Part shown: positions 1-64,000 of the stretch, piece by piece
Numbering within the stretch: the first letter of the stretch is position 1
Layout: each line of letters opens with the position of its first letter
The notes under the pieces: generated by a model
Told to the model about the DNA's origin: nothing
The model's input: only the letters and a program-made list of their open reading frames with translations
The model's database searches: none
Program-made: the position numbers and the translations under genes
Source of the DNA: Jiella sonneratiae
GTDB taxonomy: Bacteria; Pseudomonadota; Alphaproteobacteria; Rhizobiales; Rhizobiaceae
Direction: 5' to 3'
Length of the DNA: 64,000 nucleotides
Assembly (NCBI RefSeq): GCF_017353515.1
Contig: NZ_JAFMPY010000026.1
Span: 1 to 64,000 of the forward strand

Positions 1-245
1 TCGACGGGAACCAGCAGATAGCCGTCGCGCCACTGCACCGCGCTCTCGTCGACATTGCCGACGAAGGCGCCGGCCGTCGGCCCCGCCGAGGGCAGCGCCG
101 CGCAGCCGGACAACAGCCCCGCCGCCAACCCCGCCAGAACCAGCCGCGCGCAGCCGCCCCGCGCCCTCACGGCCTTCCTGCGCACGACCTCGCCCCCGGG
201 CATCGTCTTCGACGTGTGCCCCCGCAAAGCGCCATTGGCCGCCAT
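1..245 (-). CDS. Probable polysaccharide export lipoprotein, N-terminal part (runs off window)
   Basis: The first 81 codons of a minus-strand gene are visible. They carry a basic N-terminus, a hydrophobic stretch (LVLAGLAAGLL) and a lipobox-like LSGC, so the product is probably an outer-membrane or periplasmic lipoprotein. Just after the cysteine comes AALPSAGPTAG and then WRDGYLLVPV. This resembles the start of Wza/ExoF-type polysaccharide export proteins, which have a similar proline/serine/glycine stretch before the export domain. Start codons are possible at 245 and at 203 (both ATG, same frame); the later one gives a more typical signal peptide. The diagnostic export domain lies outside the window, so the family call is an inference from the N-terminus only. 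Confidence 0.5.
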   Translation of the reverse strand, partial: MAANGALRGHTSKTMPGGEVVRRKAVRARGGCARLVLAGLAAGLLSGCAALPSAGPTAGAFVGNVDESAVQWRDGYLLVPV

Positions 246-672
246 CCAGTTTCCCCCTGCCGTCACTGTCTTCTGCGCGGCTGACGATGATGCGCACCGC
301 CGCGCTTCGTCCCGTCGTTCCGGCCGGACCCGTACCCCCACGGGCCCTGCCGGGCACTTCGAGTCATTTCCTGGCGCCACTTCTATCACAGCCTCCTCAA
401 GGAGAGGTTCATCCGGACGGCCGGCAAACTGCGCAGTGACGTTTTGGCCCGGCTGTGTGCGCAATTCGACACAGGGCGCATCCGCCTCGCGCCGTTCCCG
501 CCGCCGCCCCCGCCTCTTGCATGGCACCGACCATCTGCTATGCGTGCTGCAAAGCAGCAAGAAAGTTTCGTCCGCGCGGCTTTTCCGGCTGAGCTTCCGG
601 CGAAGATTGCCGTCGCGGCCGGTTTTCCGTAAGGGAACCGTCGATCGGCATCGAGACAGGAATGGGTTCGCT
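246..672. other. Gene-free divergent intergenic region
   Basis: About 430 bases separate the divergent export lipoprotein and cysQ. Open frames crossing it have no recognisable protein features. It should hold both promoters, but no clear -35/-10 pair or operator stands out by eye. The annotated start of cysQ falls at its right end. Confidence 0.5.
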
Positions 673-1482
673 TTGACGCTTTCAGAACTGGCCGCGATCG
701 CCCTTGCGGGCGGAGAGGAAATACTCGCGGTCTATGCGACCTCCTTCGACACCGCGACCAAGGCGGACGCCTCGCCGGTGACGCAGGCCGACATCAATTG
801 CGAGGCGGTGATGCGGCCGCGGCTCGCCGGCCTCGCCCCCGACGTCGTCGTCGTCGCCGAGGAAGCGGTCTCCGCCGGCGAGATACCGGCCGAGGCCGAT
901 CGCCTGTTCCTCGTCGACCCGCTCGACGGGACCAAGGAATTCATCAACCGCAACGGCGACTTCACCGTCAACATCGCGCTGGTCGAAGCCGGCGTGCCGG
1001 TGGCCGGCGTCGTCTATGCACCGGCGATCGGGCTCTTGTGGGCGGGTTCGGCCGGCGAAGGCGCCTTCAAGGCGCGCGTCGAGGACGGCGCCATCGTCTC
1101 GACGGAGCCGATCGCCGCCCGGCCGGCGCCGCCGCGGATCGTCGCGGTCGGCAGCCGCTCGCACGGCTCGGCCGAGACCGAAAGATGGCTGGAGCGCTAC
1201 GACGTCGCATCCTTCGTCTCGCGCGGCTCGTCCCTGAAGTTCTGCCTCCTCGCCGAGGGTGCGGCGGACGTCTATCCGCGGCTCGGACGGACGATGGAAT
1301 GGGACACGGCCGCGGGCGACGCCGTCCTGCGGGCCGCCGGCGGCATCGTCACCACCCTCGACGGCCGTCCCCTCGCCTATGGCAAGCGGCGCCAGAGCGG
1401 CGACGTCGATTTTGCCAATCCGCATTTCGTCGGCTTCGCCGATCCGCGCCTCGCCACGAAATTGGCACAGGAAGCAGGCTGA
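673..1482 (+). CDS. cysQ: 3'(2'),5'-bisphosphate nucleotidase CysQ
   Basis: Magnesium-dependent phosphatase that hydrolyses 3'-phosphoadenosine 5'-phosphate (PAP), the by-product of PAPS use, to AMP. The inositol-monophosphatase fold signature is clear: EEAVSAGE, the metal-binding DPLDGTKEF motif and, near the C-terminus, WDTAAGDAVLRAAGG. The frame stays open far upstream, but homology begins at LTLSELAAIALAGG. I therefore place the start at the TTG at 673, with an AGGA about 11 bases upstream; the ATG at 662 is out of frame. The resulting length (about 269 aa) is normal for CysQ. It sits directly before cysD and cysNC on the same strand, which fits removal of PAP produced by sulfate activation. 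Confidence 0.9.
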   Translation: MTLSELAAIALAGGEEILAVYATSFDTATKADASPVTQADINCEAVMRPRLAGLAPDVVVVAEEAVSAGEIPAEADRLFLVDPLDGTKEFINRNGDFTVNIALVEAGVPVAGVVYAPAIGLLWAGSAGEGAFKARVEDGAIVSTEPIAARPAPPRIVAVGSRSHGSAETERWLERYDVASFVSRGSSLKFCLLAEGAADVYPRLGRTMEWDTAAGDAVLRAAGGIVTTLDGRPLAYGKRRQSGDVDFANPHFVGFADPRLATKLAQEAG

Positions 1483-1560
1483 AAGCCGGTCGAGCGTCGC
1501 GAAGCCGCGACGGATGCGAATGATCGGCGCATGGCGCCGGAACCAGGGACTGATCGTAAG

Positions 1561-2487
1561 ATGTCGGCATCGACGGCCATCAACGCAACGCAACTCACCC
1601 ATCTCCAGCGCCTCGAGGCGGAATCGATCCACGTGATGCGGGAGGTCGCCTCCGAGTTCCGCAATCCGGTCATGCTCTATTCGATCGGCAAGGACTCCTC
1701 GGTGATGCTGCATCTCGCCAAGAAGGCCTTCTATCCCTCGCCGCCGCCCTTCCCGCTGCTGCACGTCGACACGACCTGGAAGTTCCGCGAGATGATCGCC
1801 TTCCGCGACCAGGCCGCCAAGGACGCACGCATGGACCTCATCGTCCATACCAACCAGGAAGGCGTCAGGCAGGGGGTCACCCCCTTCACCCACGGCTCGT
1901 CGGCCTACACCAACATCATGAAGACCGACGCGCTCAAGGAAGCCCTGACCAAATACGGCTTCGACGCCGCCTTCGGCGGGGCGCGCCGCGACGAGGAGAA
2001 GAGCCGCGCCAAGGAGCGCATCTTCTCCTTCCGGACGCAGAACCACGGCTGGGACCCGAAGAACCAGCGGCCGGAACTCTGGAACATCTACAACGCCCGG
2101 GTCCGCAAGGGCGAGTCGATCCGCGCCTTCCCGCTGTCGAACTGGACAGAGCTCGACATCTGGCAGTACATCCTGAAGGAGGACATCCCGATCGTGCCGC
2201 TGTATTTCGCGGCGAAGCGCCCGGTGGTGCATCGCGACGGCCAGCTGATCATGGTCGACGACGCGCGGATGCCGCTCGCCGAGGGCGAGACGCCGGAGAT
2301 GCGGCTGATCCGCTTCCGCACCCTCGGCTGCTACCCGCTGACCGCGGCGATGGAATCGCCCGCCGCGACGCTGCCGGAGATCGTCCACGAGATGCTGATC
2401 GCCCGCACCTCCGAGCGCTCGGGCCGGCTGATCGACCACGACGAGGCCGGGTCGATGGAGAAGAAGAAGCGCGAGGGCTATTTCTGA
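1561..2487 (+). CDS. cysD: Sulfate adenylyltransferase subunit 2 (CysD)
   Basis: Catalytic small subunit of ATP sulfurylase, which forms adenosine 5'-phosphosulfate from ATP and sulfate. The PP-loop motif for ATP binding is [13 protein letters not shown] near residue 37. The conserved downstream blocks [20 protein letters not shown] and [13 protein letters not shown] follow, and the C-terminus is KKKREGYF, as usual for the family. I chose the ATG at 1561 ([16 protein letters not shown]) over the in-frame ATG at 1531, because the family starts close to the [14 protein letters not shown] block. The stop overlaps the start of cysNC by one base (TGATG), indicating translational coupling. Confidence 0.95.
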
Positions 2488-4376
2488 TGGACAATTTCGA
2501 TCCCGCGGCCTTCGCCGAATATCTCTCCCGCCAGGAGCGCAAGGACCTTCTGCGCTTCCTCACCTGCGGCTCGGTCGACGACGGCAAGTCGACGCTGATC
2601 GGCCGGCTGCTCTACGACACCAAGCTGCTCTTCGAGGATCAGCTGGCGACGCTGCAGAAGGATTCGGCCAAGCACGGCACGGTCGGCGAGGACATCGACT
2701 TCGCGCTGCTCGTCGACGGTCTCGAGGCCGAGCGCGAGCAGGGCATCACCATCGACGTCGCCTATCGCTTCTTCGCCACCGAGAAGCGCAAGTTCATCGT
2801 CGCCGACACGCCCGGCCACGAGCAGTACACCCGCAACATGGCGACCGGCGCCTCCAACGCCGACCTCGCGGTGATCCTGATCGACGCACGCAAGGGCGTC
2901 CTCACCCAGACCCGCCGGCACTCCTACATCGCCTCGCTGCTCGGCATCAGGAACGTCGTCCTGGCGATCAACAAGATCGACCTCGTCGGCTATTCCGAGG
3001 AAGTCTTCAACGAGATCCTCGACGACTACGGTTCCTTCGCCCACGAGCTCGCCTTCGAAACCATCCAGCCGATCCCGATGTCGGCGCGCTTCGGCGACAA
3101 CGTCACCCAGCGCGGCGACAATCTCGGCTGGTACAAGGGCCCGACCCTGCTCGAGCACATCGAGACGGTGGAGGTGCGCGGCACCGAGGCCGAGCGGCCG
3201 ATGCGCTTCCCGGTGCAGTGGGTCAACCGCCCCAATCTCGACTTCCGCGGCTATTCCGGCACCCTCGCCTCGGGCACGGTGTCGGTGGGCGAGGAACTCG
3301 TCGTCGCCGCCTCGGGTCGCAAGAGCACGGTCAAGTCGATCGTCACCTACGACGGCGAGCGCGACAGCGCCGTCGCCGGCGAAGCGGTGACGATCACCCT
3401 TGCCGACGAGATCGACATCTCCCGCGGCGATCTTCTGTGCGACGCCGACCAGCGGCCGGAAGTCGCCGACCAGTTCTCCGCGCATCTGATCTGGATGCAT
3501 GACGAGCCGCTGGTGCCGGGGCGACCCTATCTCTTCAAGATCGCCACCAAGACCGTCGCCGGCTCGGTCACCGAGATCAAGTACAACGTCGACGTCAACT
3601 CGTTCCAGCATCTGGCCGCCAAGAAGGTCGGGCTGAACGAGGTGTCGGTGGTCAACCTCTCGTTCCGCGAGCCGATCGCCTTCGACGCCTACGCGGCGGA
3701 CCCGGCGACCGGCGGCTTCATCGTCATCGACCGGCTGTCGAACCTGACGGTCGGCGCCGGGATGATCGACTTCGCGCTGCGGCGCGCTTCGAACATCCAC
3801 TGGCAGGCGGTCGACCTCGACAAGCAGCGCCGCGGCGAGGCGATGGGCCAGCGGCCGGCGGCGATCTGGTTCACCGGCCTTTCCGGCGCCGGCAAGTCGA
3901 CGGTCGCCAACCTCGTCGAGAAGCGGCTGTTCGCCCTTGGCAAGCACACCTATCTCCTCGACGGCGACAACGTCCGCCACGGGCTGAACCGCGACCTCGG
4001 CTTCACCGAGGAGGACCGCGTCGAGAACATCCGCCGCGTCGCCGAGACGGCCCGGCTGTTCGTCGACGCCGGCGTCATCGTGCTGTGCTCCTTCATCTCG
4101 CCCTTCCGTTCCGAACGGCAGATGGCGCGCGACCTGCTCGAGCCGGGCGAATTCGTCGAGGTCTTCGTCGACACGCCGCTGCACGTCGCCGAGAAGCGCG
4201 ATCCGAAGGGCCTCTACCGCAAGGCGCGGGAGGGCCGGATCAAGAACTTCACCGGCATCGACAGCCCCTACGAGACGCCCGAGCGGGCCGAGATCACGCT
4301 GGCCGGCGGCATGGCGTCGCCGGAAGAGCTCGCCGACAAGGTCGTCGACTACCTGCGCGAGCAGGGCTACATCTGA
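2487..4376 (+). CDS. cysN: Bifunctional sulfate adenylyltransferase subunit 1 / APS kinase (CysN-CysC fusion)
   Basis: A 629-residue fusion that activates sulfate twice. The N-terminal part is the GTPase subunit of ATP sulfurylase, with the P-loop GSVDDGKST near residue 28, [12 protein letters not shown] and the guanine-specificity motif NKIDL. From about residue 454 comes APS kinase, which makes PAPS. It has its own P-loop GLSGAGKST, the [15 protein letters not shown] block and [17 protein letters not shown]. The NodQ-like fusion is common in rhizobia and relatives. The gene is coupled to cysD by a one-base overlap and is followed by a strong hairpin at 4405-4439. Together with cysQ and cysD it supplies PAPS for reduction or sulfation; no sulfite reductase genes lie nearby. 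Confidence 0.95.
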
Positions 4377-4404
4377 TCCCGGCGGACATCGCCGGACGCC
4401 ATCC

Positions 4405-4439
4405 ATCGGCCCGCCTCTTTCACGAAGAGGCGGGCCGAT
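4405..4439 (+). terminator. Strong hairpin after cysNC
   Basis: A perfect 15-bp stem (4405-4419 paired with 4425-4439) closes a five-base loop just 28 bases after the cysNC stop. No T-run follows, so it may be a GC-rich terminator or a stabilising 3' hairpin rather than a classical factor-independent terminator. It separates the sulfate operon from the TRAP transporter. Confidence 0.65.
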
Positions 4440-4603
4440 CGCGTTCCGCGAGGCCGCCTCCCGCCCGCCCCGCGCGGCACGCGGGGCGCCGCCATCCTGT
4501 GGGCGAACCTTACCGGACTGTCATGAAGGGTTCCGGCCGGGCCGATTGCTGGTTATGGTCCGACCTCTTCGCAGTCCAGACCCCACAGAGGAGGAACCAG
4601 CCC

Positions 4604-5629
4604 ATGCGGTTTTCGATGAAGCAGACACTGATCGCGGCCGGTGCCGCCGTCACCATCGGCGCCCTCGCCGTCGGCGGCTCCTTCGCCCAGGACATGAAGT
4701 TCTTCCGCATCGCCACCGGCGGCACCGCCGGCACCTACTTCCCGATCGGCGGACTTCTCGCCAACGCCATCTCCAACCCGCCGGGGTCGCGCGCCTGCGA
4801 CGAGGGCGGAAGCTGCGGCGTGCCGGGCCTCGTCGCCACCGCCATCGCCTCGAACGGCTCGGTCGCCAACGTCAACGCCATCGGCTCGGGCACGCTCGAA
4901 TCCGGCTTTTCGCAATCCGATGTCGCCTACTGGGCGCAGACCGGCACCGGCGTCTTCGAGGGCAAGGGCAAGGTCGAGAAGCTCAGGGCGATCGCCAATC
5001 TCTATCCCGAGAGCATCCATCTCGTCGCCAAGAAGGATTCCGGCATCACCTCGGTCGCCGACCTCAAGGGCAAGCGCGTCTCGCTCGACGAGCCGGGCTC
5101 CGGCACGCTGGTCGACGCCCGCCTCATCCTCGAGGCCTACGGCATCACCGAGAAGGACATCGAGCCGGAATATCTGAAGCCCAACCAGGCGGCCGACCGG
5201 ATGCGCGACGGGGCGATGGACGCCTTCTTCTTCGTCGGCGGATTCCCGGCGGGCGCGATCGTCGAGCTCGCCTCGAACACGCCGATCACCATCGTGCCGA
5301 TCGCCGGCGACGAGGCGAAGAAGGTGACCACCGACTACGAGTTCTTCGCCAAGAACACGATCCCGGCCGGCACCTATGACGGCCAGGACGGCGACGTCGA
5401 GACCCTGTCCGTCGGCGCCCAGTGGGTGACCAGCGCCGATCAGCCGGAAGAGCTGATCTACGAGGTCACCAAGGCGCTGTGGAACGACAACACCCGCAAG
5501 CTGCTCGACGCCGGCCACGCCAAGGGCAAGGAGATCACCAAGGAGACGGCGCTGAACGGCGTCGCCATCCCGCTGCATCCGGGCGCCAAGAAGTTCTACG
5601 ACGAAGCCGGCATCACCGCCTCGAAGTAA
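4604..5629 (+). CDS. TAXI-family TRAP transporter solute-binding protein
   Basis: A 341-residue periplasmic binding protein. The N-terminus is a clear signal peptide (MKQTLIAAGAAVTIGALAVG, cleavage near SFA-Q around residue 29). The mature protein begins with FFRIATGGTAGTYFPIGG, the hallmark of the TAXI family. Further blocks are NANAIGSGTLESGFSQSDVA-like sequence, DLKGKRVSLDEPGSGT and AFFFVGGFPAG. A perfect GAGGAGGA ribosome-binding site at about 4588 fixes the start at 4604; the longer frame upstream is not coding. The permease follows 97 bases later. TAXI systems are linked to glutamate, other C4/C5 acids or unidentified substrates, so the substrate is unknown here. Confidence 0.92.
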   Translation: MRFSMKQTLIAAGAAVTIGALAVGGSFAQDMKFFRIATGGTAGTYFPIGGLLANAISNPPGSRACDEGGSCGVPGLVATAIASNGSVANVNAIGSGTLESGFSQSDVAYWAQTGTGVFEGKGKVEKLRAIANLYPESIHLVAKKDSGITSVADLKGKRVSLDEPGSGTLVDARLILEAYGITEKDIEPEYLKPNQAADRMRDGAMDAFFFVGGFPAGAIVELASNTPITIVPIAGDEAKKVTTDYEFFAKNTIPAGTYDGQDGDVETLSVGAQWVTSADQPEELIYEVTKALWNDNTRKLLDAGHAKGKEITKETALNGVAIPLHPGAKKFYDEAGITASK

Positions 5630-5726
5630 GCTTTTCCGCATCGCCGGCCGCCCTCGCGCCCCGCGCCGGGCGGCCGGTCCGCCTTCCACCTCCCCGGACG
5701 GCCGGACCCGGCCACGTCGAGAGCCG

Positions 5727-7763
5727 ATGACCAAGACCGCCGAGTTCGATCCGGACAAGACCAAGGAGCTGGAGGAGCGCTTCGACCCGGAAGTGCGTTT
5801 TCGCCCGCTCGGCAAGGCGGCGAGCTTCGTCGCCGCGCTGCTGCTCTTCTCGCTGTCGCTCTTCCACTACTACACCGCCGGCTTCGGCCTGCTGCGCGAG
5901 GCGACCCATCGCGGCGTCCATCTCGCCTTCGTCCTGTCGCTGATCTTCATCGTCTTCGCAGCGACGCCGAAGGGCCAGGAAAGGCTCTATCCGTCGTCGC
6001 TCCTGCGGCCCTTCGGCCTGCCGATCCTCGACTGGCTCTTCGCCGTCGCGGCCGTGGTCTCGGCGCTCTACGTGCCGTACATCTTCGACGACCTCGCGTT
6101 CCGGGTCGGCAACCCGCTGCCGATCGACGTCGTCATGGGGACGATCCTGATCGTCGTCCTGCTCGAGGCGACGCGCCGCTCGATGGGCTGGCCGCTGGCG
6201 GCGATCGCCGTCCTCGTCATGGCCTACGGCATCTTCGGGCGCTATGCGCCGGGCGTCCTCGTGCATCCCGGCGCCGACTGGAAGACCCTCGTCAACCATC
6301 TCTACCTCACCAGCCAGGGCATCTACGGCCTGCCGGTCGGCGTCGTGGCGACCTACGTCTTCCATTTCGTGCTGTTCGGCGTGCTGGCGACGCGCATCGG
6401 CCTCGGCCGGCTGTTCATCGACCTCGCCTCGGCGCTGGCCGGCCGCTTCTCCGGCGGGCCGGCGAAGGTCTCGGTGTTCTCCTCGGCGCTGCTCGGCTCG
6501 ATCTCCGGCTCGTCGATCGCCAACACCGTCACCACCGGCTCGCTGACCATCCCGGCGATGATCCGCATCGGCTATCCGCGCCACTTCGCGGCGGCCGTGG
6601 AGGCAGCGGCCTCGACGGGCGGGCAGATCACTCCGCCGGTGATGGGCGCCGCCGCCTTCCTGATGATCGAGTTCCTCGGCGTCTCCTACACGACGATCAT
6701 CACCGCGGCGATCGTGCCGGCCTTCATGCATTTCTTCGGCGTCCTGGTGCAGGTGCATCTGGAGGCCAAGCGCCTCGGCCTGCGCGGCCTGACGAAGGAG
6801 GAACTGCCGAAGGTCGGGGCGGTGCTGAAGCGCGACTGGCCGACGGTCGTGCCGCTGATCCTCCTGATCGCCATCCTGATGCAGGGCTACACGCCCTATC
6901 TCGCGGCCTTCTGGGGGATCACCGCCTGCATCGTCGTCGGCCTCGTCAACCCGCTCAACCGGATCGGCCCGCGCGACGTCTTCGACGCCTTCGTGCTCGG
7001 CGCGAAATACGCGCTTGCCGTCGGCGCCGCGGCGGCGACCGTCGGCATCATCATCGGCGTCGTGACTCTGACCGGCGTCTCCTTCAAGATCGCCTACATG
7101 GTGACGTCGACCGCCGGCGGCTGGGCGGCGGCGATCGCCCCCTTCGTCCCCTTCGACGTGATGGGGGTTCCGACGCTGACGCTGCTGATCACCCTCATCC
7201 TGACGGCGATCGTCTGCATCGTCATGGGCTGCGGCATCCCGACGACCGCGACCTATCTGATCATGGTGTCGGTGGCCGCGCCGGTCCTCGGCCTCCTCGG
7301 CATCGCGCCGCTGGTCGCGCATTTCTTCGTCTTCTACTACGGCGTCCTCGCCGACGTGACGCCGCCGGTGGCGCTCGCCGCCTATGCCGGCGCCGGCATC
7401 GCCAACGCCAACCCGTTCAAGGCCGGCAACACCGCCTTCCGGCTGTCGATGGGCAAGGCGCTGGTGCCCTTCGTCTTCGTCTTCGCACCGTCGCTGCTCC
7501 TGGTGACCGACGGCTTCACCTGGCAGGCCTTCGCGCTCGCCTTTTCCGGCACGATCATCGGCATCGTCGCCCTGTCGGCAGCGTTCGCCGGCTGGCTCGC
7601 CGGGCCGCTCTACGCCGTGGAGCGCTGGGTGCTGGCGGCAGCGGCGATGCTGCTCGTCGCGCCGGAGCTCGTCTCGACGCTGATCGGGCTCGCGATCGTC
7701 GGGCTGATCGTCCTGCGGCAGACGCTGATGCCGAAGGACGGCGAGCCAGCCGCTGCCGTGTGA
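5727..7763 (+). CDS. TRAP transporter permease, fused DctQ-DctM type
   Basis: A 678-residue, highly hydrophobic membrane protein with many transmembrane segments. The first roughly 190 residues resemble the small four-helix DctQ subunit. The rest is the large DctM-type permease, with the conserved stretch SGSSIANTVTTGSLTIPAMI, followed by GGQITPPVMGAAAFLM and later VMGCGIPTTATYL. This fused 4TM/12TM organisation is the normal partner of TAXI binding proteins, which fits the gene immediately upstream. It uses an ion gradient, typically sodium, to import the bound solute. A paired palindromic element (family A) lies just downstream, between this gene and the convergent hslO. Confidence 0.93.
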   Translation: MTKTAEFDPDKTKELEERFDPEVRFRPLGKAASFVAALLLFSLSLFHYYTAGFGLLREATHRGVHLAFVLSLIFIVFAATPKGQERLYPSSLLRPFGLPILDWLFAVAAVVSALYVPYIFDDLAFRVGNPLPIDVVMGTILIVVLLEATRRSMGWPLAAIAVLVMAYGIFGRYAPGVLVHPGADWKTLVNHLYLTSQGIYGLPVGVVATYVFHFVLFGVLATRIGLGRLFIDLASALAGRFSGGPAKVSVFSSALLGSISGSSIANTVTTGSLTIPAMIRIGYPRHFAAAVEAAASTGGQITPPVMGAAAFLMIEFLGVSYTTIITAAIVPAFMHFFGVLVQVHLEAKRLGLRGLTKEELPKVGAVLKRDWPTVVPLILLIAILMQGYTPYLAAFWGITACIVVGLVNPLNRIGPRDVFDAFVLGAKYALAVGAAAATVGIIIGVVTLTGVSFKIAYMVTSTAGGWAAAIAPFVPFDVMGVPTLTLLITLILTAIVCIVMGCGIPTTATYLIMVSVAAPVLGLLGIAPLVAHFFVFYYGVLADVTPPVALAAYAGAGIANANPFKAGNTAFRLSMGKALVPFVFVFAPSLLLVTDGFTWQAFALAFSGTIIGIVALSAAFAGWLAGPLYAVERWVLAAAAMLLVAPELVSTLIGLAIVGLIVLRQTLMPKDGEPAAAV

Positions 7764-7823
7764 GGAAGTGGAGAGTCGGGTCGGTCTGTGGACCTGAGGG
7801 TTTTTGTCGGCCTGCGCGTGATC

Positions 7824-8000
7824 GCCCCCCTCTGCCCTGCCGGGCATCTCCCCCGCAAGGGGGGAGATCGACCCTGCGCCAATGTCCCTGCTGCCCGCAA
7901 AAGTCGGCAGGTTGCAGAACGAATGACGGAAGAGAGCCGAACTTCGACGCTTCCGATCTCCCCCCTTGCGGGGGAGATGTCCGGCAGGACAGAGGGGGGT
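7824..8000. repeat. Family A inverted-module intergenic element, copy A1
   Basis: Two inverted modules of about 45 bases flank a spacer of about 85 bases. Each module contains an ATCTCCCCC / GGGGGAGAT hairpin with a short loop and an adjoining C-rich CCCCCCTCTG arm. The right module is close to the reverse complement of the left. Further copies are at 45682-45858, 55271-55447, 59542-59744 and, rearranged, at 23178-23310. This copy lies between the convergent TRAP permease and hslO genes, where it could act as a bidirectional terminator. Confidence 0.85.
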
Positions 8001-8038
8001 GGTCCCGCGCAATCGCCGAAACAGCGACCCCCTCCAGA

Positions 8039-9037
8039 TCAATCCTCGCGGAAATCGTCCGGGTCGAATTCGTAGTGCGTGCCGCAGAATTCGCAGGTGA
8101 CCTTGATCACCCCGTCCTCGACGCTCTCCTCGATCTCCTCGGCGGTGAAGCTCGACAGCACGCTGCCGATCCGCTCGCGCGAGCAGGAACAGTCGTCGAT
8201 CACCCTGTCGGTCGGGAACACCCGCACGCCGCGCTCGTGGAACAGGCGGAAGAGCAGGCGCTCGACGCCGACCTCGGGGTCGGTGAGTTCCGAGGCGTCG
8301 ACCGTGTCGACGAGGGCCCGCACCTCCAGCCAGGCGTCGTCGAACTCGTCGCCGTCGTCGTATTCCTCGACGCCTTCCGGCAGATCGCCGCCCGGAAGGT
8401 CCGGCATGCGCATGCGTTCGGGCGACTCCGGCAGGAACTGGGCGATCAGGCCGCCGGCCCGCCAGCTCTCGACGAAGCCCTTCTCGCCGCGCCGGGCGAT
8501 CTTGGCGACGGCGAGCTTCACCGTGGTCGGGATCTGCTCGGACTGGCGGAAATAGGTCTCGGCGACGGCCTCGATGTCCTCGCCGTTCAATTCGACGATA
8601 CCCTGATAGCGCTGGGTGTAGACGCCCTGGTCGACGGTCAGCGCCAGAGTACCCTTGCCGAGGAGGTCCTCCGAGCTGGTGGCGCCGCTCGCGACCGCCT
8701 CGGCGAGGGCTTCCTCGTCGTAGCGGGCATAGGCGCGCACGCTCGCCGGCGTCGAGAAGTCGACGACGAGGAGATCCACCGGCCCGTCGGTCTGGGTCTG
8801 GACGATGAACTTGCCCTCGAACTTCAGCGAGGTGCCGAGCAGCACCGTCAGGACGATCATCTCGGCGAGGAGCCGCGACACCGGCTCGGGATAGGCGTGC
8901 CGGTCGAGGATCTGGTTCAACATCGGGCCGAGCTGCACGCCGCGGCCGCGCGCGTCCAGCGCCTCGACGGCGAAGGGCACGACGGCATCGTCGCCGGCAA
9001 GATCGCCCGCCGTCAGGAAGCGCTCGTTCTCAGCCAT
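8039..9037 (-). CDS. hslO: Redox-regulated chaperone Hsp33
   Basis: Hsp33 is a cytoplasmic holdase activated by oxidative unfolding. Its 332 residues end in the redox switch: CSC (in [12 protein letters not shown]) followed by CEFC near the C-terminus, four zinc-binding cysteines in the CXC...CXXC arrangement. I start at the ATG at 9037 ([13 protein letters not shown]). This start overlaps the end of argF by eight bases, so the two genes are probably translationally coupled. The order argD-argF-hslO is common in Alphaproteobacteria. Confidence 0.94.
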
Positions 9038-9977
9038 GGGCCGCCATGCCGGGGGTCTCGCCGAAACACCAGGCGAGGATCGCCTTCTGCGCATGCAGGC
9101 GGTTTTCGGCCTCGTCGAACACCACCGACTGCGGGCCGTCGATGACGCCGTCGGTCACCTCCTCACCGCGATGGGCGGGCAGGCAGTGCATGAACAGGGC
9201 GTCGGGCCGTGCGTGGCGCATCAGGGCCTCGTTGACCTGATAGGGCATGAACACGTTGTGGCCGCGCGCCCGGTCCTCGCGCCCCATCGACACCCAGGTG
9301 TCGGTGACGACGCAGTCGGCCCCGGCGACCGCCTCGAGCGGATCGGTGGTGGTGAGGATCTTCGCCCCCGCGCCGCGGGCCCAGTCGACGAAGCGGCCGT
9401 CGAGGTCGGAGCCCTCCGGCGTCGCGATCCTGAGCTCGAAATCGAAGCGCGCCGACGCCTCGGCGAAGGAGGCGAGGACGTTGTTGCCGTCGCCGGACCA
9501 GGCGAAGACCTTGCCCTTCACCGCCCCGCGCTTTTCCTCGAAGGTCATCAGGTCGGCCATGATCTGGCAGGGATGGGTGTCGTCTGTCAGGCCGTTGATG
9601 ACCGGCACCGTCGCATGCTCGGCCATCTCCAGCAGCCGGTCGTGGCTGGTGGTCCGGATCATGATGGCGTCGACGTAGCGCGACAGCACGCGGGCGGTGT
9701 CGGCGATGGTCTCCGAACGGCCGAGCTGCATCTCGGCGCCGGAGAGGAACAGCGTCTCGCCGCCGAGCTGGCGCATCGCCACGTCGAAGGAGACGCGGGT
9801 GCGGGTCGAGGGCTTGTCGAAGATCATCGCCAGCATCTTGCCGGCGAGCGGCTTGTCGCCGGCCGGCAGCTTCGCCTTGCGGCTGACGGCGTCGTCGATG
9901 ATGCGGCGCAGCTCTTCGCGCGAGACCTTCGAGATGTCGAGGAAATGGCGGGGGTCGGAACTCGTCGTCATGGTCAT
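9030..9977 (-). CDS. argF: Ornithine carbamoyltransferase
   Basis: Makes citrulline from ornithine and carbamoyl phosphate in arginine biosynthesis. The carbamoyl-phosphate-binding motif is [16 protein letters not shown]. Also visible are [39 protein letters not shown], the ornithine loop VTDTWVSMG and the [11 protein letters not shown] motif. Three in-frame ATGs (9983, 9977, 9971) are possible starts. I favour 9977 because a GAG sits six bases upstream, but a difference of two codons either way cannot be excluded. The gene begins within a few bases of the argD stop. Confidence 0.94.
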
Positions 9978-9984
9978 CGGCATC

Positions 9985-11199
9985 TCATGCACTGGCGCGC
10001 TGGAGCGGCGCCGAAAGATCGGCGGCCGCGCTCTCGATCCGCTCCATCGCCAGGCGGATCTCCTCCACGGTGATGGTGAGGGGCGGCAACAGCCGCACGA
10101 CGTTGTCGCCGGCCGGCGCCGCGACGACGCCCGCATCGCGGAGCGCGGCGATCATCCGGGTGTTCGGCACATGCATCTTCAGGCCGATCAGGAGGCCCTC
10201 GCCGCGGATCGACTCGATCACGTCGGGGAAGCGGTCGGCGAGCGAGGCGAGCGACTGCTTGAAGAGGAGCGCCTTGCGGCGGACCTCTTCGAGGAAGCCC
10301 TCGGCGAGCACGACGTCGAGCACGGCGTTGCCGACGGCCATGGCCAGCGGATTGCCGCCATAGGTCGTGCCGTGGGTGCCGGCCGTCATGCCCTTCGCCG
10401 CCTCGTTCGTCGCGAGGCACACGCCCATCGGAAAGCCGCCGCCGATCCCCTTGGCCGAGGCCATGATGTCGGGGGCCGCGCCCGAATGTTCGTAGGCGTA
10501 GAACCTGCCGGTGCGCCCGACGCCGGTCTGCACCTCGTCGTAGATCAGGAGGATGCCGTGCTCGTCGCAGAGCTGGCGCAGGCCGACGAGGCACTGCGGC
10601 GGCACGCCGCGGATGCCGCCCTCGCCCTGGATCGGCTCGATGAGGATCGCCGCCACCTCCGATCCCGTCGCCGCCAGACGCAGCGCCTCGTGATCGCCGA
10701 AACGAAGCTGGTCGAAGCCTTCGACCTTGGGGCCGAAGCCTTCGAGATACTTCGCCTGGCCGCCGGCCGCGATCGTCGCCAGCGTGCGGCCGTGGAAGGC
10801 GCCCTCGAAGGTGATGATCCGGTAGCGCTCGGGATGGCCGGAGACGTAGTGGTAGCGCCGCGCGGTCTTGATCGCGCATTCCAGCGCCTCGGCGCCGGAA
10901 TTGGTGAAGAACGCCTTGTCGGCGAAGGTGTTTTCGATCAGCCGCTCGGCGAGCCGCGTCTGCCCGGGGATCTCGAAGAGGTTCGAGGTGTGCCAGAGCT
11001 TCTCGGCCTGCGCCTTCAGCGCCTCGACGAGGTGGGGATGGGCATGGCCGAGGAGATTGACGGCGATGCCGCCGGACAGATCGAGGAAACGTCGCCCGTC
11101 GCGCGACTCCAGCCAGACGCCCTCGCCGCGCTCGAAGGCGAGCGGTGCGCGTGCGTAGGTCTGAAAGAGCGGCGAATTGTCCTGCGACGACTGATCCAT
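9985..11199 (-). CDS. argD: Acetylornithine aminotransferase
   Basis: A class-III PLP aminotransferase of 404 residues that converts N-acetylglutamate semialdehyde to acetylornithine. It shows the family blocks [49 protein letters not shown] and the PLP lysine in [14 protein letters not shown] use the ATG at 11199 ([12 protein letters not shown]); the longer reading begins with a TTG six codons earlier. argF and hslO follow without a gap, so the three probably share one transcript. A perfect 10-bp hairpin lies in the leader at 11248-11271. Confidence 0.94.
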
Positions 11200-11247
11200 C
11201 TTGTTCAACTCTTGCAAAAGCGCCTCGACGAAGCGCCCGAAAACGTC

Positions 11248-11271
11248 AAAGCCTGCCGCGGGGCAGGCTTT
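11248..11271 (-). promoter_or_regulatory. Hairpin in the argD leader
   Basis: AAAGCCTGCC (11248-11257) pairs perfectly with GGCAGGCTTT (11262-11271) around a four-base loop, about 50 bases upstream of the argD start. No coding gene ends here on either strand, so it is not an ordinary gene-end terminator. It could be an attenuator, an mRNA-stabilising hairpin, or chance in GC-rich DNA. Confidence 0.4.
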
Positions 11272-11623
11272 CCGTACGTCTCCGATGTCTCGGATGACTT
11301 CCTATAACATGCCGGTCCGGGCTGTGCGAGGCAAGGGACTGCGGATTTTTGCGGCATTTTCCGCATCTGCCGGCATGGCCGCCCCTGAATATTCGCAGAC
11401 GGGTCCCCATATTGCTTGGGGAAAAAGCATCGACACGCGCTTTTGCCGGCGGCACGACTCTTGCCAGCGAGTCCAGCGATACGGTAAATTCCGTGCCTAG
11501 ATACTAGACTTCGAGCGGCGGACCTAGTTTCACCATACATGTTGTATCTCCCTCTGCGCATGGGGCCTTGCGCAGACGGGTGGTGGATTCCGATCGCCGC
11601 TTGCTTGACGAAGGAGCAAGCCA
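11272..11623. promoter_or_regulatory. Divergent argD/gcrA control region with GANTC methylation sites
   Basis: This is the rest of the gene-free stretch between argD and gcrA. It holds three GANTC motifs, the target of the cell-cycle methyltransferase CcrM: GACTC at 11456, GAGTC at 11469 and GATTC at 11586. The last lies about 38 bases before the gcrA start. In Caulobacter, GcrA acts at CcrM-methylated promoters, so clustered sites here suggest methylation-dependent control. No TTAA-N7-TTAA CtrA box was seen. Confidence 0.45.
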
Positions 11624-12175
11624 ATGGGTTGGACAGACGAACGCGTCGACATGCTGCGTCAACTCTGGTCCGAGGGTCACAGCGCCAGCCAGATCGCCGA
11701 AAAGCTCGGCGGCGTCAGCCGGAATGCGGTGATCGGCAAGGTGCATCGCCTGAAACTCGAATCCCGCGCCAAGGCGCCCGCCGCCGAGGCGAAGCCGGTC
11801 GTCGCCGTGGTGGCGGAGCCGGTGGTCGCGGCCGCCGCGTCGCGGATCCTGACGCCGCAGGTGGTCGCCGCGCAGGCGATCCAGCCGAGCCGCACCGTGG
11901 CCCGGACCGTCGGCGCCACGGCGCTGAAGGTTGAACTCGACCATGAAGCCGAAGAGGCTGCCGAACCGATCGCCCGCAAGGGCGAGGTGGTGCCGATGAT
12001 GCGCAAGCTGACGCTGGTGCAACTGACCGAACGGACCTGCAAGTGGCCGATCGGCGATCCGCTGTCGCCGGACTTCCACTTCTGCGGCGATCATTCCGGC
12101 GAGGGAACGCCCTATTGCAGCTTCCACGCCAAGCTCGCCTTCCAGGCGGTCACGGAGCGGCGCCGGGTCCGCTGA
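11624..12175 (+). CDS. gcrA: GcrA cell cycle regulator
   Basis: GcrA is an alphaproteobacterial transcription cofactor that binds sigma-70 RNA polymerase and GANTC-methylated promoters to drive cell-cycle genes. The N-terminus (MGWTDERVDMLRQLW, SASQIAEKLGGVSRNAVIGK) is the diagnostic helix-turn-helix. A low-complexity alanine/valine linker follows. The C-terminal domain contains RTCKWPIGDP, FHFCGD and PYCSFHAKLA. Length is 183 residues, typical. An AAGGAG ribosome-binding site precedes the ATG at 11624. The gene has its own terminator at 12204-12240 and is transcribed away from argD. Confidence 0.95.
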   Translation: MGWTDERVDMLRQLWSEGHSASQIAEKLGGVSRNAVIGKVHRLKLESRAKAPAAEAKPVVAVVAEPVVAAAASRILTPQVVAAQAIQPSRTVARTVGATALKVELDHEAEEAAEPIARKGEVVPMMRKLTLVQLTERTCKWPIGDPLSPDFHFCGDHSGEGTPYCSFHAKLAFQAVTERRRVR

Positions 12176-12203
12176 CGCCGGTCCGACATCGCCGGCATGC
12201 CCC

Positions 12204-12240
12204 CGAAAGCCCGCGGCTTCGTGCCTCGGGCTTTTCGTTT
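12204..12240 (+). terminator. Rho-independent terminator after gcrA
   Basis: A hairpin built on AAAGCCCG...GGC and GCC...CGGGCTTT, followed by TTCGTTT, starts about 30 bases after the gcrA stop. The GC-rich stem with a T-rich tail is a classical intrinsic terminator, so phnM is probably transcribed separately. Confidence 0.75.
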
Positions 12241-12370
12241 GGGGTTTGCAGGGACGGCGGGGACGGCCGCCGGTCGCCGCGCAATCGGGCGGCATCTCCC
12301 TATAAGGTGGTCATCTTTTGAGGTCGTCATCTTGCCCGGTCGCCATCCTCGCACGCCATCGGACGGACCC

Positions 12371-13510
12371 ATGGACAACGAAACCATCCTCGCCAATGCC
12401 CGCATCGTCCTTGCGGATGCGGTCGTCGAGGGTGCGGTCGGGATCGTCGGCGGGCGCATCGCCGAGATCCTGCCCGGCCGGCTCACCGGCGGCACGGACC
12501 TTGCCGGCGACCTTCTCCTGCCCGGTCTCGTCGAACTCCACACCGACCAGATCGAAGGCCACCACCATCCGCGCTCGAGCGTCGTCTGGAACGACATGGC
12601 GGCGATCCAGGCCCATGACGGACAGATCGCGACGTCGGGCATCACCACCGTCTTCGACGCGATGCGGGTGGGGACGGACGAGAACACCCGCTCCGACGCC
12701 GAAACGGTCGCCCGGCTCGCCACAGCGCTCGATCGCGCGGCGGCGGAAGGGCGGCTGCGCGCCGATCACTTCCTGCATCTGCGCTGCGAGGTCTCGGCCG
12801 ACGACGTGATCGACGGATTCGACCTGTTGAAGGACAATCCGCGTCTCAGGCTCGTCTCGCTCATGGACCATGCGCCCGGCCAGCGGCAGTTCCACGATCT
12901 CGGCAAGCTGAAGGCCTATCTCGCCGACAAGTTCGGCATGGACGACGCGGCGTTCGAGGCCTTCGCCGCGGCCCGCATCGCCCAGTCGCAGAAGAACGCC
13001 GCGCCGCATCGCCGGGCGATCGCGGCGGAATGCCGGCGGCGCTCCATCGCCCTCGCCTCGCATGACGACGCGACGCTCGCCCATGTCGAGGAGTCGATCG
13101 CCCTCGAGACGCTGATCGCGGAGTTTCCGACCTCGGTCGCCGCGGCAAGTGCCTCCCGGGAGGCGGGCATGAAGGTGCTGATGGGCGCGCCCAACGTCGT
13201 GCGCGGCGGATCGCATTCCGGCAACGTTTCGGCGATCGAACTCCTGCGCGCCGGGCTGCTCGACATCCTCTCCTCCGACTACGTGCCGTTCAGCCTGATC
13301 CAGGCGGTGTTCGCACTGGCGGAGACCGGCGCCGTCTCGCTGCCGGCCGCAACGCGGCTCGCCGCGACGAACCCGGCCGCGGCCGTCGGGCTGACGGATC
13401 GCGGGATCATCGATGCGGGGATGCGGGCGGATCTGATCCGGGTCGCCCACACGCCCGGCGAGCCGCCGGTGGTGCGGTCGGTGTGGCGCGAGGGGCGACG
13501 GGTGGCGTGA
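12371..13510 (+). CDS. phnM: Alpha-D-ribose 1-methylphosphonate 5-triphosphate diphosphatase (PhnM)
   Basis: An amidohydrolase-superfamily enzyme of 379 residues. PhnM removes pyrophosphate from ribose 1-methylphosphonate 5-triphosphate in the C-P lyase route of phosphonate use. Supporting motifs are the metal-binding HTDQIEGHHHPR, then HDGQIATSGITTVFDA, the conserved SLMDHAPGQRQF, SHDDATLAHV and GAPNVVRGGSHSGN, and LSSDYVP. The start at 12371 follows the gcrA terminator. No other phn gene is in the window, so either the rest of the pathway lies elsewhere or the protein serves another phosphonate-related function. Confidence 0.87.
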   Translation: MDNETILANARIVLADAVVEGAVGIVGGRIAEILPGRLTGGTDLAGDLLLPGLVELHTDQIEGHHHPRSSVVWNDMAAIQAHDGQIATSGITTVFDAMRVGTDENTRSDAETVARLATALDRAAAEGRLRADHFLHLRCEVSADDVIDGFDLLKDNPRLRLVSLMDHAPGQRQFHDLGKLKAYLADKFGMDDAAFEAFAAARIAQSQKNAAPHRRAIAAECRRRSIALASHDDATLAHVEESIALETLIAEFPTSVAAASASREAGMKVLMGAPNVVRGGSHSGNVSAIELLRAGLLDILSSDYVPFSLIQAVFALAETGAVSLPAATRLAATNPAAAVGLTDRGIIDAGMRADLIRVAHTPGEPPVVRSVWREGRRVA

Positions 13511-13600
13511 GGCCGGCAGTGGGGTGAAGGCGAAGCATGCTCATCCCGCCGTGGACGCTTCCTCGTCTGCACCGCCGGGACGGTTTCGGCGCTGAGGCAT

Positions 13601-14066
13601 GGATCCCGGGTCAAGCCCGGGATGACGACGCTTCGAGGATCGATCCCTTTCCTGACAAGGCGATGCACGCCTGACGCAGGACCGAGGTGGGACAGCGTGA
13701 CGAAGCCGGCAGCGCCACAGACGCTTCGTCATCCCGGGCTTGACCCGGGATCCATTCCAGACCGTCGACCCTGCCGATACGGAAGACCGCCGCATGCCGA
13801 ACTGCCGGGAGGGTCACGGCGGCGGGGGCAAGCCCGGGATGACGAGGCTTCGAGGATCGATCCCTTTCCTGACAAGGCGGTGCACGCCTGACGCAGGACC
13901 GAGGTGGGACAGTGTGACGAAGCCGGCAGCGCCACAGACGCTTCGTCATCCCGGGCTTGACCCGGGATCCATTCCAGAGCGTCGACCCTGCCGCCACGGA
14001 AGACAGCCATCTTCCGCGCTGCCGGGAGGGTCACGGCGGCGGGGGCAAGCCCGGGGATGACGACGC
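13601..14066. repeat. 217-bp tandem repeat carrying family C palindromes
   Basis: Two nearly identical 217-bp units and the start of a third lie head to tail between the convergent phnM and SDR genes. For example, GCTTCGAGGATCGATCCC starts at 13630 and again at 13847. A shared TCACGGCGGCGGGGGCAAGC block occurs at 13814 and 14031. Each unit contains inverted copies of a palindrome with an ATCCCGGG/CCCGGGAT stem next to GATGACG: full copies at 13601-13628 and 13727-13755, and again near 13827-13847, 13944-13973 and 14044-14063. Short open frames across it are by-products of the repeat. The rest of the 13511-14076 gap shows nothing coding. Confidence 0.9.
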
Positions 14067-14076
14067 TCGGATGCCC

Positions 14077-14817
14077 TCACGCCGGGTTCTGGTAGGTCAG
14101 GAACCGGTTCTCGCGCACGTCGAAGATCTTCCCCGTCTCGGTGACGTCGGGAAACGCCAGCGGCACGATCTTCGCGGCGACCTCGCGGGCGGTCGGCAGC
14201 GTCTTCGGGTCCTCGCCCGGCATCGCCTCGGCCCGCATGCGGGTGCGGGTCGCGCCGGGATTGACGGCGTTGACCCGCAGCTGCGTGTTCATCGTCTCGT
14301 TCGCCCAGGAGCGCACCATCGCCTCGCAGGCCGCCTTGGTCGCGGCATAGAGCGACCAGTAGGCCTTGGCGGAATGGGCAGCGCCCGAGGACATGACGAT
14401 GGCCCGGCCGGCATCGGACGCCCGCAGCAGCGGATCGAGCGAGCGGATGAGGCGCCAGGTGGCGGTGACGTTCACCGTCATCGTCTTCTCGAAGACCTTC
14501 GCCTCGATGTGGCCGATCGGCGAGAGAATGCCGAGGAGGCCGGCATTGGCGACCATCACGTCGAGCCTGCCCCAGCGCTCCTTGATGGCGCCGCCGAGCC
14601 GGTCGATGCCGCCCATGTCGGAAAGGTCGAGGGGCACGAGGGTGGCGCTGCCGCCGGCCGAGCGGATCTCGTCGTCGAGTTCTTCGAGGCCGCCGACGGT
14701 GCGGGCGAGCGCGACGACGTGAGCGCCCTCTCCCGCCAGCTGCCTGGCGATCTGGTAGCCGATGCCGCGCGATGCGCCGGTCACCAGCGCGATCCTGCCT
14801 TCGAGCCTCCCGCCCAT
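14077..14817 (-). CDS. Short-chain dehydrogenase/reductase
   Basis: A 246-residue classical SDR. The cofactor-binding motif is TGASRGIG near residue 14, with NAG at LDVMVANAGLLG. The catalytic set is the serine in MSSGAAHSAK and YxxxK in LYAATKAACE. The charge after the glycine motif (ALARTVGG) hints at NADPH, but this is weak. The substrate cannot be read from sequence. It is the last gene of a minus-strand block with purF, cvpA and radA. The same SDR-purF linkage is seen in Rhizobium and Brucella relatives, which argues for a conserved though undefined role. Confidence 0.9.
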   Translation of the reverse strand: MGGRLEGRIALVTGASRGIGYQIARQLAGEGAHVVALARTVGGLEELDDEIRSAGGSATLVPLDLSDMGGIDRLGGAIKERWGRLDVMVANAGLLGILSPIGHIEAKVFEKTMTVNVTATWRLIRSLDPLLRASDAGRAIVMSSGAAHSAKAYWSLYAATKAACEAMVRSWANETMNTQLRVNAVNPGATRTRMRAEAMPGEDPKTLPTAREVAAKIVPLAFPDVTETGKIFDVRENRFLTYQNPA

Positions 14818-14886
14818 GGTCAGACCCTTCCGTCCTTCGTTCCCGTCATCCGGCGCGCAAGCGGCCGGCCGCCGCTCAGCCGCCGC

Positions 14887-16338
14887 TCAGCCGGCGCCGC
14901 CGAGCAGCGACAGCTGCCGGACGTTGTCCGCTCCGTCCTGGTCGGTGAGCGACGTCGGGTAGTCGCCGGTGAAGCAGGCGTCGCAGAACTGCGGCGAGAT
15001 CTTCGAGCGGCCGGCCTCGCCGCAGGCGCGGTAGAGCCCGTCGATCGAAAGAAACGCCAGCGAATCCACCTGGATGAAGTCGGCCATCTCCGCGATGCTC
15101 ATGCGCGAGGCGAGGAGCTTGGCCTTTTCCGGCGTGTCGACGCCGTAGAAGCACGAGGCGGAGGTCGGCGGCGAGGCGATCCGCATGTGCACCTCGCTTG
15201 CGCCCGCCTCGCGGACCATCTGGACGATCTTCTGGCTGGTGGTGCCGCGGACGATCGAATCGTCGACGAGCACGACGCGCTTGCCCTCGATCATCGAGCG
15301 GTTGGCGTTGTGCTTCAGCTTGACGCCCATGTGGCGGATGGAATCCGTCGGCTGGATGAAGGTGCGGCCGACATAATGGTTGCGGATGATGCCGAGCTCG
15401 AAGGGAAGCGCCGCCTCCTGGCCGTAGCCGATGGCCGCCGGCACGCCGGAATCGGGCACCGGCACGACGACGTCGGCGTCGACATGGCTCTCGCGGGCGA
15501 GCTCGATGCCGATCTTCTTGCGGATGTCGTAGACGTTGCGGCCTTCGACGTTGGAATCCGGCCGGGCGAAATAGACGTATTCGAAGATGCAGAAGCGTCG
15601 CCGGCGGGCCTGGAACGGGAAGATGCTCTCGACGCCGCTCTCGGTGATGACGACCATCTCGCCCGGCTCGATGTCGCGGACGAACTCGGCGCCGATGATG
15701 TCGAGGGCGCAGGTCTCCGAGGCGAGGATCGGCGCGCCCTCGAACTCGCCGAGGACCAGCGGCCGGATGCCGAGCGGATCGCGCACGCCGATCATCGAGC
15801 TCGACGAGAGCCCGACCAGCGAGAAGGCGCCCTCGAGCCTGGACAGGGCGTCGATCAGCTTGTCGACGAACATCCGCGCGCCGCTGGTCGCGACGAGATG
15901 CAGGATCGTCTCGGTGTCGGAGGTCGAGGAGAAGATCGAGCCGCGCCGCTGCAGCTCGCGCTGCACCGTCAGGGCGTTGGTGATGTTGCCGTTGTGGGCG
16001 ACGGCGAAGCCGCCGGCCGAGAGCTCGGCGAAGAACGGCTGGACGTTTCGAAGGCCGCCGCCTCCGGTGGTGGCGTAGCGGGTGTGGCCGATCGCCGCCG
16101 TGCCCGGCAGACGCTCCAGCACCGCGGCCTTGGTGAAGGTGTCGCCGATCAGGCCGGCATGGCGCTCGACGTGGAACTGCGCCCCGTCATGGGACACGAT
16201 CCCCGCCGCCTCCTGGCCGCGATGCTGGAGCGCATGCAGCCCGAGCGTCACGACGGCGGCGGCGTCCGCCCTCTGGAAAATGCCGAACACGCCGCATTCC
16301 TCATGCAGCGTGTCGTCGCCGAATGGCGTTTCGTCCAT
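14887..16338 (-). CDS. purF: Amidophosphoribosyltransferase
   Basis: First committed enzyme of purine synthesis; transfers the glutamine amide to PRPP. The class-II glutaminase domain comes first: after a short propeptide the catalytic cysteine lies in EECGVFGI, with HRGQEAAGI, GHTRYATTGG and AHNGNITNA. The PRPP-binding domain has VLVDDSIVRGTTS. The C-terminal cysteines in FCDACFTGDYP resemble iron-sulfur ligands of the Bacillus-type enzyme. Length (483 aa) is normal. It lies between cvpA and the SDR gene, 107 bases after cvpA. Confidence 0.96.
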   Translation of the reverse strand: MDETPFGDDTLHEECGVFGIFQRADAAAVVTLGLHALQHRGQEAAGIVSHDGAQFHVERHAGLIGDTFTKAAVLERLPGTAAIGHTRYATTGGGGLRNVQPFFAELSAGGFAVAHNGNITNALTVQRELQRRGSIFSSTSDTETILHLVATSGARMFVDKLIDALSRLEGAFSLVGLSSSSMIGVRDPLGIRPLVLGEFEGAPILASETCALDIIGAEFVRDIEPGEMVVITESGVESIFPFQARRRRFCIFEYVYFARPDSNVEGRNVYDIRKKIGIELARESHVDADVVVPVPDSGVPAAIGYGQEAALPFELGIIRNHYVGRTFIQPTDSIRHMGVKLKHNANRSMIEGKRVVLVDDSIVRGTTSQKIVQMVREAGASEVHMRIASPPTSASCFYGVDTPEKAKLLASRMSIAEMADFIQVDSLAFLSIDGLYRACGEAGRSKISPQFCDACFTGDYPTSLTDQDGADNVRQLSLLGGAG

Positions 16339-16445
16339 GGCCTATCTGCGTTCCGCTCGCTGGGATTCGAATGGCTCTGATATAGTCCGTGCGGCGGGCA
16401 AGCGCGAGTCGCGCGCCGGAAAACGCCCGTCCGCCCTTTCGCCGG

Positions 16446-17102
16446 TCAATTGGCCGGGGCTCCGTCGGTGTCGGGCGCCGGGTTGGCGGCATCCGGCTGG
16501 GCGGGCTCGGCGCCCTGGATCGCGCCTTCGACGGAGGTCGGCTCGTCGCCGGCCGGCGCCTGACCCTCCCCGGTTCCCGGCTCGCCTTCCTTCAGCTTGT
16601 CGATCTGGTCCATGATCAGCCCTTCCGGATTGTCCGGCAGGGCGGCGACGAGCTGCTTGCCGAGATCGTCGAGATAGGGCTTCGAGGCGGCGTTGGTGAT
16701 CCAGGACGGCTGGTTCTCCGGCGCCAGCCAGTTGAAGAACAGCATGGCGACGACGACGAGGAGCAGGCCCCGCACCGCGCCGAAGATGAAGCCGAGCACC
16801 CGGTCGAGGGCGCCGATGCGGCTGTCGATGATGAAATCGGCGATTCTCAGCGTGATGAAGGAGACGATGATCAGCGTGACGATGAAGATCACCGCCGCCG
16901 AGCCGGCCATCGCGACGGTCCGCGATGAGACGTATTGCTGGGCATAGGGGGTGAGCTCGCCGTAGAACAGGAAGGCGACGATCGCCGCGACCGCCCAGGC
17001 GACGATCGACAGCACCTCGCGGGAGAAGCCGCGCACCATGGCGAGCAGTGCCGAGACCAGCATGATCGCAACGAGGATCGCGTCGAGGAGGGTGACGGGC
17101 AT
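16446..17102 (-). CDS. cvpA: CvpA family inner-membrane protein
   Basis: A 218-residue membrane protein of the colicin V production family, often linked to purF. The N-terminal half has four hydrophobic helices (MPVTLLDAILVAIMLVSAL, VLSIVAWAVAAIVAFLF, VIFIVTLIIVSFITL and FIFGAVRGLLLVVVAMLFF), including the family's SREVLSIVAW block after the first helix. The C-terminal 60 residues are acidic and rich in Pro/Ala/Gly. I start at the ATG at 17102, which has GAAGG nine bases upstream, rather than the longer upstream extension. The exact function is unknown; members affect envelope stability in enterobacteria. Confidence 0.9.
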   Translation of the reverse strand: MPVTLLDAILVAIMLVSALLAMVRGFSREVLSIVAWAVAAIVAFLFYGELTPYAQQYVSSRTVAMAGSAAVIFIVTLIIVSFITLRIADFIIDSRIGALDRVLGFIFGAVRGLLLVVVAMLFFNWLAPENQPSWITNAASKPYLDDLGKQLVAALPDNPEGLIMDQIDKLKEGEPGTGEGQAPAGDEPTSVEGAIQGAEPAQPDAANPAPDTDGAPAN

Positions 17103-17203
17103 CAGGAACCTTCGAGACCAGTGACGTCGGGCCCGGCTGCATCCGGGCACGACACCCATTAGCGTCTTGCGGCCGGATTTTCACTAAGAGATTCGCACAA
17201 AGC

Positions 17204-18604
17204 TCAAGCGCCCTCCTCCGGGCGGGGGATCGAGCCGCCCGCCACCTGCGCCACGAGATCGGGCAGCGCCTCGACCTCGCCGACCCGCATGGCGTGGGAT
17301 TTCGGCAGGTCGGCGCTCGCCGCCGGCAGGACCGAGCGGGAAAAGCCGAGCTTTTCCGCCTCCTTCAGCCGCTGCGCCGCATGGGCGACGGGGCGCACCG
17401 CGCCTGACAGGCTGATCTCGCCGAAATAGACGCAGTCGGGCGGCAGCGGCGCCCCGGAGAGCGACGAGACGAGGGCGGCGGCGACCGCGAGATCGGCCGC
17501 CGGCTCGGATATGCGGAAGCCGCCGGCGACGTTCAGATAGACGTCGTGCTGGGAAAGCCGCACCCCGCAATGGGCGTCGAGCACGGCGAGCACCATGGCG
17601 AGCCGCGGCTGATCCCAGCCGACGACCGCCCGCCGCGGCGTCCCGAGCGCCGAGGGCGCGACGAGCGCCTGGATCTCGACCAGCACCGGCCGCGTGCCCT
17701 CCATACCGGCGAAGACGGCGGCGCCCGGCGCCTTGGCGTTGCGCTCGCCGAGAAAGAGCTCGGACGGGTTGGCGACTTCCCTCAGCCCCTCCCCGCCCAT
17801 CTCGAAGACGCCGATCTCGTCGGTCGGGCCGAAGCGGTTCTTCACCGTCCTCAGGATGCGGAAATGGTGGCCGCCCTCGCCCTCGAAATAGAGGACGGCA
17901 TCGACCATGTGCTCGACGACGCGCGGGCCGGCGATCTGGCCGTCCTTGGTGACGTGGCCGACGAGGATCACCGCCGCGCCGGAGGCCTTGGCGAAGCGGA
18001 TCATCAGCTGGGCGGCGGTGCGCACCTGGGTGACCGTACCCGGGGCGGCCTCGGCGGCGTCGCTCCACAGCGTCTGGATCGAATCGACGATGACGAGATC
18101 CGGCCGCCTCGCCTCGGCGAGGGTCGCGAGGATGTCCTCCACATTGGTCTCGGCGAGGAGCTCGACGGCGGTGTCGGCGGCGGCAAGCCGCTGGGCCCTC
18201 AGCCGCACCTGTGCCACCGCCTCCTCGCCCGACACGTAGACGACCCGGTGGCCGCGCCGCGACAGGGCGGCGGCCGCCTGCATCAGGAGCGTCGACTTGC
18301 CGATGCCGGGATCGCCGCCGATGAGGATCGCCGAGCCGCGGACGATGCCGCCGCCGGTCGCCCGGTCGAACTCGGCGATGCCGGTGACGACCCGCGGCGC
18401 CTCCTCGATCTCGCCGGAAAGCGGCAGCAGCGCCGAGGGCCGGCCCTTGCGCCGGGCGCCGCGCTGCGGCCCGCCGCCGATGCCGCCCGAAGCGTTCTCC
18501 TCGACGATGGTGTTCCACTCGCCGCAGGCGTCGCACTTGCCTTGCCAGCGCGTATAGACCGCGCCGCAGGCCTGGCAGATGAAGGTGAGCTTGGGTTTCG
18601 CCAT
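17204..18604 (-). CDS. radA: DNA repair protein RadA
   Basis: RadA/Sms is a RecA-like ATPase that promotes branch migration in recombinational repair. Visible are the N-terminal C4 zinc finger (CQACGAVYTRWQGKCDACGEW), the Walker A motif GGDPGIGKSTLL and the Walker B LVIVDSIQT. The RadA-specific KNRFG motif lies in VKNRFGPTDEIGVFEM, and the C-terminal Lon-like domain contains FGEISLSGAVRPV. The length of 466 residues is standard. Its upstream neighbour in many Rhizobiales is alr; here two small membrane-protein genes lie between. Confidence 0.96.
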   Translation of the reverse strand: MAKPKLTFICQACGAVYTRWQGKCDACGEWNTIVEENASGGIGGGPQRGARRKGRPSALLPLSGEIEEAPRVVTGIAEFDRATGGGIVRGSAILIGGDPGIGKSTLLMQAAAALSRRGHRVVYVSGEEAVAQVRLRAQRLAAADTAVELLAETNVEDILATLAEARRPDLVIVDSIQTLWSDAAEAAPGTVTQVRTAAQLMIRFAKASGAAVILVGHVTKDGQIAGPRVVEHMVDAVLYFEGEGGHHFRILRTVKNRFGPTDEIGVFEMGGEGLREVANPSELFLGERNAKAPGAAVFAGMEGTRPVLVEIQALVAPSALGTPRRAVVGWDQPRLAMVLAVLDAHCGVRLSQHDVYLNVAGGFRISEPAADLAVAAALVSSLSGAPLPPDCVYFGEISLSGAVRPVAHAAQRLKEAEKLGFSRSVLPAASADLPKSHAMRVGEVEALPDLVAQVAGGSIPRPEEGA

Positions 18605-18936
18605 CAGCGGGGATTAGCGGATGGCGGGCGCGGGCGGAAGGGCGCCGACGCGGCCACTCCACGATCGCTGTCATTCCCATTCCCCTGTGCCGGAACGCGA
18701 TCGGTATGGAACGTCGCCCGATCCTCGGGGCAAGCGAGCGTCACATCCAGAGCGTCACAACGGGAGTGCTGCACGGCCGACTCAGCGCTCGAGGGTTCCC
18801 GCCGTCGGTTCGATGACGCCGTCTCTTGGATATTCCGCCCATACAGACCGCTCGTCGGGCCATTCACGGGCATGGTCGAGATCGACCCGTTCAGATTTCC
18901 CAAACCGACAAAATCGTCAGGATGTTCGGCGGCGCA
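18605..18936. other. Gene-free stretch upstream of radA
   Basis: No convincing gene is present on either strand. It lies between radA and the small membrane-protein pair and is less GC-biased than the neighbouring genes. It should contain the radA promoter if radA is not read through from alr, but no convincing -35/-10 pair was identified. Confidence 0.4.
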
Positions 18937-19089
18937 TCAATTCAACGACTTGAGGAGCAACTCGGTCGCATACATCAGGCCCACCACGCCGACACCCACA
19001 ATGACGGCTTCGAGCCCATGCCGGCGCATATAGACGAATACCCCGTGAAATGCCTCGCCCCAGGTCTCTTCACTTCGAGGATTTTCCAA
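18937..19089 (-). CDS. Small single-pass membrane protein, unknown function
   Basis: A 50-residue product starting at TTG 19089 and ending at TGA 18937-18939. A perfect GGAGG lies five bases before the TTG, within the end of the preceding gene, so the two genes overlap by about 20 bases and are probably coupled. The sequence starts MENPRSEETWGEAFHGVF, then YMRRHGLEAV, then a hydrophobic helix (VIVGVGVVGLMYATELLL). I recognise no family. The good ribosome-binding site, the coupling and the clean helix support a real gene. Confidence 0.55.
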   Translation of the reverse strand: MENPRSEETWGEAFHGVFVYMRRHGLEAVIVGVGVVGLMYATELLLKSLN

Positions 19090-19465
19090 CCCACCCTCCT
19101 GAAAAAGCCAGGCTCACGGCCGTGATTATTCCGGGAATATAAACCTGGACCAAACGACTATCAATTTTCGCCTTTTCGCTGCCTGCAACCAATATGACGC
19201 AGACGATGAAGCAGGCCAAAGGAACGATGGCGTAGACGGTGATGTCCTTTTTGTCGACGACTGGCTGGGACAGCAGCGCGGTTGCGCCGAGAATGAAGGC
19301 CGTGACGATGAATTCGATCCACGCCGGACGGAGATAGACTTCCTGGATGTGATCGAGAAGATCACCCGCCGGCTGGTCGATGAGTGCAAACTTCAGCCCG
19401 ACGCCCAGCACCAACGGGAGAAATGGCAGCACCCCGCGGCCGATGATTCCCAAACTTGCATTCAC
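19070..19465 (-). CDS. Small four-helix membrane protein, unknown function
   Basis: About 131 residues with four hydrophobic segments: GVLPFLPLVLGVGLKFALI, FIVTAFILGATALL, VYAIVPLACFIVCVILVAG and VYIPGIITAVSLAF. Short charged loops such as VVDKKDI and GSEKAKIDS separate them. No family is recognised. The start is uncertain: GTG at 19465 begins just before the first helix, and the frame continues to a GTG at 19510. Codon usage is less GC-biased than in radA or alr. With the 50-residue protein downstream it forms a two-gene unit inserted between radA and alr. Confidence 0.6.
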   Translation of the reverse strand: MNASLGIIGRGVLPFLPLVLGVGLKFALIDQPAGDLLDHIQEVYLRPAWIEFIVTAFILGATALLSQPVVDKKDITVYAIVPLACFIVCVILVAGSEKAKIDSRLVQVYIPGIITAVSLAFSGGWVGKSSK

Positions 19466-19537
19466 CTGTCGACCCGATCGTGGTGGAAGTGCGTCTTTCG
19501 ATTGGTGCACGGGGCGTGCGTGACTGCAAACTGCAAT

Positions 19538-20701
19538 TCAGACGAATACCCGTTCCACCCGCCTCCCCAGACCCGTCAGCAATTCATACGCGATCGTCCC
19601 CGCCGCATCGGCGACGTCGTCGATCGCAACGTTCGGCCCGAAGAATTCCGCCCGTGTCCCCGGCTCCAACAGGTCTGCCGGCACGTCGGTGACGTCGAGC
19701 AGCGTCAGGTCCATCGACACGCGGCCGAGCACCGGCACGCGATGCCCGGCGACGAAGGCCGTCGCGCCCGGGCGGGTCTCGCGCAAAGGCACGCCCGCGC
19801 CGGAGGCAGCGCGAAGATAGCCGTCGGCATAGCCGAGGCCGACGGTGGCGATGCGCGTGTCGCGGGCAAGCTTCGCCGCCGCGCCGTAGCCGGCGGCTTC
19901 GCCGGCCCTGGCGGTGCGGATCTGCAGGATCGCGGCGGTGAGCGTCGCGACGGGCTGCAGCCGGCCGAGCGAGGCAGGTCCCGCTCGGCCGCCATAGAGC
20001 GCGATGCCCGGCCGGGTGAGGTCAAAGGCGTAGTCGGGCCCGAGGAAGGCGCCGCAGGAATTGGCAAGCGAGCGCTCGACGCCGGGAAAATGCGCGCAGA
20101 CCGCCGAGAACTCCCGAAGCTGCGCCGCGGTCTGCCGGCGGTCCTCGTCGGCGCTGGCGAGGTGGCTCATGATCAGGCGAAGGTCGAGCGCGCCGCCCGC
20201 GACGGCAGCCTCGACGATCGGGATCTCGGCCAATTCCAGGCCGAGGCGGTTCATCCCGGTCTCGAACTGCAGGGCGGCGGGGGCCTGCGCGCCGGCCCGC
20301 TCCAGCCCCTCGCACCAGGCCGCGACGTCGGCGAGGTTCGAGAGCACCGGGATCAGCCGGGCCGCGACGAAGGCCGGAACCTCCGCAAGCTCCAGCCCCT
20401 GCAGCACATGGATGCGGGCGTTCGTCGCCCCCGCCGCGTCGAGCCCTGCGCGCAGTTCGACGCCCTCTTCCAGCCAGGCGACGAAGAAGTCCCGGCAGCC
20501 GGCCTCGTGGAGCGCCTCGGCGACGCGCACGGCGCCGAGGCCGTAGCCGTCGGCCTTCACCGCCGCGCCGGTGCGACCGGCAGCGTTGAGGGAAGCGACG
20601 AGGCGCCAGTTCGCCTTCAGCGCCGCAAGATCGATCGCGACCCGGGGCATACGCGAGGGGGCGTGGTGAGAGGCGGGGACGGCGGGGGTGGATGCGGCCA
20701 T
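19538..20701 (-). CDS. alr: Alanine racemase
   Basis: PLP enzyme that interconverts L- and D-alanine for peptidoglycan. The PLP lysine lies in AAVKADGYGLGA near residue 48, and the catalytic tyrosine block is VGLGYADGYLRA. Other family blocks are HVLQGLE, ETGMNRLGL, MSHLASADE and RPGIALYGG. The length (387 aa) is normal. The start is the ATG at 20701. Many Rhizobiales have dnaB upstream of alr; here a gene-free stretch and a HicAB module occupy that position. Confidence 0.95.
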   Translation of the reverse strand: MAASTPAVPASHHAPSRMPRVAIDLAALKANWRLVASLNAAGRTGAAVKADGYGLGAVRVAEALHEAGCRDFFVAWLEEGVELRAGLDAAGATNARIHVLQGLELAEVPAFVAARLIPVLSNLADVAAWCEGLERAGAQAPAALQFETGMNRLGLELAEIPIVEAAVAGGALDLRLIMSHLASADEDRRQTAAQLREFSAVCAHFPGVERSLANSCGAFLGPDYAFDLTRPGIALYGGRAGPASLGRLQPVATLTAAILQIRTARAGEAAGYGAAAKLARDTRIATVGLGYADGYLRAASGAGVPLRETRPGATAFVAGHRVPVLGRVSMDLTLLDVTDVPADLLEPGTRAEFFGPNVAIDDVADAAGTIAYELLTGLGRRVERVFV

Positions 20702-21239
20702 TCAAGTGTCTTTCGGATCGCTTCGCCGGATCCGGCGCCTCCCCGCCCGATCGACCGACCGCCAGCCTAGCAGAAAACCCCCGCCGGACGGCAATCGCCG
20801 AAACCTGCCTGAAAGGCGGATTCTGCCGCGATCGCCCGGCCGCGCGCGACGCCATGCCGCCGGGGTCCGCCGAAGGGATCGCTCGACGCAGCAGCGACTG
20901 CCCGCGCAGAGCGCTGCTTTTTGCCGATTCGGGGACAGCGGCCCGGGCGGCGATGTGCAGCAAAAGCGGAAGCCGGGCGGGCGACCAAGCCGGGCCAACG
21001 CTGACCGGACGCACGGCCGAAGCCAGACGGAACAGCCCCGACGGCGGGAGCTTCGCGTGGCATCCGTTCCGAGCCCTTCGACGGCCGCATCTTCAGCCGA
21101 ACGACGAAAAGCATCGGGTGAAAGAATAGAAAGGCCGTATGTCTCTGGAACGGTTGGAAACGGTCACCCGACATGACCTTAAAGGCATCGCTCAGCTCCG
21201 AGGAGCACTGCCCATGTCAAAGGGGAACGGTCATCAACG
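20702..21239. other. Gene-free region between alr and hicB
   Basis: About 540 bases with no supported gene. Overlapping frames in all directions give arginine- and proline-rich translations without family features. It should contain the alr promoter, but none is obvious. It may be scar sequence from rearrangement, since the usual upstream neighbour of alr is missing. Confidence 0.4.
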
Positions 21240-21617
21240 CTAGCAGAGCTTGGGAGCAAAGGACGGTGATGGCCCGTCGGGCTCGACACCTGTCAGCTCA
21301 CTGAATCGGAGCCATGCAGAAAACTGCTCGGCCCGCTCCCGCAGATCCTTCACGTCAGCATCGAGCTTCTCAATTCGCTCGTCGAATTCATGATGTTTCG
21401 CTTTCATCGCGCGGCCATACGTACCGGGTTCGGGGATCTCCCGGCCGAGCTTATTATATGTATCGATCCATTCGGCGTAGGCATCTCGGAGATTGGCAAG
21501 AGCCTCTTCCGGCGTTTCTCCATCCGACATGCAGCCCTGCAAATCAGGAATGTACGCAACATACCCGCCACCGTCTGCGTCGGGCAGAGGAGCGATCAAG
21601 ATCCGGTACTCGTTCAC
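21240..21617 (-). CDS. hicB: HicB-family antitoxin
   Basis: A 125-residue antitoxin. The N-terminal domain is typical of HicB: YRILIAPLPDADGGGYVAYI, then PDLQGCMSDGETPEEALANL, then a helix ending in DAYAEWIDT. The C-terminal part is helical and charged (ERIEKLDADVKDLRERAEQ) rather than an obvious ribbon-helix-helix DNA-binding domain. The start is a GTG at 21617 with AAGGAGG upstream. It overlaps the end of hicA by four bases (GTGA). Confidence 0.85.
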   Translation of the reverse strand: MNEYRILIAPLPDADGGGYVAYIPDLQGCMSDGETPEEALANLRDAYAEWIDTYNKLGREIPEPGTYGRAMKAKHHEFDERIEKLDADVKDLRERAEQFSAWLRFSELTGVEPDGPSPSFAPKLC

Positions 21618-21883
21618 TCCACGCCTCCTTGTCCGCGTCGGGCCCGATCGTGCGCCTTTACCAAGCTTACGAACTGACGAATGTATGTCGGTTTAATGGG
21701 TCGTTTGCTCGGGATGGGCAAAACGCCATGCAGCAACAGACTGTATGCCTTGAAATGGCTTCCGCTCGTGGGTGGGTCAAGCTCTAATCCGTGTTGGGAG
21801 CAGACGGCACGGATGTCGCTGATAGTCCAATCGGCCCGAGGATTCGCCTCCATTCGCTGGAGGATCTTGTCTTTTCTCGCCAA
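21614..21883 (-). CDS. hicA: HicA-like mRNA interferase toxin
   Basis: An 89-residue HicA-type toxin, a small dsRNA-binding-fold ribonuclease. It shows RKDKILQRMEANPRADW, then SDIRAVCSQHGLEL. The catalytic GSH (TSGSHFKAYS) and the C-terminal LPIPSKRPIKPTYIRQFVSL follow. The frame extends far upstream, but the extra part is arginine-rich and non-homologous. I place the start at TTG 21883, which has GAGGA six bases upstream. It is followed by hicB with a four-base overlap, the usual toxin-antitoxin order. Confidence 0.75.
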   Translation of the reverse strand: MARKDKILQRMEANPRADWTISDIRAVCSQHGLELDPPTSGSHFKAYSLLLHGVLPIPSKRPIKPTYIRQFVSLVKAHDRARRGQGGVE

Positions 21884-22244
21884 GCCGAATCCTCGGAATG
21901 CCCAGTCCGTTTGCAGATCCCCATTGCCGACCCCCTCTGCCACGAAGTTGCAGCCCCCTCGAAAAGGCTGGCAAGTCGAACCAAAGCGCTCGGGCTCTCG
22001 ATGATGGGGAATGTACAACCTGAACGCAAGCGTTCGCGCATTGGCAGGGTCGCGCTTGCCGGGGGCGGGCCGGCCCGCCAAGCGGCGCGTTTCCCGCCCG
22101 ACCCGGAAACGGCGCGGAAACGGCGGTGGAAACGGCTCGAAAGCCTCTCGAAACGCGACGACGACCCGCAACGCGCCGACAAGCGACGCTTTTTGCACAT
22201 GTTCGACGTCTTCTGGAGGAAACGGCGCAAACCGTTGAATGGAT
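21884..22244. other. Region between hicA and tRNA-Lys, no gene seen
   Basis: This stretch should contain the hicAB promoter and the sequence downstream of tRNA-Lys. No gene, integrase or direct repeat of the tRNA 3' end was recognised. Translations in all frames lack family features. Confidence 0.4.
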
Positions 22245-22320
<76 letters not shown>

Positions 22321-22345
22321 GCCGGCCGCCTTCGCGGTTGGCGGC

Positions 22346-22374
22346 TATATAAAGAGGGGTTTTCCGGCTGTCCA
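22346..22374 (-). promoter_or_regulatory. Sigma-70 promoter for tRNA-Lys
   Basis: Read on the minus strand, TGGACA (22374-22369) and TATATA (22351-22346) are separated by exactly 17 bases. The -10 box ends about 25 bases before the mature tRNA. Both boxes and the spacing are close to the sigma-70 consensus, and the sequence is AT-rich against a GC-rich background. Confidence 0.7.
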
Positions 22375-22511
22375 CCCTCGAATCGATGCCTTGCCGAACA
22401 ATTCTCCCCGGCTCGGCGCGGGTGCCGCCTCGGCTCGGTTCGGGCCGCAAGCAGCGGCCGGCATGGCGGCGGACACTCGGCGAACGAAGTCGGCGACGCG
22501 TGAGGTGGCGC

Positions 22512-22970
22512 TCAGGCCCCGGCCCGGGGGCTCCTGCGCCAGGCGAAGCGGCTGGTGAGCGCGTCCGGCAGGCGTTCGGGAACGATCCGGCGGATCGTCG
22601 CGCGGCGCTCGCCCTCGGGCTCCTGCGCCGCGGCTGCGGCCGGCGGCTGCTCGGGCGCGGTGCGGACCGCGGGCGCCGACAGGCCATGCTCGCCGATGTC
22701 GAGGAACCGGATGCCGGCGAACATCGACCGGCGATAGATCAGCTCGGCCGGCCGCGTCGCCGGCTCCTCGCCGATGCGGATGCGGAAGTCCTTGGGCAGG
22801 TGGACGCTGTCGTCGATGGTCAGGAGCGCGCCGGTCGCCGAAATGTTCCTGACGATGCAGTCGAAGGTGGAAAAGCCGTTGTTGAAGATCAGCTTGGCGC
22901 GCTTGAGGACGCGCATGCGCGGCGCCGCGCGGCGCTCGGCTCCCTCGTATTCAGGTGCTGTCGCGTTCAT
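22512..22970 (-). CDS. PilZ-domain protein
   Basis: A 152-residue cytoplasmic protein with an N-terminal PilZ domain, which typically binds cyclic di-GMP. The RxxxR motif is in RRAAPRMRV and the second motif is NISATGALL, an NxSxxG form. The strand CIVRNIS and the block FAGIRFLDIGEHGL complete the fold. The last 50 residues are low-complexity (Pro/Ala/Glu) and basic. The target process cannot be read from the neighbours, which are tRNA-Lys and ilvC. Confidence 0.82.
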   Translation of the reverse strand: MNATAPEYEGAERRAAPRMRVLKRAKLIFNNGFSTFDCIVRNISATGALLTIDDSVHLPKDFRIRIGEEPATRPAELIYRRSMFAGIRFLDIGEHGLSAPAVRTAPEQPPAAAAAQEPEGERRATIRRIVPERLPDALTSRFAWRRSPRAGA

Positions 22971-23093
22971 GCTGTGCCTCCGGACCCGTCCTGCAAGCCA
23001 GATTGTCGCAGTTCAGGGTTTCGAATCCATGAAGGCGGGACTCGCAACTCGAGACGATCGGTCGGAATGAAAGCGGATCGGCGCGTTTCGCCC

Positions 23094-25301
<2,208 letters not shown>

Positions 25302-25310
25302 CAGTACCGT

Positions 25311-25325
25311 ACCGTACGTTACGGT
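25311..25325. promoter_or_regulatory. Palindromic operator before the tetR-ilvC unit
   Basis: ACCGTA-CGT-TACGGT is a perfect 6-3-6 inverted repeat 10 bases upstream of the TetR start codon. It extends imperfectly on both sides with further ACCG/CGGT units, covering about 25306-25329. This form and position are typical of a TetR-family autorepressor site. It could block the tetR-ilvC transcript. Confidence 0.65.
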
Positions 25326-25514
25326 CGGTGCTTTAGTGGCTTCTCAGCGCAGGTGCAAGCGCTTCTCGAAAATCTGCATCGCCACCAGGTTGCAGCCACG
25401 TGCATTCGGGCCACCGCGTCTATTCCTGGAGGACAAGGCAGGGGGGAAATGTCGGTGTCGCTGAGGCTCGACTGCTCGAAGGTTGAGATTGATTGGTGGA
25501 GCAGCGAGGGGCCG

Positions 25515-25588
25515 ATCGTCCGCGATGCCCAGTCGACGCCCACGAACCAGTCCGACTTCCGGTCGTCAATGACGACCTCCTCCGTCAC
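25515..25588 (-). pseudogene. Remnant of an IS110-type transposase N-terminus
   Basis: Minus-strand codons from GTG 25588 read TEEVVIDDRKSDWFVGVDWAS, which resembles the start of IS110-family transposases, where the first catalytic aspartate lies in VGVDWA. After WASR the similarity stops, and no downstream DEDD or serine motif is present. It is therefore at most a short fossil fragment. It lies in the 25326-25925 gap, which otherwise has no supported gene. Confidence 0.4.
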
Positions 25589-25925
25589 GTCCGGGCCACC
25601 GCAGTGCCTGTCGATCCCTGGACTGGCGCTCGAAGGCGCAAACTCCCCACGAGGCATCCACCGTGGCCTTCCGCCGAGGCACGGGTCCCCCCAGGTGTCC
25701 ACGACACTGGGCGCGATGGGCTGCTCCCGGCAGGCTGGCCCGATCCGAGCAGCTTATGACAAAATCGATCGGATCATGATGAGGGGTACAGGGGGCGGCC
25801 GACACACGGTCCTGACGCGGTCGCCGCCGGCAAATCGCCGTCTGCCCACCGAAAGCGCTGGGTGACGGTGCGCTCCAGCGTCGCTTGGCGGGCCCCCGCG
25901 GCGAAACCCCGCCGCTTCGCTGCCC

Positions 25926-26549
25926 TCAGGCCGATCGCAGAAGCAGCTTGGAAGAGGCCACCGCCTGGGCGATGCGCTGGTAGTGCGGCGCGAGCGCTGC
26001 CGACTTGGCCCTCTGGAGAGCATTGACGGCCTTGTCGATCGCCTGCTGCGCCTGTTGGTTGGCCTTCGCAAGATCCGACCGCCTGACGGCGCGATATTCC
26101 AGGTCCGTCCGGCGGATGGTCGGGCGCGGCGACCGCGCGCGGGGTGCCTGGCGATCGAGATTCTGGTCGACCACGCGCCCGAGGTCACGCGACAAGCCGT
26201 TCAGGATCGTCGCAGCTTCCCGATAGTCGGGGCCGAGCCTCTCGGCCTGGGCCGCCACCCATTCGTAGGAGGCGCGCAGGCAGTCGATGCGATACACGGG
26301 CTCCAGGCTGGAACAATGGCTGTTGCCGTCGTTGATCCGCGCGATGATGGAGCGCGTATAGCCGTCGCTCACGACGAGGGTGAAGACGGGATCCGTCGCA
26401 CCGCCGAGATGACTGCCTCGACCGGAATAGAATGGGCCGCCCCGGGCCTCCGTGCCGATGACGCTGGATGAGACGGCCAGACCCGACGTCAGAATGAAGA
26501 CGCACAGACGTCGAGCGAGGCGGTGGTGGCGATTGCCGAAGGCAGCCAT
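25926..26549 (-). CDS. Secreted protein of unknown family, paralogue 2 of the caspase cassette
   Basis: A 207-residue protein with an N-terminal signal sequence (LCVFILTSGLAVSSSVIG). The mature part is highly similar to the product of the gene at 26589-27218. Shared blocks are HCSSLEPVYRIDCLRASYEW, LGPDYREAATIL, APRARSPRP, LAKAN, QAIDKAVNALQR, and the C-terminus SSKLLLRSA. Two cysteines (in HC and DC) are conserved and may form a disulfide. I recognise no named family. The gene is 39 bases after its paralogue and follows the caspase-like gene, so the three look like one operon that grew by duplication. Confidence 0.75.
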   Translation of the reverse strand: MAAFGNRHHRLARRLCVFILTSGLAVSSSVIGTEARGGPFYSGRGSHLGGATDPVFTLVVSDGYTRSIIARINDGNSHCSSLEPVYRIDCLRASYEWVAAQAERLGPDYREAATILNGLSRDLGRVVDQNLDRQAPRARSPRPTIRRTDLEYRAVRRSDLAKANQQAQQAIDKAVNALQRAKSAALAPHYQRIAQAVASSKLLLRSA

Positions 26550-26588
26550 GGAGATCCTTTCCGGCCGAGATCGAGCCCGTTGTCTGCG

Positions 26589-27218
26589 TCAGGCCGATCG
26601 CAGCAGCACCTTCGAGGAATCCACGGCCTCGGCGATCCGCTGATAGGCGGCTGCCCGCCTTCCCGTGGCGGAGCGCTGCAGAGCCTTGACCGCCTTGTCG
26701 ATCGCCTGCACCGCCTCGGCATTGGCCTTGGCGAGGTTCTCGCGCTTGACCGCCCGGTATTGGGTGTCCTTCTTGCGGATCGCCGGACGCGGCGAGCGCG
26801 CCCTCGGCGCCTCCGTGTCGAGGTTCTCCGTGACCACCCGGTCGAGGTCGCTGGAGAGTTCGCCGAGGATGACCGCGGCTTCGGCATATTCGGGGCCGAG
26901 CTTGGCGGCTTCTTCGGCGACCCAGGCATAGCTCGCCCGCAGGCAGTCGATCCGGTAGACCGGATCGAGCTCGGAACAGTGCCGGTTTCCGTCCTCGATG
27001 CGGCGGACGATCGCCTGGGTGGCGCCGGAGTCCGGGCCGGGCAGGATCTTGACGATGTCGGAGCCGTCATAATGCCCGTAGTCGTCGCTGCGGGAACTGC
27101 TGGACGACGTCTGGGCAGCGGCGTGCTTCACGCCGGCCGATGCCGCGACGACGAACGCGAGGAGAAGCAGGACGAAGCCGCGGGACATCACCGATCGGAC
27201 GGTCTTGAACAGGGACAA
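26589..27218 (-). CDS. Secreted protein of unknown family, paralogue 1 of the caspase cassette
   Basis: About 209 residues. The best start is the TTG at 27218, with GAGAGG six bases upstream. The signal sequence is FVLLLLAFVVAASAGVKHAAA, followed by a serine-rich stretch. The conserved core HCSELDPVYRIDCLRASYAW, then LGPEYAEAAVIL and APRARSPRP, matches the downstream paralogue, as does the C-terminus SSKVLLRSA. The gene begins within about 10 bases of the stop of the caspase-like gene, which strongly suggests co-expression. The function is unknown; a periplasmic partner or substrate of the protease is an inference from context. Confidence 0.75.
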   Translation of the reverse strand: MSLFKTVRSVMSRGFVLLLLAFVVAASAGVKHAAAQTSSSSSRSDDYGHYDGSDIVKILPGPDSGATQAIVRRIEDGNRHCSELDPVYRIDCLRASYAWVAEEAAKLGPEYAEAAVILGELSSDLDRVVTENLDTEAPRARSPRPAIRKKDTQYRAVKRENLAKANAEAVQAIDKAVKALQRSATGRRAAAYQRIAEAVDSSKVLLRSA

Positions 27219-27228
27219 TGTCAACCTC

Positions 27229-28845
27229 TCACTGTTGCGGAACGGGATCGTCGGGTGATTTGCCCGCGGCCAGCTGGAGGCCGCGGTTCGAGCGGGGGCC
27301 GAGGGCGCCGTCGATGGAGCCGTCGTAGAAGTCGAACTCCCGCAGGCGGCGCTGCAGCGCCTGGATGGCCTCGGCGCTGAACATCTTCGGGTTCTTCGTC
27401 AGGATCCTGACGGCGTCTTCGTTGCCCGCCCGGATCGAATCATAGAGATAGGCGCCGGCCTCGCTCCGCCCGCGGCCCGGCACCTTGCCGTCGTCGATCA
27501 TCGCCGCGTAGTTGAAGAGCGCCTCGGGATGCCGCTTTTCGGCAGCCTTGGCGAAATAGTCGATGCTCTTGCGTTCGTCCCGCAGGAGGCCGTCGGCGCC
27601 CTGGGCGTAGAGCCAGCCGAGATCGTTGAGGGCGTCGGCGAAGCCCTGGTCGGCGGAGGCCCGGTACCAGCGCAGCGCCTCGGCCATGTCCGGGTCGATG
27701 CCGATTCCCCGCTCGTATGCCCGGGCGAGCTCGAACTGGCCGGTCGGATCGCCGGCTGCCGCCGCCTTTCTCAGATGCTCGAAGGCCTGTCTCGGATCGT
27801 AGCGCGGATCGTTGGGATTCTGCTCGATATAGGCGAGCGCGACCAGCGACCGCGTGTCGCCGTCGCGCGCCATGGCGGCGAGCTGGTCGGTGAGGTCGGC
27901 GCGGACCGAGGCCCATTGCCGCCGCCAGTCGCCGGTCTCGGCCTGGCCCTGCCGCGCCAGGAACAGCGGCACGCCGGAGAGCGACCCGTAGATGTGCGGT
28001 TCCTGCCGGTTGTCCGTCTCCTGCAGGACGTCGTCGCGGACCATGCGGAACATCATCCCGACCTCGAGCTCGGGATCCTTCATCCGCTTCAAAAGCGCTT
28101 CGGCGAAGGGGCTGTGATTTCCAGAGCCGTCCAGCGCCACCGTGCCGTGCTTCGCCGCATAGGCGACGAGGGTTCCCTGCGCCGGGGACGGCGCCGCGAG
28201 GCCGCCCGTGACGGCAGCGGCGTCCGCCGTGGAGACGTCGCCGCCGGAGCGCGTCGCCGGGCCGAACTGGCGCGTCGAGGCGACGTCGATCCGCAGATCG
28301 TCGTCATTCGCCGCGGCGGTGCCCTGAAACGGGTCGGCCCGGCAGGAATCGAGGATGATGATGCGCAGCTTGCGCGCCCGCGAAACGCTTTCCAGGACGT
28401 CGCCGAGCGAGGGTGCCGCGCGCTCGATGTCGGATGGTTTCGCCGCCTTGATGTCGCGGCCGAGCAGAAAGTTCTTGCCGCGGATTTCGACGCCGTGGCC
28501 GGCATAGTAGATGATCGCCGTGTCGGCGGCCTCCGCCCGAAACGCGAAGGCCTGCAGGGCCGAGAAGATGTCGCGGTCGGTGGGGTTCGTCAGGATTTCG
28601 GTCTTGAAGCCGAGATCGGTGAGGCTCGCGCCGATCGCCTTGGCGTCCGCCTCGGTGTTGACGAGGGGGGTGACGGAGTCATAGGCCGCAACCCCCACGA
28701 CGAGGGCGACCCGCTCCTCGGCCAGGCAAGGCGTGACTGCCGCCAGAAATCCGACAATCACAATCAGAATTCGAGCCGGCGCGGTTCGCGGTCTACGAGC
28801 AGTGCCTGCTTTCGAGCAGAGATCGGTTGAATTCGACGCCGCCAT
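27229..28845 (-). CDS. Secreted caspase-fold peptidase with Sel1 repeats and a C-terminal peptidoglycan-binding-like domain
   Basis: A 538-residue protein. A signal sequence (ILIVIVGFLAAVTPCLA) is followed by a peptidase C14 (caspase/metacaspase) domain starting at ERVALVVGVAAYDSV. The catalytic histidine is in YYAGHGVEI (near residue 117) and the cysteine in ILDSCRADPF (near residue 167). After about residue 330 come Sel1-like repeats (AFEHLRKAAAAGDPTGQFEL, EALRWYRASADQGFADALN). The C-terminus, IQALQRRLREFDFYDGSIDG and ALGPRSNRGLQ, resembles PG_binding_1. The start at ATG 28845 has a G-rich site five bases upstream. Both catalytic residues are intact, so the enzyme is probably active in the periplasm. 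Confidence 0.88.
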   Translation of the reverse strand: MAASNSTDLCSKAGTARRPRTAPARILIVIVGFLAAVTPCLAEERVALVVGVAAYDSVTPLVNTEADAKAIGASLTDLGFKTEILTNPTDRDIFSALQAFAFRAEAADTAIIYYAGHGVEIRGKNFLLGRDIKAAKPSDIERAAPSLGDVLESVSRARKLRIIILDSCRADPFQGTAAANDDDLRIDVASTRQFGPATRSGGDVSTADAAAVTGGLAAPSPAQGTLVAYAAKHGTVALDGSGNHSPFAEALLKRMKDPELEVGMMFRMVRDDVLQETDNRQEPHIYGSLSGVPLFLARQGQAETGDWRRQWASVRADLTDQLAAMARDGDTRSLVALAYIEQNPNDPRYDPRQAFEHLRKAAAAGDPTGQFELARAYERGIGIDPDMAEALRWYRASADQGFADALNDLGWLYAQGADGLLRDERKSIDYFAKAAEKRHPEALFNYAAMIDDGKVPGRGRSEAGAYLYDSIRAGNEDAVRILTKNPKMFSAEAIQALQRRLREFDFYDGSIDGALGPRSNRGLQLAAGKSPDDPVPQQ

Positions 28846-29141
28846 CAACACCCCCCGTGCGACAGATCAGATCACCCTGCGTCAGAAGATCGCAGTCCGA
28901 CGCAAGCCGTCTTTCCGGCATGTTGCGTCGAATACGCGACGTTACAGTGAAAATCCATATACGACCTTACGTCATGTCGCAACGATGGATCACCAATACA
29001 TCGGCATCGGACCGGCTTGCCGATTGATCCCGTTACGATATCGGCGTTTGGCGGTGCGCCGCGCCGCCGCTCGGGGAGGCCGGGGAGACGAGAACCACGA
29101 CGCCGCCGTCAAAGCACCTTGGATGGCCGAAAAGCGACACG

Positions 29142-30407
29142 CTATCCGGCAGCGAGCTTGCGCCAATCGGGCTCGACGGCGCCGGCGCCCGGCAATGGAT
29201 CGACGAGCGTGCCGCAGACGATCTGCCCGAGGAGACGGCGAAGCGGCGGCGTGCTTGCGAGGCCCGGCACGAGACGGTCCCGCAGCCACGGCAGGAGCGC
29301 CGAATCGGACTGGTAGACCGGCGTGAACAGCCGCGACAGAAGCTGGTAGAGCCTGAGGTGTGTCCTGCGGCGGCGGACATAGCCCGCCAGCGCCGCTTCG
29401 AGCGTCGGTGCGGCCTCGAACGCCGCCGCCAGCGCCGCCGCGTCGAGCAGCGCCATGTTGGCACCCTGGCCGAGCTGCGGGCTTGCCGAATGGGCGGCGT
29501 CGCCGACCAGCACCAGCCGCTCGCCGATGGGTCTGGCGACGGTGTGATGGCCGTAGCGGGCAAGGGTGAAGGCCTCGAAGCCGGGCGCCCGGCGAAACAG
29601 CGGCGCCGCTTCCGGAAAAAGCGCGTCGACGCGATCGCAGAAGGCCGGATAGCCAGCCTCCCGAAGCGCGTCGTAATCCTCCGGCCTGAGGCTCCAGAAG
29701 AGTGCGGCCTTCTCCCCTTCCCCGCTCCCGCCGCCGCCTTTCCCACCGCCGGCGCCGGACGGATCGCCGACCGGCAGGACGCCGATCATCACGCTCGCCC
29801 GGCGGTAGCGTTGGACGAGCCGGTCGGGCGCGGTCTCGCCGGCAAAGGCAACGCTCGTCCAGATCGCGCCATAGGGGAGCGGCCGCGGCTCATGCGCGCC
29901 GGGCAGGAGGGCACGAAGCCGCGACTTTGCCCCGCTGGCGTCGACGACGCAGTCAAAGCGGGCGCTGCGGGCACCGGCGCGCGAGACGAGGACGATGCCG
30001 CCGTCGCAGAGGTCGGTTTCGGCACAGTCGAAGCCGGTCTCGAAGGCGACGTTCCGCCCGGCCGCCGCCGCGAAGAGGATCTCGAACAGAGCGTGGCGAT
30101 GGATCCCGAGGCCGAAGCGGCCGGCACCGCCGTCGCCATAGCCGATGTCGAGGACGCGCCGGAAGGCCGCCGCGTCGCGTCCCTCCAGCCGGCGGATCAC
30201 CCGGCCGCGCCGCATCGTCCCGTCGAGCAGCCCGAGCGCCGCGATCACCGCCAGCCCGGTCGGCTGCAGCATCAGGCCGGAGCCGACCGGCTGCGGCTCG
30301 ACGAAGCGCTCGAAGAGGGTGATGCGGTGGCCCTTTTCCGCCAGAAGCGCGGCGGCGGCAAGCCCTGCCGGCCCGGCGCCGGCGACGGCGATCGCGAGCT
30401 TCTTCAT
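29142..30407 (-). CDS. FAD-dependent monooxygenase (UbiH/PHBH-like)
   Basis: A 421-residue group-A flavoprotein monooxygenase. It begins with the FAD-binding VAGAGPAGLAAAALLAEKGH. A second FAD motif is VLVGDAAHSASPQLGQGANM. A DG-type motif is present as CVVDASGAKSRLRALL. An insertion rich in glycine (GAGGGKGGGGSGEGE) occurs around residue 220. Such enzymes hydroxylate aromatic or quinone substrates using NAD(P)H and oxygen; the substrate is not evident. The gene lies between pdxJ and the caspase cassette on the same strand, about 30 bases after pdxJ. Confidence 0.85.
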   Translation of the reverse strand: MKKLAIAVAGAGPAGLAAAALLAEKGHRITLFERFVEPQPVGSGLMLQPTGLAVIAALGLLDGTMRRGRVIRRLEGRDAAAFRRVLDIGYGDGGAGRFGLGIHRHALFEILFAAAAGRNVAFETGFDCAETDLCDGGIVLVSRAGARSARFDCVVDASGAKSRLRALLPGAHEPRPLPYGAIWTSVAFAGETAPDRLVQRYRRASVMIGVLPVGDPSGAGGGKGGGGSGEGEKAALFWSLRPEDYDALREAGYPAFCDRVDALFPEAAPLFRRAPGFEAFTLARYGHHTVARPIGERLVLVGDAAHSASPQLGQGANMALLDAAALAAAFEAAPTLEAALAGYVRRRRTHLRLYQLLSRLFTPVYQSDSALLPWLRDRLVPGLASTPPLRRLLGQIVCGTLVDPLPGAGAVEPDWRKLAAG

Positions 30408-30438
30408 CGGCAGGAGACCGCCGGCCGGGCCCGCCGGA

Positions 30439-31185
30439 TCACACCGCCTGCCCGCAGGCCCGGCGGAACCGCCGCACGGTTTCGGCCATGCCGTGTTCCA
30501 GCGCGTCGGCGGTCAGCCCGTGGCCGATCGAGACCTCGGCGAGATGCGGGATACGGGCGACGAGCGGCGGCAGGTTGGCGACGGTGAGGTCGTGGCCGGC
30601 ATTGACGCCGAGGCCGAGCGACAGCGCCGCGTCGGCGGTCGCCCCCAGCCGCCCGATCCATTCCCGCGCCGCCGCCGGATCGTCGAAGGTGCCGCCATAG
30701 GGGCCGGTATAGAGTTCGACCCGGTCGCAGGAGGTGGCGGCGGCGGCCTCCATCTGGGATGGATCGGCGTCGGCAAACAGCGAGACTCGGGCGCCCGCGC
30801 CCTTCAGCCTCTCGACGACGGGGACCAGGAAGCTCCCCTGCGCGGCGAAATCCCAGCCGTGATCGGAGGTCGGCTGCGAGGGATCGTCGGGAACGAGCGT
30901 CACCTGCTCGGGCCGCACCGACAGAGCGAGCTCGACGAACTCCGGCGTCGGATAGCCCTCGATGTTGAACTCGGCGCCGGGAAATTCCTCGTCGATCAGC
31001 GCCCGGATCTCCGGCAGGTCGGAAAAGCGGATGTGCCGCTGGTCGGGCCGCGGATGGACGGTGAGGCCGTGAGCGCCGGCGACAAGCGCGATGCGGCCGA
31101 GGCCGGTGACCGAGGGCCAGGGCAGGTCGCGGCGGTTGCGCAGCATCGCCACCGCATTGAGATTAACCGAAAGCTCGACCGTCAT
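30439..31185 (-). CDS. pdxJ: Pyridoxine 5'-phosphate synthase
   Basis: TIM-barrel enzyme that condenses 1-deoxyxylulose 5-phosphate with aminoacetone 3-phosphate to make pyridoxine 5'-phosphate. It shows [13 protein letters not shown], the catalytic HPRPDQRHI block, [40 protein letters not shown] and [11 protein letters not shown]. The ATG at 31185 has AGGAGG six bases upstream and gives 248 residues, the normal size. Transcription diverges from the repeat-protein gene at 31513. Confidence 0.95.
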
Positions 31186-31512
31186 GCGATCCTCCTGTCT
31201 GCGGCGTCGCCGAGCCGCCGCGCCGCTCCGCCGCATCCTGCCGGAGCGGGGGTTCTTGCCCCGCGAACCGACACGAAGCGGCCGCTTGCTGCAGGCGCCC
31301 GGCGGGGCTCATGGCCACCGGCGAAGCCCCCGAAGCGACCGCGTCGATCGTGGCCATCGGACGCGCCGGCCATCCGCGCGAAGATCTGATCCGGCCGCCC
31401 GACGACAAGGGCGGGTGCAAAAAAACTTGCTTTGACGCTTCCCGCGGTTGACTTCCGCCGGCTTCCTGAGTCCTTTCAAGGCCTCCACAAAATCCCCCGG
31501 GAGGTAGATTGC
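31186..31512. other. Divergent intergenic region, pdxJ / repeat-protein gene
   Basis: About 330 bases with no supported gene. Both neighbours are transcribed outward, so two promoters are expected. An A-run with TTGCTTTGACG lies near 31420-31440 and could include a -35 element. A GGGAGG ribosome-binding site at 31499-31504 belongs to the gene at 31513. Confidence 0.4.
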
Positions 31513-33630
31513 ATGGGCGGCTCGAAATTCATTCCGATCGTCGTCGCGCTCGTCGTCGGCCTGTTCATCGGTTGGTTGCTCGGTCCGGACGTCGACGACG
31601 TGCGCGAGGACGTCGACAGCCAGATCGCGTCGCTGAAGGGCCCGATCGACGAGACGCGCAGCGGCGTCCAGTCGGTCTCCGACGAGATCGGCGCCAAGCT
31701 GGACGCGACGGGCAAGAGCGTCACCGACGCGCTCGCCGGGCTGAAGACCCAGATGGATCAGCTCGGCCAGAGCGTCGACACCAAGACCAGCCAGATCGCC
31801 GAGGCGGTGCAGCCGAAGCCGGGCGAGGAAGACGCGACCGGCCAGGGCATCGCGGATCTGAAGTCCGAGATCGCCAAGCTGCAGGACAGCGTTTCCAGGC
31901 TCTCCGAAAGCCAGAAGGCACAGGCCGAGCAGGCGCAGCAGCAGGGCGGCGGTTCGGCCGGCGGCGGCGACGTCGCCGGGCTGGTGAAGTCGGTGGGTGC
32001 GACGGGCGCGATCCTCGTTCCCGGCCAGTCGGCGATCTTCGGTTCGGGCCAGGTATCGGTGGCCGAGGTCGGCGACGGCTCGGCCAAGATCGCGGCCGGC
32101 GGCGGCGAGGCGAAGGACGTGAAGGCCGGCTCCTCGATCGACGTCGGCAATGGCTGCTCGGTGACGCTTTCCGGCGTTTTGTCCGGCGTGGCCTTCCTGT
32201 CGTCCAAGGGCTGCGAGGGCGGCGCGGGCGAAAGTGCCGCGGGCGCTTCGTCGCAGGGCGGCGAGCAGCAGGCGGCCGCCGGCGGAGAGTCGAAGGCGGC
32301 CGAAAAGCCCGCGGGCGGCGAGCAGAAGGCGGCTGCGGCCGGCGCTGCTTCCGACAGCGGCCAGGGCGGCAGCGGCGAGAGCGGCGGCCAGGGCGGCGCG
32401 GCCGGCGGCAGCGGCGGCCCGGTGTCCGTCGGCGGCACGGCGACCTTCGGCAAGACGCGGGTCTTCGTTTCCGGCATCGACGACAACGGCGCGACGCTGA
32501 TGGTCGTCGGCGGCAAGCGCCAGCAGGTGGCGACCGGTTCCAGCCTCGACGCCGGCAACGGCTGCAGCGTCACCCTCGACAGCGTCGAGAACGGTGCCGC
32601 GTCGCTCTCGGCCAAGGGCTGCGAGGGCGGCGGCGACGCCGGACAGGCTGCGCAGCAGGGCGGCGAGGCGGAGAAGTCGGGTCAGGCCGGCCAGTCCGAG
32701 ACGTCCGACCAGTCGAGCGAACAGCAGGGCGGCGGCGACAAGGCGGCAGCGGCGCCCTCGGGCTCCGGCGACGCGTCGAAGGCCGGCGGCAGCGGGCAGC
32801 AGGCGAGCGCCGCTCCGGCCGAGGGCGCGGCCCCGCCTTCCGGCGAACAGTCGAAGTCCGGCGACAGCTTCAATGCCGGCCAGACCGCGATCTTCGGCAA
32901 GAACCGGATCTTCGTCTCCGGCGTCGGTGAAAACGACGCGACGCTGTTCCTCGTCGGCGGCGGCGGTCGCAAGACCGTCGAGGTCGGCAAGAGCGTCGAC
33001 GTCGGCAATGGCTGCTCGGTGACGCTGGATTCGATCGAGGACCAGAAGGCGAAGCTTTCCGCCAAGGGCTGCGACGGCGAGGCCGCCGCGACGGGCCAGT
33101 CACAGGAGGCATCGTCGTCCGATCAGGCCTCCGCCGCCAGCGGCGCGGCGGAAGGCTCCGCGGCGACGGCCGACGGTTCTTCGCAGGAGGCCGCAATGTC
33201 CGGCGATGCGGCAGCTGCGTCCTCCGGCGAGCAGAAACAGCCGGCCGGCGCCTCGGGCGATCAGGCCGCAGCCGGCGCCTCGGGCGATCAGGCCGCCGCC
33301 GGCGGCCAGGACAAGGCTGCGTCCGACCAGCCGGCGGCCGCCGATCAGTCGGCAGCCTCCGGCAGCGACGCAGCCGCCGCCTCGAATGCCGACACCCAGA
33401 CCGCGGCCGCCGGCTCGGGCGAAGGCGTCGAGCCCGGCGAGACCAAGAGCTTCGGCGATCACAAGGTGTTCGTCTCGGCGGTCTCGGACCAGGGCGCGAC
33501 GCTCTACGTTCTCGGCGCCGGCCGCAAGGAAGTCGCCAGCGGCAAGTCGCTCGATCTCGGCGGCGGCTGTTCGGTGAAGGTCGACGGCGTCTCGGACGGC
33601 AGCGCGATGCTGTCGAGCGCGGGCTGCTGA
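31513..33630 (+). CDS. Membrane-anchored protein with four repeated two-cysteine domains, unknown function
   Basis: A 705-residue protein, not assigned to a family. An N-terminal anchor (FIPIVVALVVGLFIGWLLG) is followed by a predicted coiled-coil region to about residue 160 (QIASLKGPIDETRSGVQ, LKSEIAKLQDSVSRLSES). Four copies of a domain of about 65 residues follow, at roughly 170-236, 306-370, 455-520 and 642-705. Each starts like GQTAIFG, contains FVSGV..., and has GNGCSVTLD and ends in AKGC. The two cysteines per domain suggest a disulfide in the periplasm. The linkers are rich in Ala, Gly, Gln and Ser, with GDQAAAG repeats. GGGAGG precedes the start. A strong terminator follows. Confidence 0.85.
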   Translation: MGGSKFIPIVVALVVGLFIGWLLGPDVDDVREDVDSQIASLKGPIDETRSGVQSVSDEIGAKLDATGKSVTDALAGLKTQMDQLGQSVDTKTSQIAEAVQPKPGEEDATGQGIADLKSEIAKLQDSVSRLSESQKAQAEQAQQQGGGSAGGGDVAGLVKSVGATGAILVPGQSAIFGSGQVSVAEVGDGSAKIAAGGGEAKDVKAGSSIDVGNGCSVTLSGVLSGVAFLSSKGCEGGAGESAAGASSQGGEQQAAAGGESKAAEKPAGGEQKAAAAGAASDSGQGGSGESGGQGGAAGGSGGPVSVGGTATFGKTRVFVSGIDDNGATLMVVGGKRQQVATGSSLDAGNGCSVTLDSVENGAASLSAKGCEGGGDAGQAAQQGGEAEKSGQAGQSETSDQSSEQQGGGDKAAAAPSGSGDASKAGGSGQQASAAPAEGAAPPSGEQSKSGDSFNAGQTAIFGKNRIFVSGVGENDATLFLVGGGGRKTVEVGKSVDVGNGCSVTLDSIEDQKAKLSAKGCDGEAAATGQSQEASSSDQASAASGAAEGSAATADGSSQEAAMSGDAAAASSGEQKQPAGASGDQAAAGASGDQAAAGGQDKAASDQPAAADQSAASGSDAAAASNADTQTAAAGSGEGVEPGETKSFGDHKVFVSAVSDQGATLYVLGAGRKEVASGKSLDLGGGCSVKVDGVSDGSAMLSSAGC

Positions 33631-33734
33631 GGCACTCCCGATCATTCGCCCCGGCCGGCTGACGGCCGGGCGAGTCGTCGGCCGACGGCACGACCGGCCG
33701 AGGTGCCCGCGACATGCGATCATCTGAAGAACGT

Positions 33735-33772
33735 AAAGAGCGGCGGCTCCGATCGGAGCCGCCGCTCTTTTT
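33735..33772 (+). terminator. Strong intrinsic terminator
   Basis: AAAGAGCGGCGGCTCC pairs with GGAGCCGCCGCTCTTT (33735-33770) and is followed by a T-rich tract (TTTTTCGTTTTCG). It lies about 100 bases after the repeat-protein gene. Almost perfectly palindromic, it could terminate in both directions. The rest of 33631-33930 shows no gene. Confidence 0.85.
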
Positions 33773-33930
33773 CGTTTTCGTTCGGCCGGTGCGGGAGCGC
33801 CGTGGCTGCGCTCCCGCCGGACGGTCGGTCATACGGTTTCCGGCAGATCACTTCGTGATGCCGGAAACAACGACGCTCATTCGCCGCGCGGGCTTGATCC
33901 GAGCCCGGCTCTGATCGAGCGGACCTCGCA

Positions 33931-34188
33931 TCAGAAGTCCGATTCGTCGCCGGGAACGAGCGTCGGACCGTAGGCGTAGCCGAGGATCGCGTCCGGTTCG
34001 CTCGACTGGTTGATCGCCTTCTGCTGCGGCGAGGCGGTGGTCGGGTAGCTCACCCGGGTCCCGTGGGCGAAGACCGTCTGCTGCCTGACGGCCACGTGAT
34101 GATGGCGGTGCAGCGTCGCGGCCGAGGCAGGAAGCGCCGCGGCCGACAGGGCCAGGACGGCGAGGCTGGTTGCAGTGAGGATACGCAT
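33931..34188 (-). CDS. Small secreted protein, unknown function
   Basis: An 85-residue protein starting at ATG 34188, with AAGGAG eight bases upstream. The signal peptide MRILTATSLAVLALSAAALP-ASA is clear. The mature part is short, begins LHRHHHVAVRQQ (histidine-rich, perhaps metal-binding), and ends ILGYAYGPTLVPGDESDF. I know no family. The 34189-34444 stretch between it and the channel gene shows nothing. Confidence 0.65.
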   Translation of the reverse strand: MRILTATSLAVLALSAAALPASAATLHRHHHVAVRQQTVFAHGTRVSYPTTASPQQKAINQSSEPDAILGYAYGPTLVPGDESDF

Positions 34189-34444
34189 CAAAAATACTCC
34201 TTGCGCCGGGCGGCGGACGTCCCGTCGCGGGTCCGTCGGCCCGGCCGGCGCTCGAATGGATCGCTGTTTGCGATCGGGCGGAGCCGTCTGACCGGGTCGC
34301 GTCGCGGGCACTGCCCGCCGGCCCCGTCCGGCTTCGTCCTCAAAACGCCGAGCCGCGCTCGCGGTGGCATGAACGATCGGAAATGTTGTTACGATACCTT
34401 GCAGCCCCTGCCCCGGCTCTCCGGCGGAGGGCGCCGGTTCTTCC

Positions 34445-35035
34445 TCAATTGACGAGGGAGGCGCGCCGCCGCGGCCGGGCAGGCTCCAACACGTCGGCAG
34501 GAAACGGCAGATCGGGCGCCGCCTGGCGCGCTTCCTGAGCGGCCGGCAGCGGAGCGTCGGCGGGCGCTGCCCTCGGCTGCTCCCCGGCATCCTCGGCCTC
34601 CGCGGCGCCCCTCGCCAGCGGCCGCGTGGCGTGCACCGCCTCGTAGAGCAGCGCACCCGACCAGGCGAGGAGCAGCAGGCCGTCGACCGGCTCGATGCTC
34701 GCCAGGAGCCGGATGTCGCCGACCGGGATGATGTCGCCATAGCCGAGCGAGGTGTAGGTCTCGGCGGCGAAGTAGAAGATCTCGGCGAAACCGATCGGCC
34801 CGCTGCCGTTGAGGAGACCGATCCGCAGCACGTCGCGGGCCAGCCAGAAGGCGCCGGCATAGGCGCCGATCTCGAGAAGATGCGTCGCGACGAGGACGGA
34901 GAGCGCCACCGGCAGGATTCGGCGCATGCGGTGGCCGTTGCGGCCGAAGCGGTCGGAGATGCCGACGATCACTTCGTAATGGATCATCGTCGTCACCGCG
35001 AGCGCGGCGACGGTCAGGCCGATCATCCAGAGCAT
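34445..35035 (-). CDS. Two-pore-helix type potassium channel family protein
   Basis: A 196-residue membrane protein. The selectivity filter is YTSLGYGDIIP (near residue 95), which is the classical TxGYGD form of potassium channels. Hydrophobic helices flank it: an N-terminal one (MLWMIGLTVAALAVTTMI), one in the middle (ILPVALSVLVATHLLEIGAYAGAFW) and one after the filter (LLLLAWSGALL). The last 65 residues are a Pro/Ala-rich cytoplasmic tail with no recognised ligand domain. A potassium or monovalent cation channel is the likely function. Confidence 0.8.
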   Translation of the reverse strand: MLWMIGLTVAALAVTTMIHYEVIVGISDRFGRNGHRMRRILPVALSVLVATHLLEIGAYAGAFWLARDVLRIGLLNGSGPIGFAEIFYFAAETYTSLGYGDIIPVGDIRLLASIEPVDGLLLLAWSGALLYEAVHATRPLARGAAEAEDAGEQPRAAPADAPLPAAQEARQAAPDLPFPADVLEPARPRRRASLVN

Positions 35036-35141
35036 CGCACGCCTTTCACGACACGGGCCGATGCGACGAGGGGTGATCCGCGATGGTGGCCAAATTCGGT
35101 CGCGGGCGGCAACCGCCGGCGGCGGCCCCCATCCGCTGCGC

Positions 35142-38100
35142 TCACTCGGCGGGGGCCGGGGCCGCAGCCGCTGCCGCGCGGCGCCCGCGCCGGCGCACGA
35201 AATCCGACATCCGCTCGATCTCGACGAAGATCACCGGGGTGATGAACAGCGTCAGCACCTGGCTGACGACGAGGCCGCCGACGATGGCGACGCCGAGCGG
35301 CTGGCGAAGCTCCGAACTCGCGCCTGCCCCGATCGCCACCGGCAGCGCCCCGAGCAGCGCACAGAAGGTCGTCATCATGATCGGGCGGAAGCGCCGCACG
35401 GCCGCCTCATGGATGGCGGCGAGCGGCGTCTGCCGTTCCTCGCGCTGCAGCGCCAGGGCGACGTCGATCATCATGATGGCGTTCTTCTTGACGATGCCGA
35501 TCAGCATCAGCAGGCCGATGAGCGCGATGATCGACAGGTCGAAGCCGCAGAGCTGCAGGGTGGCGAGCGCGCCGAAGGCGGCGGCGGGAAGGCCGGAGAG
35601 GATCGTCAGCGGATGCGCGAAGCTCTCGTAGAGGACGCCGAGGACGACGTAGATCGTCAGGATCGCCGCGCCGATCAGCAGCGGCGTGTTCGAGGTCGAT
35701 TCCTGGAAGATCTGGGCGGTGCCGCCATAGCTGGTCTGGACCGTCGCCGGCAGGCCGAGGCTGAGCTTCAGCGCGTCGATCGCCGCGGTGGCGGTGCCGA
35801 GGGAGGTTCCGGCCGGCAGGTTGAAGGAGACCGTGACGGAGGTGAGCTGGCCGGTCTGGTTGACCGTCACCGGCCCTGAGGTCCGGGCGACCGTCGCAAA
35901 GCTCGCGAGCGGCACCAGCGTGCCCGCCGAGGTCGGCACGCGGATCGCCGCGAGGCTGTTCTCGTCCCAGTGGAAGGCGGGATCGTATTCGACGATGACG
36001 TCGTAGCTGTCGCCGGTCGACTGGATCTGGGTCGCGACATAGGTTCCGAAGCCCGCCTCCATCGCCGTGCGCACCGCCTGTGAGGAGATGCCCAGCGCGT
36101 CGGCCTTCTGCCGGTCGACGTCGACCGTCGCCTGCAGGCCGTTCTGCTGCAGGTCGGAGGCGACGTCGACGAAATGCCCGGGATCGGCCCGCATGGCGTC
36201 GGCGAGTTTCACCGACCAGTCGCGTGCCGCGCCGGCGTCGAGCGACTGGACGACGAGCTGGTACTGGCTCTGGGTCGAACGGCCGCCGAATCTGAGGCTC
36301 TGCGACGGCGTGATGAAGCTCTGCAGCCCCGGCAGGTCGCCGAGCCCGCGCCGCATCGCGGCGATCGTCGCGTCGACCGGCGGCCGCTCCGCCCTCGGCT
36401 TCAGCTCGACGAACATCCGGCCGGTGTTGAAGGTCGAACCGCCGGGGCCTGAACCGAGCGAGGACGTCACGTGCTCGACCGCCGGATCCTTCGAGACGAT
36501 GGCGGCCGCCCTGCCCTGCAGCTCCTGCATGGCATCGTAGGAAATGTCCTGCCGCGCCTGGGTGGAGACCATCAGCATGCCGATGTCCTCCTGCGGGAAG
36601 AAGCTGCGCGGCATCGAGGCCATCAGCCACACCGAACCGGCGACGGAGGCGAAGAACAACAGGATTACGACGAAGCGGTGGCGCAGGCACCAGCCGACGC
36701 TCCGGTCGTAGCGGCGCGTCACCCGGTCGAAGGCGCGGGTGAACGCCCCGGCAATGCCGCGGCTCGACGGATGGCCGCCCGGAAGCCGCGCCGCCATCAT
36801 CGGCGTCACCGTCAGGGAGACGACGGCGGAGGCGAGGATCGCCAGCGTCACGACGACGCCGAACTCGTTGAAGATCCGCCCGACGACGCCGCCCATCAGG
36901 AGGATCGGCAGAAAGACCGCGACGAGCGACAGCGACATGGAGACGATCGTCCCCGCCACCTCGGAGCTGCCGAGGATCGCCGCCTCGAAGGGCGACATCC
37001 CGGCCTCGACGTGGCGGACGATGTTCTCCAGCATGACGATCGCGTCGTCGACCACCAGCCCGACCGACAGCGTCAAGGCGAGCAGCGAGATGTTGTCGAT
37101 CGAAAAGCCGAGGAGATACATCGCCCCGAAGGTCGCGATGAGCGACAGCGGCACCGCGACGGCCGGGATCGCCGTCGCGCTCAGCCGGGCGAGGAACAGG
37201 TAGATGACGAAGATCACCAGTGCGATGGTGATCGCCAGCGTCACCTCGACGTCGGACACGGCGGCGCGGATCGGCCGCGAGGCGTCGTTCATCACCGTGA
37301 TGCCGGCGCCGCCGGGAAGGTTCGCCTCGATCTCGGGGAGCTTCGCCTTGACCGCGTCGACGACGTCGACGGTGTTGGCGCCGGGCTGGCGCTGGACGGC
37401 GAGGACGATGGCCGGCTTGCCGTCGAGCCAGGCCCCCTGGTTGACGTTGTCGACGCTGTCGCGGACGCTCGCGACGTCCTCGAGCCGCACGACGTTGCCG
37501 TCCGGCCGGGCGATGACGAGCGTCTTGAATGCCGCGGCATTCGTCCGCTGGGTCGGCACGGCGATGGTCAGCGCCTGAGCGGCGTTCTGCAGCGTGCCGA
37601 CCGGCGTCTGGTCGTTGGCCGAGGCGAGCGCCGAGGAGACGTCGGTCAGCGACAGGCCGCGGCCGGCGAGCAGCGCCGGATCGACGTCCACCCTGACGGC
37701 ATAGGTGCGCGATCCGAAGACCTGCGCCTGGGCGACGCCGGAGATCGTCGACAGCGCCGGCGCGACGACGTTCTCTGCGATGTCGTCGACCTTGGTCAGC
37801 GGCACGCCCTCGGCGGTCAGCGCCAAGAGCGCCACCGGCGCGTCGGCCGGGTTGGTCTTGCGATAGCTCGGGGGCGTCGTCAGATTGTCGGGAAGCTGGC
37901 GCTGGGCCCGCGCGATCGCCGCCTGGACGTCGGCGGCCGCGGCGTCGATGTCGCGCGTCAGCACGAACTGGATGGTGATCGAGGTGTTGCCGAGGGACGA
38001 ACTCGCGGTGATCGTGTCGACGCCGTCGATCGTCTCGAACTGCTTGATCAGCGGCGTCGCCACCGAGGTCGCCATGGTGTCGGGCGAGGCGCCGGCGAGC

Positions 38101-38249
38101 TGGGCGGAGACGTTGACCGTCGGAAAGTCCGCCTCAGGCAGGGCGGCCACCGGCAGCAGGCGATAGGCGAAGACGCCGGCGAGGATCACCCCGAGGGCGA
38201 GCAGGATCGTCGCGACCGGCCGGCGGATGAACAGCGCCGAGACGTTCAC
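35142..38249 (-). CDS. Efflux RND transporter permease subunit
   Basis: A 1035-residue inner-membrane drug/proton antiporter of the AcrB/MdtB (HAE1) type. The N-terminus MNVSALFIRRPVATILLALG and PVAALPEADFPTVNVSA is characteristic. The proton-relay aspartates are in GLVVDDAIVMLENIVRHVE, near residue 405, and the repeated C-terminal half contains GIVKKNAIMMIDVAL. It overlaps the upstream membrane-fusion gene by four bases (ATGA), so the pair is coupled. No outer-membrane channel gene follows. The substrate range cannot be inferred. Confidence 0.95.
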   Translation of the reverse strand: MNVSALFIRRPVATILLALGVILAGVFAYRLLPVAALPEADFPTVNVSAQLAGASPDTMATSVATPLIKQFETIDGVDTITASSSLGNTSITIQFVLTRDIDAAAADVQAAIARAQRQLPDNLTTPPSYRKTNPADAPVALLALTAEGVPLTKVDDIAENVVAPALSTISGVAQAQVFGSRTYAVRVDVDPALLAGRGLSLTDVSSALASANDQTPVGTLQNAAQALTIAVPTQRTNAAAFKTLVIARPDGNVVRLEDVASVRDSVDNVNQGAWLDGKPAIVLAVQRQPGANTVDVVDAVKAKLPEIEANLPGGAGITVMNDASRPIRAAVSDVEVTLAITIALVIFVIYLFLARLSATAIPAVAVPLSLIATFGAMYLLGFSIDNISLLALTLSVGLVVDDAIVMLENIVRHVEAGMSPFEAAILGSSEVAGTIVSMSLSLVAVFLPILLMGGVVGRIFNEFGVVVTLAILASAVVSLTVTPMMAARLPGGHPSSRGIAGAFTRAFDRVTRRYDRSVGWCLRHRFVVILLFFASVAGSVWLMASMPRSFFPQEDIGMLMVSTQARQDISYDAMQELQGRAAAIVSKDPAVEHVTSSLGSGPGGSTFNTGRMFVELKPRAERPPVDATIAAMRRGLGDLPGLQSFITPSQSLRFGGRSTQSQYQLVVQSLDAGAARDWSVKLADAMRADPGHFVDVASDLQQNGLQATVDVDRQKADALGISSQAVRTAMEAGFGTYVATQIQSTGDSYDVIVEYDPAFHWDENSLAAIRVPTSAGTLVPLASFATVARTSGPVTVNQTGQLTSVTVSFNLPAGTSLGTATAAIDALKLSLGLPATVQTSYGGTAQIFQESTSNTPLLIGAAILTIYVVLGVLYESFAHPLTILSGLPAAAFGALATLQLCGFDLSIIALIGLLMLIGIVKKNAIMMIDVALALQREERQTPLAAIHEAAVRRFRPIMMTTFCALLGALPVAIGAGASSELRQPLGVAIVGGLVVSQVLTLFITPVIFVEIERMSDFVRRRGRRAAAAAAPAPAE

Positions 38250-39610
38250 GAGGCCGCTCCCCCGCCGGCATGGCCGGCATGGCCGGCGCCCTTCTGTCTC
38301 GGCGTGTCGCCGCCGCCTTTCGCCTTGTCGCCGGCGACGACGACGCGCATGCCGCGAGCGAGGTTGAGCTGGCCTTCGGTGACGACCTTCTCCCCCGGCT
38401 TCAGCCCGTCGGAGATGCCCGCGACGTCGCCCGCCCGCAGCGCCACGGTGACCTTGCGGACGTCGACGGTGCCATCCTCGCCGACGACGTAGACGATCGA
38501 GCCTTCGTCGCGCGGCTCGACCGCCACCCCGGGTACGAGAACCAGGCCGTCGCGAGAGCCGAAATGCACCCGCACCGTCAGGAACTGGCCGGGCAGCAGC
38601 GCCTCGTCGTCGTTGGGAAAGGTCGCGCGGAGCTTGAAGCTCGCCGAGACCTGGTCGACGGCATTGTCGAGGAAGGTCACCTTGCCCGTCGGGTCGGCAT
38701 CGGCGCTGGCGACGAGGGCGCCCTCGCCCGCCGGGCGCGCGGCGACGTTGGCGGCGACCCGGGCCCCGGCGGAATCGGCGACGCCCGCGGTCGGCGTGAC
38801 GTCGGCGAAGAGATCGCCCCTGGCGAAGGTCTGCCGCGCCGCGGCAAGCGTCGCTTCCGGCAGCGTGAACTGGGCGTAGACCGGCCGGAGCTGATTGAGC
38901 GTCACGATCGCCGTTCCCGGCTGCACGAGGGCGCCGACCGAGACCTGCAGGGCACCGAGCCGGCCGTCGAAGGGCGCCGTGATGCGGGTGTTGGAGAGGG
39001 TGACCTCGTCGGCGGCGATGGCCGCCTCGTCGACGCCGATCGTCGCCTCGGCCTGGCGCACGGCGGCGAGCGCGTCGTCGCCCTGCTGCTTGGTGTCGGC
39101 GCCGGACTTGACCAGCCGCTGGATCCGGTCGGACGAGGCCCGGGCGTTCTGAAGCGTCGCCTGGTCGCGCTCCCAGGCGGCACGATCCTTGGCGACGACC
39201 GCCTGCGCGGCGCGATCGTCGAGCCGGACGAGGAGGTCGCCCTTCTTCACCCGGGCGCCGTCCGCCACGGCGATCTCCGCGACGATGCCGATGACCTGGC
39301 TGTTCAGCGTCGCCGAGGCGACCGGCACGATGCTGCCGATGGTGTCGAAGGTGATCGGCAGGCTGCCGGCGGTCGCCGCCGCGACGCTCACCGCGGGGGG
39401 CGGGCGATCGTGGCGGCCGTGCGAGCCCGCAGACGCGCGGGCGCCTGCTGCGTCGCCGCGGCCGGCGTCGCCGCCGCCCTTTGACGCTGTGCTTTGCGGC
39501 TCGCCCAAAAGGCTCGCGACGAATGGAAGAGACGCCAGGTCGAGGCGGTCCCGCTCAACGAACAGGACTGCCGCCACGACACAGACGAGCAAGACGAACA
39601 ACCGCATCAT
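38246..39610 (-). CDS. Efflux RND transporter periplasmic adaptor subunit
   Basis: A 454-residue membrane-fusion protein of the HlyD/AcrA type. It has an N-terminal hydrophobic anchor (LFVLLVCVVAAVLFV). The lipoyl/barrel-sandwich blocks are ATLNSQVIGIVAEIAVADG and VKKGDLLVRLDD, and later ITAPFDGRLGALQVSVGALV. A helical hairpin of about 80 residues lies between them. The C-terminus is rich in Gly, Ala and His (GAGHAGHAGGG), which is unusual. It pairs with the permease through a four-base overlap. Confidence 0.93.
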   Translation of the reverse strand: MMRLFVLLVCVVAAVLFVERDRLDLASLPFVASLLGEPQSTASKGGGDAGRGDAAGARASAGSHGRHDRPPPAVSVAAATAGSLPITFDTIGSIVPVASATLNSQVIGIVAEIAVADGARVKKGDLLVRLDDRAAQAVVAKDRAAWERDQATLQNARASSDRIQRLVKSGADTKQQGDDALAAVRQAEATIGVDEAAIAADEVTLSNTRITAPFDGRLGALQVSVGALVQPGTAIVTLNQLRPVYAQFTLPEATLAAARQTFARGDLFADVTPTAGVADSAGARVAANVAARPAGEGALVASADADPTGKVTFLDNAVDQVSASFKLRATFPNDDEALLPGQFLTVRVHFGSRDGLVLVPGVAVEPRDEGSIVYVVGEDGTVDVRKVTVALRAGDVAGISDGLKPGEKVVTEGQLNLARGMRVVVAGDKAKGGGDTPRQKGAGHAGHAGGGAAS

Positions 39611-39792
39611 CGCCGCCCTCGATCCGCGAAGACGCAGGAGACCTGCCTCGCGGGACGCAAGCTAGTTCATTCTCAGGCGGTTGTGCGCGCTGTTACGATT
39701 TTTAATATTCCGGCCAACGGCGGCAGCGGCGCTCCCTGCCGCCGCCGCCGCCGGCCGGCATTCGCCAGCCGGTGTTCGTCAGGTTTCGCTCG

Positions 39793-42072
39793 TCAGCCGT
39801 AGCTCGACACGGCCGATCCGGCGAGCGCCGCGGTATTGAGGAGGCCGCGGACGGTGACGCCGGGCGTCACGATGTGGGCGCGGTTGCCCATGCCCATCAG
39901 GATCGGCCCGACCTCGAGGCCGCCGGCGACCGACTTCAGGATGTTGCGCACGGCGCCCGCCGCGTCGGAATTGGCATAGACGAGAACGTTGGCCCGCCCC
40001 TCCAGCCGTCCGCCGGGATACAGCCGGTCGCGCAGATCGGCGTCGAGGGCGGTGTCCGTGGTCATCTCGCCCTCATAGGGAAAGTCGAGCGCCTTGGCGT
40101 CGAGGATCTTCAAGGCGCCGCGCATCACCCGGCCGGACTCGTTGTCGAGATTGCCGAACTGCGAACTGGAGCAGAGAGCGATCTTCGGCTCGACGCCGAA
40201 GCGCCGGACGTGGCGGGCCGCGGCGATCACCGTCTCGGCGACCTGGGTGGAATCCGGCGTCATGTGCACATGGGTGTCGGCGATGAACAGCGGTCCCTTG
40301 TCGAGGATGATCAGCGACAGCGCCGCGACGGGATGCAGGTCGCCGGCCGCGAGGATCTGGCTGACATAGTTCAGATGCCAGCGATATTCGCCGAAGGTGC
40401 CGCAGATCATGCTGTCTGCCTCGCCGCGTTGCACCATGACGGCGGCGATCGCGGTGGTGTTGGTGCGCATCACCGCGCGGGCGAGATCGGGGGAGACGCC
40501 GCGCCGGCGCATCAGCTCGTAATACGTCCCCCAATAGTCGCGATAGCGCGGGTCGTCCTCGGGATTGACGATCTCGAAATCCGTGCCGGCCTTGATCTTC
40601 AGTCCTTCCCGCTCGAGCCGGGCGTTGACGACGTCCGGCCGCCCGATGAGGATCGGCCGGTCCTGGGTCTCCTCGACCATCGCCTGGGCGGTCCGCAGCA
40701 CGCGGTCGTCCTCGCCCTCGGCGAAGACGATCCGCCGGGTGGAGGCCCGCGCCGCGTCGAACACCCGGCGCATCACCGAATAGGACCGGTAGACCTGGCC
40801 GTTCAGCCGCGCCGTATAGGCGTCGAGGTCGATCGGCCGGGTGGCGACGCCGGACTGCATCGCCGCCTTGGCGACGGCATGGGCGATCGTCGGCAAGAGC
40901 CGCGGATCGAACGGCTTCGGGATCAGATAGTCCGGCCCGAACGTCAGCCGCTCGCCGCGATAGGCGTGCCCGACCTCCGCCGAGGCGGTCTCGCGGGCGA
41001 GCCCGGCGATCGCCTCGACGCAGGCGAGCTTCATCTCGTCGTTGATCTCCGTCGCCCCGACGTCGAGCGCGCCGCGGAAGATGAAGGGGAAGCAGAGGAC
41101 GTTGTTGACCTGGTTGGGATAGTCGGAGCGGCCGGTGGCGATCAGCGCGCCGGGCGAGGCCGCGCGCGCCTCCTCCGGCATGATCTCGGGGGTCGGATTG
41201 GCGAGCGCGAAGATGATCGGCCGCTCGGCCATTCTCGCCACCATCTCCCTGGTCAAGAGCCCGGGGCCGGAAACGCCGAGGAAAAGGTCGGCCCCCTCCA
41301 TCGCGTCGAGGGTCGTCCGCATCTCGGTGTCGCGGGCAAATTCGGCCTTTTCCGCCGACAGGTCGTTGCGCCGCTTGTGCACCACGCCCTTGGAATCGAG
41401 CATGGTGATGTTGTCCTTCCGCGCGCCCATGACGAGCAGCATCTTCAGGCAGGCGATGCCCGCAGCGCCCGCCCCGAGCGCGACGATCCGGATGTCCTCG
41501 ATGTTCTTGCCGGCGACCTTCAGCGCGTTGAGCGCCGCGGCCGAGGCGACGATGGCGGTGCCATGCTGGTCGTCGTGGAAGACCGGGATGTTCATCCTCT
41601 CGCGGCAGAGCCGCTCGACCAGGAAGCAGTCCGGCGCCTTGATGTCTTCGAGGTTCACCGCGCCGAAGGTCGGCTCGAGGCTCGCGACGATCTCGGCGAG
41701 GCGTTCGGGATCGGTCTCGTTCACCTCGATGTCGAAGCAGTCGACGCCGGCGAACTTCTTGAAGAGCACCGCCTTGCCCTCCATCACCGGCTTGGAGGCC
41801 TGGGCGCCGATGTTGCCGAGGCCGAGGACGGCGGTGCCGTTGGAGACGACGGCGACGAGATTGCCCTTGGCGGTGTAGCGCGCCGCGTCGGCGGGGTTCC
41901 TCTCGATCTCCAGGCACGCCTCGGCGACGCCCGGCGAATAGGCGTTGGAAAGGTCCCGCCCCGTCGTCATCGGCTTGGTGGCGTGGATCTCGAGCTTACC
42001 GGGCCGCGGAAACTCGTGATAGTCGAGCGCCTCCTGGCGCTTCGACACGGGCGTCGTCTCGTCCTTGGACAT
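39793..42072 (-). CDS. maeB: NADP-dependent malic enzyme with phosphotransacetylase-like C-terminus
   Basis: A 759-residue MaeB-type malic enzyme that decarboxylates malate to pyruvate. The N-terminal catalytic part has MTTGRDLSNAYSPGVAEACL, then NGTAVLGLGNIGAQASKPVM, FHDDQHGTAIVASAAALNAL and the nucleotide motif VALGAGAAGIAC. From about residue 440 comes a phosphate acetyltransferase-like domain (RRIVFAEGEDDRVLRTAQ, IADTHVHMTPDSTQ), probably regulatory, as in Sinorhizobium. The start at ATG 42072 overlaps the gap stop by one base (TGATG), so the two genes are likely translationally coupled. Confidence 0.95.
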   Translation of the reverse strand: MSKDETTPVSKRQEALDYHEFPRPGKLEIHATKPMTTGRDLSNAYSPGVAEACLEIERNPADAARYTAKGNLVAVVSNGTAVLGLGNIGAQASKPVMEGKAVLFKKFAGVDCFDIEVNETDPERLAEIVASLEPTFGAVNLEDIKAPDCFLVERLCRERMNIPVFHDDQHGTAIVASAAALNALKVAGKNIEDIRIVALGAGAAGIACLKMLLVMGARKDNITMLDSKGVVHKRRNDLSAEKAEFARDTEMRTTLDAMEGADLFLGVSGPGLLTREMVARMAERPIIFALANPTPEIMPEEARAASPGALIATGRSDYPNQVNNVLCFPFIFRGALDVGATEINDEMKLACVEAIAGLARETASAEVGHAYRGERLTFGPDYLIPKPFDPRLLPTIAHAVAKAAMQSGVATRPIDLDAYTARLNGQVYRSYSVMRRVFDAARASTRRIVFAEGEDDRVLRTAQAMVEETQDRPILIGRPDVVNARLEREGLKIKAGTDFEIVNPEDDPRYRDYWGTYYELMRRRGVSPDLARAVMRTNTTAIAAVMVQRGEADSMICGTFGEYRWHLNYVSQILAAGDLHPVAALSLIILDKGPLFIADTHVHMTPDSTQVAETVIAAARHVRRFGVEPKIALCSSSQFGNLDNESGRVMRGALKILDAKALDFPYEGEMTTDTALDADLRDRLYPGGRLEGRANVLVYANSDAAGAVRNILKSVAGGLEVGPILMGMGNRAHIVTPGVTVRGLLNTAALAGSAVSSYG

Positions 42073-43088
42073 CAGGCGTCTCTCTTCCCCATATCTCGCT
42101 GGCCGATCATGCGTGCCATTTCCAGCATTCTGCATGAGAAGCCCCATTCGTTGTCGTACCAACCGAACACTCTGAGAAGCCCCCCGGCAAGCGATGTTTC
42201 GGCTCCGGCGACGACGATCGACTCCGGCCGGGCCCGAAGGTCCGACGAAACCAGCGGTCTGTCGGTCCAGCCGAAGACCGGCGAGGCGGCCGCTTTCGCC
42301 TTCAGCATCCGATTGACGGCGTCGACGCTCGCCGGCCGCCGCGTCGCGACGGTGAGGTCGATCGCCGAGACGGAGGCCGTCGGCACGCGGATCGCCCGCG
42401 CCTCGACGCGGCCCGCGAGCGCCGGCAGGACCTCGCCGATCAGCCGGCCGGCGCTGGTCGTCGTCGGCACCATGGAGAGCGCCGCCGCGCGGCTGCGCGC
42501 CGCGTCGCCGCGCGGCTTGTCGACGGTCGGCTGGCTGCCGGTGTAGCAGTGGACGGTGGTCATCTGGCCGGAAACGACGCCGAACGCCTCGTCGAGCGCC
42601 TTCAGGAGCGGCGCCAGCGCGTTGGTGGTGCAGGAGGCGTTGGAGACGATCCGCGCCTCGCCCAGACAATCCTCGTTGGCGCCGATCACGACGGTGACGT
42701 CGGCCGCCCGGGACGGACCGGAGACCAGCACCGATCCGGCCCCGGCCCGCAATCCGCGCTCCAGCGTGTCGCGATCGTCGTTGTGGCCGGTGCATTCGAG
42801 GACGACGTCGACGCCGGAAAGGTCGAGGGCCGAGAGGTCGCGGGCATTGGCGAAGGCGATCTCTCGCCCGTCGACGGAGAGGACGCCCGGCCGCGCCTCG
42901 ACCGTGCCGGGAAAGGGGCCGAAGACCGAATCATATTCGAACAGATAGGCGCAGGCGTCGAGCGGCTCGATGTCGTTGACCAGCAGGAGTTCGAGATCGT
43001 CCGGGGCGGTTGTGGCGAGAATGCGGGTGATGGTCCGGCCGATGCGGCCGAAACCGTTGATCGCCAGTCTGAGGGGTCGGGAGGTCAT
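42072..43088 (-). CDS. gap: Glyceraldehyde-3-phosphate dehydrogenase family protein
   Basis: A 338-residue type-I GAPDH. The NAD-binding AINGFGRIGRTITR starts the protein and the catalytic cysteine is in SNASCTTNALAP. Further blocks are TVHCYTGSQPTVD, RAIRVPTASVSAIDL and GWYDNEWGFSCRM. Differences from the canonical enzyme, including NALAP and a divergent loop region, suggest a secondary paralogue; erythrose-4-phosphate dehydrogenase is an alternative. Coupling to maeB by a one-base overlap is unusual and hints at a shared role in NAD(P)H or pyruvate supply. Confidence 0.85.
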   Translation of the reverse strand: MTSRPLRLAINGFGRIGRTITRILATTAPDDLELLLVNDIEPLDACAYLFEYDSVFGPFPGTVEARPGVLSVDGREIAFANARDLSALDLSGVDVVLECTGHNDDRDTLERGLRAGAGSVLVSGPSRAADVTVVIGANEDCLGEARIVSNASCTTNALAPLLKALDEAFGVVSGQMTTVHCYTGSQPTVDKPRGDAARSRAAALSMVPTTTSAGRLIGEVLPALAGRVEARAIRVPTASVSAIDLTVATRRPASVDAVNRMLKAKAAASPVFGWTDRPLVSSDLRARPESIVVAGAETSLAGGLLRVFGWYDNEWGFSCRMLEMARMIGQRDMGKRDA

Positions 43089-43136
43089 GATCGTCCGGAG
43101 GAAAAGGGGCGGCGATGCGCCGCGGCGCAGAAGGAC

Positions 43137-43214
43137 CTAGTGGATGGAATTCGACATTTGAGTCCCGATCGGGTGAGGCGTCGTATCAAATGTCAAATTC
43201 GAAAAATCCACTAG
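43137..43214. repeat. Large palindromic element P1
   Basis: CTAGTGGAT (43137-43145) pairs with ATCCACTAG (43206-43214), and the inner arms GAATTCGACATTTG and CAAATGTCAAATTC also pair. The result is an interrupted palindrome of about 78 bases. A related palindrome, P2, lies 15 bases downstream. Both sit between the gap start and the BrnTA genes. Confidence 0.85.
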
Positions 43215-43229
43215 GATCATATACTTGGG

Positions 43230-43304
43230 AAGTGGTCTTTCGATTCCGACATTTGCGTCGCGGTCCTTACAGGACGGTACCAAATGTCGGAATCGGACCA
43301 CTAG
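43230..43304. repeat. Large palindromic element P2
   Basis: The arm AGTGGTC...GATTCCGACATTTG (from 43231) pairs with CAAATGTCGGAATC...GACCACT (to 43302). It shares the core GACATTTG/CAAATGTC with P1 but differs in the outer arms and centre, so the two are diverged members of one family. The rest of the 43089-43588 gap shows no supported gene other than the BrnT promoter. Confidence 0.85.
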
Positions 43305-43544
43305 ACCGTTTCGCCGGGCGATGGAAAGGCCGGAAAACGTCCCGGAGACAGGTTAGTCCCGGCGGCCCGGAGGCCTGCGACGCGGCCTCGCTCCGTGGGG
43401 CCGCGACCGCGATCGCGACGGCCTGCATCGACGGCCGAAGACGCAGGCAGCATTTTCGGTCTGGCCTTCGGCCTGCTCGTTGCGTCAAGCTCCATTCAGC
43501 AATTCAGGGCGATCCGGGCGCCGGCATGCCCGCGAGCAAGCGGA

Positions 43545-43573
43545 TTGCACCGTGGACACATTTTGGGTACACT
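43545..43573 (+). promoter_or_regulatory. Promoter for brnTA
   Basis: TTGCAC (43545-43550) and TACACT (43568-43573) are separated by exactly 17 bases, ending 15 bases before the brnT start. Between and over the boxes lie GGACAC and GTACAC direct half-sites. BrnA is known to autoregulate its operon in Brucella, so this is a plausible binding site. Confidence 0.55.
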
Positions 43574-43588
43574 TGCCGAGGTTACCGC

Positions 43589-43876
43589 GTGGCGACGGAC
43601 GTGACGTTCGAGTGGGACGACGACAAGGCGCGGTCCAGCCTCGACAAGCATGGCGTGGACTTCATCGATGCGGCGCAGATTTTCTTCGGTCCTATCATGC
43701 AGGCCATCGACGACCGCGAAGATTACGGCGAGACACGGATCCGCGCTGTCGGCGCGCATGACGGGCAGGTCTACGTCGTCGTCTACACCATGAGGCGAAA
43801 CGCCGTCCGCTTGATTTCAGCATGGAAGGCAGGACGACATGACCGCAAAAGCTATTACGAGAGCGTCACTGCGTGA
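43589..43876 (+). CDS. brnT: BrnT-family toxin
   Basis: A 95-residue ribonuclease toxin of a type II system. It shows the family core FEWDDDKARSSLDKHGVDF, then IDDREDYGETRIRAVG, and the C-terminal RLISAWKAGRHDRKSYY, close to the classical RxISARxA..E..Y ending. I place the start at GTG 43589, with GAGG about 7 bases upstream; GTG 43601 is an alternative. The longer upstream frame is not coding. It overlaps brnA by 38 bases. Confidence 0.85.
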   Translation: MATDVTFEWDDDKARSSLDKHGVDFIDAAQIFFGPIMQAIDDREDYGETRIRAVGAHDGQVYVVVYTMRRNAVRLISAWKAGRHDRKSYYESVTA

Positions 43877-44102
43877 CCTTGCGGGTCGCAGGGGTGAAAC
43901 CCGGGCCGACGCCCCCGAGGGGCCCGAGCTCGGGCCGGAATTCTGGGCGAAGGCCGAACGCGTCGAGCCGCGCGGAAAAAAGTCGGTGCATCTGCGCGTC
44001 GATCAGGCGGTCTACGACTACTTCAAGGCCGAAGGGCCTGGTCACCTCACCCGCATGAACGCCGTCTTGCGGGCTTATGTCGACGCCAAAGGCCAGGGGT
44101 GA
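43839..44102 (+). CDS. brnA: BrnA-family antitoxin
   Basis: An 87-residue antitoxin that neutralises BrnT and binds DNA. It contains PELGPEFWAKAERVEPRGKK followed by SVHLRVDQAVYDYFKAEG and HLTRMNAVLRAYVDA, the ribbon-helix-helix type C-terminus of BrnA. The start at ATG 43839 has a GGCAGGA ribosome-binding site and lies within the 3' end of brnT. Confidence 0.85.
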   Translation: MTAKAITRASLRDLAGRRGETRADAPEGPELGPEFWAKAERVEPRGKKSVHLRVDQAVYDYFKAEGPGHLTRMNAVLRAYVDAKGQG

Positions 44103-44197
44103 GCGACCGGCGGAAGCGACGGCCGAAGCCGCCGATTTGCGCCCTTTTCCCTGCGCAGACGGCCCGTCGGCGATTTCCGAAAATGCATAAAGCACTG

Positions 44198-44203
44198 TAT
44201 AAT
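44198..44203 (+). promoter_or_regulatory. Candidate -10 box upstream of soxB
   Basis: A perfect TATAAT lies in a markedly AT-rich patch (about 44180-44320) about 150 bases before soxB. The -35 region (TTCCGA at 44175) is weak, which would fit an activator-dependent promoter. AraC-type GbdR-like control is typical for such clusters, but no regulator gene is present in the window. Confidence 0.35.
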
Positions 44204-44350
44204 TTGATGATTTACCGCAACCTGCCTCGTTTCGGCGCAGCGCGGAAAATTGTTCACCGATGTCGCTTTTGAAACGTTCCAGTTCGCTTTTGCGTTAGTC
44301 AAAAATGCCTTACTCTGCGCATTGTCCGCCATGGTCAGCGGGGGCAAGAG

Positions 44351-45604
44351 ATGCGCCGGTTTTCACTCCAGACCCTTCTGAAGGAAGCGGCTTCCGGCCA
44401 TCAGGGCTGGCAGCGCCAGTGGCGCGCGCCCGAGCCGAAGAAGGAGTACGACGTCGTCATCGTCGGCGGCGGCGGCCATGGCCTCGCGACGGCCTACTAT
44501 CTCGCGACCGTGCACGGCGTCACCAACGTCGCGGTCATCGAAAAGGGCTGGATCGGCGGCGGCAACACCGGCCGCAACACGACGATCGTCCGCTCGAACT
44601 ATCTCTTCGACGAATCCGCCGGGCTCTACGAGCATGCGATGAAGCTCTGGGAGGGCCTCTCCCAGGAGCTGAACTACAACGTCATGTTCTCCCAGCGCGG
44701 CGTCCTGATGCTCGCGCACAACCATCACGACGTCATCTCCTTCAAGCGCCACGTCTATGCCAACCGGCTGAACGGCATCGACAACGAGTGGCTGACGCCG
44801 GAAGAGTGCAAGGCCTTCTGCCCGCCGCTGTCGATCTCGCCGGATCTTCGCTACCCGGTGCTCGGCGGCGCGCTGCAGCGGCGCGGCGGCACCGCCCGCC
44901 ACGACGCGGTCGCCTGGGGCTATGCGCGCGGCGCAGATTCCCGCGGCGTCGACATCATCCAGAACTGCGAGGTGCTCGGCCTGAAGCGCCATCCCGACGG
45001 CTCGGTCGCCGGAGTCGAGACCAGCCGCGGCACGATCGGGGCGAAGCGCGTCGGCGTCGTCGCGGCGGGACATACCGGCGTCGTCATGGGCCGCTTCGGC
45101 CTCAGGATGCCGGTCGAGAGCGTGCCGTTGCAGGCGCTCGTGTCGGAGCCGGTGAAGCCGGTCTTTCCCTGCGTCGTCATGTCGAACGCCGTCCATGCCT
45201 ACATCTCGCAGTCGGACAAGGGCGAGCTCGTCATCGGCGCCGGCACCGACCAGTACGTCTCCTATTCGCAGCAGGGCGGCATCCAGATCATCAACCACAC
45301 GCTCGACGCGATCTGCGAGCTCTTCCCGCAGTTCGGCCGGATGCGCATGCTGCGCTCCTGGGGCGGCATCGTCGACGTGACGCCCGACCGCTCGCCGATC
45401 ATCGGCAAGACGCCGATCAAGGGCCTCTACGTCAATTGCGGCTGGGGCACCGGCGGCTTCAAGGCGACGCCGGGCTCCGGCCACGTCTTCGCCCATACGC
45501 TGGCGACCGGCGAGCCGCACAAGATCAATGCGCCCTTCAGCCTCGACCGGTTCCGCACCGGCCGGCTGATCGACGAGGCCGCCGCCGCGGCCGTGGCGCA
45601 TTGA
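44351..45604 (+). CDS. soxB: Sarcosine oxidase subunit beta
   Basis: Flavoprotein subunit (417 aa) of heterotetrameric sarcosine oxidase, which demethylates sarcosine to glycine with tetrahydrofolate as the one-carbon acceptor. It has [13 protein letters not shown], the FAD-binding [20 protein letters not shown], the [16 protein letters not shown] block and a C-terminal [14 protein letters not shown]. Family knowledge places covalent FMN on this subunit. It opens a cluster with soxD, soxA and soxG, but a 177-bp inverted repeat (A2) separates it from soxD. Confidence 0.95.
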
Positions 45605-45681
45605 GGGAGTGGGATGATGACTGCGCGCGCGGTTACCCTCCTCTGCCCTGCCGGGCTTTCGACGCCGCGTCCCGGCATCGT

Positions 45682-45858
45682 ACCCCCCTCTGTCCTACCG
45701 GACATCTCCCCCACAAGGGGGGAGATCGACCTCGCTCTGATACCGCGACCATCCGTCATCGCCAAGTTTGGCACAAACGTCGGCGTTGAGGCGCCATGCG
45801 CCAAAGCCTCCGTTCTCCCCCCTTGTGGGGGAGATGCCGGCAGGCAGAGGGGGGTGCC
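45682..45858. repeat. Family A inverted-module element, copy A2 (inside the sox operon)
   Basis: The left module (TACCCCCCTCTGTCC...CATCTCCCCCACAAGG) and its inverse on the right (CCCCCTTGTGGGGGAGATGCCGG...GAGGGGGG) flank a spacer of about 85 bases. The element lies between soxB and soxD, so a sox mRNA would carry a long stable stem here. A partial GCCCTGCCGGGC half-module occurs just before it at about 45648. Confidence 0.85.
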
Positions 45859-45930
45859 TCGGCTCAACCTTCTCCGAGTGAACCGAAACCACCCCCACCC
45901 GACCGCACTCCCCATCGCGAGGGCACCGTC

Positions 45931-46233
45931 ATGCTCCTGATCGACTGCCCCTATTGCGGCAAGCGCCCCGAGGTGGAGTTCCATTGCGGCGGCGAGGCCC
46001 ACATCGCCCGGCCCGAGACGCCGGCGGCGGTGGAAGACGCCGACTGGGGCTCGTTCCTCTACTACCGCACGAACCCCAAAGGCCTCCACGCCGAGCGCTG
46101 GCTGCACGGCCATGGCTGCGGGCGCTGGTTCAACGCGCTGCGCGACACGGTCAGCGACGCCTTCGTCGCGACCTACGAAATGGGCAGGCCGCGGCCAGAC
46201 CGCGACGCCGCCTCGCAACCCTCGAACGCCTGA
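45931..46233 (+). CDS. soxD: Sarcosine oxidase subunit delta
   Basis: The small zinc subunit (100 aa) of sarcosine oxidase. It has the cysteine/histidine pattern CPYCGKRPEVEFHCGGEAH, then WGSFLYYRTNPKG and HGHGCGRWFNALRDTVS. The start at 45931 has GCGAGGG about eight bases upstream. It follows the A2 element and precedes soxA by 11 bases. Confidence 0.93.
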   Translation: MLLIDCPYCGKRPEVEFHCGGEAHIARPETPAAVEDADWGSFLYYRTNPKGLHAERWLHGHGCGRWFNALRDTVSDAFVATYEMGRPRPDRDAASQPSNA

Positions 46234-46244
46234 CCGGGGCCCCC

Positions 46245-49229
46245 ATGAGCCAGCCCTTTCGCCTCTCTTCCGGCGGCCGGATCGACCGCACCCGCCCGCT
46301 CTCGGTCAGCTTCGACGGCAGGAAGCTCGAAGGCTTCGCCGGCGACACGATCGCCTCGATGCTGATCGCCTCCGGCGAGCATCTCGCCGGCCGCTCGTTC
46401 AAATATCACCGGCCGCGCGGCATCCTCTCGCACGGCTCCGACGAGCCGAGCGCCCTCCTCTCGGTCGACTGGCGCGCCGATCGCGGCCCCGGCTACCGCG
46501 ACCCGAACAACCGGGCGAGCGTCGTCGAGGCCCGCGACGGGCTGGTGGTGAAGAGCCAGAACCGCTGGCCGTCGCTCGAAACCGACATCGGCGCGGTCAA
46601 CGATCTCCTGTCGCCGGTCTTCGTCGCCGGCTTCTACTACAAGACCTTCATGTGGCCGCGGAAGTTCTGGGACCGCGTCTACGAGCCGGTGATCCGCCGC
46701 GCCGCCGGCCTCGGCGAGGCACCGGAGACACGTGATCCGGACCGCTATTCCAACCGCCATGCCCACTGCGACGTGCTCGTCGTCGGCGCCGGCCCGGCTG
46801 GCCTCGCGGCCGCGCTCGCAGCCTCGGCCGACGGGGAGAAGCGCGTCATCCTCGCCGACGAGGGCGCAGAGCCGGGTGGCGCGCTGCTCAACGACGTGAC
46901 GTCGACGATCGACGGCAGGCCGGCGATGGAATGGGTGGCCGAGACCATCGCCACGCTCGATGCGCGGGAGAACGTCGTCCTCCTGCCGCGCACCACCGCT
47001 TTTGGATACTACAACCACAACCACGTCTGCCTGGTGGAGCGGGTCTCCGACCATATCGCCGACGCTCCGGAAGGGATCGCCCGCGAGCGGCTCTGGCAGG
47101 TGCGGGCCGGCGACGTGGTTCTCGCCACCGGCAGCCACGAGCGGCCGCTGGTCTTCGAGAACAACGACCGGCCGGGCATCATGCTGGCCGAGAGCGTCAG
47201 GGCCTACATCAATCGCTGGGCCGTCCTGCCGGGCCGGGAACTCGTCGTCGCCACCGCCTCGGCTTCCGCCTATCGCACCGCCCTCGACGCCAAGGCGGCG
47301 GGCATGCGCGTCGCGATCGTCGACCTCCGGCTCGACGCCGATTGCGGCCCGGAACTCGCCGCCGCGCGCGAGGCCGGCATCGTCGTGCGCACCGGCCACA
47401 CCGTCATCCGCGCCCTCGGCAGGAAGCGGGTCGACGGTCTGGTGGTGGCGCGGATCGGGACCGACGGCTCCGTCGGCGAAAAGGCGACGCTCGCTTGCGA
47501 CTGCGTCGCCATGTCCGGCGGCTGGACGCCCTCGGTCCACCTCTTCTCCCAGTCGCGCGGCAAGCTCGTCTTCGACGTCGAACGCGACGCCTTCCTGCCC
47601 GGCACCGCGGCGCAGGCGACGCGTTCGGCCGGCGCCTGCCGCGGCGTCTACGATCTTGCCGCCGTCATCGCCGACGGCGCGCAAGCAGGCGGCGGATCGG
47701 CGGCGCCGCAGGCCTCGGCCACCTTCACCGGCTTCCAGCCGGTGCGGGTGCTGCCGACCGACGCCGATCCTTCCCGCGTCAAGGCCTTCGTCGACTTCCA
47801 GAACGACGTCACCGCCAAGGACATCAAGCTGGCGGTACGCGAGGGCTTCGAATCGATCGAGCACGTCAAGCGCTACACCACGACAGGCATGGCGACCGAC
47901 CAGGGCAAGACGTCGAACATGAACGCGCTCGGCCTCGTCGCCGGCATTCTCGACCGGCCGCTGCCGGCCGTCGGCACCACGACCTTCCGCCCGCCCTATA
48001 CGCCGGTCTCGTTCGGCGCCCTCATCGGCCCGGCGCGGGACGAGCTGTTCGATCCCGTCCGCAAGACGCCGATCGACGGCTGGGCGGAGAAGCACGGCGC
48101 GGTGTTCGAGCCGGTCGCCCTGTGGCGCCGCGCGAAATACTTTCCCCGCGCCGGCGAGGACATGGCAGCCGCCGTCGCCCGCGAGACGAAGGCAGTGCGG
48201 ACGAATGTCGGCATCTTCGACGCCTCGACCCTCGGCAAGATCGAGGTCGTCGGGCCGGACGCGGCCGAATTCATGAACCGCATCTACACCAATGCCTGGC
48301 TGAAGCTGAAGGTCGGCGGCTGCCGCTACGGGCTGATGCTGCGCGAGGACGGCTTCGTCTATGACGACGGCGTCGTCGCCCGCCTCGCCGAGGACCGCTT
48401 CCACGTGACGACGACGACCGGCGGCGCGCCGCGGGTGCTCCGCCACATGGAGGATTATCTCCAGACCGAGTGGCCGGATCTCGACGTCTTCCTGACCTCG
48501 ATCACCGAGCAATGGGCGGTCATCGCCCTGCAGGGGCCGAAGGCGCGCCAGGTCCTCGAGCCCTTCGTCAGCGACATCGACCTTTCCGAGGCCGCCTTCC
48601 CGCACATGACGGTGAAGACCGGCTATGTCTGCGGCGTTCCCTGCCGGCTGTTCCGCGTCTCCTTCACCGGCGAGCTCGGCTTCGAGGTGAACGTTCCCGC
48701 CGATTACGGCGAGGCGGTCTGGAAGACGCTGTTCGAGGCCGGCGGCCGGCACGGCATCACGCCCTACGGCACCGAGGCGATGCACGTGCTTCGGGCCGAG
48801 GTCGGCTACGTCGTCGTCGGCCAGGAGACCGACGGCACGGTGACGGCCGACGATCTCGGCCTTTCCGGTCTCGTCTCGAAGGCCAAGGCCGACTTCGTCG
48901 GCAAGCGCTCGCTCGCCCGGCCGGACATGGTGGCGGCCGGCCGCCGCCAGCTCGTCGGCCTCTTGACGAAGGACCCGAGCGAGGTGCTCGACGAAGGCGC
49001 ACAGGTGGTCGACGATCCGGGCCAGCCGATCCCGATGAAGATGGTCGGCCACGTCACCTCCAGCTACCGTTCGGAAAATTGCGGCCGGTCGATCGCCATG
49101 GCGCTGATCGAGGCCGGGCGGGAAAGGCTCGGCGAAACGGTCTTCGTCACGACGCCGGGCGGCTTCACCGAGGCGGTGATCTCGAAGGCCGTCTTCTACG
49201 AGGTGAAGGGAGAGACCGCCGATGCTTGA
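46245..49229 (+). CDS. soxA: Sarcosine oxidase subunit alpha
   Basis: Large subunit (994 aa). The N-terminus has a 2Fe-2S-like fold with RPLSVSFDGRKLEGFAGDT and YHRPRGILSHGSDEPSA. The NAD-binding motif is VVGAGPAGLAAALAAS. The C-terminal third is a folate-binding aminomethyltransferase-type domain (GIFDASTLGKIEVVGPDAAE, GELGFEVNVPADYG, GTEAMHVLRAEVGY). The ATG at 46245 gives the usual length. The gene overlaps soxG by eight bases. Confidence 0.95.
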   Translation: MSQPFRLSSGGRIDRTRPLSVSFDGRKLEGFAGDTIASMLIASGEHLAGRSFKYHRPRGILSHGSDEPSALLSVDWRADRGPGYRDPNNRASVVEARDGLVVKSQNRWPSLETDIGAVNDLLSPVFVAGFYYKTFMWPRKFWDRVYEPVIRRAAGLGEAPETRDPDRYSNRHAHCDVLVVGAGPAGLAAALAASADGEKRVILADEGAEPGGALLNDVTSTIDGRPAMEWVAETIATLDARENVVLLPRTTAFGYYNHNHVCLVERVSDHIADAPEGIARERLWQVRAGDVVLATGSHERPLVFENNDRPGIMLAESVRAYINRWAVLPGRELVVATASASAYRTALDAKAAGMRVAIVDLRLDADCGPELAAAREAGIVVRTGHTVIRALGRKRVDGLVVARIGTDGSVGEKATLACDCVAMSGGWTPSVHLFSQSRGKLVFDVERDAFLPGTAAQATRSAGACRGVYDLAAVIADGAQAGGGSAAPQASATFTGFQPVRVLPTDADPSRVKAFVDFQNDVTAKDIKLAVREGFESIEHVKRYTTTGMATDQGKTSNMNALGLVAGILDRPLPAVGTTTFRPPYTPVSFGALIGPARDELFDPVRKTPIDGWAEKHGAVFEPVALWRRAKYFPRAGEDMAAAVARETKAVRTNVGIFDASTLGKIEVVGPDAAEFMNRIYTNAWLKLKVGGCRYGLMLREDGFVYDDGVVARLAEDRFHVTTTTGGAPRVLRHMEDYLQTEWPDLDVFLTSITEQWAVIALQGPKARQVLEPFVSDIDLSEAAFPHMTVKTGYVCGVPCRLFRVSFTGELGFEVNVPADYGEAVWKTLFEAGGRHGITPYGTEAMHVLRAEVGYVVVGQETDGTVTADDLGLSGLVSKAKADFVGKRSLARPDMVAAGRRQLVGLLTKDPSEVLDEGAQVVDDPGQPIPMKMVGHVTSSYRSENCGRSIAMALIEAGRERLGETVFVTTPGGFTEAVISKAVFYEVKGETADA

Positions 49230-49800
49230 GGTCAACGTCGCAAGGCGGGCGCCGGCGCTGTCGCCCGTCGTTTCGCAGGCGAGTGTCGCCATCGCCCAGT
49301 CGGCGCCGCAGGGCCGCCTCGCCTTCCGCATCAGGCCGGCGGCGCTTGCCGGACGCAGCGACATCGACGGCTTCGACCTGACCGGCCCGATCAATTCGCG
49401 GATCTCGGCGGGCGAAGGCGACGGCGCCGGCCGGCGCACCGCGCTGCGTCTCGGCCCGGACGAGTGGCTGCTGCTCGTCGGAGCCGACGAGGTGGACGAA
49501 CGCTCGGAGGCCATCGGAGCCGCGCTTTCCGGCGCCGCCTTCTCGCTGGTCGACGTCTCGCATCGCGACGTGACCTTCGAGGTCACGGGCGAAGGCGCCG
49601 ACGTCGTGATCAATGCCGGCTGCCCGATCGACCTGTCGGCGAAGGCGTTCCCCGTCGGCTCGGCGACGCGCACTCTCCTCGGCAAGGCCGAGATCGTGCT
49701 GCAGCGGCTCGGGCCGGACAGCTTCACCGTGACCAGCTGGCGCTCCTTCGCGCCCTACGTCCGCGGCTTCCTGATCGAGGCCGCGCGACACCCGCACTGA
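49222..49800 (+). CDS. soxG: Sarcosine oxidase subunit gamma
   Basis: A 192-residue subunit that completes the heterotetramer. It shows LRLGPDEWLLLVGADE, FSLVDVSHRDVTFEVTGEGA, NAGCPIDLS, and the C-terminal VTSWRSFAPYVRGFL, all typical of SoxG. Its ATG lies inside the 3' end of soxA. The order soxBDAG is standard for the heterotetrameric enzyme. gbcA follows after 89 bases. Confidence 0.93.
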   Translation: MLEVNVARRAPALSPVVSQASVAIAQSAPQGRLAFRIRPAALAGRSDIDGFDLTGPINSRISAGEGDGAGRRTALRLGPDEWLLLVGADEVDERSEAIGAALSGAAFSLVDVSHRDVTFEVTGEGADVVINAGCPIDLSAKAFPVGSATRTLLGKAEIVLQRLGPDSFTVTSWRSFAPYVRGFLIEAARHPH

Positions 49801-49889
49801 CGGATGCCGGCCGCCTGCGGCCGGTGCGAGACATTCCGATCAACAGGGGCGCGGCCGGCGCCCGGTAACCGGCTCCGATAGGGTGCAGC

Positions 49890-51155
49890 ATGATGATGAA
49901 CGACCTCGTCGCCCGCCTGACCCACCGCAGGAAGGGCTATACGCTCGAAGCCCCCTTCTACACGGATCCGGAGATCTTCGACGCCGACATGGAGGTGATC
50001 TTCGGCCGGCACTGGCTGTTCGTCGGCGTCGAGCCGGACGTGCCGGAGCCGGGCGACGTCATGGTCGTCGACATCGGCAAGAACTCCGTCGCCATCGTCA
50101 GGGACGACGACGGCGAAATCCGCGCCTTCCACAATGTCTGCCGGCATCGCGGCGCGCGCCTCGTCCACGAGGAGAAGTCCACCGTCGGCAACCTCGTCTG
50201 CCGCTACCACTCCTGGGTCTACGACACGACGGGCAAGCTGATCCATGCCGAGCACATGGGCGAGACCTTCGACAAGTCGTGCCATGGGCTGAAGCCGGTG
50301 CACGTCCGCTCGCTCGAGGGGCTGCTCTTCATCTGCCTCGCCGACAACCCGCCGCAGGACTTCGACGAGCTCGAGCGGGTGATGGCTCCCTACCTTAAGC
50401 CCCACAATCTGCGCGAGACCAAGGTCGCCTACCAGCACGACCTGATCGAGCCGGGCAACTGGAAGCTGACGATGGAGAACAACCGCGAGTGCTATCACTG
50501 CGGCGCGAACCATCCCGAGCTCACCGTGCCGCTGTTCGCCTACGGCTTCGGCTTCGCGCCGGAAGAGCTCGACGACAGCGAGCGCGAGCATGCCGCGCAA
50601 TATGCCTGCATGCTGAACGACAACCACCGCGACTGGGAGGCCGCCGGCCTGCCCTCGCGCGAGGTCGACCGGCTCGACGACATGGTGACCGGGTTCCGCA
50701 CCGAGCGCCTGCCGCTCGCCGGCGCCGGCGAGAGCCACACCATCGACACCAAGCGCGCCTGCAACAAGCTGATGGGCAACCTCTCCAACGCCAAGGCGGG
50801 CGGTCTGCACTTCTGGACACAGCCGAATTCCTGGCACCATTTCATGGGCGACCACGCGGTGGTGTTCTCCGTCCTGCCGCTCGACGCCGAGCGCTCGCTG
50901 CTGAGGACCAAATGGCTGGTCCACAAGGACGCGGTCGAGGGCGTCGACTACGACCTGCAGAATCTCATCGGCGTCTGGATGGCGACCAACCAGCAGGATT
51001 CCGACCTCGTCGGCTACTGCCAGGACGGCGCGCGGATGACGGGCTACGCGCAGGGCCCCTATTCGCCGCATACCGAGATGCTCGTCGAGAAGTTCATCAA
51101 CTGGTATGTCGGCCGGATGCTGTCGCATCTCGCCGAGACCCGCGCCGTCGCCTGA
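49890..51155 (+). CDS. gbcA: Rieske oxygenase, glycine betaine demethylase subunit A
   Basis: A 421-residue aromatic-ring-hydroxylating-type oxygenase. The Rieske ligands are CRHRG and CRYHSW around residues 87-110. The mononuclear iron site is NNRECYHCGANHPEL. In betaine catabolism it removes one methyl group as formaldehyde to give dimethylglycine. Here gbcB, dgcA and dgcB follow directly, and soxBDAG precedes it. Stachydrine or a related betaine is an alternative substrate, because Stc2 is a close relative. Three in-frame ATGs lie within seven bases; the first is used. Confidence 0.88.
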   Translation: MMMNDLVARLTHRRKGYTLEAPFYTDPEIFDADMEVIFGRHWLFVGVEPDVPEPGDVMVVDIGKNSVAIVRDDDGEIRAFHNVCRHRGARLVHEEKSTVGNLVCRYHSWVYDTTGKLIHAEHMGETFDKSCHGLKPVHVRSLEGLLFICLADNPPQDFDELERVMAPYLKPHNLRETKVAYQHDLIEPGNWKLTMENNRECYHCGANHPELTVPLFAYGFGFAPEELDDSEREHAAQYACMLNDNHRDWEAAGLPSREVDRLDDMVTGFRTERLPLAGAGESHTIDTKRACNKLMGNLSNAKAGGLHFWTQPNSWHHFMGDHAVVFSVLPLDAERSLLRTKWLVHKDAVEGVDYDLQNLIGVWMATNQQDSDLVGYCQDGARMTGYAQGPYSPHTEMLVEKFINWYVGRMLSHLAETRAVA

Positions 51156-51168
51156 AGGGTGCCAAGCG

Positions 51169-52284
51169 ATGGATGCTCCGGTTCCCAAGAACGTCACCGT
51201 CGGCCCCGTGCCCACCGGCTATTACCGCTGGGAGCCGGAGGAGGACGACGTCCTGATCTGCCGTGCCGTCCGTGAGGAGACGCACGACGTCAAGACCTTC
51301 GTCTTCGCCCCGCGGCACAAGCGCCAGTTCGAATTCGTCTCCGGCCAGTTCCTGACCTTCGAGTTCGAGATCGCCGGCGAGACGATCCATCGCTGCTACA
51401 CGATCTCGTCGCCGCCGACCCGGCCCGACACGGTGTCGATCACCGTCAAGCGCGTGCCGGGCGGGCCGGTGTCGAACTTCCTGCACGCCGAGTTCCAGCC
51501 GGGCATGATGCTGAAGGCGACGGTGCCGATGGGCGTCTTCTCCTGGTCGGGCATGCAGGCGACGAAGTATCTCTTCATCTCCGGCGGCTCGGGCATCACG
51601 CCGATGATGTCGATGACCCGGGCCTCCTTCGACCTCGCGCTGATCTCCGACATCGCCTTCGTCCACGCCGCGCGCTCGCCCGCCGACATCATCTTCCGCG
51701 ACGAGCTCGACTATATGAGCCGGCGCAACCGCTCGATCCGCCCGACCTTCATCGTCGAGGACGACGCGCCGCGCGAGAGCTGGGGCGGCTATCGCGGTCG
51801 TCTCGACGGAAACAAGCTGGCGATGATCTGCCCGGATTTCCGCGAGCGGACCGTCTTCGTCTGCGGCCCCGCGCCGTTCATGAAGGCGGTGAAGACGACG
51901 CTGAAGGAAGCCGGCTTCGACATGGGCCGCTACTTCCAGGAAAGCTTCAACTTCGACGACTTCACCGAAGAGGCGCAGGAGAAGATCACCGAGGCGGCCG
52001 AGGAGATCGATTCCGGCGTCAGGATCTTCCAGCTCGAATTCACCAAGACCGGCAGGACGATCGAATGCCCGGAGGGCATGACGGTGCTGGAAGCGGCGCG
52101 GCGCGCCGGCATGCGCCTGCCCTCCTCCTGCTCGAAGGGGCTTTGCGGCACCTGCAAGTCGAAGCTGACCGCCGGCTCCGTCGAAATGAAGCACGGCGGC
52201 GGCATCCGCCAGCGCGAGATCGACGCCGGCATGGCGCTCCTGTGCTGCTCGAAGCCGAAGACGGACCTGGTGATCGAGCGGTGA
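51169..52284 (+). CDS. gbcB: Glycine betaine demethylase reductase subunit B
   Basis: A 371-residue reductase that passes electrons from NAD(P)H to the Rieske oxygenase. The flavin domain has HRCYTISSPPTRPDTVSI, the NAD domain SGGSGITPMMSM and FVCGPAPFMKAV, and the C-terminal plant-type 2Fe-2S domain has CSKGLCGTCKSK, with the fourth cysteine in LLCCSK. The start is ATG 51169, 14 bases after gbcA. Confidence 0.92.
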   Translation: MDAPVPKNVTVGPVPTGYYRWEPEEDDVLICRAVREETHDVKTFVFAPRHKRQFEFVSGQFLTFEFEIAGETIHRCYTISSPPTRPDTVSITVKRVPGGPVSNFLHAEFQPGMMLKATVPMGVFSWSGMQATKYLFISGGSGITPMMSMTRASFDLALISDIAFVHAARSPADIIFRDELDYMSRRNRSIRPTFIVEDDAPRESWGGYRGRLDGNKLAMICPDFRERTVFVCGPAPFMKAVKTTLKEAGFDMGRYFQESFNFDDFTEEAQEKITEAAEEIDSGVRIFQLEFTKTGRTIECPEGMTVLEAARRAGMRLPSSCSKGLCGTCKSKLTAGSVEMKHGGGIRQREIDAGMALLCCSKPKTDLVIER

Positions 52285-52346
52285 GTGGATGGGCGCTCAT
52301 GGCCGGCTTGGCTGACGCAGGACGCGGGCGTCGTCGCTCTACGATC

Positions 52347-52497
52347 CCCTGGATTCTCGGGACGGGGCCCGAGAATGACGGCCGGGGGGGAAGGATCGGC
52401 GCCTCTTCCTGCAGCGCCGAGACTGCCACAGACGTCTCAGGACAGGCGACACCACCCACGCTTCGTCATTCTCGGGCCCCGTCCCGAGAATCCAGGG
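52347..52497. repeat. Family B paired palindrome, copy B1
   Basis: Two inverted copies of a hairpin (stem ATTCTCGGG/CCCGAGAAT, preceded by CCTGG and followed by GACG) lie at 52347-52380 and 52464-52497, with a spacer of about 80 bases. The same element in the same orientation is at 52908-53060. The two flank a GIY-YIG nuclease gene. Confidence 0.88.
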
Positions 52498-52556
52498 CGG
52501 CCTCACCGACCGATGACCACAAGCGCCAGAACCGTCAGCCGGAGGCGTAGGCGACC

Positions 52557-52940
52557 ATGGGAGGCTGGGTGTACATCATGGCGTCGGGTCGGAACGGCAC
52601 GCTCTATGTCGGTGTCACCTCCGACCTGCACCGCCGCGTCCAAGAGCATCGCGAAGGCGACCTCGGCGGCTTCACGGCCCGGCACGGCTGCAAGACCCTC
52701 GTCTGGCACGAACGCCACGACGACATCGAGAGCGCCATCCAGCGCGAGACGTCGATCAAGCGCTACCGCCGCGCCTGGAAGCTCAGGCTGATCGAGAATC
52801 TGAACCCGCGATGGCTGGACTTGTTCGAACGGTTTTCGGACGAGGACAATCCCTACAGGCCGTCTTTCGTGCGGTCATTCGAGGAGCTGCCGTCGGCACC
52901 CGACGCTCCCCTGGATTCTCGGGACGGGGCCCGAGAATGA
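52557..52940 (+). CDS. GIY-YIG nuclease family protein
   Basis: A 127-residue small endonuclease of the UvrC-Intron-type fold. The motif VYIMASGRNGTLYVGVTSDL is the GIY-YIG signature in a VYI-YVG form. The catalytic arginine is probably in DLHRRVQEHR, and a glutamate lies in QRETSIKRYRRAWKLRLIE. The start at ATG 52557 has GGAGG 11 bases upstream. The last nine codons (LDSRDGARE) and the stop come from palindrome B2, so the C-terminus has been formed by the repeat. It interrupts the betaine cluster between gbcB and dgcA and may be the mobilising nuclease of the flanking repeats; that role is my inference. Confidence 0.85.
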   Translation: MGGWVYIMASGRNGTLYVGVTSDLHRRVQEHREGDLGGFTARHGCKTLVWHERHDDIESAIQRETSIKRYRRAWKLRLIENLNPRWLDLFERFSDEDNPYRPSFVRSFEELPSAPDAPLDSRDGARE

Positions 52941-53060
52941 CGACCGGGAGGGAACGTGCAGCGCCTTCTCCTGCGACGCCGAGGCTTCCGCCGACGGTGC
53001 AGGACGAGTGTCGCCGCCAACGCTTCGTCATTCTCGGGCCCCGTCCCGAGAATCCAGGGG
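52908..53060. repeat. Family B paired palindrome, copy B2
   Basis: Left palindrome 52908-52942 and inverted right palindrome 53026-53060, identical in core to B1. The spacers of B1 and B2 are also related (both contain GCAGCGCC near the left and a CGCTTCGTCATT junction on the right). The left palindrome supplies the GIY-YIG stop codon. Confidence 0.88.
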
Positions 53061-53187
53061 CGGCCGGGCGCGATCGGTCCAACCGCGTCCCTTCGTGCAC
53101 GAAGCCTGACCCGACCAGGCCGGCGCCGAGCGCCGAAGCAGCGCGCCGCCACACCGCCACCGCCATCACCCACGAGAGCCCCCGCCC

Positions 53188-55242
53188 ATGATCGCCAATG
53201 CCGAAGCTCTCCTGAAGCCGCTGACCATCAAGGGCGTCACCTTCCGCAACCGGGTGATGTCGACGAGCCATGCCCCATCCTACGGTAAGGACGGCAAGCC
53301 GCAGCAGCGCTATCAGCTCTATCACGAGGAAAAGGCCAAGGGCGGCATCGGCCTGACGATGTTCGGCGGCTCGTCCTCGGTGTCGGTCGACAGCCCGGCG
53401 GCGCCGTGGAACCAGATTTCGGTCGCCGACGACAGCGTCGTGCCGTTCTTCCGGGAGTTCTCCGAGCGCATCCACAGACACGGCGCCAGGCTGATGGTCC
53501 AGCTGACCCATATGGGCCGGCGCACCAAGTGGGACACCGAGCACTGGCTGCCGGTGAAGTCGGCCTCCGTCACGCGCGAACCGGCGTCGCGGGCGATCGC
53601 GAAAGCGCTGGAGCAGGAGGAGATCGACCGCATCGTCGCCGACTTCTCCGCCGCGGCGAAGCGCTGCAGGGAGGGCGGGCTCGACGGCTGCGAGATCTCC
53701 GCCGCCCACGGCCATCTGGTCGACCAGTTCTGGTCGCCGAACTCCAACCACCGCACCGACAAATACGGCGGCAGCCTCGAAAACCGCATGCGCTTCGGCA
53801 TCGAGGTCCTCACCGCCATGCGCGAGGCGGTGGGCGACGACTATCTGATCGGCATGCGCATGTCCGGCGACGAGATGCTGAAGGGCGGCCTTTCCCACGA
53901 GGACTGCGTCGCCATCGCGGTGGAATACACCTCGCGCGGCCTCGTCGACTTCCTCAACGTCGTCGGCGGCCAGGCGCGCGACCACATCGCCCACGCGATC
54001 TGCCTGCCCAACATGTCCTTTCCGGTGGCGCCGTTCCTGCCGCTGCCCTCGGCGATCAAGCGCGAGGTCGACGTGCCGATCTTCCACGCCCAGCGCGTGA
54101 CGGATCTCGCCACCGGCGCCCGCGCCGTCGCGGAAGGCCATGTCGACATGATCGCCATGACGCGGGCTCACATCGCCGATCCGCATCTCGTCAAGAAACT
54201 GTCCGAAGGCCGCGCCGACGACATCCGGCAATGCGTCGGCGCCGGCTACTGCATCGACCGGATCTATGTCGGCGGCGACGCGCTCTGCATCCAGAACGCC
54301 GCGACCGGCCGCGAGGCGACCATGCCGCACGTCATCGCAAAGGCCTCTGCGGCAAAGACCGCGGTGGTCGTCGGCGGCGGCGTCGGCGGTCTCGAGGCGG
54401 CGCGGGTTCTCGCCGAGCGCGGCCACAAGGTGACGCTGTTCGAGAAGTCTGGCCGCCTCGGCGGCCAGGTCAACGTCGCGGCGAAGGCGACCTGGCGCGA
54501 GGCGCTGTCGGGAATTCCGCGCTGGCTGGCCGGCCAGGTCCAGAAGCTCGGCGTCGACGTCCGCCTGAACACCGAGGCGGGGGAGGCCGAGATCGCGGCG
54601 CTCTCGCCCGACATCGTCGTCGTCGCCACCGGCGGCCTGCCGCAGCGGGGCGAGGCGAAGGGCTTCGAACACGCCGTCACCACCTGGGACGTTCTGGAAG
54701 GACGCTCCGACCCGTCGGGCACGGTGCTTCTCTACGACGAGATCGGCGGCCACAACGCCGCCTCCACCGCCGAGGTGCTGGCGAAGAAGGGCTGCCTCGT
54801 CGAACTCGTCACCCACGACCGGATGATCGGCGAGGAGATCGGCCCGACCAACCAGCCGGTGCATCTGCGCGAGCTCTACAAGCTCGGCGTCCTGATGACG
54901 CCGAATTCCGAGCTGATCGAGATCTATCCGGAAGGCAACCGGCTGATCGCCGCGATCCGCAATACCATGACCGACGCCGAGGAGGAGCGGGTGGTCGACG
55001 CCGTGGTCGTCGACTACGGCACCGTGCCGGTGGACGACCTCCACTTCGCGCTGAAGGAGCGGTCGAAGAACAAGGGGCTGACCGACCTTCAGGCGATGAT
55101 CGCCGGCCGGCCGCAGCCTTTCGAGGCGAACGGGGCGGGCGCGGCCGCGGGCTACACGCTCTACCGCATCGGCGACGCCGTCGCCGGCCGCAACATCCAC
55201 GCCGCCATCTACGACGCCCTGCGCCTCTGCAAGGATCTGTGA
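53188..55242 (+). CDS. dgcA: Dimethylglycine / N-methylproline demethylase, DgcA type
   Basis: A 684-residue old-yellow-enzyme-type dehydrogenase. The N-terminal FMN TIM barrel has FRNRVMSTSHAPSYG, QLTHMGRRT and DGCEISAAHGHLVDQFWSP. An iron-sulfur segment CVGAGYCIDRIY...ALC (near residues 352-370) follows. The C-terminal NAD/FAD-like domain has VVGGGVGGLEAARVLAERG. DgcA with DgcB oxidises dimethylglycine to sarcosine; StcD, which acts on N-methylproline, is a close relative and an alternative. Only three cysteines are seen in the cluster segment where trimethylamine dehydrogenase has four. Confidence 0.9.
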   Translation: MIANAEALLKPLTIKGVTFRNRVMSTSHAPSYGKDGKPQQRYQLYHEEKAKGGIGLTMFGGSSSVSVDSPAAPWNQISVADDSVVPFFREFSERIHRHGARLMVQLTHMGRRTKWDTEHWLPVKSASVTREPASRAIAKALEQEEIDRIVADFSAAAKRCREGGLDGCEISAAHGHLVDQFWSPNSNHRTDKYGGSLENRMRFGIEVLTAMREAVGDDYLIGMRMSGDEMLKGGLSHEDCVAIAVEYTSRGLVDFLNVVGGQARDHIAHAICLPNMSFPVAPFLPLPSAIKREVDVPIFHAQRVTDLATGARAVAEGHVDMIAMTRAHIADPHLVKKLSEGRADDIRQCVGAGYCIDRIYVGGDALCIQNAATGREATMPHVIAKASAAKTAVVVGGGVGGLEAARVLAERGHKVTLFEKSGRLGGQVNVAAKATWREALSGIPRWLAGQVQKLGVDVRLNTEAGEAEIAALSPDIVVVATGGLPQRGEAKGFEHAVTTWDVLEGRSDPSGTVLLYDEIGGHNAASTAEVLAKKGCLVELVTHDRMIGEEIGPTNQPVHLRELYKLGVLMTPNSELIEIYPEGNRLIAAIRNTMTDAEEERVVDAVVVDYGTVPVDDLHFALKERSKNKGLTDLQAMIAGRPQPFEANGAGAAAGYTLYRIGDAVAGRNIHAAIYDALRLCKDL

Positions 55243-55270
55243 GGATGGGCGGGGCTACGCGATCTGGATC

Positions 55271-55447
55271 ACCTCCCTCTGCCCTGCCGGGCATCTCCCC
55301 CACAAGGGGGGAGATCAACATTGCGCCAGTGCCACCCCGACTCGCTAACGCTTCGACTCTGCATCGACGTCGAAGACCTGGCAGCGTTGGCGAAGCTGCT
55401 GATCTCCCCCCTTGTGGGGGAGATGGGCGGCAGCCCAGAGGGGGGTA
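55271..55447. repeat. Family A inverted-module element, copy A3 (between dgcA and dgcB)
   Basis: Left module CCTCCCTCTGCCCTGCCGGG...CATCTCCCCCACAAGG and its inverse on the right flank a spacer of about 85 bases. The spacer begins, like that of A1, with a TTGCGCCA sequence. The element sits between the dgcA stop and the dgcB start within one apparent operon. Confidence 0.85.
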
Positions 55448-55495
55448 CCGCTCGCAGAACCTCTCCCGATCTCCTTCCGCAACCGGCGACCGGCG

Positions 55496-57427
55496 ATGAC
55501 CGCCGCGGCCTTCCTCCCCTGGCTCACCGTCGCGATGGTTCTCGTCGCCGCCGTGCAGATCGGCCGGCGCGTCATTTTGTGGCGAGGCGGCGGGCCGGCG
55601 GCGGTCGACTGGCGCGCCGGGCTGACGGCGCTGCCGCGCCGCTATCTCGTCGACGTCCACCACGTCGTCGATCGCGACAGATCCGCCTCGCGCATGCACG
55701 TTCCGACGGCGGGCGGGCTGGTTCTTGCATGCGGCCTCCTCGTCCTCGGTCTCGTTCCGGCGATCGCCGCTTCGCGCCTCTACTTCGCCCTCGTCGCCCT
55801 CGCCTTCCTGACGATGGCGGCCGGCGTCTTCCTCGAGGCACGGCGGCGCTATCCCCGCGCCCTGCCGCGGCTGTCGCTCGGCCGCTGGCAGCGGCTGCCG
55901 GTCTATCTCGGCGTCTTCGCCCTCGGCGGCTTCGCCACCGCCTTGCTCGCAGCCCTCGGCAATCCGCTGCCGGCGCTGTCGTTCCTCACCTTCTTTGCCG
56001 CCGCGGCCGCCGGCCTCGCCCTGGCGGGCACGGCCGCCACCGGACCGATGCGCCATGCGCTGGCCGGCGCGGCGCATCTCGTGGCGCATCCCCGCCCCGC
56101 CCGCTTCGAAGGCGGACGATCGACCGATCTCGCGCCGCTCGACCTCGACGCCGCGAAGCTCGGCGCCGAAACGCCCGCCGACTTTGGGTGGAACCGGCTT
56201 CTCGGCTTCGACGCCTGCGTCCAGTGCGGGCGCTGCGAGGCCGCCTGCCCGGCCTTTGCCGCCGGCCAGCCGCTCAGCCCCAAGCATCTCGTCGCCGATC
56301 TCGCGGCGGCGGCTGGCGGCGGGCATGCGCGGCCCTATGCCGGCATGCCCTATCCGAACCAGCGGCCGACCGGCGGCGCCGCCGGCCTGCATGCCGCCGT
56401 CATCTCGCCGGAAGGCCTCGTCCACCCCGATACGCTGTGGTCCTGCACCACCTGCCGGGCCTGCGTCGAGGAATGCCCGATGATGATCGAGCATGTCGAC
56501 GCGATCGTCGATCTCCGCCGCTTCCAGACGCTGGAACTCGGCGCCGTGCCCTCGAAGGCCGAGGAGCCGCTCGAAAATCTCCGCGGCTGCGACGAGCCGA
56601 ACGGGCGCAGGCTCTCAGAGCGGACGGACTTCGCCGCCGGTCTCTCCCTGCCCCGCATCGCCGAGACGGGAGAGGCGGACGTCGTTCTCTGGCTGGGCCA
56701 GGCGGCCTTCGACCTGCGCGGCCAGCGCACGCTGAAAGCCCTGATCCGGACGCTGCACGCCGCCGGCGTCGACTTCGCCGTGCTCGGCGAAGAGGAGCGC
56801 GACTGCGGCGATCTCGCCCGCCGGCTCGGCGACGAGGCGACCTTCCAGCGGCTCGCGGCGGCGAACATCGAGGCGCTGTCGCGCCACCGCTTCCGCCGCA
56901 TCCTCACCGCCGACCCGCACGCGCTGCACGTCATCCGCAACGAATATCCGGCACTCGGCGGCAGCTACGACGTCGTCCATCATACCGCCTTCCTGGCGGA
57001 ACTGGTCGCGGCCGGGCGCCTCGCCCCTGCGGCGCTCGCCGGCCGCGCCGTGACCTATCACGACCCCTGCTATCTCGGCCGCTACAACGGCGAGGTCGAA
57101 GCGCCCCGCGCGCTTCTCGACGCGCTCGGCCTCGAACGCCGCGAGATGGCGCGTTCGGGCAAGCGGTCGATGTGCTGCGGCGGCGGCGGCGGCGCCCCTT
57201 CCGCCGACATTCCCGGCGACACGCGTATCCCCGACATCCGCATGGACCAGGCAAAGACCACCGGCGCGCGGATCGTCGCCGTCGCCTGCCCGCAATGCAC
57301 GGCGATGCTCGAAGGCGTCACCGGCGAGCGGCCGGAGGTCAGGGACGTCGCCGAGCTCGTCTGGGAAGCGCTGGAGGCCGGCGGCGCGGCGGCCACGGCC
57401 CGGGCAAAGGAGCTCGAACCCGCATGA
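55496..57427 (+). CDS. dgcB: DgcB-type membrane iron-sulfur protein
   Basis: A 643-residue partner of DgcA. Several N-terminal helices (LPWLTVAMVLVAAVQIG, LVLACGLLVLGLVPAIAAS, LYFALVALAFLTMAAGVFL and more) anchor it in the membrane. Two 4Fe-4S motifs follow, CVQCGRCEAACP and CTTCRACVEECP. The C-terminal CCG domains include YHDPCYLGRYNGEVE and SMCCGGGGGA. It is a heterodisulfide-reductase-type electron carrier between the demethylase and the ETF or the quinone pool. The start at ATG 55496 lies after the A3 repeat; the longer frame reads into the repeat and is rejected. It overlaps etfA by four bases. Confidence 0.9.
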   Translation: MTAAAFLPWLTVAMVLVAAVQIGRRVILWRGGGPAAVDWRAGLTALPRRYLVDVHHVVDRDRSASRMHVPTAGGLVLACGLLVLGLVPAIAASRLYFALVALAFLTMAAGVFLEARRRYPRALPRLSLGRWQRLPVYLGVFALGGFATALLAALGNPLPALSFLTFFAAAAAGLALAGTAATGPMRHALAGAAHLVAHPRPARFEGGRSTDLAPLDLDAAKLGAETPADFGWNRLLGFDACVQCGRCEAACPAFAAGQPLSPKHLVADLAAAAGGGHARPYAGMPYPNQRPTGGAAGLHAAVISPEGLVHPDTLWSCTTCRACVEECPMMIEHVDAIVDLRRFQTLELGAVPSKAEEPLENLRGCDEPNGRRLSERTDFAAGLSLPRIAETGEADVVLWLGQAAFDLRGQRTLKALIRTLHAAGVDFAVLGEEERDCGDLARRLGDEATFQRLAAANIEALSRHRFRRILTADPHALHVIRNEYPALGGSYDVVHHTAFLAELVAAGRLAPAALAGRAVTYHDPCYLGRYNGEVEAPRALLDALGLERREMARSGKRSMCCGGGGGAPSADIPGDTRIPDIRMDQAKTTGARIVAVACPQCTAMLEGVTGERPEVRDVAELVWEALEAGGAAATARAKELEPA

Positions 57428-58710
57428 GCCGGCCCCGCCGAGACCCGCGCGGCGAGCGCGCGACAAAGACGATCACGGCTGCCGGGCGGATCCGCCTCGA
57501 CGTCGCCCTGCGCGCCGCCCGCGCCGCCGCCTCCGGCCGGCCGCGCCGCGATCCTTGGCGCGAATGGGCGGCGAGCCTCGTCGACGAGACCCATCGCAAG
57601 CGCTACGACCGCTCGCAGCGGCAGATGAGCCGCGAGGAAGCGGCACGTTTTTCGACGGTGCGCGACACCATCGAGGCGACCGCGATCAGCCCCGGCCAGC
57701 CGGCCCTGAGGGTGATCGAAAAGCCGGCCTTCCTGGTCTTCGCCGTCGTCGAGGCCGCGGGCGGCCGGTTGTCGCGCTTCGACCGCCAGGTGCTCGGCGC
57801 CGCGCGTCTTCTCGCCGACGCGGGCGACGGCGGCGGTGCGGTCGTCGCCGTCATCGCGGCCGGCGCCACGGCCGGCGACGCAGCCCGCGGCGACGATCAC
57901 GAAACCGGCCTCGGCGCGGCGGGGGCGGACCGTGTCCTCGTGCTTGAAGGCGGTGCGAGCCCCTCCGGCCGCTCCGCTGCGATGCTTTCCGCCGTCGAGG
58001 GCCTCTCGCCCCGCCATGTCGTCTTCGCCGAGGACGGCGACGGCGCCGATCTCGCCCGCCGCCTTTCGGTCTGCCTCGGCGAGGCCCTGTTTCCCGCGGT
58101 CGAGCATCTGACCGCCCGCCAGGCGGTGCGGGCACTCCGCCATGCGAAGGCCGAGATCGGCCTCGCCCCTCCCCGGCTGATGACGATCGGCGAGGACCGG
58201 GCGAAACCCTACGAGGCGATCCCGTGCGAGGCGCGGCGGCTCGATCTCGGGCCGTTCGCCGGCGCAGGCGGCACCGCGGCGCGCGGCGACGACTCGGCGA
58301 TACTGTCGGTCGAGATCATTCCCGGCGATCCGGCGCGCCTCTCCTTGTCGGAGACCGACTTCGTCGTCTCCGCCGGCAACGGCGTCAGCGATTTTACGGC
58401 CTTCCGCGCGCTGGCCGCAAAGTTGCGGGCGACGCCCGGCGCGAGCCGGGTCGTCTGCGACGCCGGCCTGATGCCCCGCGCCGCACAGGTCGGCGCGTCG
58501 GGAACGGTGCTTTCCGCCGACTGCTATCTGGCGCTGGGCATCTCCGGCGCGCCGCAGCATCTCCAGGGCATCGTCGGCTGCGAGCACGTGATCGCCGTCA
58601 ACACCGACCTCCATGCCGCGATGATCGAGCGGGCCGGCCTCGCCATCGTGGCGGACGCGCAGCGCGTCATGCCGGCGCTGCTGAAACTCCTCGGGGAGGC
58701 CGGGGCATGA
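57424..58710 (+). CDS. etfA: Electron transfer flavoprotein subunit alpha
   Basis: A 428-residue ETF alpha subunit, longer than the usual 310 or so because of an N-terminal extension rich in Arg and Ala (about residues 1-100). The C-terminal FAD domain is intact: CDAGLMPRAAQVGASG, ALGISGAPQHLQGI and VIAVNTDLHAAMI. It overlaps dgcB and etfB by four bases each (ATGA). It probably accepts electrons from dimethylglycine demethylation. Confidence 0.92.
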   Translation: MSRPRRDPRGERATKTITAAGRIRLDVALRAARAAASGRPRRDPWREWAASLVDETHRKRYDRSQRQMSREEAARFSTVRDTIEATAISPGQPALRVIEKPAFLVFAVVEAAGGRLSRFDRQVLGAARLLADAGDGGGAVVAVIAAGATAGDAARGDDHETGLGAAGADRVLVLEGGASPSGRSAAMLSAVEGLSPRHVVFAEDGDGADLARRLSVCLGEALFPAVEHLTARQAVRALRHAKAEIGLAPPRLMTIGEDRAKPYEAIPCEARRLDLGPFAGAGGTAARGDDSAILSVEIIPGDPARLSLSETDFVVSAGNGVSDFTAFRALAAKLRATPGASRVVCDAGLMPRAAQVGASGTVLSADCYLALGISGAPQHLQGIVGCEHVIAVNTDLHAAMIERAGLAIVADAQRVMPALLKLLGEAGA

Positions 58711-59477
58711 AGACGGTGGTGCTGCTTTCCGACGCGCGCCACGCGATTTCCGGCAGGGCGACGCTTTCCGGCCTCGAAGCCCGGGCGATCAGCCTTGCGG
58801 CGGCGCTCGATCCGGCGCCGCGCGGGCTGCATGCGGGCGGCGGCGCGGAAGGCGTCTCGGCCGGGCTCGGCCATGGGCTTCAGGGTCTCGACGTCCTCGA
58901 TCTGCCGGAGGGCGCCGATCCGGTGCCGGCCCTCGCCGCCCATCTGCAAGCCGCACTCGGGAAAAACGATGCGCCCGGCATCGTGCTTGCCGGCCGCCGC
59001 GGCGAAGGCGGCCTCGAAACCGGGCTCGTGCCCTATCTCCTCGCCGATGCGCTCGGCCTGCCGATCCTCGCCGACGCCGTGGCGCTCCGCCAGGGCGAGG
59101 CGGCCGGGACGCTGGTCGTCGATCAGGCGATGCAAAAGGGCGCCCGGCGGCGCGTGACGATCCGCCTGCCGGCCGTCGTCACCGTCCACCCCCTCGCCCC
59201 GCCGCCGCGTCCCTTCGCCTATGCGAAGATGCGCCGCGGCGAGATCCGCTTCCTGCCGACGGCCGAGGCAATCGGCGATACGGCGGGCGGCGGCAACGGG
59301 AGCGGGAGCGGCGAAGAACGCCCGCATCGCGCCCGGCCGAAGCTGATGCGCACCGGCGGCACAGCCGCCGGCGCCCACAACCTTCACGTCGGCCCCGAAC
59401 CGGAAGAGGCGGCGCGGCTGATCCTCGACTATCTCGAAGCCAACGGCATCCGGCGGTATGGCGACACGCGGGGCTGA
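58707..59477 (+). CDS. etfB: Electron transfer flavoprotein subunit beta
   Basis: A 256-residue beta subunit that pairs with the EtfA above. It shows the alternating LSDARHAISG start, the GLETGLVPYLLADALGLPIL block and VTIRLPAVVTVHP. The C-terminal part is more diverged, with an acidic insert GGGNGSGSGEE. The start ATG is embedded in the etfA stop (ATGA). It ends the long catabolic cluster; an A-type repeat follows. Confidence 0.88.
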   Translation: MKTVVLLSDARHAISGRATLSGLEARAISLAAALDPAPRGLHAGGGAEGVSAGLGHGLQGLDVLDLPEGADPVPALAAHLQAALGKNDAPGIVLAGRRGEGGLETGLVPYLLADALGLPILADAVALRQGEAAGTLVVDQAMQKGARRRVTIRLPAVVTVHPLAPPPRPFAYAKMRRGEIRFLPTAEAIGDTAGGGNGSGSGEERPHRARPKLMRTGGTAAGAHNLHVGPEPEEAARLILDYLEANGIRRYGDTRG

Positions 59478-59541
59478 GGACCGTAGGGGCGCTTTGCCTT
59501 GAATGCATCGGCCGGAAAGCCTTGAACCGCCGCGGCGGTGG

Positions 59542-59744
59542 TACCCCCCTCTGCCTGCCGGCATCTCCCCCGCAAGGGGGGAGATCGGATGACCGGTGCG
59601 GTCGTGCCCGTGCTCTCTCGTCGTGACAGGCGACAGGAAGGCGACAAGCGACAGGCATGTCGGTCCAATGTCCAGAGGGCGCCGCCACCGCAGCCGCCGA
59701 TCTCCCCCCTTGAGGGGGAGATGCCCGGCAAGGCAGAGGGGGGT
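59542..59744. repeat. Family A inverted-module element, copy A4
   Basis: Left module TACCCCCCTCTGCCTGCCGG...CATCTCCCCCGCAAGG and its inverse (CTCCCCCCTTGAGGGGGAGATGCC...GAGGGGGG) flank a longer spacer of about 115 bases, giving 203 bp in all. It lies between the convergent etfB and dadA genes and occupies most of the 59478-59844 gap; nothing else is seen there. Confidence 0.85.
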
Positions 59745-59844
59745 GCCTCGGCGCAACACCGACAGGACGGGCCCCTGAAGCGCGCCCCCGGCGCCATCCT
59801 CGCCGGACGGCCGCCCCCAAGCCCGACGCCTCAGCGCCCCGCGC

Positions 59845-61137
59845 TCACGCCCCGTGGGCGGCGAAGTCGCGGTTGGCGGCGGCGACGGCGCGGCCCTTGA
59901 GGCTGCGCCGCGACTGTGCCGCCGCGACCTCGCCGGCGATCATCTCCGCCGTGATCGCCGACAGCGTCCAGCCGAGATGGCCGTGGCCGGTGTTGTAGAA
60001 GACGCCGGGCCGGCGGCCGGCCCGCACCCGCGGCATCATGTCCGGCATCATCGGGCGAAGGCCCGCCCAGGGCACCACCGAGGCGGTCGAGGCGCCCGGG
60101 AAGCGGAGCCGGCACCACTCGACCAGCGGGCGGATGCGATCGGCACGGATGTCGCGGTTTTCGCCGGAAAACTCGGCCGTGCCGGCGATCCGCAGCCTGT
60201 CGGCGCCAAGCCGCGAGGTGACGATCTTGGCGTGGTCGTCGAGGATGCTGACATGCGGCGCCGCGGCTCGGCTCTCCTCGTCGCCGAGATTGACGGTGAT
60301 CGAATAGCCCTTCACCGGATAGACGTTCACCCGGTCGCCGAGCTGGGCGGCGAAGCGGCGGCTCGCAACGCCGGCACAGACGACGACGGCGTCGAAATGC
60401 TCGCGCCGCGCCTCGCCGGCAACGCCCGGCCGCCAGGCGACCTCGACACCGTTCTCCCCGAGCGACCTCAGCCGCGACACGTCTGCCCCGAATGCGAGCC
60501 GCGCGCCGTGGCGGCGGCAGGCCTCGGCGAGATTGCGGGTGTATTTGTGAATGTCGCCGGTGAAGTCGGATTCGGTGAAGTAGCCGCCGACGAACCGGCC
60601 GTGGATGGCCGGCTCGATCGCCGCGATCTCCTGCGGCGAGACGGCGACGCGCTTCAGCCCGCCGCGCGCGAGCAGCCGGTTCACCCGCGCCGCGTGGTCG
60701 AGCTCCTTCTTCTCCTCGTAGACATGCAGAATGCCGCGCTTTTCGACGTCGAAGGAAAAGCCCTCGCGCTCGGCCATGCCGGTGAGGTGCTCGCGCGCCG
60801 CGATGGCGAGCTTCGTCGTCGCGACGGTGTTTTCCTCGTAGTTCCGCGCGGCGAGCACGAACTCGGCCATCCAGGACAGCTTGTGCCAGGAGGGCTTCGG
60901 ATCGACGAGCAGCGGCGCGTCCTTCGTCAGCATCCACTTGATGCCCTTGAGGAAGGTCGACGGCTGGTTCCAGACTTCGGCGTTGGAAGCGGAGAGCTGC
61001 CCGCCATTGGCGAAGGAGGTCTCCATCGCGGCATAGGGCTGCCGGTCGAAGACGGTCACGGCGAAGCCGCGGGCGATGAGCTTGTAGGCGGTGGTGATGC
61101 CGGTGATGCCGGCGCCGATGACGGCGATGGAGGTCAT
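59845..61137 (-). CDS. dadA: D-amino acid dehydrogenase / glycine oxidase-like flavoprotein, DadA family
   Basis: A 430-residue FAD oxidoreductase. It begins SIAVIGAGITGITTAYKLIA, with SFANGGQLSASNAEVWNQPS, then WAGLRPMMPDM and the C-terminal NTGHGHLGWTLS, all typical of DadA. DadA oxidises D-amino acids; glycine-acting members of the fold also exist. A tandem glycine riboswitch lies in its leader (61172-61370). This points to glycine, or D-amino acids arising together with it, as the physiological signal and perhaps the substrate. GAAGGG lies six bases before the ATG at 61137. Confidence 0.87.
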   Translation of the reverse strand: MTSIAVIGAGITGITTAYKLIARGFAVTVFDRQPYAAMETSFANGGQLSASNAEVWNQPSTFLKGIKWMLTKDAPLLVDPKPSWHKLSWMAEFVLAARNYEENTVATTKLAIAAREHLTGMAEREGFSFDVEKRGILHVYEEKKELDHAARVNRLLARGGLKRVAVSPQEIAAIEPAIHGRFVGGYFTESDFTGDIHKYTRNLAEACRRHGARLAFGADVSRLRSLGENGVEVAWRPGVAGEARREHFDAVVVCAGVASRRFAAQLGDRVNVYPVKGYSITVNLGDEESRAAAPHVSILDDHAKIVTSRLGADRLRIAGTAEFSGENRDIRADRIRPLVEWCRLRFPGASTASVVPWAGLRPMMPDMMPRVRAGRRPGVFYNTGHGHLGWTLSAITAEMIAGEVAAAQSRRSLKGRAVAAANRDFAAHGA

Positions 61138-61171
61138 GACGAGCCCTTCTTCCGCTTCAGCGGAAATCCGT

Positions 61172-61370
61172 GCTGCCCCTCCGTCATGAGCCTGAGAGCT
61201 TCACCCGGGCGCGGGGTCATTCCCGGCCGGGCTTTCTCCTTCGGCGGGCGACCCGTTGCCGAGGCCGCCGCTCTTCGGATTTTTCTGACGGATCGGTCCT
61301 TCTGCCTGAGAGTTTCCGGGGCGGTTGCTCCTTCGGCGCCGGCCTTGCGGCCGATCTCTCCCGTGTCCGT
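61172..61370 (-). promoter_or_regulatory. Tandem glycine riboswitch upstream of dadA
   Basis: On the minus strand two similar aptamers follow each other. Aptamer 1 (about 61370-61287) has GGGAGAG, GCGCCGAAGGAGCAA and ACTCTCAGGCAGAAGGACCG. Aptamer 2 (about 61260-61172) has CGCCGAAGGAGAAAG and CTCTCAGGCTCATGACGG. CCGAAGG and CTCTCAGGC are the core sequences of glycine aptamers. A small hairpin (TTCCGC/GCGGAA, about 61151-61166) lies just before the ribosome-binding site and could be part of the expression platform. The remaining 61371-61642 gap shows no gene. Confidence 0.9.
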
Positions 61371-61642
61371 CGCTGGCGAGGACTCTATGCCGGATCACCT
61401 TGCCCGACAATGACGGCGAATCGTCGAATTTTCGCATGGCTGCCATGCACGATCGGCGGCGGTCGCGGCGGAGACGGCCCGACCACCCTGCCCCGGCCGT
61501 TTCGCAAGCGTCAGTCCAACTCGCGGCGCTAAAGCTCTCGGACGATCGTCGTGTCCGGCCAAAATTTTGCGGCCGGCGCGCCGTCGCCGAACCGCAGGGC
61601 CCGGAGGGGTCGAGCCCGGCGAGGCCAGAGAGAAGAGATTCG

Positions 61643-64000
61643 GTGCGCGTGGGCATCAGGGGCAGGATCATCGTCGCATTCTTGCCGGTCGCGATCATGG
61701 CGGCCGGCCTCGGCGTCGTCGCGGAACTGACGATGCGAGACGTCGCGCCCCGCGCCCTCCCCGGGCAGCCGGTCGCGCCGGCGCCGTCCGCGAGCCAGCC
61801 CGAAGCCCAATCCGCAGCCCAATCCGCAGCCGACGACGAGGGCCCGGCCCGTGCCCTCGCCGGCCGGGTAGAGGGTAACCTCGAGGCGGTGCGCCTCGCC
61901 GCGGTGGACTATGTCGAGGACGGCACGCGGGAGAGCTACGACCGGTTCCACGCCGCGGCGAGCGATCTCCTCGCGCTTTCGGGCGAAGAGCGCAGTCTTA
62001 TCGACGCGGCGCCCGAAGACGCCGCCGCGTGGCGCGACGTCGAGACCGGCGTCGCCGCCTGGCGCTCGACTGTCGACATGCTGGCGGGGCTGAGATCCGG
62101 GGAGACCAAGGCGACGGCCGCCATCGCCGAGGCCGGGCCGCTCGCCGTCTCGGCGATGTCCGACGTCATCCGGCTCGCCTGGCGCGCCTTCGACATCGAG
62201 GCGCTGTACCAGGCGACCGCGACCTTCGAATCCCTCAATGCCAGCCTCGTTGCGGCCGAGCGTTTCCTGCGAACCGCCGATCGCGCCGCCTTCGACACCG
62301 CCCAGTCGAAACTCAGCGAGGCGACCGGCCGCCATGCGGCGATGACCAAGCTGATGACCGACCCGGCGCAGCTCGAGCGGGCCCGCGACTCGCTCGAAAA
62401 GATGAAGGACTACGGCGACAAGCTCTCCGCCACCCGCGATCTTGCGGCGAAGATGCGCGAGCTGCGCGCGGGCCTCCTTCTCAGCCTGCCGCGCAAGCTC
62501 GCCGGCAACGTCGCGCGCCTGCGTCCGGCCCTCGCCGAGGCCGCGCCGCGGCCGGCCGCCGCGATGCCGGAGGCCGCCGCGACGAAAGACGCCGACGCCG
62601 GAACGGAGGCCGACACGACCGAAGGCGAAGCCGCACCGGATGCGGCGGTCGTCGCCGACGCGCTTTCGATCACCAACGGCCGCGCCGCCCTTGCCGGCGG
62701 CCTGCTCCTCGCCGTCGCCGCTTTGGCGAGCGGTCTCTTCGCGGCGCTGCGGATCGGGACCCCGCTCACGCGGCTTGCAGCGGAGCTTTCGCGCCGCGAC
62801 GGCGGCGAGGCGGAAGCGGCCGAAGTTTCGGGAGCGGAACGGCGCGACGAGATCGGCGCCATCGCCCGTGCCGTCCAGTCGATCGAGGCGCGCGGGCGCA
62901 GCGACAGCGCCGCCGCGGCAGCCGCCGGGCACCTGCGCGAAAGCGAGGGCCGGGAGAAGATCGAACGCGAGAGCGCCGCGTTCGCCACGGAACGGGCGAA
63001 GATCGAGGCCGAGCTCGACGTCATCGCGACGGGGCTCGACCGCCTCGCCGAGGGCGAGCTGGCGACGCGCGTCGCCGAGCGGCTCGAGGTCGCCAACCAC
63101 GTCGGCAGACGCTTCGACCGCCTCGCCGTCAATCTCGAACAGACCTTCTCCTCGCTCCACATCGCCAACGCCTCGCTGTCGACGGGTCTTTCGGAGATCT
63201 TCGAGGCGACCGACGATCTCGCCCGGCGCACCGAACAGCAGGCGGCCAATCTGGAACAGACGGTCGCCGCGCTCGGCGACGTCTCCAGCGCCGTCGCCGA
63301 GACCGCCGAGGGGGCGCGGCAGGCGGAGCTCGCCGCCGCCACCGCCCGCGACACCGCCGGAGAAGGCGGCGCGATCGTCGGCAAGGCGATCGGCGCGATG
63401 TCGGCGATCGAGCAGTCGTCCCACAAGGTGGTCAAGATCATCGGCGTCATCGACGAGATCGCCTTCCAGACCAACCTCCTCGCGCTGAATGCCGGCGTCG
63501 AGGCGGCGCGGGCCGGCGAGGCGGGCCGCGGCTTCGCCGTGGTCGCGCAGGAGGTCCGGGGGCTCGCCCAGCGCTCGGCCGACGCGGCCAAGGAGATCAA
63601 GCAGCTGATCAACGCCTCCAACGGCCAGGTGAAGGAAGGCGTGGCGCTGGTCACGGCGTCGGGCCGGTCGCTGGACGAGATCGTCGAGAAGGTCGCCGAA
63701 GTCAGCCGGCTCGTCGCCGAGATCGCCCGGCGGGCGAACGACCAGGCCGCCAATCTGAAGGAAGTGTCGAGCGCCGCCGACCAGATGGACAAGAACACCC
63801 AGCAGAACGCCGCGATGGTCGAGGAGACGACGGCCGCGGCGCAGCAGCTGAAGACCGAGAACGAGACGCTGGCAATCCTCATCCGCAACTTCGTCGCCAC
63901 CAGAACCGCAGCGTCGGGCCGGCCTGCGCGCGGGCCGGCCGGCCCAAGCCGGGCGGGCCAGAATGCCGCGCCGGCCGCGCGCGCCGCGGCGGCGGCACCG
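61643..64000 (+). CDS. Methyl-accepting chemotaxis protein (runs off window)
   Basis: At least 786 residues are visible, with no stop before the edge. A first membrane helix lies near residues 8-28 ([21 protein letters not shown]). A periplasmic or ligand region of about 300 residues follows. The second helix is [22 protein letters not shown] near residue 350. After a HAMP-like segment comes the hallmark signalling tip, [20 protein letters not shown] and [20 protein letters not shown], around residues 615-650. The start is GTG 61643. Two alanine- and proline-rich linkers surround the ligand region. The ligand is unknown, and no che genes are nearby. Confidence 0.92.

Follow-up and report, generated by a model that had tools for sequence, protein, structure and literature searches.

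The locus studied here raises the question whether a GIY-YIG nuclease can stand in the place that RAYT transposases occupy among REP elements. The window, i.e. the whole stretch of 64,000 nucleotides from Jiella sonneratiae that was analysed, contains a small nuclease gene between two copies of a paired palindrome. The preliminary description, made from the sequence alone, read this arrangement as a unit of about 714 bp inserted between gbcB and dgcA, claimed that a GIY-YIG enzyme in the mobilizing role of RAYT would be new, and compared the unit with a pair of non-autonomous and autonomous elements.

Anatomy of the unit and its nuclease

The claim that a 384-bp GIY-YIG gene is flanked by two direct copies of a paired palindrome held. 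The open reading frame at 52557–52940 (plus strand) encodes a GIY-YIG nuclease of 127 aa and is located between two paired palindromes of about 150 bp, B1 (52346–52497) and B2 (52908–53060), which fall within a direct repeat of 174 nt with 82% identity and a spacing of 562 bp. The two palindromes of each copy are exact reverse complements over 34 nt (B1) and 36 nt (B2). Each of the four REPs of the unit consists of the tag CGTC, a 9-bp stem (ATTCTCGGG), a 6-nt loop and CCAGGG, and the single strand has a predicted fold of -8.3 kcal/mol (z -3.1). As delimited by the repeat and the REP positions, the left dimer B1 comprises REP 1 (52347–52380, minus strand) and REP 2 (52464–52497, plus strand) and the right dimer B2 comprises REP 3 (52909–52942, minus strand) and REP 4 (53026–53059, plus strand), both with their tags inward. 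The tags of REP 1 and REP 2 are joined by a linker (52381–52463) that is repeated in B2, where positions 52943–53025 separate the tags of REP 3 and REP 4. Roughly the last ten codons and the stop of the nuclease gene lie inside REP 3, and gene and repeat therefore overlap.

The proposed insertion of the whole unit between gbcB and dgcA held only in part. The site is polymorphic (see below), but the mobile part is likely to be the 479-bp core at 52464–52942 (plus strand), REP(+)–nuclease gene–REP(-) with tags outward, rather than the complete 714 bp. REP 2 represents the left and REP 3 the right end of this proposed autonomous core, whose boundary is inferred from orientation and from end motifs common to isolated dimers: in the core, both ends and the outward direction of the tags are as in these dimers. 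The names of the flanking genes are plausible only, because their best NCBIfam matches fall under the cut-offs; the upstream gbcB-like reductase (51106–52284, plus strand) reaches 355.8 bits with NF058606 (cut-off 500) and the downstream dgcA-like oxidoreductase of the OYE family (53188–55242, plus strand) 524.4 bits with TIGR03997 (cut-off 793.15). Elsewhere in the window, positions 13597–13974 harbor a small cluster of three REPs of another type (ATCCCGGGCTTGACCCGGGAT), which is also found beside the GIY-YIG gene at 158 kb of contig C14.

The protein matches the Pfam GIY-YIG model with 50.4 bits (cut-off 22.6). GIY-YIG and T5orf172 are its only Pfam matches, hence no HUH or Y1 tyrosine transposase model was hit, and the NCBIfam search returned no model at E 0.001 and thus no curated UPF0213/YhbQ family. 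Residues Y6, Y17, R27, E64 and N83 do not vary across 42 aligned sequences of the subfamily. Among five congeneric gene copies dN/dS is 0.07–0.12 (first 100 codons only); the protein has therefore been kept functional, and purifying selection is shown. The AlphaFold2 model (pLDDT 83) contains about 95 residues of ordered protein without a separate DNA-binding domain, the residues past about 95 being poorly predicted. Its sole Foldseek match below 0.001 is the UPF0213 protein BH0048 (1zg2, E 1.6e-4), which is also the closest PDB match by sequence (E 1.3e-8), followed by a weak match to Slx1 in the Slx1–Slx4 complex (7cq3, E 0.014). A role of the nuclease in defence or phage biology was considered and found no support, as no family matched the protein in the PADLOC and PHROGs searches.

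REPs beside GIY-YIG genes in the source genome and beyond

The source genome contains five PF01541 genes, namely uvrC and four small ones. All four small genes carry REPs on both sides, each of a different type: ATTCTCGGG in the window, ATCCTCGGCCC with GGGGAT on contig C26, ATCCCGGCC/ATCCCGGG at 158 kb of C14, and ATCCTCG..CGAGGAT with a CTA tail at 46 kb of C14. The uvrC gene of this genome has no REP within 1 kb. The core pattern of the window REPs has 15 matches in 5.15 Mb, and none if it is read backwards. Among 91 catalogued REPs, for which 13 of 89 pattern matches had been removed beforehand by eye as non-palindromic, only five neighbouring pairs are spaced 300–1000 bp; four of these gaps each enclose one of the small GIY-YIG genes, and the remaining one borders on such a unit. 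Chance proximity is not a viable explanation: with the catalogued REPs, only 0.027% of start positions in the genome place a 330-bp gene with a REP within 200 bp of both ends, and the real GIY-YIG genes are still counted in this figure.

The REPs of the source genome are dispersed, mostly as inverted dimers. Their similarity drops sharply outside the tag, and the T preceding it is invariant in one family and frequent in a second. Isolated dimers have two distinct subterminal motifs inside the hairpin, corresponding to a left and a right end. The loop of the other three REP types is mostly 5–6 nt long, and the other three gene units do not have the simple REP(+)–gene–REP(-) layout. Two observations on single loci may be added. 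The REP type at L029 8833–9846 (G000:C26:153832–154845) was found, with the pattern used, only around its own gene (five matches, none elsewhere in the genome) and could be a newborn or a dying family. The C14 gene at 46 kb (L031 4869–5231) lies in the sufB–sufC gap, as does a GIY-YIG gene with a different REP class on the Azospirillum lipoferum plasmid AZO_p3 (L179 2986–3279), which would be compatible with two independent insertions; the names sufB and sufC were assigned from translations.

We surveyed 61 genomes of the order, with 73 small GIY-YIG loci outside the source genome and 26 UvrC loci, the latter all from genomes that also hold small GIY-YIG genes. The loci G024:C82, G049:C144, G049:C120 and G037:C151:75300 were excluded from the small set, as were weak matches inside longer frames. 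A strict CGTC, TGTC or CCTC REP within 1 kb is present at 24 of the 73 small genes (on both sides in eight) and at none of the 27 UvrC controls including that of the source genome; 26 of these are valid, since the stretch of row L143 began inside the gene and covered only sequence within and near it. Close to small GIY-YIG genes (within 100 bp), perfect hairpins counted without regard to a tag reach 3.67/kb, versus 0.25–0.42/kb beyond 1 kb, a roughly tenfold difference, and the density within 100 bp of uvrC is 0.94/kb.

The association is confined to one subfamily, designated clade I and defined by sequence motifs (REK..K.W.R.WK..LIE..NP.W.DL) rather than by a tree. Left and right hairpins are at least 80% identical at 30 of 61 clade I genes, the four of the source genome included, but only at one of 16 genes of other small subfamilies (Fisher p 0.001), and a match between clade I sides drawn from different genomes is found in 163 of 2996 combinations (5.4%). 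Five loci were placed in clade I by hand (L071, L073, L098, L107 and L140, the first two with matched hairpins); prior to this step the counts were 28/56 inside and 3/21 outside the clade. REPs as a trait of all GIY-YIG genes are excluded by UvrC (0/26 valid controls) and by the other small subfamilies. The specific pairing is shown, and the association of clade I genes with REPs is all but certain.

The same picture emerges from a longer list obtained by a clade I alignment search. Of its best 80 named loci, which according to the record titles are mostly from alpha-, beta- and gammaproteobacteria, 41 have matched hairpins, versus 395 of 6320 combinations of sides from different loci, and strict REPs within 1 kb occur on at least one side in 44 and on both sides in 28. 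Among 12 inspected of 34 plasmid-entry records, ten exhibit REPs on at least one side, including Sinorhizobium meliloti, Aeromonas caviae, Photobacterium, Azospirillum and Novosphingobium; no REPs were seen beside the GIY-YIG gene in Planktothrix and Spirosoma. The clade I gene of Neisseria gonorrhoeae is flanked on both sides by CGTC REP arrays of the dRS3 kind. In Novosphingobium aromaticivorans DSM 12444, matched hairpins bracket the gene copy on pNL2. Within 400 bp, strict-tag REPs are located on both sides in 59 of 151 clade I rows, with tags outward in 38 of the 59 (p 2e-10 versus one quarter), and are absent from both sides in 65. Clade I genes without any hairpin of at least 18 nt within 400 bp number 11/61 and 13/80, and include three loci each from Mesorhizobium and Caulobacter.

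Four side observations concern individual loci. Some clade I genes without a CGTC REP are accompanied by hairpins with other tags (GCTC, GGCT or CGTT, read by eye; L083, L088, L090, L121, L125, L134 and L138), possibly REP groups beyond those described. At L129, the identical hairpin GGCCTCGAAGGACGAGGCC is present at 9778 and 10360, on both sides of a GIY-YIG gene from another small subfamily. Three small genes of a subfamily with an SGRAF-like motif, in three genomes, each adjoin a tRNA-Ala(GGC) gene (L068 9685–9760, L070 10237–10312 and L128 9575–9650). In Photobacterium sp. GJ3 (L171 3449–5789), REP dimers in tandem, seven complete and an eighth partial, follow the GIY-YIG gene.

Gene and hairpin are matched individually, and this gene-by-gene matching is likewise shown. 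In genomes with several clade I genes, the hairpins to the left and right of the same gene match in 20 of 24 cases versus 11 of 48 for the left of one gene and the right of another, six of the 11 stemming from a single genome. Two loop classes were compared, 4 nt (mostly GAAG, GAAA or GCAG) and 5 nt (mostly CTTGA), and on a tree of 79 clade I proteins the loop class requires 12 changes, versus a mean of 30.1 after shuffling, with none of 200 shuffles as low. This clustering is shown for a tree that contains only rows with matched hairpins, including nine plasmid rows whose hairpin was chosen by eye, and has support below 80 on 42 of 75 inner branches. The class beside the gene is also the one that prevails among all REPs in 19 of 20 single-class genomes (4 nt, 11/11; 5 nt, 8/9), the single exception being G037. 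Narrow margins occur in G038 (64 vs 72), G041 (34 vs 27) and G010 (0 vs 1). Loop class in the genome count was read from the parity of the hairpin length, by which the source genome G000 with its 6-nt loop is labelled as both classes; G000 and G015 were left out of the 20 genomes.

REP number is correlated with the presence of the gene. Genomes with a clade I gene (n=33) have a median of 71 REPs versus 9.5 in those without (n=28; p 1.1e-6), and the Spearman correlation between REP number and clade I gene number is 0.61. No clear difference is found for other small GIY-YIG subfamilies (medians 40.5 and 30, p 0.24). Counts were obtained with two covariance models and are lower bounds where they reach the caps near 120 and 125 per genome. 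The correlation itself is shown, with the reservation that neither the tree nor the abundance statistics were corrected for relatedness and that host kinship may inflate both. Five REP-rich genomes lack a clade I gene (G002, G016, G021, G022 and G031 with 30, 68, 47, 211 and 67 REPs, respectively), and two genomes with such a gene have fewer than five REPs.

The gbcB–dgcA site across the genus

The site was located in nine congeners through the dgcA-like downstream gene (86–93% identity), giving ten genomes with the source genome. The whole unit is present in four of them, i.e. J. sonneratiae, G063, G069 and G067, the last with a third dimer. G061 has the gene and the right dimer without the left one, and G066 retains a solo dimer without gene. 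No REP is found in the gap of G062, G064, G065 and G068, which measures 139, 819, 43 and 41 bp, respectively. The 819 bp of G064 (L265) are unrelated, REP-free sequence, and the gap is possibly a spot that tolerates insertions. This presence and absence at the site is shown. The preliminary description had named two outcomes that would argue for mere proximity, a lack of palindrome enrichment beside GIY-YIG genes and a lack of empty sites in relatives. Neither was met, since enrichment is documented by 4/4 genes in the source genome and by the 30/61 versus 1/16 comparison, and full, solo and empty sites coexist within the genus; chance proximity is rejected.

In all ten genomes the cognate nuclease gene (86–89% identity) is restricted to the five that have it at this site. 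Exact REP cores of the window type number 14 in J. sonneratiae, 25 in G061, 22 in G063, 83 in G067 and 23 in G069, versus 0 in G062, 5 in G064, 1 in G065, 41 in G066 and 12 in G068 (one-sided p 0.048 for the five gene-bearing versus the five gene-less genomes); the backward pattern used as a control is absent from all ten. The solo dimer of G066 together with its 41 window-type REPs suggests a recent loss of the gene. At a second, intergenic site a window-type dimer is present in J. sonneratiae, G066 and G067, in G066 alongside a dimer of another type, and G061 and G063 have a CTACTG-type dimer, G069 two dimers of other types and four genomes none.

No exact empty-site junction or target duplication was obtained at the gbcB–dgcA site or at two isolated dimers, of which only the L036 site was read base by base; exact junctions are missing because the congeners diverge too far between conserved genes. 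A comparison of the Rhizobium plasmid pRheCIAT894e (40 of 150 records) gave one-sided matches only, apart from the query itself, and the difference at the hflX–mazG site of S. meliloti lies inside a dimer array of Sinorhizobium sp. K101 and is not an empty site. At the sites compared there was no trace of a recent transposition, an excision product or a duplicated target.

A proposed REPtron-like system, its rivals and its relatives

The presence of hairpins beside one small nuclease gene, often on both sides and specific for the gene, suggests that the protein spreads them. We favour, by a modest margin, a REPtron-like system in which a GIY-YIG nuclease takes the place of RAYT and isolated REP dimers are non-autonomous derivatives; the catalytic role is inferred. 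In this scenario, the unit would be a selfish or semi-domesticated one, a small GIY-YIG gene bounded by cognate CGTC-tagged REPs, and gene and REPs together would seed and maintain a genomic population of dimers. The gene-bearing form, REP(+)–gene–REP(-) with tags outward, would be the autonomous element, and isolated dimers, REP(+)–about 70 bp–REP(-) with ends of these same two kinds, its derivatives. In single-stranded or cruciform DNA the REP ends may form hairpins, of which the nuclease would recognize its cognate one by tag, stem, loop and the tail on the CCA side and nick it at the CGTC border; once released or displaced, the element would be placed elsewhere through replication and repair. 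That the hairpin is recognized as a structure and cut at the CGTC border is inferred from a fold near UPF0213 and then Slx1, a nuclease for branched DNA. Enzyme-driven dispersal and the insertion of new copies are also inferred, and no result presented here shows cutting or nuclease-driven movement of REPs. It is furthermore possible that the nuclease trims or resolves REPs.

The claim of a new mobilizing enzyme is hence supported by association, whereas movement driven by the nuclease was not shown. The comparison with an autonomous and a non-autonomous element gains support from isolated dimers, whose two end types are those of the gene-bearing unit. Identical terminal sequences on gene-bearing and gene-less copies were found in the window family and in part in G006, and because the other three units of the source genome differ in layout, the autonomous/MITE model rests on the window family, the orientation statistics and the partial match in G006.

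The rival that survives best, and remains possible, is that of a processor: the nuclease, serving the host or itself, would remove or resolve hairpins and cruciforms or control REP number without mobilizing them, and the gene would lie near REPs as its unit is REP-built. Purifying selection, a fold near the structure-selective Slx1 and the existence of clade I genes without REPs speak for it. However, a remover predicts few REPs, yet gene-bearing genomes have more of them, and neither the gene-specific type of the flanking REPs nor the isolated dimers with the same ends as the gene unit are explained. An unlikely alternative is homing, in which a free-standing endonuclease cuts REP-like sites and is copied in by homologous repair, while the REPs move by other means. 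GIY-YIG is a fold of homing endonucleases, and the gene-less dimer of G066 at the same site could be an unoccupied target, but within a genome each gene has its own flanking REP type, the loop class of that type is in agreement with the main REP class genome-wide, and in four congeners the site is devoid of both gene and REP. A passive gathering of REPs in intergenic gaps or around newly acquired genes, where they would act as terminators or insulators and be moved by RAYT or another transposase, is in keeping with their intergenic position often close to 3' ends (Di Nocera et al. 2013, PMC3733652), but very unlikely given that REP-bracketed gaps of 300–1000 bp in the source genome are those of GIY-YIG genes plus one adjoining such a unit, that UvrC (0/26) and other small GIY-YIG genes (1/16) are not bracketed, and that CGTC REPs lie near transposase genes in few, fortuitous cases (PMC3733652).

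Our preferred reading, the REPtron-like system, has a bolder version, for which the balance tilts slightly to the negative side. Clade I nucleases would then be the enzymes that the CGTC REP superfamily, with Neisseria dRS3 among its members, has seemed to lack, and REP(+)–gene–REP(-) would be a class of autonomous mobile elements of about 400–480 bp, with a nuclease of about 95–127 aa as sole protein and REP dimers as MITEs, moving without DDE, HUH, serine or tyrosine transposase. A specific candidate enzyme has now been named for CGTC REPs, gene by gene and with its cognate hairpin, so that the question can be put to a simple test by cleavage and knock-out. Should the enzyme move the repeats, the few catalytic folds known to drive mobile DNA in bacteria would be extended by GIY-YIG, and the elements would be unusually small.

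In the open-access literature searched, which did not cover subscription papers and preprints, no earlier report of a link between GIY-YIG genes and REPs was found. According to the 2013 survey, CGTC-tagged REPs, which occur mostly in alphaproteobacteria, but also in Neisseria (where dRS3 is counted among them) and other groups, are apparently without a dedicated transposase (PMC3733652), and the term GIY is absent from the main text of that paper. The window REPs share with them the CGTC tag, a stem of 8–9 bp starting with AT, the CCA tail and the organization in dimers, and they fulfil the tag criterion of the superfamily (unpaired CGTC, TGTC or CCTC at one end). They differ in their loop of 6 nt, outside the usual 4–5 nt from which other lengths are given as exceptions (PMC3733652), and in the GIY-YIG partner gene in place of no dedicated enzyme.

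On the protein side, the fold is common to small GIY-YIG proteins of the UPF0213/YhbQ type and, weakly, to Slx1. The UPF0213-like group of the order sample, named from its motif, has no gene with matched REPs (0/4), and clade I differs from it in having a C-terminal motif of its own (WK..LIE..NP.W.DL). Free-standing GIY-YIG homing endonucleases (I-TevI catalytic fold) share the catalytic fold and the presence/absence polymorphism at a site, whereas the window protein is flanked by its own dispersed repeats and lacks a separate DNA-binding domain in the model.

The REPtron (RAYT/TnpA-REP with GTAG REPs or REPINs) differs from the window unit in its tag, GTAG instead of CGTC, and in its enzyme, an HUH tyrosine transposase instead of a GIY-YIG fold. 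Covalent-tyrosine chemistry is not expected of a GIY-YIG enzyme, unlike the REPtron transposase, and no enzyme of this fold is known to us to join strands. In both systems, a single small nuclease gene is bordered by its cognate REPs, numerous REP dimers are scattered through the genome, and enzymes and REPs vary together; the REPtron criterion of cognate flanking REPs is fulfilled by all four small genes of the source genome and by about half of clade I elsewhere.
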